Shown piece by piece: positions 1 to 45,824 of a stretch of 45,824 nucleotides of DNA. Below the pieces are notes generated by a model that had not been told where the DNA came from, searched no databases, and worked only from the letters and a program-made list of their open reading frames with translations. This DNA is from a virus. Where the stretch lies: the IMG/VR virus record IMGVR_UViG_3300002460_000052, positions 1 to 45,824 of that record; one strand, written 5' to 3'. How positions within the stretch are numbered: the stretch's first letter is position 1; every line of letters begins with the position of its first letter. Position numbers and translations under genes: made by a program.

Positions 1-36
1 TTGAGGTCGAGAGTTCGAGACTCTTTTCCCGCTCCA
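1..36 (+). tRNA. tRNA-Gly (3' part, cut by the window edge)
   Basis: Only the 3' third is present. The T arm is GAGAG-TTCGAGA-CTCTT, followed by the acceptor strand TTCCCGC, discriminator T and CCA. The acceptor strand implies a GCGGGAA 5' end, which is the usual proteobacterial tRNA-Gly(GCC). The anticodon lies outside the window, so the isoacceptor is inferred. Confidence 0.8.
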
Positions 37-42
37 GTTTTG

Positions 43-66
43 AAAGGGAAGCTTCGGCTTCCCTTT
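43..66 (+). terminator. UUCG-tetraloop hairpin after tRNA-Gly
   Basis: A perfect 10-bp stem (43-52 with 57-66) closes a TTCG tetraloop. It starts seven bases after the tRNA CCA end. The stem ends in a TTT run, so it could act as an intrinsic terminator or as a processing/stability hairpin between the two tRNA genes. Confidence 0.55.
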
Positions 67-96
67 TCCATTTCTGCGGTTCAAGGGGAAATCGCA

Positions 97-120
97 GCAT
101 GCGCAATGGCTTGCGCATGC
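97..120. other. Perfect hairpin between the two tRNA genes
   Basis: Arms 97-106 and 111-120 (GCATGCGCAA / TTGCGCATGC) pair perfectly around the loop TGGC. It lies 49 bases upstream of tRNA-Leu. No T tract follows. Its role is unknown; transcript processing or partial termination are possible. Confidence 0.5.
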
Positions 121-168
121 GCGTGGCCGGGGGTACGCTGCGATCAAGTGCAGGGACCGTGCGGCCCA

Positions 169-260
169 GCCCCGATGGTGAAATTGGTAGACACTGCGGA
201 CTTAAAATCCGCCGCTTCCTGCAAAGGGGCGTGCCGGTTCGACCCCGGCTCGGGGCACCA
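169..260 (+). tRNA. tRNA-Leu (anticodon UAA), prophage integration target
   Basis: The acceptor stem pairs GCCCCGA (169-175) with TCGGGGC, followed by A and CCA at 258-260. The D arm carries AAATTGGTAGAC. The anticodon stem GCGGA/TCCGC encloses the loop CTTAAAA, which gives anticodon TAA. A long class II variable arm and a T arm with GTTCGAC follow. The gene is intact because the prophage copy of the last 21 bases restores the 3' end after integration. Confidence 0.97.
240..260 (+). other. attL: attL core (21 bp, inside tRNA-Leu)
   Basis: The 21 bases from the T loop to the CCA end are identical to 44220-44240. Identity stops on both sides: T against C at position 239, T against C at 261. 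Integration into the 3' end of a tRNA with the integrase gene next to it is the usual arrangement for tyrosine integrases. Confidence 0.92.
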
Positions 261-427
261 TCCTACCTTGCACCGCAGTGCAACAGGCGCACAATCTCAA
301 ACAAAACAAAGGCTTGCGCGCCTGCGCGGCGTGCTAAAGTGCGCCGCGTGCACGCATTTGCACGGCGCCCGCCCCCAAATTTTCCCCACAATCCCAGCAA
401 TAAAAAACCGATGCGCATAGAATAGGC

Positions 428-461
428 GAGCCCACAATGGATTGCAGTCCATTGCGGGCTC
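428..461. promoter_or_regulatory. Long stem-loop in the leader of the HNH-integrase pair
   Basis: Arms 428-441 and 448-461 form a 14-bp stem with one A-C mismatch around a TTGCAG loop. It lies 26 bases upstream of the HNH start. No T run follows, so it is not a classical terminator. It could be an mRNA control element for endonuclease and integrase or a protein-binding dyad near attP. The rest of 261-487 shows no gene; a TAGAAT at 418-423 could be a -10 box but has no good -35. Confidence 0.55.
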
Positions 462-487
462 TAACCACTTAGCGAAGGGACCGCTTT

Positions 488-985
488 ATGGCTTCTGCCG
501 ATCTTACCGCCGACATTGCGCGGGAATACCTATCCTACGACCAGAGCACCGGAGAACTTCGGTGGAGATTCGATCATTGGGGTAGGAAAACTGGAGAATT
601 GGCTGGTGGGCTTCACAAAAGCACTGGATATATGCGTGTAAGTCTGCTGGGGAAAAAAATCAGTGCGCACCGCCTCATATGGCTCATGGTTCATGATGAA
701 TGGCCGCCTATGCTCGACCACATCAACGGTATCCGCACTGACAATAGGCTGGAGAATCTTCGTGTAACTGATTCACTCCTCAATAGCCAGAATAGGAGAG
801 CGCCTTCTGTTGGATCGAGCGCTTCTTTGCTTGGGGCGCAGATGCACAAAGCTAGTGGACTATGGAAGTCCACAATCCGCAGCGGAGAAAAGAAGATCAG
901 CCTTGGTCTATTCGCCACGCAAGAAGAGGCGCATGCAGCCTATGTTCAGGCTAAGCGCATCCTTCATAAGGGAAACACGCTGTAG
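488..985 (+). CDS. HNH endonuclease with AP2-like DNA-binding domain
   Basis: A 165-residue homing-type nuclease. An HNH_3-like core spans about residues 58-95, with H61-R62, D77-H78-N80 and the N-x-L-x-N-L-R-V tail (N86, N90). A C-terminal AP2-like module (about 110-158) has the ISLGxFxTxEEAHAAY pattern. Such proteins cut DNA site-specifically and usually spread their own gene. The ATG at 488 follows a GAAGGGA ribosome-binding site. The gene is richer in A and T than its neighbours, which suggests separate acquisition. It ends four bases before the integrase start, so the two are probably co-transcribed. It could also take part in packaging, but its place away from the terminase argues against that. 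Confidence 0.85.
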   Translation: MASADLTADIAREYLSYDQSTGELRWRFDHWGRKTGELAGGLHKSTGYMRVSLLGKKISAHRLIWLMVHDEWPPMLDHINGIRTDNRLENLRVTDSLLNSQNRRAPSVGSSASLLGAQMHKASGLWKSTIRSGEKKISLGLFATQEEAHAAYVQAKRILHKGNTL

Positions 986-989
986 CCGA

Positions 990-2018
990 ATGGCCACCCC
1001 CAAGCAGACATCAGCGGGCACCTGGCGCGTGCAGATCGAGGTGCGCGGGCAGCGCGATGCTGGCACACACCCCACCAAGCGCGCTGCGCTGGAGTGGGCG
1101 GCGCGGCGGCGCATGGAGTTGCTGGCGGCGGGCGACGGGCGCACGGGCGAGATCAAGACGCTGCAGGATGCGCTTGACCGCTACGGGCGCGAGGTGTCGC
1201 CCTCGAAGCGGGGCGAGGTCAAAGAGCTGCTGCGCCTGCGGGCCTTCCCCAAGCAGGCGGACTTTCCGGCGCGGATGCGGCTGGCTGACCTGCAGCCGTC
1301 GCACCTGGCCGCGTGGCGTGATGGGCGGCTGGCTGTCAATGCGCGGGGCGCTGTGCTGCGTGACATGACGCTGGTGTCGCATGTGCTGGAGGTGGCGCGG
1401 CGCGAGTGGCGTTGGATTGCCAGCAACCCCATGGCGGACGTGCGGCGGCCGGCAGAGCCTGACCACCGCGAGCGGATCATTCAGCCTAGCGAGGTGCGGC
1501 GCATGCTGCGCGCGATGGGGTGGCGCGGCCGGGCGCCTGTGCGCAGCGTGGCCCAGGCGGTGGGGTGGTGCTTTGTGCTGGCCCTGCAGACGGGCATGCG
1601 GGCGGGCGAGCTGTGCGGGCTGCGCTGGCAGGACGTGCGCGGCGACTTTGTGGTGCTGCACGCGGGCGAGACAAAGACCGGCAAGGGGCGCGAGGTGCCG
1701 CTATCGCCCACGGCGCAGCGCAGCATTGCGGCCCTGCGCGGGTGGGATGAGGCGCTGGTGTTTGGCCTGCGGGCGCAGACGTTGGATGCCATGTTTCGCA
1801 AGTACCGGGGCCGGGCCGGGTTGGAGGGGTTCACTTTTCACGATGCCCGCCACACCGCAGCCACGCGCCTGGCGCCGGTGGTGGATGTGCTCACGCTGTG
1901 CAAGATTTTTGGGTGGTCCAGCGCCACCCGCGCCCTGGTGTACTACAACCCCACCGGGCGCGAGCTGGCGCGGCGCATCAGTGGTGTTGGCTCTGCTCCC
2001 ACTCCACAATCTCGCTGA
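990..2018 (+). CDS. int: Tyrosine-type site-specific integrase
   Basis: A 342-residue phage integrase that catalyses recombination between attP and the tRNA-Leu attB. The N-terminal arm-binding part has TWRVQIEVRGQR. A SAM-like core-binding domain lies at about 55-165. The catalytic domain carries R204 (TGMRAGE), K229 (TKTGKGR), H284-x-x-R287 (HDARH), W309 in place of the second His, and tyrosines Y318/Y319 as nucleophile. The ATG at 990 matches the usual N terminus of the family; a frame extension upstream overlaps the HNH gene and is less likely. The ribosome-binding site is weak. The gene points inward from attL, opposite to the early operon, and its 3' end overlaps the end of that operon by 41 bp. 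Confidence 0.95.
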   Translation: MATPKQTSAGTWRVQIEVRGQRDAGTHPTKRAALEWAARRRMELLAAGDGRTGEIKTLQDALDRYGREVSPSKRGEVKELLRLRAFPKQADFPARMRLADLQPSHLAAWRDGRLAVNARGAVLRDMTLVSHVLEVARREWRWIASNPMADVRRPAEPDHRERIIQPSEVRRMLRAMGWRGRAPVRSVAQAVGWCFVLALQTGMRAGELCGLRWQDVRGDFVVLHAGETKTGKGREVPLSPTAQRSIAALRGWDEALVFGLRAQTLDAMFRKYRGRAGLEGFTFHDARHTAATRLAPVVDVLTLCKIFGWSSATRALVYYNPTGRELARRISGVGSAPTPQSR

Positions 2019-2211
2019 GCAGCCAGCGCCCATCGCTGGCCGGGCGCGGAAAGCGCGGGTCTTGCTGCAGCCGAATGCGCAGCGTGTTGCGGTGGATGCC
2101 CAGCCGCTGCGCGAGCTGCTCGCGCGTCAGCCGGGTGCCCAGGGCCTGGGCCAGCAGTTGCATGGCGCTGGCCATTTTGTCCAGGCGGTCGAGTAGTGCG
2201 GCTTCGGTCAC
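1978..2211 (-). CDS. Helix-turn-helix protein, excisionase candidate
   Basis: A 77-residue protein. A Fis-type helix-turn-helix at about 28-50 (LTREQLAQRLGIHRNTLRIRL) is followed by a wing-like segment ending in DGRWLLSEIVEWE. A GTG start at 2211 is chosen because GGAG lies eight bases upstream. It is the last gene of the leftward early operon and overlaps the integrase 3' end tail to tail. Position and size fit an excision or directionality factor. A simple repressor is the alternative. Confidence 0.65.
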   Translation of the reverse strand: MTEAALLDRLDKMASAMQLLAQALGTRLTREQLAQRLGIHRNTLRIRLQQDPRFPRPASDGRWLLSEIVEWEQSQHH

Positions 2212-2290
2212 TTTTGGGTCTCCGTGTCTGGGGTGTCGTCAAAGTCTGGAACCGGCTCGCGCCGGTCGCGGCGGGTGCGGGCGCGGCGGC

Positions 2291-2566
2291 TCATGGCAGC
2301 AGCCCTGCCCACGGGCTTGTCCGCGCCACTGGCTGAGTCCGTCCCAGCAGGGTGCGCGGCTTCGATGGCCTGCGCTGCGGCTTTCTCTCGCGGTACTCCC
2401 GAGACAATTCAAGGTATCGCTCGCTGCTGCCGGTGTACGTAGCCTTGTAGCTGTCGTCGTAGCTGACCTCCAGCCGCCCGTCCAACGCCGCCCTGCGCAG
2501 TAGCTTGGATGCGGCGGCTTCTTTGATGCGGTAGCGCTCGGCGAACTCGATGACTGTCAGGCGCAT
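2291..2566 (-). CDS. Small DNA-binding-like phage protein
   Basis: A 91-residue basic protein. Residues about 5-35 (VIEFAERYRIKEAAASKLLRR) look like a helix-turn-helix. The C-terminal third is rich in Arg, Lys and Pro and probably disordered. An AAAGGGGG ribosome-binding site precedes the ATG at 2566, and the gene overlaps the end of its upstream neighbour by 10 bp. Function is unknown; regulation of the integrase end of the operon is possible. Confidence 0.6.
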   Translation of the reverse strand: MRLTVIEFAERYRIKEAAASKLLRRAALDGRLEVSYDDSYKATYTGSSERYLELSREYRERKPQRRPSKPRTLLGRTQPVARTSPWAGLLP

Positions 2567-2943
2567 GGCTGGCCCCCTTTAATGCCGTGTGCGGCTTCGA
2601 TGGCTCTGACAATCTGGCGGCACGTTCCCAAGAACACGCCGTCATCCTGAAGATCTTTGATCTGCTCATCTGTCAGCGGCTCTCGCTCCACGGGCTGAGG
2701 TGCTGCGAACAAAGGACGCATCCCAGATGAGTGCTCTGTTGTCGAGGGGTCATGCCAAGTCCCATCGTCGTACTTAAAGGCCCAAGCCACTGGCTCCACC
2801 CCCACAGAGGCGGGAGTGCCCCACTTGGCAAGGACTGCGCGCATGATTGCTCGCTCAAAATGAGGTTGCATGTCCTGTGGGTAGATGCGTGTCCGGTAGT
2901 GCGTAATCACTGCATCTAGTTCTTTATTTGTCGGCTCAGTCAT
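2557..2943 (-). CDS. Phage protein of unknown function (PVAWxxK type)
   Basis: A 128-residue protein that starts at ATG 2943, preceded by AAGGAGC; an upstream in-frame ATG at 2982 lacks this support. It has the EPVAWAFKYDDGTWH segment and a late EPLTDEQI stretch ending in IVRAIEAAHGI, both common in accessory proteins of many proteobacterial phages. No enzyme motif is seen. It overlaps the stop of the upstream gene at 2936. Confidence 0.7.
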   Translation of the reverse strand: MTEPTNKELDAVITHYRTRIYPQDMQPHFERAIMRAVLAKWGTPASVGVEPVAWAFKYDDGTWHDPSTTEHSSGMRPLFAAPQPVEREPLTDEQIKDLQDDGVFLGTCRQIVRAIEAAHGIKGGQPCA

Positions 2944-3325
2944 GGTTTGCTCCTTGCTTGCGGGCAGCGTCAACGGCGGCATCTAGTTCCTCCGCACGCA
3001 AGCCGTTGCCGATACCGTTAATCACGCTCCAATGCTGGCCTCGGCGCACCAGCCGATACCTCGCAGCATCCCCCCGCGCTGCGTGCAACTGCGCATTGAG
3101 CGACTCAATCTCCAGCCTTGCTGCGGCGTAGCCCATGCGAAGTAGCTGCACGTCGCTCCCGGCGTCGCCCAAGTCCTCGTAGGTCTTGAGCTTTGCGCGC
3201 AGGGTTTCGAGTTCGGCGTGTTGGCGGCGCAGTTCGGCTGCGGCTTCGTCACGTAGTGAGCCTTTCGCCCCGGTCTTCTCAATCAACGCAGCCAGGCGCA
3301 GCGCCTCGGGTTGTTTGTCTGTCAT
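2936..3325 (-). CDS. Ea22-like coiled-coil phage protein, copy 1
   Basis: A 129-residue protein beginning MTDKQPEALRLA, starting at ATG 3325. Residues about 20-80 are a helical, probably coiled-coil segment (AAAELRRQHAELETLRAKL, then LLRMGYAAARLEIESL) typical of Ea22-like accessory proteins. The C-terminal part has a RYRLVRRGQHWSVINGIG segment. It is a close paralogue of the protein at 4894-5247; the two share most residues over the helical part. Function in this family is not known. Confidence 0.75.
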   Translation of the reverse strand: MTDKQPEALRLAALIEKTGAKGSLRDEAAAELRRQHAELETLRAKLKTYEDLGDAGSDVQLLRMGYAAARLEIESLNAQLHAARGDAARYRLVRRGQHWSVINGIGNGLRAEELDAAVDAARKQGANHD

Positions 3326-3327
3326 GG

Positions 3328-3531
3328 CTAAATCCTCATAGGGCACTTTCCGCCCACGAAAACGGGCGGCTCCATGTGCGTCTGGTTGGCTGGTGCGCCC
3401 GGCTCGCGTCTGCGGCAGCGCACGCACTCGCTGTGGCCTGCGTTGCTGGTGATGCGCACGCTGGCGATGCTGCCCAGCGGGCGGTGGGTGATGCGCCCGG
3501 GGCAGCGGGCTACGTCGTATGGCAGGGTCAC
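3328..3531 (-). CDS. Small Cys/Arg-rich protein
   Basis: A 67-residue basic protein with a RCPGR and a CVRCRRRE motif, which could bind a metal ion or nucleic acid. The start is a GTG at 3531 that overlaps the stop of the upstream gene, giving a GTGA junction and likely translational coupling. It is inserted between the two members of the duplicated module and has no counterpart in the other copy. Function unknown. Confidence 0.55.
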   Translation of the reverse strand: MTLPYDVARCPGRITHRPLGSIASVRITSNAGHSECVRCRRREPGAPANQTHMEPPVFVGGKCPMRI

Positions 3532-4883
3532 GACTCCCCCCTCTTCACCTGATCCTCTGCCACTGCCACAAGCGCATCCCCGACGCGGGCCAGAAGCCCG
3601 TTCAGATGCGCTTCGCTGTCGTCGTCGCCGGGTAGCTTCAGCAGTGCTTCAATCACTGGCAGGCACTCGCGCAGCAGCGAGCACAGCACCATGCGCTGGC
3701 CCTTGAGCCGGAAGAAGTCACCGAATTGAGGGGATTCAACTAGCCGCACAGCCCGGTGCGGCCCATTGCGCGGCCATTCCCTGTCGGCTTTTCGTGCTTC
3801 GGCTTCGGCGTCTTCTCGGTCAACGCACAGTGTTGCTGCGCCGTCCTGTGTGACCATGTACCAGCGGCCAACCATTTCGAGGGGATGCTCGGTATGGTCT
3901 GCGGCCAGCGCATCCCCCTGCGCTGAGGGCGAGGGCTGGGGTGCTTTCAAGATTTCCCTGAGCATCGCTTGTGCCGCTCGATCATCCTGATCCGCAATGG
4001 CTTCGCTGATGGCTACAAGCCTGTCGCGCAAGTCATCACTTAGCGCCACCGCAGCCGATGGGGAGGGCTGGGGTGCGTGTAGCGCTGCTGGAATTCGCTC
4101 AAGGCGTTGCAACTGCTCTACGCCAGCTTTCTCGCAATAGTGGCAGTGATCGGCGCTGCGACAGTTCAATGTATCGCGCCCAAAGCCAGTCTGCTCTGCA
4201 GGCCAATGCAGCCACAGCGCATGGCACTTTGGGCAGGTGTACGGAGTGACTGGCCGCACCTCCGCTTGCTGGGTGGCTGCTTCAAACTGCTTCCAAGCCC
4301 GATCAACAGCAGGCTTGTGTAGCGCGGTGATGCGCTCGCGCACCTCTTCCAGAGCATCCGCCCGCCCGTAAGCGCTCGACCATTCGGCTCGGTCAGTGCC
4401 GAGCACCTCATCAAGCAGGGCGTCGATAAAGTCGTCCGCATCATCGCGCTCGCGCAATGCCTCTTCCAACGCCTTCTCGTAGCTCGCCCCGGCTGGTGCT
4501 GGCTGCTGGGTGCGGAGAGCGGCAATCGCTGCATCAGAGCAGTCACGTCCGAAGGCGAGCATCTGAGCGCCGCTGTACGCGTCCCAGTCAAGACCGGCGG
4601 TTCCAGCGGGCGCTTCCGGCTTCGGGCGTTGTGGTAGCAGCAAGAAGAATCCATCGGCCGCGCCCTGCTGGGTGCTCATGCAGTCCCGAATGACCTGTGC
4701 CTCAAGCTCTTGATAGCAGGCGTGAAGGCGTTGGAATTCAGCGGCGTGGTCTTCGTAGCGTACCCATGAACCCGATGCGTCCGGGATGCCGCTGGGGGTA
4801 CTGGAGCGCACGCCCCATTCGTCGGAGCGGTAGCCGATTTTGTAGCGCTGGATTGCCGCGCCGCTGATGGTGATTGTGGTCAT
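3528..4883 (-). CDS. Multidomain phage protein with zinc-ribbon-like centre
   Basis: A 451-residue protein starting at ATG 4883. Residues 1-130 are unrecognised. An acidic helical stretch follows at 134-205. A putative metal site has C217, C220, C241, C247, H248 and C250. Residues from about 325 to the end (EMVGRWYMV to the C terminus) are about 85 percent identical by eye to the separate protein at 5244-5648. The gene therefore looks like a fusion of a longer accessory protein with a second copy of that small protein. No enzymatic motif is seen. The upstream frame to 5207 belongs to the antisense-free overlap with the next gene and is not used. Confidence 0.7.
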   Translation of the reverse strand: MTTITISGAAIQRYKIGYRSDEWGVRSSTPSGIPDASGSWVRYEDHAAEFQRLHACYQELEAQVIRDCMSTQQGAADGFFLLLPQRPKPEAPAGTAGLDWDAYSGAQMLAFGRDCSDAAIAALRTQQPAPAGASYEKALEEALRERDDADDFIDALLDEVLGTDRAEWSSAYGRADALEEVRERITALHKPAVDRAWKQFEAATQQAEVRPVTPYTCPKCHALWLHWPAEQTGFGRDTLNCRSADHCHYCEKAGVEQLQRLERIPAALHAPQPSPSAAVALSDDLRDRLVAISEAIADQDDRAAQAMLREILKAPQPSPSAQGDALAADHTEHPLEMVGRWYMVTQDGAATLCVDREDAEAEARKADREWPRNGPHRAVRLVESPQFGDFFRLKGQRMVLCSLLRECLPVIEALLKLPGDDDSEAHLNGLLARVGDALVAVAEDQVKRGES

Positions 4884-4893
4884 TAGGGTTCCT

Positions 4894-5247
4894 TCACTTT
4901 CCTGGCAGGGCACTGCCGGGTATGGATGCTGCAAGCATCCCAAACTGGGCCGCGTTGATTTGTTTTGCTGCGTGCAACTTCGCCTGGAGCGACTCAATCT
5001 CCAGCCGCGCTGCGGCGTAGCCCATGCGAAGTAGCTGCACGTCGCTACCTGCGTCGCCAAGGTCTTCGTAGGTCTTGAGCTTTGCGCCCAGGGTTTCGAG
5101 TTCGGCGTACTGGCGCCGGAGTTCGGCGGCGGCGTCATCCGCAATGCCTTGGCATCTTGCTGTGAGCGATGAGCCGTCGTGACTTTCGAGGGAGTCTTCC
5201 AACTCATCTGCCAGTCGCAGCGCTTCGGGTTGGTTTTTGTTTGTCAC
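4894..5247 (-). CDS. Ea22-like coiled-coil phage protein, copy 2
   Basis: A 117-residue paralogue of the protein at 2936-3325. The shared core runs from AAAELRRQ to EIESLQAKLHAA and includes the identical stretch YEDLGDAGSDVQLLRMGYAA. Its N terminus (MTNKNQPEALRLADELED) also matches, while the C terminus differs. The ATG at 5247 overlaps the stop of the upstream gene, as in copy 1. The pair arises from duplication of a two-gene segment. Confidence 0.75.
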   Translation of the reverse strand: MTNKNQPEALRLADELEDSLESHDGSSLTARCQGIADDAAAELRRQYAELETLGAKLKTYEDLGDAGSDVQLLRMGYAAARLEIESLQAKLHAAKQINAAQFGMLAASIPGSALPGK

Positions 5248-5648
5248 GACTCACCCCCCTTCACCTTATCCTCTGCAATCGCATCAAGCGCATCACCGAC
5301 GCGGGCCATCAGTCCGTTCAGATGCGCGTCGCTGTCATCGTCGCCGGGAATCTGCATCAGCGCATCAATCACCGGCAGGCACTCGCGCAGCAGCGAGCAC
5401 AGCACCATGCGCTGGCCTTTTAGCCGGAAGAAGTCACCGAATTGAGGGGATTCAACAAGCCGCACAGCCCGGTGCGGCCCATTGCGCGGCCATTCCCTGT
5501 CGGCTTTTCGTGCCTCGGCTTCGGCGTCGGCGCGGTCAGTGCACAGCGTCGCCATGCCGTCCCGGTTGACCATGTACCAGCGGCCCACCATTTCGAGGTG
5601 CTGCTCGGCATGGTCTGCGGTGCGAATGTCTGGTTTTTGTGTGTTCAT
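5244..5648 (-). CDS. Small phage protein, stand-alone copy of the duplicated domain
   Basis: A 134-residue protein starting at ATG 5648; an ATG at 5663 is an alternative. The body (EMVGRWYMVNRDG, then EARKADREWPRNGPHRAVR, then LLRECLPVIDAL) matches the C-terminal 125 residues of the 451-residue protein at 3528-4883 almost residue for residue. The 3' end overlaps the next gene by four bases. The function of this domain is unknown. A palindromic host-type repeat lies between its start and the methyltransferase gene. Confidence 0.7.
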   Translation of the reverse strand: MNTQKPDIRTADHAEQHLEMVGRWYMVNRDGMATLCTDRADAEAEARKADREWPRNGPHRAVRLVESPQFGDFFRLKGQRMVLCSLLRECLPVIDALMQIPGDDDSDAHLNGLMARVGDALDAIAEDKVKGGES

Positions 5649-5657
5649 GGTTTTTTC

Positions 5658-5710
5658 ATTCAAATTGGGCTCAAGCGCTTACGGCGCCTGCGCTGCCAGC
5701 TATGGTTTTT
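5658..5710 (-). repeat. Comamonad-type palindromic repeat, copy D
   Basis: Read on the minus strand it shows ATAGCTGGCAGCGC, a GCGCCGTAAGCGCTT arm and GAGCCCAATTTGA, the same plan as copies at 13041, 24786 and 45484. It fills the 69-bp gap between the methyltransferase stop and the next start. Confidence 0.6.
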
Positions 5711-5717
5711 GATGTTG

Positions 5718-7439
5718 TCATGCCGCGCGCCTTTCCTGCTGCTGCACCTCGGCGTAGTTCGCTGCCACCAGGGCGCGGGCCAGGGGTGGGCAAACCGAGT
5801 TTCCGCACATGCGCACCTGGGCGGTTTTGGTGATGGGCTCGCCTGCGGCGCCGCGGTCGATGCGGTAGCTTTCGGGGAAGCCCTGGGCGCGGTACAGCTC
5901 GCGGGGGGTGAGCATGCGCAGGCCAATGTCCACGATGGCGTAGGGTTCGCCGTGCACCAGCACCAGGCCAAAGCGGTCTTTGGTGGTGACGGTGTGCAGC
6001 GGCTCGCGCAGGGCGGGGTCTTGGTCGGTGCCGTAATACTTGACCAGGAAGGCGCGCACCTCGCCATGGTGCGTGCCCTGGGCGCTGATGGTGTGCACGG
6101 GGTCGGTGGCCGGGGCGCCCACGTTGTCGCCGCGCAGCTTGACCATGTGGCTGGTGACCAGGCCCGCCGCCGCACCCTGCGCCGTGACGGTGTTCAGGGG
6201 CTGCTCTACGCTGCGGATGCCGTGGCTGAAACGCTTGGTGCCGCACGCGCCTTCGCCGTGGCCCATGTGCACCAGGTGCGCGGCCACCAGGCTGTGGTGG
6301 TCTACCGTGGTGGCCGTGCCCATGGGGGCGGCAAGGCTGCTGCCGACCACACCGGTGTAGTGCTTGGCGAGGAAGGCGGTGACCAGTGCGTGTTTTTTCC
6401 CGGCAACTACGGTGCCCAGGGGCTTTTCCAGCCCGGGCACGCTGGGCGATTGGCCGGGGCGTTCGCCGTAGCCGGTCTGGATGAGGGTGGATGCACTGAG
6501 CGCCGTGGAGCCTGGCATTTCAGACAGGGCCCGTCTCGCGCGGGCTCGATTTTCCACGGTGCCGGGTGGCTCGCTTGCGGCGAGTGGTTCCCCGAATTCC
6601 CCTGACGGTGCACCCGAAACATTGTATTGGCTTGTGGCGACAACAAACGGCGCCTTCGCATCCACCACATACCGCATGATCCCCTTGGCAATGCGCCTGC
6701 AGGTGGCATCGGCCAGGGGCTTGGTGCGCTCAAAAATGCTGGGCGCTGGCACTGTCCAGTCGATGCAGTCTGCGGCGGTGCGCCAGGGCTTCATGCCTGC
6801 GGGCACCTTGCCGCGTGCGTCGGGCTGGGCGTGGGTGGGGCTGGGCCACACGATGGGCTGGCCGTCGCACCGCGCCACCAAAAACAGGCGCTTGCGGCTG
6901 GTGGGTGCGCCGTAGTCGCAGGCGCGCAGCTCGCGGTGTTCTACCTGGTAGCCGAGGTTTTGCAGTTGCTTCTTCCACAAGGCAAAGGTCTGGCCCTTGC
7001 GCTGCGGGCAGGGGCGGCCGTCGTCTGCCAGTGGCCCCCAGGTCTGGAATTCTTCGACGTTCTCCAGGCAGATGACGCGTGGGCGCACGGCTTTGGCCCA
7101 CTTCACCACTACCCAGGCCAGGCTGCGGATTTTCTTGCTAACGGGCTTGCCGCCTTTGGCCTTGCTGAAGTGCTTGCAGTCTGGCGACGCCCACAGCAGG
7201 CCCACGGGCTGGCCGTCGGTCACGATCAGCGGGTCTACCTCGAAGACGTCGCTGCAAAAGTGGCGGGTTTGCGGGTGGTTGGCTGTGTGCAGGCTCACGG
7301 CCTCGGTGTCGTGGTTGACGGCCACGTCCACATGGCGGCCGATGGCTTGCTCGATTCCGGTGCTGGCGCCGCCGCCGCCGGCGAACAGGTCTACGACCAG
7401 CTCGGGGTGCGTGGGGAGGATGTATTGGGGGGTTAGCAT
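5718..7439 (-). CDS. dcm: DNA (cytosine-5) methyltransferase with repeat-type recognition region
   Basis: A 573-residue C5-methyltransferase that transfers a methyl group from S-adenosylmethionine to cytosine. Motif I is D17-LFAGGGG. Motif IV is SPDCKHFS with catalytic C88; the usual Pro before the Cys is Asp. Motif VI is E126-N-V. Motif VIII is APTSRKRLFLV, and motifs IX-X (RELYRAQGFP, MCGNSV) lie near the end. Residues about 270-480 contain six related units of the form AFLxKxYG...PLxTVTxxxxxxLV. The ATG at 7439 is preferred to one at 7469 because it overlaps the upstream stop (ATGCTAA). The likely role is self-protection against host restriction; no cognate nuclease is seen nearby. Confidence 0.9.
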   Translation of the reverse strand: MLTPQYILPTHPELVVDLFAGGGGASTGIEQAIGRHVDVAVNHDTEAVSLHTANHPQTRHFCSDVFEVDPLIVTDGQPVGLLWASPDCKHFSKAKGGKPVSKKIRSLAWVVVKWAKAVRPRVICLENVEEFQTWGPLADDGRPCPQRKGQTFALWKKQLQNLGYQVEHRELRACDYGAPTSRKRLFLVARCDGQPIVWPSPTHAQPDARGKVPAGMKPWRTAADCIDWTVPAPSIFERTKPLADATCRRIAKGIMRYVVDAKAPFVVATSQYNVSGAPSGEFGEPLAASEPPGTVENRARARRALSEMPGSTALSASTLIQTGYGERPGQSPSVPGLEKPLGTVVAGKKHALVTAFLAKHYTGVVGSSLAAPMGTATTVDHHSLVAAHLVHMGHGEGACGTKRFSHGIRSVEQPLNTVTAQGAAAGLVTSHMVKLRGDNVGAPATDPVHTISAQGTHHGEVRAFLVKYYGTDQDPALREPLHTVTTKDRFGLVLVHGEPYAIVDIGLRMLTPRELYRAQGFPESYRIDRGAAGEPITKTAQVRMCGNSVCPPLARALVAANYAEVQQQERRAA

Positions 7440-8101
7440 GGGCGTGTGCTCCTGAACTCGACTACCCACACCCAGGGGTTTGCGTCCCAGCTGCCGGGGC
7501 CGTTTATGGATTCCCAGAGGTCTTGATACGCCTGTAGCGCTGTAGCCATCTGTTTCATGCCACTTGTCTGGTGCGGGCCGCCCCAGAAATGGCCGTTATG
7601 GTTCTGGGTGCAGCCCTCCGCAAGCGCATCCGCTTCGCTGATGTCCTGCAGGCGCTCCACGCGCACGCCTGTCACCTCCAGGGTGATGCGGCTGGCCTCC
7701 CTCGGCATGTGGATGCTGGGCTTCCATGGCGTGTTGGCTTCCCAGCCATCTGCATCGCACCAGCCTATGTCCGTTTCATCGGCCCGATACCACGTCTTGA
7801 TAGGGATTTGCTTTCCGTCGCTGTCGAACCGCTTAATGCGGTCGGTGACGGGGTCGTGGTCCCAGCCTTGAACGAAAGTCTCCCGGACCCAAAGCCGGTC
7901 GCCGGGCTGGCCGTAGGGACAGGCCAGCCACGAATCAGCATTGCGCTCGCCGTCATGCATCCAAGGCCACGGGGTGCCGTCGTCGCGTTCTTCGATTTGG
8001 TGATGGGGTTTCATCTTCACCACCCGCCGCGTCTGCGTCTTCGTGCCAGCCAGCAGCGCACGCACCATGGCGCCGTTGAAAAGTATTGGTCGTTCTTTCA
8101 T
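7433..8101 (-). CDS. Conserved phage protein, ASCH/PUA-like candidate
   Basis: A 222-residue protein with the start MKERPILFNGAMVRALLAGTKTQTRR and the motif GDRLWVRETF. Both are hallmarks of a widespread phage family that enterobacterial phage annotations sometimes call morphogenetic protein, without strong evidence. Fold comparison with RNA-binding ASCH/PUA domains is my inference. It is translationally coupled to the methyltransferase at 7437, which suggests a linked early role. Confidence 0.7.
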   Translation of the reverse strand: MKERPILFNGAMVRALLAGTKTQTRRVVKMKPHHQIEERDDGTPWPWMHDGERNADSWLACPYGQPGDRLWVRETFVQGWDHDPVTDRIKRFDSDGKQIPIKTWYRADETDIGWCDADGWEANTPWKPSIHMPREASRITLEVTGVRVERLQDISEADALAEGCTQNHNGHFWGGPHQTSGMKQMATALQAYQDLWESINGPGSWDANPWVWVVEFRSTRPC

Positions 8102-8110
8102 GCTGTCCCC

Positions 8111-8671
8111 TCAAATCGCCATCACATGCACCCCATCGGGCAGGTGATCAATGCGGCCAAAAATCTCGCGGATGCGCTTTTCTGTCGTGCGGTGGCAGCG
8201 CACCATGGTGCGGGCGGGCAGGCATTCCAGGGCGGCTTGGTAGTCTTCGAGCACGGCGCGCACGGCTTGCAGGCCGGGGCCGTCCAGGCGCATGGGCTGG
8301 CCGTTGAATGCGCGCTCGCCTGCCTTGCCCATGGCGGTGATGGCGTCGAGCAGCAGGCCGCTGGTGTCGCCCACTTCCACGGGCTGGCCGTCGCAGCCGC
8401 GCCAGTGGCTGGCAATGGTTTTGCCGGTGGTGGCGTCTTTCACCGGGGCTTCGCCGCACAGCACCAGGGTTTCGAGCAGGTTGACCGCATCGCTGATGAC
8501 GCGCCAGGCGTTGTTGCCGGGCTTGGGGGCGTGCATCATTTCACTCAAAGCATCGGCCATGCGCGTGAGCTGGTGGCGGCGGGTGTGCGCGGGCATGGGG
8601 GCGCTGTCGCTGGCGAACAGTTCGTGCACCAGGCTGTAGTGGGTTTTGGGTGGGCGGCGTTTGCGGGTCAT
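8111..8671 (-). CDS. Phage protein of unknown function
   Basis: A 186-residue protein with a basic start (MTRKRRPPKTHYSLVHELF) and an otherwise helical, neutral body. No catalytic motif, signal peptide or membrane segment is visible. The ATG at 8671 overlaps the stop of the upstream gene by four bases. Several His and Cys residues near the end (RTMVRCHRTTEKRI) do not form a clear metal site. I do not recognise a named family. Confidence 0.65.
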   Translation of the reverse strand: MTRKRRPPKTHYSLVHELFASDSAPMPAHTRRHQLTRMADALSEMMHAPKPGNNAWRVISDAVNLLETLVLCGEAPVKDATTGKTIASHWRGCDGQPVEVGDTSGLLLDAITAMGKAGERAFNGQPMRLDGPGLQAVRAVLEDYQAALECLPARTMVRCHRTTEKRIREIFGRIDHLPDGVHVMAI

Positions 8672-9027
8672 GGTTGGTCTTCGGTGGCCTTGGCGATGGC
8701 TGCGCGGGCTTTCTTTAGAACCGAATGCCCGTAGTTCAATGACGCGCCTGTTCGCTCAATGGTTGGGATGTAGTCGGCCAATGCGTTTTCTGCTTCTTCC
8801 AGAGCCTCCAGCAGCTCAGGCGCTGCAGCGATCAGGCGGGCATTGGCTTTGAACATGTCGTGGTACGCCTTCGCTCCGCCCTTGCCTTCGTAATGGGCTA
8901 TGCAGATTGATTGGCGGCCTTGTTTGCAGTGCCCCCCTCCTACGGTGTGCTCTGAATAGATGCCGTACCGGCCGAAGTGCGGCTTTCCCGTAAACCACGG
9001 CCCCGGGGTGTGTGCTGTCGCGCTCAT
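8668..9027 (-). CDS. HTPGPW/NARLIAAAPELL-type phage protein
   Basis: A 119-residue member of a very common accessory phage family. It has the diagnostic start HTPGPW, a CIAHYEGKGG segment and FKANARLIAAAPELLEALEEAENAL. Function is unknown in all phages I know. It overlaps both neighbours by four bases. A diverged relative of its second half is fused to an AlpA-like domain at 10141-10665. Confidence 0.8.
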   Translation of the reverse strand: MSATAHTPGPWFTGKPHFGRYGIYSEHTVGGGHCKQGRQSICIAHYEGKGGAKAYHDMFKANARLIAAAPELLEALEEAENALADYIPTIERTGASLNYGHSVLKKARAAIAKATEDQP

Positions 9028-9494
9028 GCCACCCCCTCCACCCGCCCATCGCGATAGACCCGCCGGTCAAACCGGCGGCTGGGCAGGGCAAAGGCGTCCA
9101 TGGCGCCGGGGCGGCCGTCGAAGGGGCGCAGCTCGGGGCAGGTGTAGGGCGCGCCGCGCATCACGCTGTTGCAGATGATGGCCCGGGCCGTGGCGCCCAT
9201 GGCCGGGATGGGTGCGGGGCCGTAGGGCGTGGCGGTGGCCATGATGTCTTGCAGGCCTGCGCCGGGCTTTGGGCGGGCGGTGCGGTGGATGTGGGCCGAC
9301 TCGGGGTTGGCCTTGCGTGCGCGGTTGTCTTCTTTGTACAGACGGATGCGGTTGGCCCGGCCCGACAGGCTGAGCACGGGGCGGCCAATGAGGTCTGCCA
9401 GGGCCTGGTCTTCCATCAGGCCGAAGTGCTGACGCAGCAAGGCGTCTTCTTCGGGGCGCCAGGCGTTGCGGTTGGGGTTGTTGTTGAAGGTCAT
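9024..9494 (-). CDS. Myb/SANT-like DNA-binding phage protein
   Basis: A 156-residue protein. Residues about 10-55 (AWRPEEDALLRQHFGLMED, then LADLIGRPVLSLSGRANRI) match the three-helix Myb/SANT-like pattern with spaced Trp and Leu. The C-terminal half has YTCPELRPFDGRPGAMDAFALPSR, which resembles a conserved domain in similar Burkholderiales prophage genes. A regulatory role is plausible but unproven. The ATG at 9494 lies three bases after the preceding stop. Confidence 0.65.
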   Translation of the reverse strand: MTFNNNPNRNAWRPEEDALLRQHFGLMEDQALADLIGRPVLSLSGRANRIRLYKEDNRARKANPESAHIHRTARPKPGAGLQDIMATATPYGPAPIPAMGATARAIICNSVMRGAPYTCPELRPFDGRPGAMDAFALPSRRFDRRVYRDGRVEGVA

Positions 9495-9497
9495 GGC

Positions 9498-10136
9498 TTA
9501 GGCTGGGGTGGTGGCGGGGATGGCGGTGAAGGCTTGCAGGCGGGCCGCGTCCAGTCGCGCAAAGCGCACGATGAATGCGTCGCGCCAGTGGTGCCAGGGG
9601 TGGGCCTCGCGCTCGGGGGTGTTCAGCCGCAGCTTGGCGGGGGGCACTTCGTTGCCGGGGGTGTCGAGCACGGGCCAGGGCATGCAGGCTTCGTGCGCAA
9701 AGGGCAGCAGGTCGCGCCGCTCGGTGGCCAGGGCCACGAGGTCGGCGCGCTTGATGGCGGCGCGGTGGGCGGTGTGCGCGGCGCGGATCTGGAAGGCCTC
9801 GCGCACCAGCAGGGCCTGGGTGTTCTCGAAGGCCATCCACGCCACACCCAGCACCTGTTTGACGGGCGTGGCGGCGTCGCCGCAAAAGGCCTCGTGTGCG
9901 TCGTGCAGCAGGGCGGCCATTTGGGCGTGGCAGTCAAACCCTGCGGCCTGCACCAGGTCGCACACCAGCAGGCTGTGCTCTGCCACGCTGTAGGGGCGGG
10001 CGGCGTGGCCGGTGTAGCGGTTGATCTGCGCCAGGGCGTGGGCGATTTCTTCAATCTGCGGGGTGTTGCCGGGGCGCAGGGCTGAGCACGCGCCCAGGTG
10101 GTGCTCGCGGCCGGTGGCGGTGAGGAGCCAGGTCAT
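9498..10136 (-). CDS. HD-domain phosphohydrolase
   Basis: A 212-residue metal-dependent phosphohydrolase of the YfbR-like type. Visible metal ligands are H54 (RPYSVAEHS), H78-D79 (ALLHDAHEA) with E82, and D87 (GDAATPVK). A later R/K-rich helix follows. The family removes phosphate from deoxynucleoside mono- or triphosphates, so a role in nucleotide pool control during phage replication is likely. No PurZ partner for a 2-aminoadenine pathway is present, so I do not assign DatZ. It sits in the leftward operon three to four bases from each neighbour. Confidence 0.85.
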   Translation of the reverse strand: MTWLLTATGREHHLGACSALRPGNTPQIEEIAHALAQINRYTGHAARPYSVAEHSLLVCDLVQAAGFDCHAQMAALLHDAHEAFCGDAATPVKQVLGVAWMAFENTQALLVREAFQIRAAHTAHRAAIKRADLVALATERRDLLPFAHEACMPWPVLDTPGNEVPPAKLRLNTPEREAHPWHHWRDAFIVRFARLDAARLQAFTAIPATTPA

Positions 10137-10140
10137 GCGC

Positions 10141-10665
10141 TCAGCCCCCGGTGGCTGCGGTAATCACCGTTTCGGCGTAATCCATGGCGGCGGCTTCTTC
10201 GTCGCTTACCTCGCATGCGTTGAGGTGGATGAGTAGCCCCCTGACGGCCTCCAGCAGGTTGTGAGACTGTGCGATCAGGCGTGCATTGGCGCACTGTTCT
10301 TCGTAGCTGCGGCCTTCTTGCCCGAATGTTTCGGGGTTGCAGCTGCAAATGTCTGGCGTGTCGTCGTCTTCGTGTTCAACCATCGCGCCCACTGCAAACC
10401 ACCCGGGGCGCGTTGGCACTCCTTTGGCGCCGCTGTGGCGGATGGGCAGTGGCCCTGCCTGTTTGGTGATGGCCACAGGGCATGCAAGCCAGGCCAGCAC
10501 CTCGTGTTCGCGCCAGGCTACTGCGCGCGCGGACAACTGGACAGACAGCGGGAACCGTCCATTGCGCATGCCTGCATAAATCGAGCTGCGCTTGAGGCCC
10601 GTCATGCTCTCGACCTGGGGGAGGCGCAAAAGGCGGCTCGTTTGTGTTGCGGTGGTGGTTGTCAT
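10141..10665 (-). CDS. AlpA-like regulator fused to an Ea22/NARLIA-type domain
   Basis: A 174-residue protein starting at ATG 10665 (MTTTTATQTSRLLRLP). Residues about 9-63 are an AlpA/excisionase-like winged helix: TGLKRSSIYAGMRNGRFPLSVQL, then RAVAWREHEVLAWL. Such proteins usually end here. The frame continues through a linker into EQCANARLIAQSHNLLEAVRGLL, a relative of the 8668-9027 family. The start overlaps the upstream stop as ATGA. The N-terminal domain suggests DNA binding and control of excision or early genes; the C-terminal role is unknown. Confidence 0.75.
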   Translation of the reverse strand: MTTTTATQTSRLLRLPQVESMTGLKRSSIYAGMRNGRFPLSVQLSARAVAWREHEVLAWLACPVAITKQAGPLPIRHSGAKGVPTRPGWFAVGAMVEHEDDDTPDICSCNPETFGQEGRSYEEQCANARLIAQSHNLLEAVRGLLIHLNACEVSDEEAAAMDYAETVITAATGG

Positions 10666-10859
10666 GCGTGGCTTTCTTGGGTTGCGTTCCGGTGTTGAAT
10701 GAGCGCCAGCACGGCCGATTCGGGTTTTGGCCCGTTGGTGCGAAGGTGGTGGATGACTGCCTGGCGGGCGCGTTCGCAGTCGCTTGTTGCGACCTGAAAT
10801 CGCGCCAGCTTGCCGCCATTGACCCGCACGAATACGGGCGTTTCTTGTGGGGTGCTCAT
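10662..10859 (-). CDS. Small phage protein
   Basis: A 65-residue protein (MSTPQETPVFVRVNGGKLARF) with a predicted beta start followed by two helices. It overlaps both neighbours with ATGA junctions, which is the best sign that it is real. No known motif is visible. Confidence 0.65.
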   Translation of the reverse strand: MSTPQETPVFVRVNGGKLARFQVATSDCERARQAVIHHLRTNGPKPESAVLALIQHRNATQESHA

Positions 10860-11278
10860 GCCTTGCCCGCCCCGCCTGCTGCGGCCTCAGCGCCCAGCGC
10901 GGCATAGGCTGCGCCGTCGAGGTAGTCGTCTGGGTTGTAGCGGCCATTGCGCGCGGTGTTGGCTGCGCGCACCAGCTTCAAGGTCTGCATAAAGGCCCAG
11001 CCCTGGCGCTCCGTCAACGCGGTGCCCTCGATGGAATTGAACGCGGCCACGGTGGCGGCCATGCTGCGCTCTTGCGCCTGGCCGTCCTGGCTGGTGTCGC
11101 GCTCTTGCCCGCGCTGCAGGATGGTGGCGGCGGCGCTGTGCAGCATGCGCACGGGCAGTGGTTGCACCAGGGTGGGCGTTGCCGCTTGCGGTGTGCTGGC
11201 GGGCAGCGAGCGGGCGATGGCGGTGCGGATGGGGCGTTTGGTGGTCATGTCGTGCTGGTGGTGGGTGGGTGGATTCAT
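10856..11278 (-). CDS. DUF6378-like phage protein
   Basis: A 140-residue protein. The C-terminal half (FNSIEGTALTERQGWAFMQ, then TARNGRYNPDDYLDGAAYAAL) fits the DUF6378 pattern, in which helices end in a conserved Asp/Ala-Gly-Tyr motif. The N-terminal part is low in complexity and probably disordered. The start at 11278 is preferred to an ATG at 11248 because it overlaps the upstream stop (GCATGA). The family has no known function but is common near phage recombination and nucleotide genes. Confidence 0.7.
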   Translation of the reverse strand: MNPPTHHQHDMTTKRPIRTAIARSLPASTPQAATPTLVQPLPVRMLHSAAATILQRGQERDTSQDGQAQERSMAATVAAFNSIEGTALTERQGWAFMQTLKLVRAANTARNGRYNPDDYLDGAAYAALGAEAAAGGAGKA

Positions 11279-11637
11279 GCGGCCACGCTGGCCGGTTGCT
11301 CTTGGTTTGATAGCTGTTCGCGCACGGCTGGCGGGCGTTTTGGTTCTATTTCGATGGAAATCACGCGCGCATGTATCTCGGGTGCGCCGCCCTGGCCCTG
11401 GTAGGCGCGGGCGCGCTCCAGGTGCACGCGCAGCACGGCGCCGGGCTCCAGCAGGTGCTGGTGCTGGGCATGCCAGGCGCGGGCCGCGTCGCCCACCCAG
11501 CGCACGCGCCATGGTTCGGCTTCGCGCGGGCCCAGGCGGTCGAACACCAGCAGGGTCAGGCGCCACGCACCATCGGGCGCCGTGTCCACCACGGGCCGGG
11601 TGCGGCTGAGGTATCCGGTTCCAGTGGTATTGAACAT
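11275..11637 (-). CDS. OB-fold, single-strand-binding-like candidate
   Basis: A 120-residue protein whose pattern follows an SSB-type OB fold: GYLSRTRPVV, WRLTLLVFDRLG, a basic-aromatic WRVRWVGDAAR strand, PGAVLRVHLERARAYQG and ARVISIEIEP. It is diverged, so binding of single-stranded DNA is inference. The last 20 residues (about REQLSNQEQPASVAA) are encoded by a partial copy of the palindromic host repeat (TTTGATAGCTGTTCGCGC on the plus strand), so the natural C terminus was replaced. It lies between DUF2303 and DUF6378 genes, as expected for an early DNA metabolism gene. Confidence 0.55.
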   Translation of the reverse strand: MFNTTGTGYLSRTRPVVDTAPDGAWRLTLLVFDRLGPREAEPWRVRWVGDAARAWHAQHQHLLEPGAVLRVHLERARAYQGQGGAPEIHARVISIEIEPKRPPAVREQLSNQEQPASVAA

Positions 11638-11662
11638 GGCGGGCCTTGCTGCGTGGTGGCGC

Positions 11663-12568
11663 TTACTGCGCCTTGGTGTACTGCCCCACCAGCACGGGGA
11701 TGGTGGCGAGGTCGATGGCGTCGCGCACCAGCCCGCACAGCTCTTCGGCCATTTCTTCGGCGTGCTCTTCGGCCTTGAGGATGCGCAGCATCAGGCGGGG
11801 CGTTTTCTCGCCCGTCAGCACGCCCAGGCGCAGCACAAAGGTGCGGCTTTGCAGGTCTGCGTAGGGCCTGCAGGCGAAGTAAACGCGGGTGGGGATGGGC
11901 TCTTTGCTGCTGGCCGTCACGCTCTCGAAGGCCGAGCGGGTGGCGCTGAGCGATTGCTCTTCGCTCTCCACCTTTGCCAGCGCCTCGATGGTGATGCGGC
12001 GCACGGCTGCCACGGCTTGCTTGGGGGTGACTTGCGCGTCGTCGGTGTAAAACTCCAGCTCGCCCGCCCAGTCTTCAAAAAACTCTGCCGCCTGCTGCTG
12101 GGTGATGGCGCTGCGCGTGATGGTCAGCAGCGCCTGGTATGCCGCCGTTTTGATGGGCGTGAGCTTGGCCAGGTTGTCCGCGTGGCCGGGCACGTCTGGC
12201 GTGCCCAGGTTCAGCACCGCCGTGGCCTGCATGTCGGTGGCGTTGATGAACACGCAGGCGCCGTCTTCGGCGTGGGCGGTGGTGTAGCGGGCGAAGGGGT
12301 CCACAAACGGAGTGTTCATGCTGCCGCGCGCATGGCGGCGGTAGGGCATGGCGTGCTCCAGGTCGTGCACCTTCATGCTGTCGGGCAGGGCCACCAGGCC
12401 TTCTTGGTCTTGAATGGCTGCGGCCATGGCTTTGCTGGCGGCGGTAATCTCCTGGCCGCTTTCAAGGGCCTCAATGAAGGCGTCGGGCACCGTCATGGCG
12501 GGGCTGAAAATGGCGTGCGCCATGTCTTGCGCTTCGATGCTGGTGGTGGTGCTGTTGGTGTCGCTCAT
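11663..12568 (-). CDS. DUF2303 family (YfdQ-like) phage protein
   Basis: A 301-residue protein matching the YfdQ/DUF2303 family of early phage genes in length and pattern: KVHDLEHAMPYRRHARGSM, ACVFINATDMQATAVLNLG, the FFEDWAGELEF segment and a C-terminal YFACRPYADLQSRTF. The family is cytoplasmic and of unknown activity, and usually lies near phage recombination genes. The ATG at 12568 starts MSDTNSTTTS. It is followed by the OB-fold candidate 25 bases downstream. Confidence 0.85.
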   Translation of the reverse strand: MSDTNSTTTSIEAQDMAHAIFSPAMTVPDAFIEALESGQEITAASKAMAAAIQDQEGLVALPDSMKVHDLEHAMPYRRHARGSMNTPFVDPFARYTTAHAEDGACVFINATDMQATAVLNLGTPDVPGHADNLAKLTPIKTAAYQALLTITRSAITQQQAAEFFEDWAGELEFYTDDAQVTPKQAVAAVRRITIEALAKVESEEQSLSATRSAFESVTASSKEPIPTRVYFACRPYADLQSRTFVLRLGVLTGEKTPRLMLRILKAEEHAEEMAEELCGLVRDAIDLATIPVLVGQYTKAQ

Positions 12569-12628
12569 GGGTTCTTTCGGTGGGTGGGTGGTGGTTGGGG
12601 TGGGTGCTGCTGCGTGGCTGGTGCGGCA

Positions 12629-13000
12629 TCAACCCACGGTGGGCTCGCCCTTGCGGTCGAGAAATGCCATCTGGTTGGGCGGTGCCAGCGACAGCACGCC
12701 AAACTTGCCTACGTGCAGCGCGGTTTTGCGGGTGACCTCTTCGCCTGCCTTGCCGTCCATGGTGGGGCGGCTGAACTTGCAGGTGTGCTTGCACAGCACC
12801 TGGTGCGTGCCGGGAATCTTCTCGAACGAAAACTTCACGGTCACCTCGCCCGTCTTCTCGTTGTCAATCACGCCGGCAGCCACTTGGCTGAGTGCGGCAG
12901 AAAGCATGCGGTCGAACTGGCCGCCGTCCAGATCGGTGATGAACTCGCCCACGTCGGTGGTCGATGCGGTGGTGGATGCGCTGGTAGGTGCTTGGGACAT
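12629..13000 (-). CDS. Conserved early phage protein linked to DUF2303
   Basis: A 123-residue protein. The core (FDRMLSAALSQVAAGVIDN, then EVTVKFSFEKIPG, then VLCKHTCKFSRPTMDGK) suggests a small beta-rich fold with several Cys and His residues. It sits directly upstream of the DUF2303 gene, a pairing seen in many phages. No enzymatic motif is visible. The ATG at 13000 is preceded by a purine-rich CAGGAGATTTTC region. Confidence 0.7.
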   Translation of the reverse strand: MSQAPTSASTTASTTDVGEFITDLDGGQFDRMLSAALSQVAAGVIDNEKTGEVTVKFSFEKIPGTHQVLCKHTCKFSRPTMDGKAGEEVTRKTALHVGKFGVLSLAPPNQMAFLDRKGEPTVG

Positions 13001-13040
13001 GGTGAAAATCTCCTGTGGGAGGGTTGGGGAAACTATTAAA

Positions 13041-13080
13041 TTGATAGCTACTAGCGCTTGCCCATCAAGCGCTAATGGCC
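13041..13080 (+). repeat. Comamonad-type palindromic repeat, copy A
   Basis: TTGATAGCTAC is followed by a perfect 9-bp hairpin (13052-13060 with 13066-13074, TAGCGCTTG / CAAGCGCTA, loop CCCAT) and GGCC. It overlaps the 3' end of the small membrane protein gene and supplies its last codons and stop. Confidence 0.75.
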
Positions 13081-13364
13081 GTTTTGACCAAAAAAACCAC
13101 CCCGGCCACGCACACCAGCAGCACCAGGGCGATGCCCGCCAGTTCGGCGCGGGTGGGTGGGGCGTCTGCCAGGTGGTGGCCCAGCGCGCCGAGGGGCTCG
13201 GGCAGCTCGCAGGCGGTGGGGCAAGGGCAGGGCGCGCGGCCTTGCTGGCACTGGTCGGCGCTGCAAATGCGGTGTGAGCGGCGCGGCGCGGGCATGCAGC
13301 CGTTGCATGGCTGGGCGTGGTGCTGGCGGACGCCCAAGGCGTCGCAGGTGCGGGGCGCTGTCAT
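13065..13364 (-). CDS. Cys-rich small membrane protein
   Basis: A 99-residue protein with eight Cys in the first 52 residues (C7, C20, C23, C34, C39, C46, C48, C52) and one C-terminal membrane helix (about 74-95, LAGIALVLLVCVAGVVFLV). The tail ISA and the TGA stop come from the palindromic repeat. Its ATG overlaps the stop of the upstream gene. Topology suggests a cytoplasmic or periplasmic metal- or disulfide-rich head anchored in the inner membrane. Function unknown. Confidence 0.6.
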   Translation of the reverse strand: MTAPRTCDALGVRQHHAQPCNGCMPAPRRSHRICSADQCQQGRAPCPCPTACELPEPLGALGHHLADAPPTRAELAGIALVLLVCVAGVVFLVKTAISA

Positions 13365-13507
13365 CGCAGCCACCCCAGCAACACCGCCAGCCCCAGGCCG
13401 TTGACGATGCCCACGGCCATGCCGCTGTACCAGCCTGCGGCCCATTCGCGCTGGGCGGCTTGTTCCACCACGGGCAGGGTGGTGGGCTTCATGGGGCGGG
13501 CGGTCAT
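13361..13507 (-). CDS. 48-residue single-pass membrane protein
   Basis: A short protein (MTARPMKPTT start) with one hydrophobic helix at about 26-47 (WYSGMAVGIVNGLGLAVLLGW). The 4-bp ATGA overlaps with both neighbours support it. Function unknown; small membrane proteins in early operons often interfere with host envelope processes, which is only a possibility here. Confidence 0.6.
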   Translation of the reverse strand: MTARPMKPTTLPVVEQAAQREWAAGWYSGMAVGIVNGLGLAVLLGWLR

Positions 13508-13665
13508 GCTGCACCGCCTGTCTGCTGCAGGGGCTTGGCCGTGATGGTCTGGGCGCCGTGCAGGGTGATGGCGTCGGCAATGGCCTGGCAGGCTCCGGTG
13601 GCCAGGGCGATGTACTCCAGGCCGGCGCAGGTGATGCGGTAGGGGCGCAGGGTGGGGGTGGTCAT
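13504..13665 (-). CDS. 53-residue phage protein
   Basis: A short soluble protein (MTTPTLRPYRITCAGLEYIA). It is supported by ATGA overlaps at both ends and by the operon context. No motif recognised. Confidence 0.55.
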   Translation of the reverse strand: MTTPTLRPYRITCAGLEYIALATGACQAIADAITLHGAQTITAKPLQQTGGAA

Positions 13666-14351
13666 GCTGCACCGCCTTCCTGTTCCACCACCACCAGCTG
13701 CCCGGCCTGCGTGATGCCGATCTGCTCGCCGCTGGCCTCCAGCTGCTTGACCAGCTCCATGGCGTCGTCCTGCCACGCCTCGGCATTGCGCCATGCGCGG
13801 TCAAGCTCGCTCTGCAGCCGCTCGGCGCGCTCGTGGGCGGCTTCCAGCTGCTGGTGCAGGCTGACCGACAGGGCGCGCAGGTGGTCCAGCTCCCAGCGCT
13901 CCAGGCGCTTGCGCAGGGCGGCGATGGTCTTGGCTTGCGCTGGCGCCGGGGCGGCCGTGCCGCCAAAAGAATTGAAGGATTCAAGAATCAATCTGCGGAC
14001 GGCAACAGCTGAGCCCTCAAAGCTCTTGCTGTAGATGCCCTGGAGGCCGCTGTAGAAGTAGAAAAACCAGGCGTATGAGGCGTCTGCGGCTTCCTTGTTC
14101 GACCAGCACCAGGCTTCTGGCAGGTGGTCTTTGCAGTGGGCAAACAGCAGGGACTGTTCTTGCGGGGTGGGAAGTTCGCCGCCCACGCTGGCGGCCCAGT
14201 CTTTTGCGGCCTGCCAGGTCAGGCCCGCTTTGGGCCGCGCGGGCAGCAGGACCAGGTGGTGCTGGTAATCGCCTGCTTCATTGAGCACGATGCCGCCGAT
14301 GCGCTCGCCGGGGCGCAGGGCGGGGGTGCTGGTGGTTGGGGTGGGGTGCAT
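13662..14351 (-). CDS. DUF1566-like domain protein with coiled coil
   Basis: A 229-residue protein. Residues about 40-125 match the DUF1566/Lcl pattern: GELPTPQEQSLLFA, AWCWSNKEAADASYAWFF, then a terminal SAVAVRRL. Residues 140-200 form a long coiled coil. A short VVVEQEGGAA tail follows. The DUF1566 fold resembles C-type lectin domains and often mediates binding. The GGAGG ribosome-binding site at the ATG 14351 lies in a 34-bp leader that is repeated before the gene at 14952. No reverse transcriptase or template repeat is seen, so this is not a diversity-generating target. Confidence 0.7.
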   Translation of the reverse strand: MHPTPTTSTPALRPGERIGGIVLNEAGDYQHHLVLLPARPKAGLTWQAAKDWAASVGGELPTPQEQSLLFAHCKDHLPEAWCWSNKEAADASYAWFFYFYSGLQGIYSKSFEGSAVAVRRLILESFNSFGGTAAPAPAQAKTIAALRKRLERWELDHLRALSVSLHQQLEAAHERAERLQSELDRAWRNAEAWQDDAMELVKQLEASGEQIGITQAGQLVVVEQEGGAA

Positions 14352-14380
14352 CGATTCCTCCAGGGCGCCGGGGTGGCGTG
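14347..14380 (-). repeat. 34-bp leader repeat, copy 1 (copy 2 at 14948-14981)
   Basis: Identical to 14948-14981. On the minus strand it contains CTGGAGGAATCGATGCA, which provides the ribosome-binding site and start codon for both adjacent genes. Copy 2 begins exactly at the predicted start point of the leftward early promoter, so it equals that transcript's whole 5' leader. Confidence 0.85.
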
Positions 14381-14400
14381 ATTCGGGTTGTTGAATGGAG

Positions 14401-14952
14401 TTACTCGCCGCGCGCTTGTGTGCTGCTGCGGCTCTTGGATGGGTGGGCGCCCGTGCCTGTGGCTAGACTGGTGCTGTCAACACAACCAATCTCGCCACAG
14501 GAGGGCGCCCATGAAACAAAAACCCCAAATCGACGAAGTGCTGTTTGCGCAAGCCGTGCAACTCGCTGGCGCATGGCTGCCAGTGGCTGGTGATGCAGAT
14601 GTGGATCTGCGGGACCGCCTGCGCGTGTTTGTGTTTGAGACGTATCAGTCGCTCGAAGCTGCGCGCGTGGAGATTGAGGACTGGCTTGAGCAGGTTGGCC
14701 CAGTGAGTCGCTGAGGCCCATCCACCGCGCTTCGCGCAGCCAGGTTGCAGGCTGCGGAATAAAACGCGCGTTGGCGCCTGCCCATTGCGGCTGGGCGGTC
14801 ATCTTGCATGCCGCCAGCGCAATGCTTTGCTGCAGCTCGGGCGATGGGTTCAGCCGTCGCCAAGCTGCGATTGCCTCAGCCCGGCCCTGCTTGCGCGGGT
14901 AGGCATTCCAGAATTCGTTGAATCCGCAGTGGGTGGCGGTGGTGGCTTGCAT
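14401..14952 (-). CDS. Phage replication-associated protein with extended C terminus
   Basis: First gene of the leftward early transcript, 183 residues. Residues 10-80 (FNEFWNAYPRKQGRAEAIAAW, then GANARFIPQPATWLREARWMG) match the C-terminal domain found in many phage replication and helicase-loader-like proteins, which usually end just after this motif. Here the frame runs on for about 100 residues of low-complexity sequence antisense to the gene at 14511-14714, so the normal stop has probably been lost. The ATG at 14952 has a GGAGG site seven bases upstream. Function in replication is inference. Confidence 0.65.
   Translation of the reverse strand: MQATTATHCGFNEFWNAYPRKQGRAEAIAAWRRLNPSPELQQSIALAACKMTAQPQWAGANARFIPQPATWLREARWMGLSDSLGQPAQASPQSPRAQLRATDTSQTQTRAGGPADPHLHHQPLAAMRQRVARLAQTALRRFGVFVSWAPSCGEIGCVDSTSLATGTGAHPSKSRSSTQARGE
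14511..14714 (+). CDS. Small acidic protein antisense to the early operon
   Basis: A 67-residue protein (MKQKPQIDEVLFAQAVQLAG, ending in DWLEQVGPVSR). It has a strong AGGAGG site before ATG 14511 and a natural helical composition with good codon use. It lies on the opposite strand of the C-terminal extension of the gene at 14401-14952. No promoter is obvious. It may be a lysogeny-expressed gene, because it is transcribed against the early leftward message. Function unknown. Confidence 0.6.
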   Translation: MKQKPQIDEVLFAQAVQLAGAWLPVAGDADVDLRDRLRVFVFETYQSLEAARVEIEDWLEQVGPVSR

Positions 14953-14988
14953 CGATTCCTCCAGGGCGCCGGGGTGGCGTGTGGGGAA

Positions 14989-15029
14989 ATTCTAGCTCAA
15001 CGCTAGAAATATGCAAGCTGATAGCTAGA
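14989..15029 (-). promoter_or_regulatory. Leftward early promoter PL with two operators
   Basis: On the minus strand -35 TTGCAT (15016-15011) and -10 TAGAAT (14994-14989) are 16 bases apart, with a start point near 14982. A perfect palindrome TTCTAGC-N5-GCTAGAA (14990-15008) covers the -10. A second, imperfect one, GCAAGC-N5-GCTAGA (15013-15029), covers the -35. Their centres are 22 bp apart, two helical turns. This is the expected design of a repressor-controlled promoter. Confidence 0.8.
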
Positions 15030-15083
15030 TTTTTTTCTGTTGCATTGCGTTACGATGGCGTCGGAGTCTGTATGGAGGTGAAG

Positions 15084-15707
15084 ATGTCCGGTCGTTTTCT
15101 TGTTGGGTTAGTGCTTCTTGTCGCAGCCGGACAGGCGTGTGCGCTTAATAAGTGCACGGCGACAGACGGAAGGGTTTCTTACCAGGATGCGCCGTGTTCG
15201 GCTGGTGCGGCATCAGCGCAGATTGCGGTGCCGATGGGGCCTAAAGAGGCAGCGGAGCAGTGGAAATTTGCTAAAGAGAAGGACGCGATGACAGGTGTAG
15301 TGACCTGTTTTGCGTACTCGCCGTCTGTTTCAACAAATTGGGGGCGTGGTGGTTATTCGTATTCGCTTGTTTACTTGCAGCTGGCCGTTTCGCGTGATGC
15401 GGCATCTATGGTGCTAAGTGTTCGAGCAAGTGAATACAAAGATGGAATTTTTCACAACGACATATCCGGCCAAGGTATTAAGCCAGACAATGGGGATTTT
15501 TTTCCGCTAATCGAGAAATACGGACAGCGTGGTCTTGGTATTGGTCTGGGAAAGGCAGGGCCTTTGATTGGGGCGCTTCAAAAATCTAAAAGTTTTTCGA
15601 TGCGGTTGCGTTTTTGGCCGTATGAGAAGCTGCACGATACGCCGCCAGTCTCTCTTGCTGGATTCGATAAAGCAATTCGCTCTGCAATGGATTGCGGTGC
15701 AAATTAG
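15084..15707 (+). CDS. Secreted DUF4124-domain protein, lysogenic cargo candidate
   Basis: A 207-residue exported protein. A signal peptide (MSGRFLVGLVLLVAAGQACA) has a cleavage site near residue 20. A DUF4124-like segment follows (KCTATDGRVSYQDAPC). The C-terminal 140 residues include VVTCFAYSP, LSVRASEYKDG, and SMRLRFWPYEKLHD, with a terminal AIRSAMDC; paired Cys suggest a periplasmic disulfide fold. The start at 15084 follows GGAGGTG. It lies beside the repressor, outside both early operons, in an A/T-richer stretch. That is the position of lysogenic conversion genes such as rexAB in lambda. The function of the C-terminal domain is not recognised. Confidence 0.7.
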   Translation: MSGRFLVGLVLLVAAGQACALNKCTATDGRVSYQDAPCSAGAASAQIAVPMGPKEAAEQWKFAKEKDAMTGVVTCFAYSPSVSTNWGRGGYSYSLVYLQLAVSRDAASMVLSVRASEYKDGIFHNDISGQGIKPDNGDFFPLIEKYGQRGLGIGLGKAGPLIGALQKSKSFSMRLRFWPYEKLHDTPPVSLAGFDKAIRSAMDCGAN

Positions 15708-15774
15708 TTGTTTGGTGGTCGTTTTGTTTGTTTCGAGTGGAGGCGGAGGGGGAGCGTATAGATTCTTGCGGTGC

Positions 15775-16251
15775 TTATGAGTGTTTCCTATGTTTTCCGT
15801 TATCTATATTCTTTTTCTCCCATGTTGAAACCATTCCGTCAAGATAGGCGTCTATTTCCAAGCGCGCCTGTCTCGGAAGGTCCATAAATCGTTTGTATGT
15901 CACCTGTTTAAATGGCCAGGTATTGATTGGCATGATGGCGCAAGAATCTGCGGAGGCGCCGGTATCTTGGGCGATGTGCTGTCGTTCGCTAGGTAGTGTG
16001 TTTATCCAGTCGGGCGACCTGTCATTTGCGTAATGTTTTGCGATGGCCTTTGCAAACGCTAGAGTAATTGGCCTTGGCGCCCCATCGCTTTTTGGTTTGC
16101 GCTGGTAAATCTGATAGATGTATTCCTCGCTTCGTCCGAGACGGGTTGCCACGGCCCGATAGCCTGCGCGCAGACTTCCAGCCTCTTGAGCTTCCTTGTC
16201 CACTATTTCCTTGAAGTGGGCGAGCCAGATTTCTTCTAGATTCATGAGCAT
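15775..16251 (-). CDS. CI-like phage repressor
   Basis: A 158-residue protein. Residues about 25-70 hold a helix-turn-helix (GYRAVATRLGRSEEYIYQIYQ, then LAFAKAIAKHYA). The C-terminal part (about 100-150) is short and lacks the Ser/Lys of the S24 LexA-like peptidase, so it is not a classical RecA-cleaved repressor. It is divergent from the Cro-like gene, with shared operators between them. Both ATG 16251 and ATG 16245 are possible starts. It should bind TCTAGC-N5-GCTAGA sites and maintain lysogeny. It is transcribed toward the DUF4124 gene; no strong terminator separates their convergent ends (15708-15774). Confidence 0.8.
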   Translation of the reverse strand: MLMNLEEIWLAHFKEIVDKEAQEAGSLRAGYRAVATRLGRSEEYIYQIYQRKPKSDGAPRPITLAFAKAIAKHYANDRSPDWINTLPSERQHIAQDTGASADSCAIMPINTWPFKQVTYKRFMDLPRQARLEIDAYLDGMVSTWEKKNIDNGKHRKHS

Positions 16252-16254
16252 GAT

Positions 16255-16319
16255 TCAAGCATCTAGCTAGAAGAAAAAACGAGCTTGGGGCTTGAAGAAA
16301 TCTAGCTGTGTGCTAGACT
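16255..16319. promoter_or_regulatory. Rightward promoter PR and operators between repressor and cro
   Basis: A perfect operator TCTAGC-TGTGT-GCTAGA lies at 16301-16317. A one-mismatch copy TCAAGC-N5-GCTAGA lies at 16255-16271. The -35 TTGAAG (16292-16297) and -10 TAGACT (16314-16319) are 16 bases apart, with the -10 built from the operator's right arm exactly as at PL. The predicted start point (about 16326) abuts the cro ATG, so that mRNA may be leaderless. The repressor's own promoter is not clear to me. Confidence 0.8.
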
Positions 16320-16326
16320 TTGGGCC

Positions 16327-16617
16327 ATGCCGCTTCCAAAACTCCCTACTGCGCGCCGCCGCGAATTGGCCAATCAGGTCGGTGTCGGTGAGCAGTATCT
16401 CTATCAGATTCTTCGCGGAATTGGTGTTGCGAGTCCCGCGCTGGCGCGCAAGCTGAATGCTTTTGAGCCGCTGTTGAGGCTTCAAGACCTCCGCCCAAAT
16501 GACTGGAATGACCTCTGGCCGGAGCTTGCCGACCCCAAGCCAAACCAGCCCCAAGCCACCGCCCATCAAGCGCGGGTAGCTATCAATTCCGAAGCAATGG
16601 AGGCCGCCCATGGGTGA
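16327..16617 (+). CDS. cro: Cro-like regulator
   Basis: A 96-residue protein. Residues about 8-50 (RRRELANQVGVGEQYLYQIL, then ASPALARKLNAF) form a YdaS/Cro-type helix-turn-helix with the same YIYQI/YLYQI recognition-helix feel as the divergent repressor. The last 17 residues (from about HQARVAINSEAM) are encoded by a host palindromic repeat and are unlikely to be original. No ribosome-binding site precedes the ATG; the promoter start lies within one or two bases, so leaderless translation is likely. Expected role: block repressor synthesis during lytic growth. Confidence 0.8.
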   Translation: MPLPKLPTARRRELANQVGVGEQYLYQILRGIGVASPALARKLNAFEPLLRLQDLRPNDWNDLWPELADPKPNQPQATAHQARVAINSEAMEAAHG

Positions 16618-17028
16618 TGCGCCCAACGCCCCGCGCCGTGGCCTGTCGCCCCAGGCGGTGATGGCCTCGCTCAGCGCCGAGCGCGCTGCAGTTCTTCGTC
16701 GTTCGGCAGGATGGTGTTTTGCGCCGTCGCCAGTGCATTGGTCATTGCGTCTGGCCATGTGCCTGCCAGCGCTATTCCGGCAAATCGGTCGAGGTGTTCG
16801 CACACTGTCTCGATCGCTTTCTCTGGGTCGGGGTGGCAAGCAATGAGGGCGCGTATGGCTACCTGTGCTGCCAGCACCTTGCCCTCCAGCGCCTCGATGC
16901 GTGCGCGGGCTTCTTCGTCTTTCATTTTCTGCCTTGGTGGGTTTGTGTTCAATGGCAATAAAGCGCCCGCCCATCAAACGCGGGTAGCTATCAATTCCGA
17001 AGCAATGGAGGAGGCCGCCCATGGGTGA
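16559..17028. repeat. Direct repeats (16559-16617 and 16967-17028) flanking an antisense gene
   Basis: The 59-bp copy and the 62-bp copy differ by one substitution and one 3-bp GAG duplication. Both contain a partial palindromic host repeat read in reverse and end in GGAGG...ATGGGTGA, an ATG with ribosome-binding site (16610 and 17021). They enclose the minus-strand gene 16671-16925. The layout suggests duplication-mediated insertion of that gene downstream of cro. Confidence 0.75.
16671..16925 (-). CDS. Small helical phage protein
   Basis: An 84-residue protein starting at ATG 16925 (MKDEEARARIEALEGKVLAA). The first 35 residues are a probable coiled coil, followed by CHPDPEKAIETVCEHLDRF, similar to small proteins found singly in Burkholderiales prophages. 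It lies antisense to the rightward early transcript and between the direct repeats. Function unknown. Confidence 0.6.
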   Translation of the reverse strand: MKDEEARARIEALEGKVLAAQVAIRALIACHPDPEKAIETVCEHLDRFAGIALAGTWPDAMTNALATAQNTILPNDEELQRARR

Positions 17029-17100
17029 CGTCTTCGCCCGCATCGCTGTGCTGGATGCGGTGTATGGCCGCGTCAACCTGCGCCGGGTGTTCCCCGTAGG
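17021..17100 (+). pseudogene. Fragment of a tail tip gene (N-terminal part)
   Basis: From the ATG at 17021 the frame reads GDVFARIAVLDAVYGRVNLRR, aligning with residues about 36-60 of this prophage's own large tail protein (GNIFPKVSRVDSVYGRVNLRK at 34684-38121). Similarity ends near 17100, after which the frame is antisense to the next gene. The divergence shows that it came from a related phage, not from a recent copy of the local gene. It is probably a recombination scar. Confidence 0.6.
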
Positions 17101-17372
17101 GCAGCCAGCTCCCGAACGTATCGCTGCCGATCTGATAGCAGGGTTGACCATTGCTGCCAAACATCCGGCCGTTGCATGTCTGGCGGCAGCCCTTCGGCAA
17201 GCCGTAGCAGCGCAGCGTCGTATTCCTCCGCAATCGCAGGCAGGGCCTGCGGATCCACTCGATCCAGTAGCGCCTCCAGCATCGCCTCGGTGGCCAGCTG
17301 GCGGTTCAGGTGCGTCAGCTGCGTGTTGTTGATCTCTGCAATGGCCTGCATCACCTGTTTCTCGAATGTCAT
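17073..17372 (-). CDS. Small helical phage protein
   Basis: A 99-residue all-helical protein (MTFEKQVMQAIAEINNTQLT, later PPDMQRPDVWQQWSTLLSDR). A GAGG motif precedes the ATG at 17372. Composition and codon use look genuine. It overlaps the tail gene fragment on the other strand at its 3' end. It is divergent from the gene at 17462 with 89 bp between them, which may hold promoters for both. No family recognised. Confidence 0.65.
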   Translation of the reverse strand: MTFEKQVMQAIAEINNTQLTHLNRQLATEAMLEALLDRVDPQALPAIAEEYDAALLRLAEGLPPDMQRPDVWQQWSTLLSDRQRYVRELAALRGTPGAG

Positions 17373-17461
17373 GGGCGCCCCTCTCGGTGGGTGGTGTGAA
17401 GTGAGACGTGCATTGTCTGCCGTCTGCGGGCGCCCGCCCTTTCTCTCCGTAGGAGGTCCCC

Positions 17462-17776
17462 ATGCCTGAGCGCCTCATGCTCGCCCTGCTCGACCGTGCC
17501 GAGGGCTGGGCCAACCGCGCCGGCAACACGCTGGTGCGCCGCAACCAGTGGACGCCCGCCGCCTTTGCCGTGGGCCGCAAGCCCGAAGAGCGGGCGCTGC
17601 TGTCCGCTGCGGCCGAGGTGTTCGACCTGATCGGCGCCACGCCCGAGGGCTGCGTGCTGATGGCTGAGCTGGGGCTGAACCCCGAAGCGGGTGCGCTGCC
17701 CTCGCACGATGCCTTGGCCGCCCGGTATGCCGAGCACCGGGCGCGGCTGGCTGATGCGGCTGGGGGTGTGGCGTGA
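17462..17776 (+). CDS. Phage protein of unknown function
   Basis: A 104-residue helical protein (MPERLMLALLDRAEGWANRA). A strong TAGGAGG site lies seven bases before the ATG. It belongs to the rightward early set between cro and the CII-like gene. The sequence ends LAARYAEHRARLADAAGGVA. No DNA-binding motif is clear. Function unknown. Confidence 0.7.
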   Translation: MPERLMLALLDRAEGWANRAGNTLVRRNQWTPAAFAVGRKPEERALLSAAAEVFDLIGATPEGCVLMAELGLNPEAGALPSHDALAARYAEHRARLADAAGGVA

Positions 17777-17789
17777 TGGTGCTGCACGG

Positions 17790-18035
17790 TCATGCCTCCA
17801 GCAGTTGCTGCAGCCGTGCCAGTGCGTTCACTTGTGGTGGCGGCGCGCTGCCGGTGGCCTGCATGCGCTCGCGGGCCAGGGTCATCCAGCGCATCAGCGC
17901 GTCGGCATTCAGCTTGCCTTGTGCATCCAGCACAAACACGAGCTGCTGCGCAAACAGTTCCAGCGCGGCCACGCGGTCGGGCAGTGTGGGTTCAACGTGT
18001 GCCGCTGCGGCGGCTTGAGAGGGGTTTGAGTTCAT
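17790..18035 (-). CDS. Small helical phage protein overlapping the CII-like start head to head
   Basis: An 81-residue protein (MNSNPSQAAAAAHVEPTLPD, then VAALELFAQQLVFVLDAQG). Its ATG (18035-18033) and that of the CII-like gene (18034-18036) share the bases CATG, so the two genes start on top of each other in opposite directions. Composition argues that it is real. The nearest AGGAA is rather far upstream of the start. Antisense control of the CII-like message is conceivable. Confidence 0.6.
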   Translation of the reverse strand: MNSNPSQAAAAAHVEPTLPDRVAALELFAQQLVFVLDAQGKLNADALMRWMTLARERMQATGSAPPPQVNALARLQQLLEA

Positions 18036-18582
18036 GAAGGCAACTATCTCTGTTCCTGCCGGCCTTGCCTATGTCGATGGCGAGTCCGTGCCCGACACGC
18101 CGCAGTTGATGAGCGTGCCCGATGCCATCTATCACACGGTGCACAGCTACCCCGGCGGCGTGGCTGCGCTGGCGGCGCGCATGGGCCTGCCGGTGGGCAC
18201 GCTCACGCACAAGGCCAACCCGAACAACCCCACGCACCACATGCGGCCCGATGAGCTGGTGGCCATGCAGCATTTCAGCGGCGATGCGTCGGTGCTCATG
18301 GCCATGGCTGCGGCGCTGGGCTATGCCGTCACACGGGCCACGCCAGACCAGTCCGGCGGGCACCTGGGCGCCGCGCTGGTGCGCTTCCAGGTCGAGGTGG
18401 CCGACTTTGTGCGCGCTGTGGGCGAGCCTGCCGAGCGCCTGGCTGAAGACCCCGCCAAGCACGCTACCGGCAACGAGGTGCGCCGGGCCGACTACCACGC
18501 CCAAGAGGTGCAGGCCGCCATGAGCCACACGCTGGGCGCACTGCGCGGCCACATGCGCCCGGCGCCCAAGGCGGGGGCCTGA
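18034..18582 (+). CDS. Phage regulatory protein CII family
   Basis: A 182-residue protein of the CII-type regulators found in Burkholderia and Pseudomonas phages (unlike the short lambda CII). Key stretches: VPDAIYHTVHSYPGGVAALA, LPVGTLTHKANPNNPTHHM, and DELVAMQHFSGDASVLMAM, which carry the helix-turn-helix and ligand-like region at about 28-100. Expected role is activation or repression of early phage genes in the lysis-lysogeny decision. ATG 18034 is used; an internal ATG at residue 26 is an alternative with no better ribosome-binding site. The stop overlaps the next ATG as TGATG. Confidence 0.85.
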   Translation: MKATISVPAGLAYVDGESVPDTPQLMSVPDAIYHTVHSYPGGVAALAARMGLPVGTLTHKANPNNPTHHMRPDELVAMQHFSGDASVLMAMAAALGYAVTRATPDQSGGHLGAALVRFQVEVADFVRAVGEPAERLAEDPAKHATGNEVRRADYHAQEVQAAMSHTLGALRGHMRPAPKAGA

Positions 18583-18809
18583 TGCCATGCAGCAACTGTG
18601 TGCAGTCCGAACATTCAGCCCGGCAGGGCAGGGCGCCATGGGGTGGTTTCAGCATGTCGTGCGTCCATTGCTGCGCCCGCCTGGTGCGGTCAGCGCGGCC
18701 CTTGCGGATGGCCCAAGAGGCCATGCTGGCCTGCATTGCGCGCCACCAGCCCGACGCCCCTACACGGGCGGATGTTTTGCAGGCCCTGAAGGCGCTGGAT
18801 GCGGGCTGA
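18582..18809 (+). CDS. Small zinc-finger-like phage protein
   Basis: A 75-residue protein with CSNC at residues 3-6 and CVHCC at 27-31, a likely four-Cys metal site, followed by a helical C-terminal part ending LQALKALDAG. The ATG overlaps the CII stop, so translation is coupled. A minus-one reading shift at the stop would add about 21 residues beginning LSLDEMVIAARVAG, a natural-looking continuation, so the gene may carry a recent frameshift. Confidence 0.65.
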   Translation: MPCSNCVQSEHSARQGRAPWGGFSMSCVHCCARLVRSARPLRMAQEAMLACIARHQPDAPTRADVLQALKALDAG

Positions 18810-18873
18810 GCCTGGACGAGATGGTCATTGCCGCCCGTGTGGCGGGCGAGCCCATGAGCTGGGAGGTGTAGCC

Positions 18874-19686
18874 GTGGCAAACCTCAAGCTGGATATTCGC
18901 GTGGAGAACCTGGACAAGGTGCGCAAGGCGCTGGACATGCTGAGCGGGCCGCAGGCCCGCGTCGCCTACGCCAAGGCCATCAACGACACCGCCTACAAGG
19001 TGCGCCGCGAGATGCAGGCCGACATGGGCCGCAGCTTCGACCGCGTTACGCCGTTCATCCAGCGCAGCCCCAAGGTGTTCGAGGCCACGGCCGACAAGCT
19101 GAGCGCCAGCATTGCCCCCACGCTCGACACCCGCAACCGGCCCGGCACAGGCGGCAAGGTGGGTGTCGACCCGCAGGATGTGCTGCAGGCGCAAGAGCAC
19201 GGTGGGCGCAGGCGTGACAAGCGCAGCGAGGTGGCGCTGCGTCGCGCTGGCATCCTGCACGCCGGTTGGCAAACCGCCATCCCGGCCACGCCATACCCGG
19301 GCAGCGACGACGGGCGCGGCAATCTGCGCGGCGCCTTCCTGCAGCAGCTGCTGAGCTACCTGCAGGCGTACAGCGAGCAGGGCTATAAAGCCAACATGAC
19401 GGGCAAGCGCATGCGCGGCCTGCAAAAGGGCACGGCCAAGCAGGCAGGGCGCCGTTACTTCGTCAGCTACGGCAAGTGGCGCGACGGGCGCAGCAGCCAC
19501 TTGGCGCCGGGCATATGGGCGGCATCGGGCACGGGCGGGGCAGACGTGCGCCCGGTGCTGATGTTCGTGCGCACCCCCACGTACCGCCCCCGCCTGAGCA
19601 TGGAGCGCATCGCCCAGGCGGCCGATGTGCAGGACTACCTTGACCGCCGCGTGCGCTTTCGCATTCGGGAAGCGGCCGGCGTGTAG
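18874..19686 (+). CDS. Minor tail protein Z-like phage protein
   Basis: A 270-residue protein starting at GTG 18874, chosen for the GGAGGTG site eight bases upstream. Residues about 1-110 (LDIRVENLDKVRKALDML, then ARVAYAKAINDTAYKVRREM, then RVTPFIQRSPKVFEATAD) follow the lambda gpZ pattern of a helical repeat protein from the tail tip. The C-terminal half is basic and aromatic. Its place between a CII regulator and a replication gene is odd for a structural protein. A DNA-associated early role is the alternative. Confidence 0.55.
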   Translation: MANLKLDIRVENLDKVRKALDMLSGPQARVAYAKAINDTAYKVRREMQADMGRSFDRVTPFIQRSPKVFEATADKLSASIAPTLDTRNRPGTGGKVGVDPQDVLQAQEHGGRRRDKRSEVALRRAGILHAGWQTAIPATPYPGSDDGRGNLRGAFLQQLLSYLQAYSEQGYKANMTGKRMRGLQKGTAKQAGRRYFVSYGKWRDGRSSHLAPGIWAASGTGGADVRPVLMFVRTPTYRPRLSMERIAQAADVQDYLDRRVRFRIREAAGV

Positions 19687-19712
19687 CCGCGCGCATGTGA
19701 CCCACGGACACC

Positions 19713-20621
19713 ATGAACCACTACCCCCATCACATCGGCGACTTCAACAGCGCGACCCGGCATTTAACGTTCGTTGAACGGGCGTTGTACCGGGAACTGC
19801 TTGATCTGTACTACGACACCGAACGACCGATGAACGCCGATGTTTCCAAGATCGCGCGGCGCGTGCTGGCCAACACCGAGGAACTGCGCGAGGCGCTGGT
19901 GGTGGTACTGGAGGAGTTCTTTGTGCTGGCCGATGACGGCTGGCATAACGATCGGTGCGACCGAGAGATTGCATCCTTCCATTCAAAACAAGAGCAGCAA
20001 AGCCGCGCCGGGCGGGCGTCTGCGGCCAAACGCACAGGGGGCAGGCCGCCCGATGCGGGCGATGCACAGCCGTCCAACCCGGCCCCGGAAGGCGGTGGCG
20101 GTGGTGTCGATGGCGGTTCAACGCCCGTTGAACGCCCGTCCAACGACCGAACCACCAACCAGAACCAGAACCAGAACCATATAAGTCCCCCCAACCCCCC
20201 TGCCGGGGGGGCGGTCGGTGGATTGGCTGTCGCCACGGCACTGAGCAGCCACTTCCCCGGTCACCGACGAACCCGCATTGCCGAGGTTGCCGACCTGATC
20301 GCAGCCATCGCAGCCGAGGGCCTGGCCACCGCAGAGCAGCTGCTGCAGGCCGCAGAGCAGCAGGCCGCAGAGCTTGGCAAGGACGGCGGCAAGCATGCGC
20401 CCAACGTGCTGACATGGCTGCGGCGCAAGGGCTGGCTCGACAGCGCAGCGCTGCCTGCGGGCGGTGGCGTCCCCTCCGACTGGTCCGACTCGCGCAGCGG
20501 CATCGAGGCCATGGGCAAGCGCGTGGGCCTGCCGGAGTGGGAGCAGTCGGGCTACCGCCTGCTGTCCGAGTACGAAGCCGAGGTGCGCCGCCGCCTCGCC
20601 ACACCGCAGGTGCCAGCATGA
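19713..20621 (+). CDS. DUF1376 (YdaU-like) phage replication protein
   Basis: A 302-residue protein. The N-terminal DUF1376 domain (about 1-95) has MNHYPHHIGDFNSATRHLTF, ERALYRELLDLYYDTERPM and a winged-helix-like end. A disordered, Gly/Pro/Asn-rich linker with a repeated NQ tract spans about 100-175. A C-terminal helical domain ends with PNVLTWLRRKGWLD. The family stands in for the lambda O or DnaT type initiator and helps load host helicase onto the phage origin, which is probably within or near this gene. It starts 27 bases after the preceding stop. Confidence 0.8.
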   Translation: MNHYPHHIGDFNSATRHLTFVERALYRELLDLYYDTERPMNADVSKIARRVLANTEELREALVVVLEEFFVLADDGWHNDRCDREIASFHSKQEQQSRAGRASAAKRTGGRPPDAGDAQPSNPAPEGGGGGVDGGSTPVERPSNDRTTNQNQNQNHISPPNPPAGGAVGGLAVATALSSHFPGHRRTRIAEVADLIAAIAAEGLATAEQLLQAAEQQAAELGKDGGKHAPNVLTWLRRKGWLDSAALPAGGGVPSDWSDSRSGIEAMGKRVGLPEWEQSGYRLLSEYEAEVRRRLATPQVPA

Positions 20622-20628
20622 CCGCCAC

Positions 20629-20700
20629 CCGTCACGGGTCCTCCCCAGCTCCCTCCAGTGCGGGTAATTCGCGCCGCCCCTTCGGACTGTTCACCAACCT
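20629..20700. other. Candidate cos region upstream of the packaging genes
   Basis: The gap 20622-20722 contains GGGTCCTCCCC and, at 20660-20680, GCGGGTAATTCGCGCCGCC. The reverse complement shares GGGGCGGCG with the lambda cosN sequence and has approximate two-fold symmetry. It lies directly before the packaging block encoding a lambda-type terminase. The call is by resemblance only. The frame of a possible 29-residue peptide across this gap is not convincing. Confidence 0.35.
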
Positions 20701-20722
20701 CCTATAGGGGGTTCCGCTTTTT

Positions 20723-22117
20723 ATGGATGCTCAAATGAATGTTGAATTGATCGCGGTAGAGGCCATCCAACCCAACCCGCACAACAGCCGCCTGCACTCC
20801 GCAGGCCAGATAGCGGACATCGTGAAGTCGATCAAAGAGTTTGGCTGGACGATGCCGCTCTTGATCGATGAGGCCGGCGTGTTGCTTGCTGGCCACGGGC
20901 GCCTAATGGCGGCCAAGAAGGCGGGAGTGACCGAGGTGCCGTGCGTGCGCAAGGTCGGGCTCACGCCTGCTCAAAAGCGCGCGTACGTCATCGCGGACAA
21001 CCAGCTGGGCCAGGGCTCAACGTGGGACGAGAAGATCCTGAAGATGGAGCTGCAAGAGTTGATGTCGATGGACTTCGATGTCGGCCTCCTGGGCTTCGAC
21101 GGCGAGGAGCTCAACGACCTGCTGGCCGCCACCTTCGACGATGAAGATGTGGGAGCGTCTGCGGGCTGGACTGAGGAGGATGACGTCAAACCTGCGCCTG
21201 CTGTGCCGGTCACGCGCAGGGGCGATGTGTGGGTGATGGGCAAGCACCGGCTGATGTGCGGTGACAGCACCAGTGCCCAGGACATGGCTATCCTTGCTGC
21301 TGGCCTGGTGGATCTCTGGTTGACCGACCCGCCATACAACGTCGCCTATGAAGGCGGCACCAAGGACAAGCTCAAGATCCAGAATGACGACATGTCGGAC
21401 GGCGAGTTTCGCAAGTTTCTTGCCTCTGCCTATGCCGCCGCAGACAGCGTCATGCGCCCAGGCGCTGCGTTCTATATCTGGCACGCAGACAGCGAGGGCT
21501 TCAACTTCCGCGCTGCTGCCAAGGACGTCGGCTGGCCCATCCGGCAGTGCCTGATTTGGCGCAAAAACTCGATGGTTCTGGGCCGTCAGGACTATCAGTG
21601 GCAGCACGAGCCGTGTCTGTACGGGTGGAAACTGGGCGCTGGCCACACATGGCACGGGGGTCGAAAGCAGACCACTGTGCGCGATCTGCCTGAGTACGGC
21701 GTTCCGTTGCTGCAGCTGCCCGATGGGCGGTGGCAGTTGTCTGCCGGTGGGCGTGTGTACGTGATCGGTGCCGATGCGGCTGTCGAAGAGGTGACGCCAA
21801 GCGTCATCAACGAGGCCAAGCCAAAGACCAACGATTCACACCCCACCATGAAGCCTGTGGCACTGTTCGAGCGTCAGCTGCTCAATAGCTCGGGACCAGG
21901 GCAGGTGGTACTCGACAGCTTTGGTGGAAGTGGTACCACCTTGATCTGCTGCGAGAAGCACCACCGCCAGGCTCGCCTGATGGAGTTGGACGAGAAGTAT
22001 TGCGACGTCATCGTGAACCGCTGGCAGGAGTTCTCCGGATCTGTGGCCGTGCTCGAGGCCACCGGCGCCACCTTTGAAGATACCCGCGATGCTCGTTTGG
22101 TTAGCGAGGTTGCTTGA
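20723..22117 (+). CDS. ParB-domain/DNA adenine-type methyltransferase fusion
   Basis: A 464-residue protein. The ParB/Srx-like domain (residues 5-100) has QPNPHNSR and the nucleotide-binding LLAGHGRLMAA. The methyltransferase part carries D202-PPY (motif IV) before FGGSGTT at 400-406 (motif I), which is the beta-class order of N6-adenine or N4-cytosine enzymes. It transfers methyl groups from S-adenosylmethionine to phage DNA. Its place directly before the terminase genes is common in such phages and may link DNA modification to packaging. AGGGGG precedes the ATG at 20723; the stop overlaps the next ATG. No restriction partner is present. Confidence 0.9.
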   Translation: MDAQMNVELIAVEAIQPNPHNSRLHSAGQIADIVKSIKEFGWTMPLLIDEAGVLLAGHGRLMAAKKAGVTEVPCVRKVGLTPAQKRAYVIADNQLGQGSTWDEKILKMELQELMSMDFDVGLLGFDGEELNDLLAATFDDEDVGASAGWTEEDDVKPAPAVPVTRRGDVWVMGKHRLMCGDSTSAQDMAILAAGLVDLWLTDPPYNVAYEGGTKDKLKIQNDDMSDGEFRKFLASAYAAADSVMRPGAAFYIWHADSEGFNFRAAAKDVGWPIRQCLIWRKNSMVLGRQDYQWQHEPCLYGWKLGAGHTWHGGRKQTTVRDLPEYGVPLLQLPDGRWQLSAGGRVYVIGADAAVEEVTPSVINEAKPKTNDSHPTMKPVALFERQLLNSSGPGQVVLDSFGGSGTTLICCEKHHRQARLMELDEKYCDVIVNRWQEFSGSVAVLEATGATFEDTRDARLVSEVA

Positions 22118-22839
22118 TGAACGCGCCGGGCATGTCCACCGTTGGCCACGACGCCGCCTCTGCGCTGCTGCAGGTTGCGCCCGACCAGCTGCATCGGCTG
22201 GTCGCGTCTGGTGTGGTGCGCCGGGCTGCCCCGGGCAAGTACGTGCCGGCCCAGCTCATCCGGGATTACATCGCCTGGTTGCATGCCGAGCCAGAGCGGC
22301 GTGACCGTTCTCCGACGCAGTCGGAAATTGCCGAGCACCTCGACATGAGCGATCGGAATCTGCGCGACTTGCTGCAGATGCTGGATCTCGACCACAAGCA
22401 GGCCAGCTTGAGTGCCATCCGAGTCGGCTATATCCGGAGATTGCGCGAGCAGGCAGCGGGTCGTGTCGGCTCTGAGGATGGTGGCCTCGACCTGGTTCAA
22501 GAGCGCGCCGCCCTGGCCCGTGAGCAGCGGGAAGGCCAGGCCATCAAGAACGCTGTGGCCCGCAAAGAGTTTGCCCCGGTGGGCCTGCTGGCCGATGTTC
22601 TGGGCATGGCTGCCAGCGCCGTGGTTGACCGCTTCGACCAGCTGGAGGGCGCGCTGCGCAAGGCCTGCCCCGACCTTCCCGACGACGCCAAGACCACCGT
22701 GCAATCGGTGATTGCCGCCGCCCGCAACGAATGGATACGCAGCACCGAGCGCCTGGTAACCGATGGCCTGGACGCCATGCTGGCCGCGCAGGACGAAGAC
22801 GACACGCCCGAGCTGTTCGACGAAGACGCCACCGCATGA
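22117..22839 (+). CDS. Terminase small subunit (Nu1-like)
   Basis: A 240-residue protein. The N-terminal helix-turn-helix (about 10-50, ASALLQVAPDQLHRLVASG, then PGKYVPAQLIRDYIAW) and a second one at about 65-90 (PTQSEIAEHLDMSDRNLRDL) fit a DNA-recognition subunit. The central helices promote oligomerisation and the acidic C terminus is expected to contact the large subunit. It binds the packaging site and directs GpA to cos. The ATG at 22117 overlaps the methyltransferase stop; the TTG at 22114 is not needed. Its stop overlaps the terminase large subunit start. Confidence 0.8.
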   Translation: MNAPGMSTVGHDAASALLQVAPDQLHRLVASGVVRRAAPGKYVPAQLIRDYIAWLHAEPERRDRSPTQSEIAEHLDMSDRNLRDLLQMLDLDHKQASLSAIRVGYIRRLREQAAGRVGSEDGGLDLVQERAALAREQREGQAIKNAVARKEFAPVGLLADVLGMAASAVVDRFDQLEGALRKACPDLPDDAKTTVQSVIAAARNEWIRSTERLVTDGLDAMLAAQDEDDTPELFDEDATA

Positions 22840-24923
22840 CCACCCTGCCCACCATCCACCCCGAGACGGCCGAAGCCATCAAGGCCGCCGTGCGCCTGGG
22901 GCTGGAGAGCCTGCGGGCTGAGCCGCCGCAGCGGCTGGGTGATTGGGCGCGCGACCACTTCAAGCTGGCGGGCGAGAGCAGCCACACCAAGGGCGCCTGG
23001 GTGGCATGGGCTTTCCAGGTGGGCATTCTCGACTTCATGAGCGACGACCGGATCGAGGAGCTGGACGTGATGAAGGCCAAGCGCGTGGGCTACACCAAGA
23101 TGGTGACCGCCTACATCGCCTACAACGTGGCCCACCGCCGCCGCAAGCAGGCCCTGTGGCAGCCCACAGACGATGACCGTGATAGCTACGTCAAGAGCGA
23201 GATTGACCCGGTGCTTGACCCCCTGACGGGCGTGCCTGCCGTCAACAAGGCCCGCAGGCGCGGCAAGGGCGCCAGCGAAGAAACCATCAAGTACAAGCCC
23301 TTCCGCGATTCGGCCCTGCACCTGCTGGGCGGCAAGGCATCGCGGGCGTATCGGCGCATCACCGTGGCCGCGGCCATCCTCGACGAAATCAGCAAGTTCG
23401 ACCGCAGCATTGAAAAAAGCGGCCCGCCGCGCGGCCTGGCCCGTGGGCGGTTGGAAGGTGCGCCATACCCCAAGCTGGTATGCGGCAGCACGCCCCTGCT
23501 CAAAGGGCTGTGCCACATCGAGGACGCGGTGGACGAGGCCGAAGGCCTGGTGCGCTTCCACATCGATTGCAAGCACTGCGGGCTTGGGCATCCGTTGATG
23601 TGGGGTGGCAAAGACAAGGCGCACGGCTTCAAGTGGGAGCGCGGCAACCCCGCCAGCGTGCGCCACGTCTGCCCGCATTGCCGCAAAAGCATCACCCAGG
23701 CCGACTACATGCCCGGCGGCACGCCCGTGGGCGGCGCCTGGGTGTGCGAGCGCACCGGAAAGACCTACGGCCCCGACCGCGTGTGGCGCGACAACAAAGG
23801 CATGCCCTGCCGCCCGCCGCGCAGCCTGGCCGTGCATGTGTGGACCGCCTACAGCCCGCAGCGCGCCTGGTCCGACATCGTGACCGAATTTGAGAACGCC
23901 CTGAAGGCGCTGGAAAAGGGCGACGTGGGCCCCATGCAGCTGTTCGTGAACGAAACCCTGGGCGAGACCTGGGAGCTGGCAGGCGAGCGCACCGACGAAC
24001 ACGCCCTGCAGGCCCGGGCCGAACCCTACAAGCTGTGCACCGTGCCGCGCGGCGCGCTCATCCTCACCGCCGGGGTGGACGTGCAGCGCAACCGCTGGGA
24101 AATCACCGTGTACGGATGGGGCAGGGGGCTGGAGAGCTGGGTGGTGGACGTGGCTGTGCTGGAGGGCAACCCGGCCGTGGACGAGGAATGGGGCGCCGTG
24201 CTCGAGTACCTGCAGCGCCGCTACCCGCAAGAGGCTGGTGGCCTCACCATGGGCATCAGCGCCACCAGCATCGACAGCTCCGACCAGACCCAGGCCGTGT
24301 ACAGCTGGGTCAGCAAGGCGCAGCACATGCTGAAGAACCTGCGCGCCATCAAGGGCGACGGCAACGACAACGTGCCACTGCTGGGCCCCAGCAGCCTGCA
24401 AGAAATCAACTGGCGCGGCCGCAAGGTGGCGCGCGGCATCAAGCTGTGGCGCGTGGGCGTCGATTCGGCCAAAGACTTGCTACTGGGCCAGCTCTCCATT
24501 CAGCAGCCCGGCCCCGGCTACGTGCACTTTTCCGACGAACTGCCGCGCGAGTTCTATGAGCAGCTGACCGCCGAACAGCGCGTGCTGGCCCGCGTCAACG
24601 GGCGCGAGGCATACCGCTGGATCAAACGCCGACCGCGCAATGAGCAGCTGGACAACCGCAACTACGCCATGCACGCCGCCATGGGGCTGGGCCTGCACAA
24701 GTACACCGATGCGCAGTGGGAGAGGCTCGAAGCCGCTGTGCAACCCCCAGCCGACCTGTTCAGCCCGCCGCAGCAAATACAAGTAAAAACAGGCTCTAGC
24801 GCTTATGCAGAAAGCGCAAGCAGCTATCAAAATAGTAGCGCACAAGCCCACAAACCACCCACCCCAAAAGGAAAGCCCACGCATGCAGCCACAGACGGAT
24901 GGTCTTTTGACCGCAGAGCCTGA
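22836..24923 (+). CDS. Terminase large subunit (GpA family)
   Basis: A 695-residue packaging motor of the lambda GpA type. The ATPase carries a Walker A-like KAKRVGYTK (80-88) and Walker B ILDEIS (D183-E184). Two CxxC pairs (C245/C248, C279/C282) suggest a zinc ribbon. The nuclease domain begins near D415 (LTAGVDVQ). The enzyme cuts concatemers at cos and pumps DNA through the portal. The last 40 or so residues (rich in Ser, Ala, Gln and Pro) are encoded over a host palindromic repeat at 24786-24838 and probably are not native. The ATG at 22836 overlaps the small subunit stop. Confidence 0.95.
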   Translation: MTTLPTIHPETAEAIKAAVRLGLESLRAEPPQRLGDWARDHFKLAGESSHTKGAWVAWAFQVGILDFMSDDRIEELDVMKAKRVGYTKMVTAYIAYNVAHRRRKQALWQPTDDDRDSYVKSEIDPVLDPLTGVPAVNKARRRGKGASEETIKYKPFRDSALHLLGGKASRAYRRITVAAAILDEISKFDRSIEKSGPPRGLARGRLEGAPYPKLVCGSTPLLKGLCHIEDAVDEAEGLVRFHIDCKHCGLGHPLMWGGKDKAHGFKWERGNPASVRHVCPHCRKSITQADYMPGGTPVGGAWVCERTGKTYGPDRVWRDNKGMPCRPPRSLAVHVWTAYSPQRAWSDIVTEFENALKALEKGDVGPMQLFVNETLGETWELAGERTDEHALQARAEPYKLCTVPRGALILTAGVDVQRNRWEITVYGWGRGLESWVVDVAVLEGNPAVDEEWGAVLEYLQRRYPQEAGGLTMGISATSIDSSDQTQAVYSWVSKAQHMLKNLRAIKGDGNDNVPLLGPSSLQEINWRGRKVARGIKLWRVGVDSAKDLLLGQLSIQQPGPGYVHFSDELPREFYEQLTAEQRVLARVNGREAYRWIKRRPRNEQLDNRNYAMHAAMGLGLHKYTDAQWERLEAAVQPPADLFSPPQQIQVKTGSSAYAESASSYQNSSAQAHKPPTPKGKPTHAATDGWSFDRRA
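24786..24838 (-). repeat. Comamonad-type palindromic repeat, copy B (inside terminase 3' end)
   Basis: The minus strand reads TTTTGATAGCTGC, then TTGCGCTTTCTGCATAAGCGC and TAGAGCCTGTTTTTA, the clearest copy of the element in the window. It is read through in frame by the terminase gene. Confidence 0.8.
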
Positions 24924-25260
24924 AGCAACCGCGCCGCCGCTCGACGACGAAGCCGCCACGCTGCGCGACGATGTGCGCTGCATCCTGCTCGAATGCCACC
25001 GCGACCGCGCGCTGCAGGCCCTGCACGGCGCAGCCACCAGCGACGCCATCCACCAGCTGGCCGATGCGGTGGCCCGGCGCCTGGCGCCGCGCATAGGCGG
25101 GCGGTACGTGCCCAAGCGCGGCGACAGCGATGCACGCGCCAAGCGTGACGCCGCCGTGTGGAAAGCCTGGAACGGGCGCAACGGCGCGCAGATCATGCGC
25201 GACTTCGCCATCTCGCGGCGCCTGCTGTATTCCATCCTGTCGCGCAAGCGCAAGGCGTAG
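24883..25260 (+). CDS. Mor-like transcription activator candidate
   Basis: A 125-residue protein. The C-terminal 45 residues (AVWKAWNGRNGAQIMRDFAI, then SRRLLYSILSRKRKA) match the helix-turn-helix end of Mor/C-type phage activators. The N-terminal part is acidic and helical, with DAIHQLADAVARRLAPRIGG in the middle, as in the Mor dimerisation region. The ATG at 24883 overlaps the terminase 3' end by 41 bp. It lies 43 bp before the first of two identical palindromic 32-bp elements in the late region. A role in switching on head and tail genes is a reasonable inference. Confidence 0.6.
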   Translation: MQPQTDGLLTAEPEATAPPLDDEAATLRDDVRCILLECHRDRALQALHGAATSDAIHQLADAVARRLAPRIGGRYVPKRGDSDARAKRDAAVWKAWNGRNGAQIMRDFAISRRLLYSILSRKRKA

Positions 25261-25302
25261 CACGGCGCCACTGACCGCGCTGGCCTTTTTGGGCGGTGGC
25301 GT

Positions 25303-25334
25303 AAAAGTAGTGCAGCTTTTTTAGATTTTGCACA
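25303..25334. promoter_or_regulatory. 32-bp palindromic late element, copy 1
   Basis: Identical to 27078-27109. It contains GTGCA (25310-25314) and its inverse TGCAC (25329-25333) separated by a 14-base T-rich stretch that includes TTTTTTAGATTTT. It precedes the gpW start by about 23 bases. It could be an activator site with an overlapping TAGATT -10 box. Confidence 0.6.
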
Positions 25335-25356
25335 GCCATGCGGGCACCCTCGCCCC

Positions 25357-25572
25357 ATGGCATTCACCACCCAAGACCTCGCCGCCATTGATGCGGCCAT
25401 TGCCTCGGGCGAGCTGACCATTCGCGCCGCCGACGGCAAGATGGTCACCCTGCGCACCATGGCCGAACTGCTGCAGGCGCGCGATGCCATCAAAAACGAC
25501 ATTGCCGCCGCCGCGCCCGCCGCCCAGCGCCGCGCCTACCCGCGCCACCAGCTGGCCGACTTCTCGGACTGA
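25357..25572 (+). CDS. Head-tail joining protein gpW
   Basis: A 71-residue protein matching lambda gpW in length and pattern (FTTQDLAAIDAAIASGELTI, then ADGKMVTLRTMAELLQARDA). gpW binds the portal after packaging and is needed for tail attachment. The gene sits directly before the portal gene, which is the standard place. Confidence 0.9.
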   Translation: MAFTTQDLAAIDAAIASGELTIRAADGKMVTLRTMAELLQARDAIKNDIAAAAPAAQRRAYPRHQLADFSD

Positions 25573-25574
25573 CC

Positions 25575-27062
25575 ATGGCCGCAAAAACCCCCCGCAACAT
25601 CGTGGACCGCGCCGTGGCGTGGTTGTCGCCATCGGCCGCTGTCAAGCGCGCCCAGGCCCGCCAGGTGCTGGCCTACTACGAAGCCGCCCGGCCCGACCGC
25701 CTGCGCAAAGGCCGCCGCGCCACCGGCAGCGCCAATGACGAAGTGCTGCAAGCCGGTGGCACCCTGCGCCAGGTGGCCCGCCATCTGGAGCAAAACTACG
25801 ACCTGGCCCTGGGCGTGCTCAACACCCTGGTGGTCAACGTGGTGGGGCCCAACGGCATCGGTGTGGAGCCGCAGCCACGCAAGGCAGACGGCAGCATTGA
25901 CGACGCACTGGCCCGTCAAATCCTCATGCTGTACCAGGACTGGTGCAAGGCCCCCGAGGTGACCCGCCAGCACGACTGGCCCAGCGCCCAGCGCCTGCTG
26001 GCCCGTAGCTGGCTGCGCGATGGCGAAGTGTTCAGCCAGTTGGTCAGCGGCATGGCGCCCGGCCTGCAGCACGGCAGCACCGTGCCGTTCAGCGTGGAGA
26101 TGATCGAGGCGGACTACGTGCCGCAAGACCTCAACAGCAGCACGCCCGCCATCGTGCAGGGCATCAGCGTCAACGCCTGGGGCGCAGCCACGGGCTACAA
26201 CGTGTACAAGGCCAGCCCGCTCGAAGGCGTGGCGCTGCTGGGCGCGTCGCAAACCAAGTTTGTGCCGGCAGACCGCATGCTGCACCTCAAAAACGTGCAC
26301 CGCATCCGCCAGATGCGCGGCGTGTCGGTGTTCGCCAGCGTGCTGAACCGCTTTGACGACCTGAAGGACTACGAAGAAAGCGAGCGCATCGCCGCAAAGA
26401 TCGCTGCCAGCATGGCCGCGTACATCAAAAAGGGCGCCCCCGACCTGTACGAACCCGACGCCGATGCAGAGCCGCGCCAGATGAAGTTCCGCCCAGGCAT
26501 GGTGTTTGACGACCTGAAGGTGGGCGAAGAAATCGGGATGATCGACACCAACCGGCCCAACCCGAACCTGGAGACATACCGCAGCGGCCAAATGAAGGCC
26601 ATTGCCGCAGGCGCTGGCCCCACCTTCAGCAGCATCAGCCGCACCTACGACGGCACCTACAGCGCCCAGCGCCAGGAGCTGGTAGAGGGCTACGCCGTGT
26701 ATGCCACGCTGTCCAATGAATTCATCGGCCGCATTGTGCGCCCGGTGTATGAGCAGTTCATTGCCGCCGCCGTGGCCAGCGGCCAGCTGCGCGTGCCTGC
26801 AGGCACCCAGCCCGGCACCCTGGCCAGTGCCAGCTACATGCCCCCCGCCATGCCGTGGATTGACCCGCGCAAAGAGGCCGAAGCCTGGGGAATGCTGGAA
26901 GACCGCGCCTATGCCAGCGGCCCCGAAATCATCCGCAAGCGTGGCGGCAACCCACTCGACGTTCTGGAACAGCAAGGCCGTTGGCTGCGCGAAAAGGAGG
27001 CCGAAGGCGTGCCCGACAACGCGGCCCGCGCCCAGCCCAGCGTGACGCTGCAAACCGAATAG
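25575..27062 (+). CDS. Portal protein (lambda family)
   Basis: A 495-residue protein beginning MAAKTPRNIVDRAVAWLSPS. It carries lambda-portal landmarks: VLNTLVVNVVGPNGIGVEPQ, a SARSWLRDGEVF-type segment, HLKNVHRIRQMRGVSVFA, and LEDRAYASGPEIIRKRGGN near the end. Twelve copies form the ring at the capsid vertex through which DNA enters and to which the connector binds. Length fits the family. It starts two bases after the gpW stop. Confidence 0.95.
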   Translation: MAAKTPRNIVDRAVAWLSPSAAVKRAQARQVLAYYEAARPDRLRKGRRATGSANDEVLQAGGTLRQVARHLEQNYDLALGVLNTLVVNVVGPNGIGVEPQPRKADGSIDDALARQILMLYQDWCKAPEVTRQHDWPSAQRLLARSWLRDGEVFSQLVSGMAPGLQHGSTVPFSVEMIEADYVPQDLNSSTPAIVQGISVNAWGAATGYNVYKASPLEGVALLGASQTKFVPADRMLHLKNVHRIRQMRGVSVFASVLNRFDDLKDYEESERIAAKIAASMAAYIKKGAPDLYEPDADAEPRQMKFRPGMVFDDLKVGEEIGMIDTNRPNPNLETYRSGQMKAIAAGAGPTFSSISRTYDGTYSAQRQELVEGYAVYATLSNEFIGRIVRPVYEQFIAAAVASGQLRVPAGTQPGTLASASYMPPAMPWIDPRKEAEAWGMLEDRAYASGPEIIRKRGGNPLDVLEQQGRWLREKEAEGVPDNAARAQPSVTLQTE

Positions 27063-27077
27063 GGCAGAGCAGGGCGC

Positions 27078-27109
27078 AAAAGTAGTGCAGCTTTTTTAGA
27101 TTTTGCACA
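27078..27109. promoter_or_regulatory. 32-bp palindromic late element, copy 2
   Basis: Identical over 32 bases to 25303-25334 and weakly similar for about 20 bases further. GTGCA at 27085-27089 and TGCAC at 27104-27108. It ends 41 bases upstream of the protease-capsid start codon. Confidence 0.6.
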
Positions 27110-27150
27110 CCCGTCCCGGCACATTCACCCCCACACCCACAAGGACAACC

Positions 27151-29196
27151 ATGGCAAAGTGGTACGAACTCAAGGCAAGCATCCCGCAAGCAGCGGGCGA
27201 GCCGCCCAAGCCTGCCGAGCTGCTGATCTACGGCAACATCGGCGACCGCTGGAACGAAGACGGCGTGGTGGCCAGTGAGCTGGTGCGCGACCTGTCCGCG
27301 CTGGAGGCCGACACCATCAACCTGCGCATCAACAGCTACGGCGGCAGCGTGCCCGATGGCCTGGCCATTTACAACGCCCTGCGCCGCCACAAGGCCGCCA
27401 TCAACGTCTTTGTGGACGGCGTGGCCATTTCGTGCGCCAGCTACATCGCCATGGCTGGCGACACCATCACCATGGCGAAGAACAGCCAGATGATGATCCA
27501 CGCCCCTTGGACGTTCGCCTACGGCAACTCCAACGACATGCGCGAGCAGGCTGACATTCTGGACCGCTACGCCAAAGCCATGGCCAGCGCCTACGCCGAC
27601 AAGAGCGGCAAAACCTACGAAGACGCCCTGGCCTTGCTGACCGATGGCAAGGACCACTGGTACCTGGCAGACGAAGCCAAGGCCGAAGGCTTTGCCGACG
27701 AAGTGGGTGAAGAGGTGGCCGTGGCCGCATCGCTGGCCAACAGCTTCGACCTCTCGCGCTTCAAGGCCGCTGCCCCTGCTGCGGCCATCGCACCCCCCCA
27801 AGTTCCGCAACCGACTGCAGCTGCAGTCACAACAAAGGAGGCTTCAATGCCCGCAACCGTGCCCGCAGCTGGTCAACCCGCTGCACCCTACGCTCGCACC
27901 AAGGACGAAAACACCCAGGTGCTCGCCATGTTCAAGCCCTTCGCATCGCGCCCCGAAATCGCCGCGCTGCAAACCGAAGTGCTGGCCGACCCTGGCCTGA
28001 CCATTGAAGCCATTCAGGCCCGCCTGCTGACCGAAATGGGCAAGGGCGCCGAGCCTGCCGTGCCGCAAAACTCCTTCCCGAAGATCGAGACGGTTTCTGA
28101 TGAAGCCGACAAGGCCCGCGAAGCCGCCGTCAACGCCATACTGGTGAAGGCTGGCGTGGTGGCCGACGCGGAAAAGCGCCGCGCCATGTCCGCCAGCAAC
28201 CCCGCCATGAGCCTCAGCCTGGTGGAGATGGCTAAGGCCGCCCTGGTGCGTTCCGGCATCCGCCACGACCATCTGGACAAGATGGGTGTGGTGGCTGCGG
28301 CCTTCACCCAGGGCACCAGCGACTTCCCCGTGCTGCTGGAAAACGCCATGCACAAGACGCTGCAGACGTCCTACGCCATTGCTGCCAACACCTGGAACCG
28401 CTTCTGCGCCACCGGCAGCGTGAGCGACTTCCGTGCGCACAACCGCTACCGCACCGGCAGCTTCGGCAGCCTCGATGCCGTCAACGAGCTGGGCGAGTAC
28501 GTCAACAAGTCCATCCCTGACGGCGAAAAGGGCAGCATCGCCGCCACCACCAAGGGCAACATCATCAACCTGAGCCGCAGGGCCATCATCGATGATGACC
28601 TGGGCGTGTTCGTGGGCCTGGCGAACATGTTGGGCCGCGCAGCAGCCCGCACGGTGGAAGCCGATGTGTACGCCCTGCTGGCCCTCAACAGCGGCGCAGG
28701 CCCCACCATGGGCGACGGCAAGGCGCTGTTCCACGCAGACCACGGCAACATCACCACCAGCGCAGCCATCACCATGGCCGCCCTGGATCTGGACCGCGTG
28801 GCCATGGCATCGCAAAAGGACGTGTCGGGCAACGACTACCTCGACCTGCGCCCCGCTGTGCTGCTGGTGCCCATTGGCCTGGGCGGCACGGCCCGCAGTA
28901 TCAATGACGCGCAGTACGACCCCGACACCGCGAACAAGATGCACAAGCCCAACATCGTCAACGGCCTGTTCCGCGACATTGTGGACACGCCGCGCCTGTC
29001 TGGCAACCGCCGCTACCTGTTTGCTGACCCCTCCGAGGCCCCGGTGCTGGAAGTCGCCTTCCTCGACGGCAACCAGAACCCGTACCTCGAACTGCAGAAC
29101 AGCTTTGACGTGGACGGTGCCCGCTACAAGGTGCGCCTGGACTACGGCGTGGCCGCTGTGGACTACCGAGGCGCCGTCACCAACGCAGGCGGCTGA
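27151..29196 (+). CDS. ClpP-like prohead protease/major capsid protein fusion
   Basis: A 681-residue fusion. Residues 1-190 are a ClpP/S49-type serine protease: INSYGGSVPDGLAIYNAL, a serine in VAISCASYIAMAG and the histidine in MMIHAPW. A Pro/Ala-rich linker follows. Residues about 233-330 look like a helical scaffold. The last 340 residues are the major capsid protein (FRAHNRYRTGSFGS, ISRRAIIDDDLG-type and LFADPSEAPVLEVAFLDG segments). The ATG at 27151 has AAGGA upstream. A very strong AAAGGAGG precedes an in-frame ATG at 27847, so a 449-residue scaffold-capsid form is very likely also made. The protease should cut the scaffold away during head maturation. Confidence 0.92.
   Translation: MAKWYELKASIPQAAGEPPKPAELLIYGNIGDRWNEDGVVASELVRDLSALEADTINLRINSYGGSVPDGLAIYNALRRHKAAINVFVDGVAISCASYIAMAGDTITMAKNSQMMIHAPWTFAYGNSNDMREQADILDRYAKAMASAYADKSGKTYEDALALLTDGKDHWYLADEAKAEGFADEVGEEVAVAASLANSFDLSRFKAAAPAAAIAPPQVPQPTAAAVTTKEASMPATVPAAGQPAAPYARTKDENTQVLAMFKPFASRPEIAALQTEVLADPGLTIEAIQARLLTEMGKGAEPAVPQNSFPKIETVSDEADKAREAAVNAILVKAGVVADAEKRRAMSASNPAMSLSLVEMAKAALVRSGIRHDHLDKMGVVAAAFTQGTSDFPVLLENAMHKTLQTSYAIAANTWNRFCATGSVSDFRAHNRYRTGSFGSLDAVNELGEYVNKSIPDGEKGSIAATTKGNIINLSRRAIIDDDLGVFVGLANMLGRAAARTVEADVYALLALNSGAGPTMGDGKALFHADHGNITTSAAITMAALDLDRVAMASQKDVSGNDYLDLRPAVLLVPIGLGGTARSINDAQYDPDTANKMHKPNIVNGLFRDIVDTPRLSGNRRYLFADPSEAPVLEVAFLDGNQNPYLELQNSFDVDGARYKVRLDYGVAAVDYRGAVTNAGG
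27834..27849 (+). promoter_or_regulatory. Internal ribosome-binding site and start for scaffold-capsid form
   Basis: AAAGGAGG at 27834-27841 is five bases from the in-frame ATG at 27847 (residue 233 of the fusion). It is stronger than the site of the full-length start. The position is exactly at the border between the protease and the capsid part. Confidence 0.75.
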
Positions 29197-29204
29197 TAGC
29201 TGCC

Positions 29205-29228
29205 ACTGGCCGCCACAGCGCGGCCAGT
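29205..29228 (+). terminator. Hairpin after the capsid gene
   Basis: A perfect 9-bp GC-rich stem (ACTGGCCGC at 29205-29213 with 29220-29228, loop CACAGC) begins nine bases after the capsid stop. There is no T run, so it is more likely an mRNA stability or attenuation element than a full terminator. Confidence 0.5.
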
Positions 29229-29260
29229 AAGCCCACCCCCATCAATCGAGGAAACCCAAC

Positions 29261-29623
29261 ATGACCACCACATTCAAGCAAGACGGCAAGGTGATCCAGT
29301 ACACCGCTGGTGCCGACATCAGCGCTGGCGCTGTCGTCAAAATCGGCAACATCCTGGGCGTAGCCCTGACCAACATTGCCAACGGCGCTACCGGCTCCGT
29401 GGCCACCGAGGGCGTTTTTTCTGCGCCAAAAGTTGCTGCCGCCGTCATTGCCCAGGGCGAGAGCCTCACCTGGGACGTGTCCGCTGGCGCCTTTGACGGC
29501 AAGGCCGCATTGGCCGCCGCGGGCGACGTGACTGGCGCCTGCGCCTTCGCATGGGCTGCTGCTGGTGCCACTACCACCACGGTGCTGGTCAAGTTCACCG
29601 GCGTGCCCGGCACCGTTGCCTGA
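29261..29623 (+). CDS. Capsid decoration protein (DUF2190)
   Basis: A 120-residue protein of the DUF2190 type: MTTTFKQDGKVIQYTAGADI, SAGAVVKIGNILGVALTNI, NGATGSVATEGVF and a beta-rich Ala/Thr-rich end. Members bind the capsid surface or stabilise it. Its place directly after the capsid gene is standard. GAGGAAA precedes the ATG. Confidence 0.85.
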   Translation: MTTTFKQDGKVIQYTAGADISAGAVVKIGNILGVALTNIANGATGSVATEGVFSAPKVAAAVIAQGESLTWDVSAGAFDGKAALAAAGDVTGACAFAWAAAGATTTTVLVKFTGVPGTVA

Positions 29624-29628
29624 TCGCC

Positions 29629-29943
29629 ATGAGCCTGGCCCCCTTCTCCGCCCTTGAATCGCGCCTGAACAGCGCGGTGCAAAAGCACATTGCCAACGCC
29701 ACCGCTGTGCACAACGGCGGCGCCCCGTTCGGTGTGCTGTTCGACCGCTCCCCTGCCGACCCCTTCGGCACCGGCGCGGTCGATTCAGCGCGCCACGACG
29801 TGTCGTTTGTGGCGGCCAATGCGCCGGGGCTGGCAGAGGGTGGCACGCTGGTCATTGACGGGGCGGCCTACACCGTGGCGTCTGGCGTGCAGCCTGACGC
29901 GGGCGGCTGGGTCACCCTGTCGGTTTACCCCAAGGCGGCCTGA
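29629..29943 (+). CDS. Head-tail attachment protein (gpFII-like candidate)
   Basis: A 104-residue protein (MSLAPFSALESRLNSAVQKH). The middle reads APFGVLFDRSPADPFGTGAV and the end has DGAAYTVASGVQPDAGGWVT, the small beta-barrel pattern of lambda FII-type connectors. It is placed between the decoration protein and the tail terminator, as expected. Sequence similarity to lambda FII itself is weak, so the assignment rests on pattern and position. Confidence 0.65.
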   Translation: MSLAPFSALESRLNSAVQKHIANATAVHNGGAPFGVLFDRSPADPFGTGAVDSARHDVSFVAANAPGLAEGGTLVIDGAAYTVASGVQPDAGGWVTLSVYPKAA

Positions 29944-29945
29944 CC

Positions 29946-30356
29946 ATGCTCGCCCTCGAAGCCCCCCTCAAAGCCCGCCTGCAGGCGCTGCCCCAGCTGA
30001 CCGGCTGGGCGGTGCGCATGGGCACCGAGCATGCCGACCGGCGCGTGGTGCCTGCGGCCGATGTGCGCTGTGCGGGCGCATCGGTGCCAGACCGCAAGTC
30101 TGGCGCCGTGATGGTGGCGCCTGAGTGGCAAGTCACGCTGGTGCTGCGCCGGGGTGATGACGCCGCCGCGCTGCTCGACGCAGCCATGGCCGCTGTCATC
30201 ACCAGCCTGCACAACTGGCAGCCCGGCCAGCAGGGCGGGCGCGGGTGGGAGCCATGGAGCCTGGCGCGCATCACCGAGCCGCTGCTGAGCGACGACGGAT
30301 TGACGGGCTACGAACTCACCTTTTCGACCGGTGCCCGGTACATGGGCCAGCAATGA
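29946..30356 (+). CDS. Tail terminator protein candidate
   Basis: A 136-residue protein (MLALEAPLKARLQALPQLTG). The pattern of a helix, a beta strand with WQVTLVLRRGDDAA, two helices, then ARITEPLLSDDGLTGYELTF fits gp37/lambda U-type terminators, which cap the tail tube and join it to the head. It lies two bases after the connector gene and before the tube protein gene. Confidence 0.65.
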   Translation: MLALEAPLKARLQALPQLTGWAVRMGTEHADRRVVPAADVRCAGASVPDRKSGAVMVAPEWQVTLVLRRGDDAAALLDAAMAAVITSLHNWQPGQQGGRGWEPWSLARITEPLLSDDGLTGYELTFSTGARYMGQQ

Positions 30357-30463
30357 ACATGAGCGAATCCACCCAAAAACTCCACCGCGCCCTGCTGCGC
30401 GCTGCCAAGGCGGCCATTGCAGCGTGGGAGCGGTGGCTTACCACCCAAACCGCGCAGCAGTAA
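30353..30463 (+). CDS. 36-residue helical phage protein
   Basis: A short ORF overlapping the terminator stop as ATGA. It has a basic amphipathic helix (KLHRALLRAAKAAIAAWERW). Coupled translation supports it. Function unknown. The following 148 bases (30464-30611) hold no clear gene or signal apart from GC-rich dyads and the tail tube ribosome-binding site. Confidence 0.5.
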   Translation: MNMSESTQKLHRALLRAAKAAIAAWERWLTTQTAQQ

Positions 30464-30611
30464 GCAGCGCACGCGCCCCGGCCGCAGGCCCTCGCGCACC
30501 AGTCACCGTTAAACCCACCGGGCACGCGAGCCGCCCACGCCACCCACCACAGTGGCCCCAGCGGCACCCAGGCCTCCCCGGACTTGCAACCCAGCAACTC
30601 CGGAGAGCGCT

Positions 30612-31400
30612 ATGCCAATCACCAACATCACCAACGAGTACGCCATCCCCCGGGGCCGCGTCTACTTCGACCGCTTCGACGCCAACGGCCTGCCCACAGG
30701 CGAGATTCCCCTGGGCAATTGCCCCGGCTTCACCTTCACAGCAGAGACCGAAAAGGCCGAGCACTTCAGCTCCGAGAGCGGCCTGGCCGAAAAAGACGCT
30801 GCCCTCATCGTCAAGGTCAACCGCACCGGCAGCCTGACGTGCGACAACTTCAGCCTCGACAACCTGGCCTTGTTCGTGTCGGGCAGCACCGAGACGCAAA
30901 GCCAGACCGCTGGCGACGTGGTGGACGAAGCCCACACCGTGCACCAGGGCCGCATTTACCAGCTGGGCGTGAGCAACAACGCCCCGGCCGGCGTGCGCAA
31001 CATCACCGACGTGGTGGTCACCAGCTCTGACGGCCTCACCACCTACGTGGCGGGCGTGGCCTACAACACCGACCTGGACCTGGGCCGCCTGCAGATCATT
31101 GCCGGTGGCCCCATTGCCGACGCCACCGCCATCAAGGTGGACTACAAGACCACGCTGAAAAGCTGGACCCGCGTCAAGTCCGGAGCAACCGCTGAAGTGT
31201 CGGGCGCCCTGCGCGTGATTGCCGACAACGCCAGCGGCACCAACCGCGACTGGTTCATGCCCAAGGTCACCCTCACCCCCTCGGGCGAGATCCCGGTGAT
31301 TCAGGAGGGCACCGACTTCACCACCATGGAATTCGGGGTGGAAGTGCTGAAGGCCGCCAACCGCGAAGCCCTCTACATCGACGGCCGCCCAGCCGCCTGA
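30612..31400 (+). CDS. Major tail tube protein
   Basis: A 262-residue protein (MPITNITNEYAIPRGRVYFD). Beta-rich with FTFTAETEKAEHFSSESGLA, which is typical of lambda V-like tube proteins, where this segment follows the first strands. An Ig-like insert may lie at about 115-190. Hexameric rings stack into the tail tube. GGAGAG lies upstream of the ATG. It is the gene before the tape measure, as in most siphoviruses. Confidence 0.8.
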   Translation: MPITNITNEYAIPRGRVYFDRFDANGLPTGEIPLGNCPGFTFTAETEKAEHFSSESGLAEKDAALIVKVNRTGSLTCDNFSLDNLALFVSGSTETQSQTAGDVVDEAHTVHQGRIYQLGVSNNAPAGVRNITDVVVTSSDGLTTYVAGVAYNTDLDLGRLQIIAGGPIADATAIKVDYKTTLKSWTRVKSGATAEVSGALRVIADNASGTNRDWFMPKVTLTPSGEIPVIQEGTDFTTMEFGVEVLKAANREALYIDGRPAA

Positions 31401-31409
31401 TCGCCCGCA

Positions 31410-31435
31410 GCACGGCGCCTGCTGCGGCGCCGTGC
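31410..31435 (+). terminator. Hairpin after the tail tube gene
   Basis: A perfect 10-bp stem GCACGGCGCC (31410-31419) with GGCGCCGTGC (31426-31435), loop TGCTGC, begins nine bases after the stop. No T run follows. Together with the hairpin after the capsid gene it marks the two genes that need the highest expression, so differential mRNA stability or attenuation is likely. Confidence 0.55.
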
Positions 31436-31512
31436 GGCTCCAAGTGCTGCCCAGGCCCGGCAGCAGCTGAAGCCGCCGCACTGCCCACCACCCCACCCGA
31501 AAGCACCCGCCC

Positions 31513-34293
31513 GTGGCAATGAAGCCCATTCAGATTCTGATCAACGCCAAAGACAACGCGTCTGCGGTGTTCAGTGGCCTGCAGGGCAAGGTGGCCGCCG
31601 TGGGCGCGGCCATCGCCACGTACTTCGGCATCAACGCCTTCGCGGGCGTCGTGAGCGGCGCTGCCGACCTTGAAACGGCCATGAGCCGCGTGCAGGCCGC
31701 TACGGGCGCCACGGGCGAAGAAATGCAGGCCCTGCGCAAGGCCGCAGAGGACGCGGGGGCCAACACCAAGTACACCAGCACCGAAGCCGCTGGCGCGCTG
31801 GAAAACCTGGCCAAGGCGGGCCTGAGCGCTACCGACGCCATTGCCACCCTGCCCGCCGTGCTGAACCTGGCCCAGGCGGGCGACATTGGCCTGGCCGAAT
31901 CGAGCGAGCTGGTCACCAAGGCCGTCATGGGCATGGGCCTGGCCTTCACCGACGCGGGCCGCGTGGCCGACGTGCTGGCCCTGGGTGCCAACGCCACCAA
32001 CACCAGCGTGCTGGGCTTGGCCCAGGCGCTCAGCTACGCCGCCCCCGTGGCGCAAAGCCTGGGCCTGTCGCTCGAATCCACCGTGGCCATCATCGGCAAG
32101 TTTGCCGATGCAGGCATTGACGCCAGCCGCGCGGGTACCGCGCTCAACAGCATCCTTTCGCAGTTCAGCAACCCGGCCAGCAAGTTCCGCGAAGAACTCA
32201 ACGCCGCAGGCATCACCACCGGCAATTTTGAAACCGCCCTGCACCAGCTGGCCGCCGCAGGCCCCGCTGGCAGCAAAGCCATCAACGCCGTGGGGCAAGA
32301 GGCCGGCCCGGCCCTGCGCGCGCTGCTGAACCAGGGCATGGGCGCGCTCGATGGCCTGACCGAAAAGCTCAAAACCGCCGAAGGCAGCGCCGCCGCCACA
32401 GCAGCGGTCATGCAGAACAACTTGAACGGTGCGCTCAGCGGCCTGAGCAGCGCGTGGGACACCGTGAAAAACGCCCTGGGCACCCCTGTGCTGCCCGTGC
32501 TGCAGCAGGGCGTGGAGCAGCTCGCCGGGGCCTTCCGCACCGCCGTGGCAGACGGCACGGTTACCAAGTTCGGCGAAGCCATTGCCACCGCGTTCCAGGC
32601 CGGCATCAAGTGGGTGCGCGAGTTTCTGGGCACGGTGGATTTCACGGCCGTGCTGGCGCGGCTGCAGGTGTTTGCCGACAACGCCAAGCAGCGGTTTGAC
32701 GAGTTCGGGCAATACGCCACCAACGCGGGCAACATCGTCAAGACCGCCTACGGCGTGATGAGTGCTGGCGCCAATGTGGTGCTGGTCGCCATCTATGGGA
32801 TTGGAATAGCCTTTGCCGAGACGTCTGCAGGCATCGTGCGCGCGTCGGCGTTCATGTCGGAGTCGCTGGCAAAAATTGCTTTTGGCGATGCAAAGGAGCG
32901 GCTCATCCGGGAGGCCGCGCAAATGCGCGAAGTGCTGGCGGGCCTGACGGGCGTCAGTGAGGAGTTCGGCAAGAAGGCTGCAGCGGCCCTTGATGATGCG
33001 ACGGATGGTGCAAAGATTGCTGGAGAGGGTTTCTCTGGCCTGACCGACGAGGTGAAGGGCACAAAAAAAGCGCTTGAAGAACTCAAGGATGCCACCGAAG
33101 CTTCCAAGAAAGAACTCGCGGCCTCAAATGAGGAGTTCCGAAAATCCGAGGTTCTTTACAGAAAGCAGGAAGAAGCAACCGCTGCAACTGCCCGCGCCAC
33201 GGCAGAGCACGCCGAAAAAATCAGGCTTTTGCAGGAAGCGTACGAGGGCTTTATTCGGGCCGGTAACCTCAATGAAGCCATCATCACTTTCGATGAGCTG
33301 ACCAAGGCGCAGCGTGCTGCGGCTGAATCAGCGGGCGGTGTTGCAAAGAGCGCAGAAGCCGCCGCCGCCGCTATCGCCGCAGCCTACAAAGACCTCGGCG
33401 TAACCACAGACGCCGACCTTAAGCAAGTGGCAGATCGTGCTAAAGCCAACTTCGATTTGCTGGCGAAAAGCGGCACAGCCAGTGCGCGCGAACTTTCAGC
33501 CGGGTTTGTCGATGCGGCCCAAAAAGCCATAGCTGCAAACGATGGAATCGCCCCGTCCTGGGTGAAGTCCGAAGCCGCCGCGCGCGGCTACAAAGTGGAA
33601 GTGGATGCGGCCGGCAAGGCCACGCTGGTGCTAGCCGACAAAACGGACCAGGCCACCGGCCGCATGGCCCGGGGCTGGCACGCATCACGCGAGGCCATTC
33701 AGGCGCAGACCGACGCCATGGACAAGCTCATGATGAAGTACACCATGAGCGCCGACTACACCGAGCGCCAGATCAAGCTACTCGAGCGCGAAGCCGCCGC
33801 CGCCGAAAAAGCCGCCGAGGCCTACCGCAAAAAGTGGAACATGGACAAAGAGGGTTACTCCCTCAACACCGCTGGCGAGCGCGTGCTGGCGGGCGAGTCG
33901 CAAGACCAGATAGACAAAGACATTGCAGAGCTGTACGGCGCTGCAAATGTCGACAGCCCCGACGCCCAGCGCGCGCGCCAGCTGCGCGAGCTGGCGAAGC
34001 TGCGCAGCAAGGGAAGCGGTCTCGTTACCCAGCCAGACCTGAGCGCAGACGAGCGCCGCGAGCTGCAAGAGCTTGAGGCCCGGCTGCTCAACGGCATTGG
34101 CGCGGCGCCAAAAGACGCCCCATCGCGCGAGCCCGCCCCCACCCGCACCACCACCAGCGGCATGGCCACCGGCACCCAGGTCACCATCAACCTCGAAGGG
34201 CGCGGCCGCACCGTCAACACCGACGCCGCAGGCGCCAACGCGCTGCAAGACCTGCTGCGCGAGCTGGGCAACGGCAGGGGCACCTACCAATGA
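31513..34293 (+). CDS. Tail tape measure protein
   Basis: A 926-residue protein. Residues about 40-250 are a TMP-type domain (LETAMSRVQAATGATGEEMQ, later KYTSTEAAGALENLAKAGLS and GIDASRAGTALNSILSQFS). Hydrophobic segments at about 410-440 (ANVVLVAIYGIGIAFAE) may be inserted into the host membrane during DNA ejection. Long Ala-rich helices follow. By the usual 1.5 angstrom per residue rule, the length predicts a tail of about 140 nm. GTG 31513 or ATG 31519 may start it. The stop overlaps the next gene. No separate tail chaperone gene is seen upstream. Confidence 0.92.
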   Translation: MAMKPIQILINAKDNASAVFSGLQGKVAAVGAAIATYFGINAFAGVVSGAADLETAMSRVQAATGATGEEMQALRKAAEDAGANTKYTSTEAAGALENLAKAGLSATDAIATLPAVLNLAQAGDIGLAESSELVTKAVMGMGLAFTDAGRVADVLALGANATNTSVLGLAQALSYAAPVAQSLGLSLESTVAIIGKFADAGIDASRAGTALNSILSQFSNPASKFREELNAAGITTGNFETALHQLAAAGPAGSKAINAVGQEAGPALRALLNQGMGALDGLTEKLKTAEGSAAATAAVMQNNLNGALSGLSSAWDTVKNALGTPVLPVLQQGVEQLAGAFRTAVADGTVTKFGEAIATAFQAGIKWVREFLGTVDFTAVLARLQVFADNAKQRFDEFGQYATNAGNIVKTAYGVMSAGANVVLVAIYGIGIAFAETSAGIVRASAFMSESLAKIAFGDAKERLIREAAQMREVLAGLTGVSEEFGKKAAAALDDATDGAKIAGEGFSGLTDEVKGTKKALEELKDATEASKKELAASNEEFRKSEVLYRKQEEATAATARATAEHAEKIRLLQEAYEGFIRAGNLNEAIITFDELTKAQRAAAESAGGVAKSAEAAAAAIAAAYKDLGVTTDADLKQVADRAKANFDLLAKSGTASARELSAGFVDAAQKAIAANDGIAPSWVKSEAAARGYKVEVDAAGKATLVLADKTDQATGRMARGWHASREAIQAQTDAMDKLMMKYTMSADYTERQIKLLEREAAAAEKAAEAYRKKWNMDKEGYSLNTAGERVLAGESQDQIDKDIAELYGAANVDSPDAQRARQLRELAKLRSKGSGLVTQPDLSADERRELQELEARLLNGIGAAPKDAPSREPAPTRTTTSGMATGTQVTINLEGRGRTVNTDAAGANALQDLLRELGNGRGTYQ

Positions 34294-34679
34294 GCACAAC
34301 CCACCACACCCTGGGCCTTGTCCAGATCCCGCGCGGCATGGTCTGGGCGGATGAATTCAACTGGGCCGAAGTCGATCGCGCAGCCGAATACAGCATCACC
34401 GGCGCCCTGCTGATCGACGCCGCCGTGCGCCAGGCGGGCCGCCCCATCACGCTGGAGGGCAGCGACAGCGCAGGCTGGATCACCCGCGCCACGCTGCTGC
34501 AGCTGCAGGCCCTGGCGCAAGACCCCGACGCCACCCACGCCCTCACGCTGGCCGATGGCCGCGCGTTCACCGTCAGCTTTGCGCCCGGCACCCCCATCAC
34601 CGCCACCCCCGTGGCCCGGCCCGAGCTGCCCCCCAGCCACCACCCCTACGTCGCCACCGTGCGGCTGATCGAGGTTTGA
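34290..34679 (+). CDS. Tail tip-associated protein
   Basis: A 129-residue protein (MSTTHHTLGLVQIPRGMVWA). Beta-rich, with the middle EGSDSAGWITRATLLQLQAL and a C-terminal PYVATVRLIEV strand. The pattern is like small tail tip proteins that follow the tape measure in Burkholderiales phages. It overlaps the tape measure stop by four bases and ends four bases before the next gene. No enzyme motif is seen. Confidence 0.65.
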   Translation: MSTTHHTLGLVQIPRGMVWADEFNWAEVDRAAEYSITGALLIDAAVRQAGRPITLEGSDSAGWITRATLLQLQALAQDPDATHALTLADGRAFTVSFAPGTPITATPVARPELPPSHHPYVATVRLIEV

Positions 34680-34683
34680 CCCC

Positions 34684-37600
34684 ATGACCATCCTATCCAG
34701 CGACATCCGCCTGTTAGAGAGCGAGCGCATGACCGACACCACCGACGGTGGTGGCCGGCGCACCAGCCGCGTCATTCCCGACGGGGTGGCGGGCAACATC
34801 TTCCCCAAAGTCTCGCGGGTCGATTCGGTGTACGGCCGGGTAAACCTGCGCAAAATCTACCCGCACATCAACACGGCCAATTTGGATGTGTACGCGGGGG
34901 CGCACTTCGTCATCACCGACGCGCCCGACAACGACCGCATCAGCGTGCTGGCCTTCAGCACCGGCAGCGACTTTGACCTGCGCGCTGCCGCGCGCGACCG
35001 CATCGAGAGCTATGTGATTGCCGGGCCAGAAAGCCGCATGACGCTGTACGGGCGCCAGCTCAAAGAGGCGCAGGCCATCCTGGCGTACCAGCGCGAAGAA
35101 GAGCCATTGCCCGAAATTGGCGACGTGTACGCCATCAGCAACGAGGTGGGCGGGGTGACCACCGCGCAGCAGTTTGTGCGGGTGCAGGACGTGACGCACG
35201 AGGTGCGCACGTTTCAGGACGACAGCTCCAACGAATACCGACGCCGTGTGGTCACTCTCAAAATCGGCTCGCGCCTGCGTCACGAGTTTGCTGGCATTCC
35301 TTCTCCCAGCCGCTTTGCATCAGTGTCTGCCAGCGCTGCGGGCAGGCTGCGCACCACCACCGTGGCCGATGCTGCGCGCTACTACGGCATTCAGCCGCTG
35401 TCTGCTGCGGTGTCGTCGGGCGCGCTGGAGCTGTCGGTGGCATCGGTGTACGCCCCCATCGTGCCCACCACGCAGCGCGAAACGGCTCTCAGCCTGGCCA
35501 GTGTGGCGGGGGCTGCATTCGGGCTGGATTGCGCAACTGTCGCCGTGAACGAGCCAACCTACAGCCGTGCCACTGGCGCAACCAATTTTGTGTACCGCAC
35601 GGCGCTGCCCATCAAGCCCGGCACGCTGGTGATTTCTGACGGGTATCTCAGCACAGACAACGGGGCTGGTGTGATGGTCGTCAACGCACCAAATAATGGA
35701 TACATCGGTACGGTGGATTACGAATCTGGCACGCTGAGCCTGACCGCGCGGAACCCCGGCAACTACCCGCCCATGGCCATCAGCTACGTGCCACAAGCCT
35801 ACGTGTCGCAGGCGGCGCACACGCACGACATACCCGTCACCCTGGCCACGCGCGGCACGGTGTACGCCGTGCCCCTGTTGCCGCTTCCCGCACCGGGCAC
35901 GCTGATTGTGGACTTTCGCGCGCTGGGCAAGTGGTACCGCCTGCGCGACAACGGCGCTGGCGAGCTGGTGGGGGGCGATGCGCAGTACGGCACGGGCACG
36001 GTGGATTACGTCACCGGCGGCGCCACCATCACCCTGGGGGCTTTGCCCGACGTCGGCAGCAGCGTGCTGCTGTCGTGGGGTAGCCCAACGCACTATCAAA
36101 TTCTGGCGGCCACGCCAGCGTCCAGCATTGACATTGTGCTGGCGTCTGCGCCCATCAAGCCCGGCACCGTGGTACTGACGTGGATGGATGGCGCCACTGC
36201 GCAAACCGCCACCGACAACAGCGCGGGCGCCATCACCGGGCACGCCACCGGCACCATTGAGTACCAGACGGGGGCGCTGCATCTGGTCATGTCAAAGCCG
36301 GGCGCGGGGGCCTTCAGCATCGCCTACGACAGCGACACGCCGCCCACAGTCCAAAGCTCGCACGAATTCGGCGGGGCCATTGCCCCGCACAGCGTACTGG
36401 TGACTGGCGTCAACCTCACCCTGCCCGATGGCAGTGCCTACACCGGGCTCTCCGTCAGAGACAACGGCCTGGGCGAGCTGCGCGTGGGTGGCCCGGCAGG
36501 TGACTACATTGCCCTGGGGCAGTACACCACCGCCTATGCGCAGTCGTTCGGATCTGTGAACTACGACACCGGCGTTGTGACGATGGCCGCTTCCATCCCG
36601 CTGCAGCCACTGCGCACCTGGGACGATGTGGCCCACGAGTGGGTTTACGCCTCGGTGGCCAACGCCGTGGCGAGCGCGGCCAGCGCCCAATTCACTGCGC
36701 TGCCAACCGCCGCCACGCCCGCAGTGGTGCCCCGCACCCAAACGGCCACGCTGGGCACGGGCGGCACCGGCCTAGCGCTGAAGCTGGGCACGACCACGCC
36801 CATCACCATCGTGCCAGGCTCGGTGTTGTTCACGGCGTTCGGCAAGCGGTATATCGACCGCAACGGCACCGTGTACACCGATGTTTCGGCCACCACCGGC
36901 TCGGGCACGGCGGTGGGCAGCATCAGCTACGCCACCGGCGAAATCACCCTGAGCGACTACCCGGCCGCCACTGCTGCCAATTTATCAATCATCGCCGCCC
37001 TGGGCCGCAAGGGCGACTACACCGCCACCAGCGTGGCATTCCGCACGGCGGGCAGCCCCATTCGCCCGGCCAGTCTGTATGTGCAAGTGACGGCCCTTGA
37101 TGGCGAGTTGCTGGTGGGGACGGCGGACCAAAGCGGCATCATCACCGGCGGCATGACGGGCGAGGTGGAGCAGACCATGGGCGTGGTCAACGTCGAATTT
37201 TCCAAGCCCGTGCTGCCAGGCACGCTGCGCTACAGCGCGGTGGTGCTGAGCAACCTGCCGCTGGATGCGGAGATTCTGGGCCTTGATCCCGTGCGCCTGC
37301 CCAGTGATGGCCGTGTGCCCATCTTCCGCCCGGCCGATGTGACGGTGATCCATCACACCGACATTTACAACGCGGGCACGCCCGCAGCGGGCGGCACTAT
37401 CAACGTGGGGCGCACGGACCTGTCTGCCCTGTGGCTCGAAGACGCGAACAAAAAGAAGCTGGCCGCAGGCATGTACGCCGTAGACCTGGCCGCAGGCACC
37501 GCCACCATGGCCGCAGACCTGAGCCTGACGGGCTACGTGCCGCCCATCCTGGCCAAGCACCGCATTGAAGAAATGGGGCTGCTGAGCGATGTGCAGATCA

Positions 37601-38121
37601 ACGGGCAGCTGACGCTGACCGCGCCGCTGCTGCGCAGCTTTCCGGCGGGCAGCCAGCTCAGCAGCGCGCTGCTGTATGGCGACCTGCAGGCCCGCGTCAC
37701 CAACGTGTTCGACCAGCAGACATGGACGGGCGTGTGGCAAAGCACGCGCATCGGGGATGGCGCCACCGCGCAATACAACGATGTGGACTACCCCATCGAG
37801 GTGACGAACGACGGCGCCATCACCGAGCGCTGGCGCTTGAACTTCACCAGCACCACCAGTTTTCAAGTCATCGGCGAAAACCTGGGCGTCATTGGCACTG
37901 GCACCACGGGCGCAGACCTTCAGATCGTCAACCCGCTGACCGGCCTGCCTTACTTCACTTTGCGCGCCGCAGGCTTTGGCCTGGGCTGGCCGGTGGGCGG
38001 AAACCTGCGCCTGGACACCATCGCCGCCGCCCCGCCCACCTGGCTTGCGCGCTGCGTGCTCCCCGGCGCGGCCCTCACCGGCGACAGCTTTGACGCGCAG
38101 CTGCGCGGCGATGTGGACTAA
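34684..38121 (+). CDS. Large repeat-containing tail tip protein
   Basis: A 1145-residue protein. Residues 36-60 include GNIFPKVSRVDSVYGRVNLRK, a conserved start of this tail family. At about 309, 402, 489, 577, 707 and 791 the same unit begins: (I/L)xPGT(L/V)(V/I)-strand, a DNGAG-type turn, then GT(V/I)xYxTGxxxL, each 85-130 residues. These look like six tandem beta-sandwich domains. The last 330 residues form a separate domain ending GDSFDAQLRGDVD. It probably makes the central tip or the spike that contacts the host. A lambda J-type fold is not evident. Confidence 0.75.
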   Translation: MTILSSDIRLLESERMTDTTDGGGRRTSRVIPDGVAGNIFPKVSRVDSVYGRVNLRKIYPHINTANLDVYAGAHFVITDAPDNDRISVLAFSTGSDFDLRAAARDRIESYVIAGPESRMTLYGRQLKEAQAILAYQREEEPLPEIGDVYAISNEVGGVTTAQQFVRVQDVTHEVRTFQDDSSNEYRRRVVTLKIGSRLRHEFAGIPSPSRFASVSASAAGRLRTTTVADAARYYGIQPLSAAVSSGALELSVASVYAPIVPTTQRETALSLASVAGAAFGLDCATVAVNEPTYSRATGATNFVYRTALPIKPGTLVISDGYLSTDNGAGVMVVNAPNNGYIGTVDYESGTLSLTARNPGNYPPMAISYVPQAYVSQAAHTHDIPVTLATRGTVYAVPLLPLPAPGTLIVDFRALGKWYRLRDNGAGELVGGDAQYGTGTVDYVTGGATITLGALPDVGSSVLLSWGSPTHYQILAATPASSIDIVLASAPIKPGTVVLTWMDGATAQTATDNSAGAITGHATGTIEYQTGALHLVMSKPGAGAFSIAYDSDTPPTVQSSHEFGGAIAPHSVLVTGVNLTLPDGSAYTGLSVRDNGLGELRVGGPAGDYIALGQYTTAYAQSFGSVNYDTGVVTMAASIPLQPLRTWDDVAHEWVYASVANAVASAASAQFTALPTAATPAVVPRTQTATLGTGGTGLALKLGTTTPITIVPGSVLFTAFGKRYIDRNGTVYTDVSATTGSGTAVGSISYATGEITLSDYPAATAANLSIIAALGRKGDYTATSVAFRTAGSPIRPASLYVQVTALDGELLVGTADQSGIITGGMTGEVEQTMGVVNVEFSKPVLPGTLRYSAVVLSNLPLDAEILGLDPVRLPSDGRVPIFRPADVTVIHHTDIYNAGTPAAGGTINVGRTDLSALWLEDANKKKLAAGMYAVDLAAGTATMAADLSLTGYVPPILAKHRIEEMGLLSDVQINGQLTLTAPLLRSFPAGSQLSSALLYGDLQARVTNVFDQQTWTGVWQSTRIGDGATAQYNDVDYPIEVTNDGAITERWRLNFTSTTSFQVIGENLGVIGTGTTGADLQIVNPLTGLPYFTLRAAGFGLGWPVGGNLRLDTIAAAPPTWLARCVLPGAALTGDSFDAQLRGDVD

Positions 38122-38142
38122 CTCAACAAGGACACCAGCACC

Positions 38143-38556
38143 ATGATTTTGCGACTCATCCCCGCGCTGCGCAGCGCCATTGCCGACCTGTGGATTTCGT
38201 ACTTTGACGCGGGCACTGGCCCCGCCATCATCGAGTTCTACACCGGCGCCATCCCCACGGCCCTGGGCGATGCCCTGACCGACCAAGTGAAGCTGGGCAC
38301 GCTCACCTGTAGCGACCCTGCTGCGACCCAGACAGCGGGCGTCATTACCTTCGGCGCCATTACCCAAGACAGCGCCGCAGACGCCAGCGGCACCGCCTCA
38401 TGGGCCTACATCAAAGACAGCGCGGGCGCCATCGTCAACGCGGTGGATGTGACGGACGCCGCTGGCGACGGCCTCATCAAAGTCAACACCACCACCATCG
38501 TGGCCGGTGGCCCCATAGCAATTACCTCGCTCACGATCACCGTGGGCGGGGCGTAA
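38143..38556 (+). CDS. Tail structural protein, fibre-associated
   Basis: A 137-residue protein (MILRLIPALRSAIADLWISY). It is beta-rich with GPAIIEFYTGAIPTALGDAL and GTASWAYIKDSAGAIVNAVD, followed by an end rich in Thr, Ile and Val, typical of small fibre or tip subunits. It lies 21 bases after the large tip protein. I do not recognise a named family. Confidence 0.6.
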   Translation: MILRLIPALRSAIADLWISYFDAGTGPAIIEFYTGAIPTALGDALTDQVKLGTLTCSDPAATQTAGVITFGAITQDSAADASGTASWAYIKDSAGAIVNAVDVTDAAGDGLIKVNTTTIVAGGPIAITSLTITVGGA

Positions 38557-38567
38557 GGGAGTCAAGC

Positions 38568-39497
38568 ATGACTGTACGCATTTACTACTCCACCGACTCG
38601 GGTGCGCCGGTTTATTCCGGCTCTACGGGTGCGTTGATTGCATTGCTCAAGGCTTGCCTCGTCGATGGCTATGGTGCCAAGGCCGCTGCGGGCTGGACGC
38701 AGCCCTTCACCGGCACCGGCCTCGCAGCGTTTCGCCCGGCTGCGGGCAACCGCCATTACCTGTGGGTTGACGACACAAATGCCACTGCGGCCCGCGTGCG
38801 GGGGTTCGAGGAGATGACGGACATCAGCACGGGCACCGGGCCATTCCCGACCGATGCGCAGCTGAGTGGCGGTTGCTACAACATCAAGTCCAATACTGCT
38901 TCGTCTGCTGCCCGCGGGTGGGTTTTGGCGGCAGACGAAAAGCGGTTTTGGCTTGTCAGTGCACAGGCTGCGGACACCATTGCGGGCTCGGTGGCTGCTG
39001 GGTTAGGTATGTTTTTTGGAGACATCCACAGCGCCAAAGCTGGCGATGCGTTCCATACATTGCTGATTGCTGGTTCGGGGTCAACTACCAGCACCGCGCA
39101 GCTGGGGGCGCTGGTTGCTGCAATGACCTCCAGCGTGCCGGGGCATTACATGGCCAGGGGCTATACCCAAGAGGGCACCTCTGTAACGATAGGGAAACAC
39201 TCCGACCAGGTAAAAAACAGTGCCAGCACTACCATTGGCGCAGGCGGCGGCGGGTACCCGGACGCCGTGACCGGCGGCATAGGCATTGCGCCTGTTTTTG
39301 TGCATGAAAATATCAGTACGGTTACGCGCGGCGTTGTGCCTGGCGCGTGGTGCCCGACGCACACCTTGCCCGCAAGTCCGGGTGATACTTTCCAGGGAAG
39401 CGGGGCGCTAGCAGGCAAAGAATTCTTGCTTGTCGATGTGTCGGCGGCGGGTGCGCGTGGCCGCATGGCGCTTGAAATCAGCGACACCTGGGGTTGA
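38568..39497 (+). CDS. Tail fibre-like protein
   Basis: A 309-residue protein starting at ATG 38568 behind AAGGGAG. It begins MTVRIYYSTDSGAPVYSGST and has LVDGYGAKAAAGWTQPF, a frequent feature of structural phage proteins that carry one subunit per tail fibre. Middle Ala/Ser/Gly-rich stretches and GAGGGGYPDAVTGGIGIAPVF suggest an exposed, variable part. No enzymatic motif is visible. It lies in the receptor-binding block. Confidence 0.65.
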   Translation: MTVRIYYSTDSGAPVYSGSTGALIALLKACLVDGYGAKAAAGWTQPFTGTGLAAFRPAAGNRHYLWVDDTNATAARVRGFEEMTDISTGTGPFPTDAQLSGGCYNIKSNTASSAARGWVLAADEKRFWLVSAQAADTIAGSVAAGLGMFFGDIHSAKAGDAFHTLLIAGSGSTTSTAQLGALVAAMTSSVPGHYMARGYTQEGTSVTIGKHSDQVKNSASTTIGAGGGGYPDAVTGGIGIAPVFVHENISTVTRGVVPGAWCPTHTLPASPGDTFQGSGALAGKEFLLVDVSAAGARGRMALEISDTWG

Positions 39498-39499
39498 CC

Positions 39500-39880
39500 A
39501 TGGCAAACCTTGGTGCAATCGGTGTGGGCGTTGATTTTGGCGCGGTGTTTTGCCTTTACGACGTCGCGGCAGGCTGGAATATCACCACCAACCCCATCCG
39601 CTGCTACGAAATCAACGGCGCTTATCGCGCGCTGCCCAAGCGCGAAAACTGGAGGATCGTGAGCGGCATCGTGACCGATGCTACCAGCAACCCGGCGGCC
39701 CGCGAGGTGCGCGCAATCGACCGCGCCACGGGCGCCATTTTGGGCACGACGACCAGCGACGCAGGCACCGGGGCCTATGCCATCGCCGTGCCGGTGGCCA
39801 GCGAGGTGCAAGTGGTGTTTCTCGACAACGCTGCGGGTGATGTCGAGAACGACCTCATTCTGCGGACCTTGCCCGTATGA
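39500..39880 (+). CDS. Tail protein with Ig-like (carboxypeptidase regulatory-like) fold
   Basis: A 126-residue protein. The last 75 residues (IVSGIVTDATSNPAAREVRA, then GTTTSDAGTGAYAIAVPVAS) match the carboxypeptidase regulatory-like Ig fold, common as an add-on domain of phage tails that aids surface adhesion. The first 45 residues (MANLGAIGVGVDFGAVFCLY) match a short module shared with tails of related prophages. It starts two bases after the previous stop and overlaps the next start by four bases. Confidence 0.65.
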   Translation: MANLGAIGVGVDFGAVFCLYDVAAGWNITTNPIRCYEINGAYRALPKRENWRIVSGIVTDATSNPAAREVRAIDRATGAILGTTTSDAGTGAYAIAVPVASEVQVVFLDNAAGDVENDLILRTLPV

Positions 39881-40545
39881 GCTACACGCGCCCGCTCGGT
39901 AACGCAGCCAACGCGCAGTTCGGCGGGGCCTACACGCGCCCCGCTGGCAATGCGGCTGACGCGAGCTTTCAGACGGTGCCCACGGGCACTGTCGGCACAG
40001 GCGCTGGCACGCTCACATTCACAGGCGCCGCCACCGCTGCCCACGGTATCACTGGTACAGCAGCCGGTGTGCTGGCCTTTACCGGCGAAGGCGCTGGCGA
40101 GCACATCAACCCCAGCGTAGAGGGGGTGGGCGCTGGCACGCTGCCATTCACCGGGGCCGCCACCGCCGCCCACGGCATCGCAGGCGCCGCAGCCGGTGCG
40201 CTCGCCTTCACCGGATCAGCCGCCGCTGCCCACGGCATTTCCGCCACGGGCGCGGGCGCCATCGGCTTCACGGGCGCCTGCGTGGCCTTGCACCTGCGCT
40301 ACGAAGTGCGGGGCGAGGTGCGCATGGGTGGCATTCTGGTAAACCGGCGCGTGCGCTGCTACAAGCGCAGCACGGGCGAGCTGACGGGCCAGGCCGACAC
40401 CGCAGCGGGCCTGTACCGCGTGCACGCAGGCTTTGACGACGCCGAGGTTTACACCCTTGCCATCCACATGGACGAAGCGGCTACGGACTGGATACCACCC
40501 ACGGCAAACCGTCTGGTGCCCGTGCTTGCGGATGACACAGCATGA
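39877..40545 (+). CDS. Tail fibre protein with GAGTLxFTGxAxAAHGI repeats
   Basis: A 222-residue protein. After a start with two TRPxGNAA units, a 20-to-30-residue unit of the form GAGxLxFTGxAxAAHGI is repeated about five times (residues about 45-135), and the DNA shows matching repeats. The C-terminal 85 residues (VRGEVRMGGILVNRRVRCYK and beyond) are another carboxypeptidase regulatory-like Ig domain. The repeats would form a stiff beta stalk. Copy number could vary by slipped replication. Confidence 0.7.
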   Translation: MSYTRPLGNAANAQFGGAYTRPAGNAADASFQTVPTGTVGTGAGTLTFTGAATAAHGITGTAAGVLAFTGEGAGEHINPSVEGVGAGTLPFTGAATAAHGIAGAAAGALAFTGSAAAAHGISATGAGAIGFTGACVALHLRYEVRGEVRMGGILVNRRVRCYKRSTGELTGQADTAAGLYRVHAGFDDAEVYTLAIHMDEAATDWIPPTANRLVPVLADDTA

Positions 40546-42212
40546 GCGCCCAACCCGCCACCGCCGCCATCCTGACCTACGGCCCGCAGGGCACGCAGCA
40601 GGCCGCCACGGCTGTGCTGCTGTCATACAGCCCGCCGCCCGCCGCTGCCCGGCGCGTGGTGGCCACGTTCGGCGCCCCGTGGGGGCAGGCGGCTCCGCAG
40701 GCCGTGGAAACGCGCGCCGCAGCCAACCACCCCGACCCGCTCGACACCGCCGCCCGCGCCCCCTGGGGCGAAGGCGCACCGGAGCACCGCGAGGCGCGCA
40801 CCGCCTGGGCGCCGCCCAGCACCATGGACCGAGAGCGCAGCGCCCCCTGGCAGCAGTTCGCCCGCCGCCTGCAACCGCAAAGCGCCCAGCCCTGGGGCGT
40901 GGCCCGCCAGCAAGACGCCGCCGCCCGCGCCCCCTGGGGTCAGTTCGCGGGCCGCCCGGCGTTGTCTGCCGTGGCCGTGTGGGTGCGCGCGCGGGTGTCA
41001 GACCCGCAAGCCACCGCCCCCTGGGGCGAGTACGCCAGCCGCCCCGTGCTGCTGGTGCGCCCCGTGTGGGCCATGCCCCGCCACGCCGATGCCGAGCGCT
41101 GGATTCCGTGGACGCGCTACAGCCGCCCGCTCGATGCGGGCTGGGGCGTTGTCACCCCACCCGGCGGCCCACCGATTGACGAACACGGAACCGTGCTGGT
41201 GCCCGTGCGAAGGGTTTACATGACCACCAACAACCTCACCCTGACCCGCGTGTCAGACGGCGCCACCATCCCCGCCTACAGCTTCGGCATGAGCCTGGAC
41301 GCCGATTCGTGGACATGGAGCTGGCAGGCCACGCTGCACGCTACTGCGCTGCCCCTCATCCAGCCCGGCCCCGGCGGCGACCCGGTGGAAGTGCTGGCCA
41401 CCGTCAACGGAACGCCTTACCGCCTGTGCGTGGAGCAATACGGCCGCCAGCGCGAATTTGCCAGCACCCGCATCAGCGTGCGCGGGCGGGGCAGGGCGGC
41501 CATCCTCGACGCGCCCTACGCACCCACGCTGAATCATGGCAACACGGCAAGCCGCACCGCGCAGCAGCTCATGGCAGACGTGCTGACGATCAACGGCGTG
41601 GGCATTGGCTGGGATGTGGACTTTGCCCTGACTGACTGGCTGGTGCCCGGCAACGTGTGGGCGCACCAGGGCAGCTACATCAGCGCCATCCTGGAGATTG
41701 CCGCCGCTGCCGGGGGCTACGTGCAACCGCACGACGCCCTGCAAACCCTGCGCGTGCTGCCACGCTACCCGGCCGCGCCGTGGCAGTGGCACACCCTCAC
41801 GCCAGACTTTGAGCTGCCCAGCGCCGTCGTGAGCGTAGAGGGCACCGAGTGGCAGCGCAAGGCCGCATACAACCGCGTGCACGTCAGCGGCACCACGGCC
41901 GGCGTGCTGGGCGAAGTCACCCGGGGCGGCACAGCGGGCAACACCGTGGCGCCCATGGTCACCGACGCCCTCATTACCCATGCCGACGCCGCCCGCCAGC
42001 GCGGCCTGGCCGTGCTGAGCGACACCGGCACCCAGGCCCATATCAGCCTGCGCCTGCCGGTGCTGGAAGAAACGGGCGTCATCCCGCCCGGCGCGCTGGT
42101 GCGCTATGTAGACGGCGCCACCACCCACCTGGGCCTGGTGCGCGCCACCAGCCTGGAGTGGAGCGCACCCAAGCTGCGCCAGACCCTGGCCGTTGAAACC
42201 CACCCCGCATAA
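40542..42212 (+). CDS. Tail hub-like protein with N-terminal APWG repeats
   Basis: A 556-residue protein. Residues about 45-205 contain seven copies of a tryptophan motif (GAPWGQ, RAPWGEG, SAPWQQFARR, QPWGVARQ, RAPWGQFAGR, TAPWGEYASR, WIPWTRYSR). The C-terminal 330 residues (MTTNNLTLTRVSDGATIPAY, TPYRLCVEQYGRQREFAS, then the WQRKAAYNRVHVSGTTAGVL strand) resemble gpD/late-control hub domains. The W-repeat part is unusual and may wrap around the fibres or tip. It is overlapped by four bases at its start. Confidence 0.7.
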   Translation: MSAQPATAAILTYGPQGTQQAATAVLLSYSPPPAAARRVVATFGAPWGQAAPQAVETRAAANHPDPLDTAARAPWGEGAPEHREARTAWAPPSTMDRERSAPWQQFARRLQPQSAQPWGVARQQDAAARAPWGQFAGRPALSAVAVWVRARVSDPQATAPWGEYASRPVLLVRPVWAMPRHADAERWIPWTRYSRPLDAGWGVVTPPGGPPIDEHGTVLVPVRRVYMTTNNLTLTRVSDGATIPAYSFGMSLDADSWTWSWQATLHATALPLIQPGPGGDPVEVLATVNGTPYRLCVEQYGRQREFASTRISVRGRGRAAILDAPYAPTLNHGNTASRTAQQLMADVLTINGVGIGWDVDFALTDWLVPGNVWAHQGSYISAILEIAAAAGGYVQPHDALQTLRVLPRYPAAPWQWHTLTPDFELPSAVVSVEGTEWQRKAAYNRVHVSGTTAGVLGEVTRGGTAGNTVAPMVTDALITHADAARQRGLAVLSDTGTQAHISLRLPVLEETGVIPPGALVRYVDGATTHLGLVRATSLEWSAPKLRQTLAVETHPA

Positions 42213-42222
42213 AGGCCGCGCC

Positions 42223-42453
42223 ATGAGCACCCGCAACGTCTACAGGCAGTTTTTGGACTTGATGCCCCAGCGCCCCCTGCAGGTGGCCACCGTCACCGCC
42301 ACCAGCGGCGACGCCAGCACCGTCACCCTGCCCGGCGGGGGTGTGCTGCAGGTGCGCGGCGCCGCCACGGTGGGCGCGCAGGTGTTTGTGCGCGATGGCG
42401 TGATAGAGGCCGCGGCGCCCGCGCTGGGCATTGTGCAGATCGAGATTGCATAA
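42223..42453 (+). CDS. Small beta-barrel-like tail protein
   Basis: A 76-residue protein (MSTRNVYRQFLDLMPQRPLQ) followed by an OB-like pattern (VATVTATSGDASTVTLPGGG, LQVRGAATVGAQVFVRDGVI). Such proteins may plug or link the tail tip. It lies 10 bases after the hub gene. The function is inferred from position. Confidence 0.6.
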   Translation: MSTRNVYRQFLDLMPQRPLQVATVTATSGDASTVTLPGGGVLQVRGAATVGAQVFVRDGVIEAAAPALGIVQIEIA

Positions 42454-42472
42454 AAACAGAGAGAGGGACCGC

Positions 42473-42769
42473 ATGATCCAGGACGACTACGGCAACCTTG
42501 TGGACGGCGCCACCGTCACAACGCTCACGCAGCGGCTCGACCAGGGCGACCAGCGCATGACGCGCATCGAGGGCAGCATCAGCGAAAACACCCAGCTCAC
42601 CCAGCAGCTGGCCACCAGCACCGCCGAAATCGTGGAGTTTTTCGCGGCCATGAAGGGGGCGCTGAAGGTGCTGAACTGGATCGGCAAGCTCGCCCGGCCC
42701 CTGGCCGCCATCGCCACCCTGGCCGCGTCGGTGGCCGGGCTGTGGGCGGTCATGAGGGGCCACAAGTGA
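42473..42769 (+). CDS. Holin candidate with C-terminal membrane helix
   Basis: A 98-residue protein. A coiled-coil N-terminal part (TLTQRLDQGDQRMTRIEGSI) is followed by a probable membrane segment at about 74-93 (PLAAIATLAASVAGLWAVM) and a short basic tail. It lies directly upstream of the endolysin with overlapping stop and start. The layout fits a holin or holin-like protein in a lysis cassette. It has one clear transmembrane helix, so class III or another type is possible. Confidence 0.6.
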   Translation: MIQDDYGNLVDGATVTTLTQRLDQGDQRMTRIEGSISENTQLTQQLATSTAEIVEFFAAMKGALKVLNWIGKLARPLAAIATLAASVAGLWAVMRGHK

Positions 42770-43371
42770 AAGACGCCATCAAGCGCCGCCTGCTGCAGGC
42801 CGCCCTGGCCATCGCCACGGGCGCGGCGGGCGTTGCCACCTACCAGGCCCAGCAGCCCAGCCCCGAAGTGCTGCTGGCCATGGAGCTTGGCAGCCACTTT
42901 GAGAGCAGCGGCAGGCACATCGGAACGCCTTACGTGGACAAGCTGGGCAAGGGCCAGCCCCTCACGGTGTGCAACGGCGTCACCGGCGACGGGGTGGTGG
43001 CCGGGCGCACCTACACGCCCGACGACTGCAAGCGGCTGGAGCTGCCGCGCTACATCGCCGCAGAGCGCGAAGCCCGCGCCCTGTTCACCCACTGGCCCAG
43101 CTACAACCCGTGGGTGCGCGCCAGCATCATCGACATGATCTACAACCTGGGCGCCCCCGCCCTGCAGGGCAGCACCCTGCAGCGCCTGGCCAACGCGGGC
43201 GACCTTGCGGGCGCCTGCCAGCAGATGCCCCGCTGGGTGCGCGGCACCGTCAACGGGCAAAAGGTGGCCCTGCCCGGCCTGGTAGACCGACGGGCCACCA
43301 CGCAAGAGCTCTGCGCCGAATGGGGCCGCACCGGCCACTTCAGCGCCCACATTCTGGAGGCCAAAAAATGA
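42766..43371 (+). CDS. Endolysin, GH24-type lysozyme with signal-anchor
   Basis: A 201-residue muramidase that cuts peptidoglycan glycan strands. A GTG start at 42766 overlaps the holin stop. Residues about 9-27 (LLQAALAIATGAAGVATYQ) form a weakly hydrophobic Ala/Gly-rich N-terminal helix, the hallmark of a signal-arrest-release endolysin. The catalytic region has the Glu in HFESSGRHIGTPYVDKLGKG and the nearby PLTVCNGVTGDG. A late helical lobe has ASIIDMIYNLGAPALQGST. The SAR helix would allow export by Sec with activation on membrane depolarisation. Confidence 0.85.
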   Translation: MKDAIKRRLLQAALAIATGAAGVATYQAQQPSPEVLLAMELGSHFESSGRHIGTPYVDKLGKGQPLTVCNGVTGDGVVAGRTYTPDDCKRLELPRYIAAEREARALFTHWPSYNPWVRASIIDMIYNLGAPALQGSTLQRLANAGDLAGACQQMPRWVRGTVNGQKVALPGLVDRRATTQELCAEWGRTGHFSAHILEAKK

Positions 43372-43421
43372 ACCCGATCGTGATAGCCATGTGGCTGAAC
43401 TGGTGGAGGGCGTGGCGATGA
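43368..43421 (+). CDS. 17-residue leader-like peptide between endolysin and Rz
   Basis: ATG 43368 overlaps the endolysin stop, and its TGA overlaps the Rz start. The peptide MNPIVIAMWLNWWRAWR is hydrophobic with four Trp. Its reading would carry ribosomes to the Rz start; the Rz ribosome-binding site GGAGGG lies inside it. It may be a coupling leader or a tiny membrane peptide. Confidence 0.4.
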   Translation: MNPIVIAMWLNWWRAWR

Positions 43422-43939
43422 TCCCCGGCCTCTCTACCCATCTGATTGCGGCCGGCGCCGCCCTGGCCATCGGCGCATCCGGCGCGTGGTGGGTGCAGGC
43501 CCAGCGCTACGGGCTCGAAATCGAGCAAATCAAACACCAGCAGACCACCGCAGACCTGGCGACAACTACCCAGGCCGTGCAAGACATGGCCGGATTTCAG
43601 AAAGGACTGAACGATGCGCTCACCAGCTTTCAAACCGCCCAGCAGAAAAACACCCAGGCCCAGCAAGACCTGGGCCGCCTGCTGCTTGACCTGCGCGGCA
43701 CTACTGCAGGGCTGCGCAGCGACTTCGCCGGGCTCCCCCAGCGCATCGCCACCGCTGCCCAGCCCGCCCTTGCTGAGTACGCCAGCGCCTGCACAGCCGT
43801 ATTCCAAGAGCTGGCAGATCGAGGTGGACGAATGGCGGAGCGCGGTGCAGAACTCGCGCGCCAGGCTGATGGCCACGCCGCTGATGCGGGACTGATGCGC
43901 CAGGCGTGGCCGGTGACGTCGGCAGAACCGGCCCGATGA
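43418..43939 (+). CDS. Rz: Rz-like inner membrane spanin
   Basis: A 173-residue protein. An N-terminal membrane anchor (about 5-25, LIAAGAALAIGASGAWWVQAQ) is followed by a periplasmic coiled coil (IEQIKHQQTTADLATTTQAV and on to about residue 120) and a C-terminal helix. This is the i-spanin architecture; with the o-spanin it fuses inner and outer membranes in the last step of lysis. The o-spanin gene is embedded in a different frame at 43614-43895. Confidence 0.8.
   Translation: MIPGLSTHLIAAGAALAIGASGAWWVQAQRYGLEIEQIKHQQTTADLATTTQAVQDMAGFQKGLNDALTSFQTAQQKNTQAQQDLGRLLLDLRGTTAGLRSDFAGLPQRIATAAQPALAEYASACTAVFQELADRGGRMAERGAELARQADGHAADAGLMRQAWPVTSAEPAR
43614..43895 (+). CDS. Rz1: Embedded Rz1-like outer membrane lipoprotein
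   Basis: A 93-residue ORF in another frame inside Rz. A basic start (MRSPAFKPPSRKTPRPSK) is followed by a short hydrophobic segment and the lipobox LLQGC, giving a mature N-terminal Cys at about residue 34. The next 30 residues are very rich in Pro and Ser, the hallmark of Rz1 o-spanins. The embedded arrangement is the classic lambda one. The C-terminal end past Pro-rich part is longer than in lambda. Confidence 0.7.
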   Translation: MRSPAFKPPSRKTPRPSKTWAACCLTCAALLQGCAATSPGSPSASPPLPSPPLLSTPAPAQPYSKSWQIEVDEWRSAVQNSRARLMATPLMRD

Positions 43940-44100
43940 TGCCCCGCCCCGAAGCCCCCCAGCGCAGCCGCCCCAGCGCAAAGCAGCGAGCAGACCGCCA
44001 GCGCCGTGACCGGCGCGAGTTGGAGCGGGAGCTGCGGGAGAGGGCGCAGCAGCATGCCGAGCCCAGGCGGGATGATGGGCCGCTGCCGAGGATTGACTGA
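43936..44100 (+). CDS. Small basic protein at the end of the late region
   Basis: A 54-residue Arg-rich protein (MMPRPEAPQRSRPSAKQRAD, later RRELERELRERAQQHAEPR) with a charged helix. The ATG overlaps the Rz stop. Function unknown. It is the last prophage gene before attR. Confidence 0.55.
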   Translation: MMPRPEAPQRSRPSAKQRADRQRRDRRELERELRERAQQHAEPRRDDGPLPRID

Positions 44101-44114
44101 GGCCGGTTGGCCTC
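44099..44114. other. Short hairpin at the end of the late operon
   Basis: GAGGCC-GGTT-GGCCTC is a perfect 6-bp stem that overlaps the last stop codon. No T run follows. The 156-bp stretch 44101-44256 otherwise holds the GCAATTTGCCCCCAC element (44171-44185), the attR core and a short host leader. Confidence 0.35.
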
Positions 44115-44219
44115 GTGAGAAAATGGCGGTATTGTTGCGCTCAAGATTAACGCCAGCGCAAACCTCCCCCGCAATTTGCCCCCACTTTTAGCGGCAAACG
44201 CCCATTCTGCGCGGCTCCC

Positions 44220-44240
44220 CGACCCCGGCTCGGGGCACCA
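44220..44240 (+). other. attR: attR core (21 bp)
   Basis: Identical to 240-260 in the 3' end of tRNA-Leu. It is the displaced copy of the tRNA end and marks the right prophage border. Host sequence continues 16 bases upstream of the next gene's start. Confidence 0.92.
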
Positions 44241-44256
44241 CCATTACGATTCAATC

Positions 44257-44889
44257 ATGTCAAACTACAACGCTCCCTTCGAAATCCATGTCCATGGCCA
44301 GGTGCTGTTGCGGGCCGATGCCGGATATGACCAGTTGCAGGAAGCACTCAAGCCCCTCTGGAAGTACGCTGGCGCCCGTTCGCTGGCCGATGGCGCAGCC
44401 AGCGCTTACGAGGAAGAGCCGGGCATCCAGTTCGATGCCAAGGGCCACATGTTGCAGATGTGCTGGACGGTGCGGGGCGATGAGGATTTCCGCCAGTCGC
44501 TCGACGAGATGTGCATGAGCCTGAACGACCTGGCCGAGCAGGGCGCGGCCATCGAGGTCACCTTCTACGACGTGGAGTTCGACGAGGACGAGGCCGACGA
44601 AAGTGCGGAGTCGCGCGACGACTTCGTCATGCTGTTTGTCGGACCGACACCGGCCGCCATCATGCAGGTGCAGCGCGACCTGCTGGTGCAGGACGTGGTG
44701 AACATGATGGAGCGCCATTTCGACGGCTCCGAACTCGGCGGCGTGGTGGCCGAGATCGACAAGCTGTTCAGCCAGCGGTTTGATGCCCTGGTGAACTCGC
44801 TGGAGATCGGCAAGCCCCCGCGGGGCCCGGGTGGGTCTGGCAGCGGTGGCCATGGCAGCGGCGGCCGCCGTCCACGGCATCTCCACTGA
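44257..44889 (+). CDS. DUF6806-like host protein
   Basis: A 210-residue chromosomal protein starting at ATG 44257 (MSNYNAPFEIHVHGQVLLRA). The body is acidic, with TVRGDEDFRQSLDEMCMSLN and a strongly acidic EFDEDEADESAES stretch, and ends in a Gly/Ser/His/Arg-rich tail. It resembles a family conserved in Burkholderiales, without known activity. Because the prophage borders it 16 bases upstream, its native upstream region beyond the tRNA is now 44 kb away. It lies 46 bp upstream of the metallopeptidase gene. Confidence 0.7.
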   Translation: MSNYNAPFEIHVHGQVLLRADAGYDQLQEALKPLWKYAGARSLADGAASAYEEEPGIQFDAKGHMLQMCWTVRGDEDFRQSLDEMCMSLNDLAEQGAAIEVTFYDVEFDEDEADESAESRDDFVMLFVGPTPAAIMQVQRDLLVQDVVNMMERHFDGSELGGVVAEIDKLFSQRFDALVNSLEIGKPPRGPGGSGSGGHGSGGRRPRHLH

Positions 44890-44935
44890 GGCGCTTCTCA
44901 CGGCCCGGCGCCCGTCGCTGTGCCCGGTGATTACC

Positions 44936-45466
44936 ATGCCCGCCGAACTGACCTACCTGGGTGCGTACCCGGCCACCTTGCAGGAGCAGGTGCTTGGCTT
45001 GTTGCGTGAAGACCGTCGCGCGCTTGCGCCGTTGTTGCAGCGCAGATACCCGCAAGCCCATGGCGTGCGCACCGACAAGGCGCTCTACCACTACGCCCAG
45101 GAGATCAAGAACCGCCACCTGCGCAATGCGGATGCGGTGAACAAGGTCGTGTTCGACAGCAAGATCCATGTGGTGCGCCATGCGCTGGGCCTGCACACAT
45201 CCATCTCGCGCGTGCAGGGCAACCGGCTGACTGCCAAGCACGAGATCCGTGTCGCCGCGATGTTCAAGCAGGTGCCTGACGAGTTCCTGCGCATGATCGT
45301 CGTGCACGAGCTGGCCCACCTGCGGGAGAAGCAGCACAACAAGGCCTTCTACCAGCTGTGCGAGCACATGGAGCCGCGCTACCACCAGCTGGAGCTCGAT
45401 GTGCGGCTGTACCTCACCCATGTGGAACTCGGCGGGGAGCGGCTGTGGGCCGCTGATTCGGCGTAG
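44936..45466 (+). CDS. YgjP-like zinc metallopeptidase
   Basis: A 176-residue protein of the YgjP/DUF45 type. The zinc motif is HELAH (VVHELAHLREKQHNKAFYQ), with the third ligand expected at the second His in KQHNKAF. It begins MPAELTYLGAYPATLQEQVL; a longer frame upstream to 44831 overlaps the previous gene and lacks support. The family is related to SprT and minigluzincins; its substrate is unknown. It ends shortly before a palindromic repeat that separates it from convergent murI. Confidence 0.85.
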   Translation: MPAELTYLGAYPATLQEQVLGLLREDRRALAPLLQRRYPQAHGVRTDKALYHYAQEIKNRHLRNADAVNKVVFDSKIHVVRHALGLHTSISRVQGNRLTAKHEIRVAAMFKQVPDEFLRMIVVHELAHLREKQHNKAFYQLCEHMEPRYHQLELDVRLYLTHVELGGERLWAADSA

Positions 45467-45483
45467 TTTGCTCTGTTGTTGAT

Positions 45484-45524
45484 AGCTGTTGACGCTTGTC
45501 AGCAAAGCGCTGGCGCCATTTTTA
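45484..45524 (+). repeat. Comamonad-type palindromic repeat, copy C (chromosomal)
   Basis: GATAGCTGTTGACGCTTG, then CAAAGCGCTGGCGCCATTTTT follow the same plan as the prophage copies A, B and D. It fills the gap between two convergent genes, where its hairpin and T run could terminate transcription in one direction. Confidence 0.7.
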
Positions 45525-45824
45525 CCTGACAGGATCAGCGCTCCGACCCACTGGCACATCCACCGTGGCGCAGCACTCTGCAGGGAGCTGCAGCCAGCGC
45601 GTGGCGGCGTTTTGCAGGGGCTCCAGGGCGCCCGTGGTGAGCAGGGTGATGGCCGGGGCCGGTGTGCCGTTTTCGGGCGCCAGCGTGCCCGCCGCCTGCA
45701 GCAGGCGCCGTGTTTGCCGTGCCACGGGTTCGCCGGTATCCATCAAGCGGATGTGGGGGCCGAGCAGGCTGCGCAATTCGTCTTGCACAAACACGTAGTG
45801 CGTGCAGCCCAGCACCAGCGTGTC
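45522..45824 (-). CDS. murI: Glutamate racemase, C-terminal part (cut by the window edge)
   Basis: One hundred residues of the C-terminal domain. The frame begins with DTLVLGCTHY, which holds the second catalytic Cys of glutamate racemase, and continues to RLMDTGEPVARQTRRLL. The enzyme makes D-glutamate for peptidoglycan. The start and the N-terminal catalytic Cys lie beyond 45824. The stop is TAA at 45522-45524, within the end of the palindromic repeat. Confidence 0.9.
   Translation of the reverse strand, partial: DTLVLGCTHYVFVQDELRSLLGPHIRLMDTGEPVARQTRRLLQAAGTLAPENGTPAPAITLLTTGALEPLQNAATRWLQLPAECCATVDVPVGRSADPVR

Follow-up and report, generated by a model that had tools for sequence, protein, structure and literature searches.

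Lambdoid switches that depend on a non-cleavable repressor have already been described in several prophages. In CP-933P of E. coli O157:H7 (PaaR2/YdaS/YdaT), the operators at PRM/PR that a short peptidase-less CI-like repressor and its Cro-like partner bind overlap, both proteins repress PL, and the matched OR and OL operators, which flank a cargo operon, have been footprinted and assayed (PMC8630535). The OL operators of CP-933P lie upstream of the repressor-cargo operon, PaaR2 is translated from a leaderless mRNA, the region includes a CII-like activator, and PaaR2, which has no peptidase motif, is unresponsive to mitomycin C and shows bistable switching (PMC8630535). The repressors GfoR/GfhR of Gifsy-1/-3 and GtgR of Gifsy-2 are also short (136 aa) proteins of lambdoid prophages without a cleavage domain, and it is established that they are inactivated by antirepressors, which Gifsy encodes in a LexA-controlled operon (PMC3121763). 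Small SOS-independent antirepressors act in other prophages (PMC10432266), and the repressor of Salmonella phage SPC32H (Rep/Ant; PDB 5d50, 5d4z) is disassembled by its antirepressor (PMC9638917). In telomere phage PY54, both the cI and the cro mRNA were mapped as leaderless (PMC4488713). The P2 C protein is described as a short repressor whose target DNA, in contrast to that of most dimeric repressors, is not palindromic (PMC4752584).

We analyzed a 45.8-kb stretch of DNA, hereafter the window, and the region between its leftward operon and cII is very probably the immunity region of a complete lambda-like prophage with a non-cleavable repressor, two operator clusters and competition by Cro. 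The prophage is thus a new case of the kind represented by CP-933P (PaaR2/YdaS) and Gifsy (GfoR). The likeness to CP-933P, drawn by description, extends to the predicted plan of the operators, the position of OL, the leaderless repressor mRNA and the CII-like activator; however, the CP-933P operators are GTTTAGTAA inverted repeats, four of which make up OR while OL has three operators, and its cargo is a toxin-antitoxin pair (PMC8630535). As in lambda, operator clusters are located at pL and at pR/pRM, the 17-bp sites are about two helical turns apart, and the CI/Cro/CII order is kept. In contrast to lambda, the operator is unrelated, the repressor has no S24 domain, there are two rather than three left sites, the left and right clusters are separated by a shorter distance (1.3 kb), and cro is predicted to be leaderless. 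The predicted leaderless starts are shared with PY54, where, however, Cro binds a single site (OR3) and the prophage is a linear plasmid (PMC4488713). The arrangement of the palindromes in two clusters sets the locus apart from a P2 C-type switch.

Gene content of the prophage

The window contains a whole prophage of ~44 kb inserted at a tRNA-Leu gene. Its ends and the genes of the switch are as follows.

240-260, plus strand: attL-like 21 bp, the 3' end of the tRNA-Leu gene (169-260)
44220-44240, plus strand: attR-like sequence, an exact copy of the attL 21 bp
810-2018, plus strand: prophage integrase, adjoining the left end (PF00589, 2e-20, at window 1485-1949)
14401-14952, minus strand: first gene of the leftward operon, replication-initiation-like (phrog_270, 4e-18)
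15084-15707, plus strand: cargo gene between OL and the repressor, encoding a secreted-type DUF4124 protein (PF13511, 1.1e-5)
15775-16251, minus strand: prophage repressor, 158 aa, HTH plus C-terminal WPF segment, without an S24 domain
16327-16617, plus strand: Cro-like HTH protein, 96 aa (phrog_35, 3e-7; sub-threshold HTH_3)
18034-18582, plus strand: CII-like activator (Phage_CP76; Pfam PF06892, 7e-27; phrog_101)

Beyond the integrase there are genes for a terminase, a portal, a head protease, a tape measure and further tail proteins, and the leftward operon contains replication-, methyltransferase- and AlpA-like genes. The resulting order, leftward operon, OL, cargo, repressor, OR, cro and cII, is lambda-like. 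Three hallmarks of a lambdoid OL/OR switch are present at the sequence level: divergent repressor and cro genes with predicted operators over both promoters, another cluster with this operator at the predicted leftward early promoter, and the CII-like activator downstream of cro.

The cargo gene is convergent with the repressor gene and occupies the slot of lambda rexAB; its promoter may overlap OL2. Two repeats were observed nearby. One of ~50 bp (90%), at 14332-14380 and 14929-14981, spans the ribosome-binding region of two consecutive leftward genes. The other is an imperfect duplication (about 91%), at 16553-16617 and 16961-17028, that comprises the 3' end of cro and the start of the next gene, flanks about 0.4 kb and has the look of a scar left between cro and cII by recombination or insertion. 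In addition, three small ORFs between cro and cII (16671-16958, 17073-17372 and 17790-18035) lie on the minus strand, opposite to the rightward operon; they have no PHROG match, and are possible lysogeny genes or antirepressor candidates.

Predicted operators, promoters and starts

Operator sites were scored by the number of matches among the 12 arm bases of TCTAGC-N5-GCTAGA.

14991-15007, no strand: OL1, TCTAGCTCAACGCTAGA, exact palindrome (12/12), one of two exact copies in the genome
15013-15029, no strand: OL2, GCAAGCTGATAGCTAGA, 10/12, 22 bp centre-to-centre from OL1
16255-16271, no strand: OR3, TCAAGCATCTAGCTAGA, 11/12
16279-16295, no strand: OR2, weak candidate, ACGAGCTTGGGGCTTGA, 9/12, 24 bp from OR3 and 22 bp from OR1 centre-to-centre
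16301-16317, no strand: OR1, TCTAGCTGTGTGCTAGA, exact palindrome (12/12)

In the scored 45.8 kb, only the four strong sites reach at least 10/12; these four matches at up to two mismatches compare with a shuffle mean of 0.64, and one of 100 shuffles reaches four. Exact TCTAGC-N5-GCTAGA occurs twice in the whole 3.77-Mb genome, at OL1 and OR1, one copy per cluster. Sites of at least 9/12, the grade of OR2, have a density of 2.2e-4 per base when the four strong ones are left out. The tetranucleotide CTAG is strongly depleted in the window (21 copies against ~55 expected from trinucleotide counts), so that the crowding of 11 of the 21 copies into 14.4-16.4 kb is itself unusual. A one-mismatch copy 4.2 kb beyond the window falls outside the prophage and was disregarded. 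OR3 also holds an overlapping spacer-less 10-bp palindrome, TCTAGCTAGA (16262-16271), which could alter the seating of Cro or the repressor there.

The sequence-only reading had located four operator copies in just two places and had proposed a scan of phage and host for further ones; all four are present, and the genome has no exact copy besides OL1 and OR1. The weaker fifth site at 16279-16295 had been overlooked, and the right cluster probably has three sites. The layout predicted from sequence is thus probably one of two left and three right operators, spaced 22-24 bp centre-to-centre.

The candidate promoters overlap these sites.

14989-14994, minus strand: predicted pL -10, TAGAAT, overlapping OL1
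15011-15016, minus strand: predicted pL -35, TTGCAT (3/6), overlapping OL2, 16 bp upstream of the -10
16292-16297, plus strand: predicted pR -35, TTGAAG (4/6)
16314-16319, plus strand: predicted pR -10, TAGACT, with an upstream TGC (extended -10), ending 7 nt before the cro ATG
16258-16263, minus strand: candidate pRM -10, GATGCT, weak (3/6), ending 6 nt before the repressor ATG (16251)

Direct reading confirmed the earlier statements that the -35/-10 spacing is 16 at both pL and pR and that an operator arm overlaps the -10 (TAGAAT, TAGACT) at each. Both promoters are weak, each matching the consensus at 8 of 12 positions, and a promoter scan at a threshold of 9/12 gave no match. The position of GATGCT, the pRM candidate, matches that of TATGCT or TATTCT in relatives.

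For the promoters overlapped by the right operators, the predicted transcription starts are the ATG codons of the repressor and of cro, and both mRNAs are therefore probably leaderless. A -10-like hexamer (at least 4/6, with A2 and T6 fixed) ends 6-7 nt before 8 of 13 repressor and cro starts, compared with about 1-2% of all ATGs in these regions; three of those starts, in relatives, had been selected anew from several possible codons, in part for their fit. The relatives have TATGCT, TATTCT, TATCAT or TAAACT at the same distance, and a Shine-Dalgarno sequence is usually absent. The leaderless mRNAs mapped in PY54 and CP-933P make this a trait with precedent among switch genes.

From the observed sites, their spacing, the domain content and the conservation of the layout, we infer binding, promoters, looping, leaderless starts and an antirepressor, which would work together as follows. 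The short repressor and Cro would be rivals for a single set of palindromic operators, two of them at pL and three where repressor and cro diverge. Of these three, OR1 would cover pR, the promoter of cro, and OR3 would cover pRM, the promoter of the repressor, with the weak OR2 between them. In the lysogen, repressor dimers would occupy both clusters, probably bridged by higher-order contacts, and thereby shut pR and pL while tuning pRM via OR3; Cro would oppose the repressor, and CII would aid the establishment of repression. Both divergent mRNAs would probably begin at or beside their AUG, and the switch would be thrown by a protein that strips the repressor off DNA or by a bistable fall in the repressor level.

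A repressor without a cleavage domain and its induction

The 158-aa repressor has no match to the S24 peptidase domain, as the sequence-only reading had stated, which places it outside the self-cleaving CI/LexA class and within the Gifsy-type size range (about 130-160 aa). A search of the genome found no S24 protein in the prophage, the sole one detected being encoded on another contig. Without this domain the repressor would be unable to cleave itself, and induction is therefore most likely to proceed via an antirepressor or a bistable drop in level. How such a repressor is inactivated had been called an open question; this stands for the present phage but not for the class, for which antirepressors are established (PMC3121763).

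An SOS-independent inducing step, brought about by a phage regulator that answers another signal, by a host protease or by inducer-free bistable switching, comes close to an even chance of being correct. It fits the prophage, where no convincing LexA box was found and near matches fall inside coding sequence, as well as the mitomycin C-insensitive, bistable behavior of the peptidase-less PaaR2 (PMC8630535) and the small SOS-independent antirepressors known elsewhere (PMC10432266); however, no candidate gene emerged, and database searches gave no match for several of the small ORFs within 16.6-18.0 kb. The only exact CTGT-N8-ACAG in the prophage, at 23154, lies within the terminase gene and was rejected as a LexA box.

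SOS-driven induction via a LexA-controlled antirepressor, the established answer for short repressors in Gifsy phages (PMC3121763), is possible but on the doubtful side. Of 13 genomes from the genus, 10 encode LexA, and one lexA locus has a CTGT-N8-ACAG box near the gene; the LexA DNA-binding domain was not found in the phage's own genome (G000, a 94%-complete assembly), which is probably an assembly gap. On the other hand, the prophage lacks a convincing LexA box, no DinI/Tum/Ant-like or other known antirepressor family was recognized among the proteins scanned (a subset of ORFs), and no counterpart of the Gifsy antirepressor operon was found.

Recognition helices and relatives with the same plan

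It is very unlikely that Cro or some other regulator of the phage is the main protein to recognize the operators, with the 158-aa protein not being the maintenance repressor. Such a view could draw on database searches, in which this protein has no significant PHROG match and a sub-threshold Pfam match, and on its single-sequence structure prediction, which is of low confidence (pLDDT 55) and confident in the HTH part only; a fold search with this model gave nothing significant, and the top match, SPC32H 5d50 (E 0.09), is a lead only. Yet a profile of six short WPF-type repressors, the family of this protein, matches the DNA-binding domains of 434 repressor and 434 Cro at 1e-6. Moreover, its gene and cro point away from each other, an operator covers the start of the repressor gene itself, the search for S24 proteins found no such repressor in the prophage, and the recognition helices SEEYIYQI (repressor) and GEQYLYQI (Cro) have similar cores, EEYIYQI and EQYLYQI. 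Across seven loci, a small set aligned by eye, matched repressor/Cro helices are more alike than mismatched ones (identity p=0.005, all 5040 permutations; p=0.03 with the window left out).

No close phage relative was found in INPHARED, by DNA or by repressor protein, and a scan of genome contigs with the repressor gave no match. An IMG/VR contig that encodes a 100% identical repressor does not differ from the window in the part compared, save for one N, and was not counted as independent evidence. Other Burkholderiales also have short repressors built in this way, from an HTH and a C-terminal WPF segment. One relative, L028, is from another genus and has a 30% identical repressor; more distant short proteins share the HTH and the WPF segment. 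In L028, where CII- and tail-protein-like ORFs come after the repressor locus, AAAGNATNCTTT forms a pair of sites 24 bp apart on the left and recurs at both pRM and pR, with four matches at up to one mismatch against 0.23 expected and none of 200 shuffles reaching four. L077 has TAAGNATNCTTA in the same arrangement (four matches vs. 0.92 expected), and the statistically weaker L084 has TAGCNNNNGCTA (five matches, equalled by 30 of 200 shuffles); all these operator words were picked by eye from the intergenic region before counting. Paired clusters that flank the repressor with different palindromes are thus predicted in two relatives and probably in a third. L078 keeps the three-site right array, and no clear left cluster was found in the stretch read for L078, L079, L081, L083, L026 and L029, or they are not clearly phage. 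The distance from the repressor end to OL is roughly 0.7-1 kb in the window and L077, leaving room for a cargo gene, vs. almost none in L028 and L084. In L034, a 154-aa protein with hydrophobic stretches and no Pfam match is predicted at 672-1136 (minus strand), on the repressor's strand and directly downstream of it, between the repressor and OL; it is possibly a lysogenic conversion or exclusion gene.

The conservation of the plan while the operator word changes fits a functional immunity system, unlike chance palindromes. The proposal that the locus copies the logic of lambda OL/OR is thus supported by the position of the sites, their low chance expectation and the relatives. That the palindromes are chance or promoter-composition artefacts is scarcely credible: some overlap is expected, as the operator arms share TAGA/TAGC with -10 elements, but both exact genome copies fall at this locus, the palindromes form two regularly spaced clusters, the rest of the window is poor in CTAG, and L028 and L077 keep the layout with other words.

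An unlikely further possibility is that the WPF-tailed short repressors constitute a family of their own in Burkholderiales with a common compact design: repressor and cro mRNAs that are leaderless and come from operator-overlapped -10s, paired OL/OR clusters, recognition helices of repressor and Cro that co-evolve as the operator changes, and an undescribed SOS-independent induction via the WPF segment. The general picture of lambdoid switches is unchanged. The locus provides, from outside the enterics, a lambda-type switch that has a non-cleavable repressor, is complete in sequence and can be tested, and related loci show the same plan with other operators; it may help to predict immunity groups from the recognition helices of the two regulators, repressor and Cro, and to find how Burkholderiales prophages without a self-cleaving repressor become induced.
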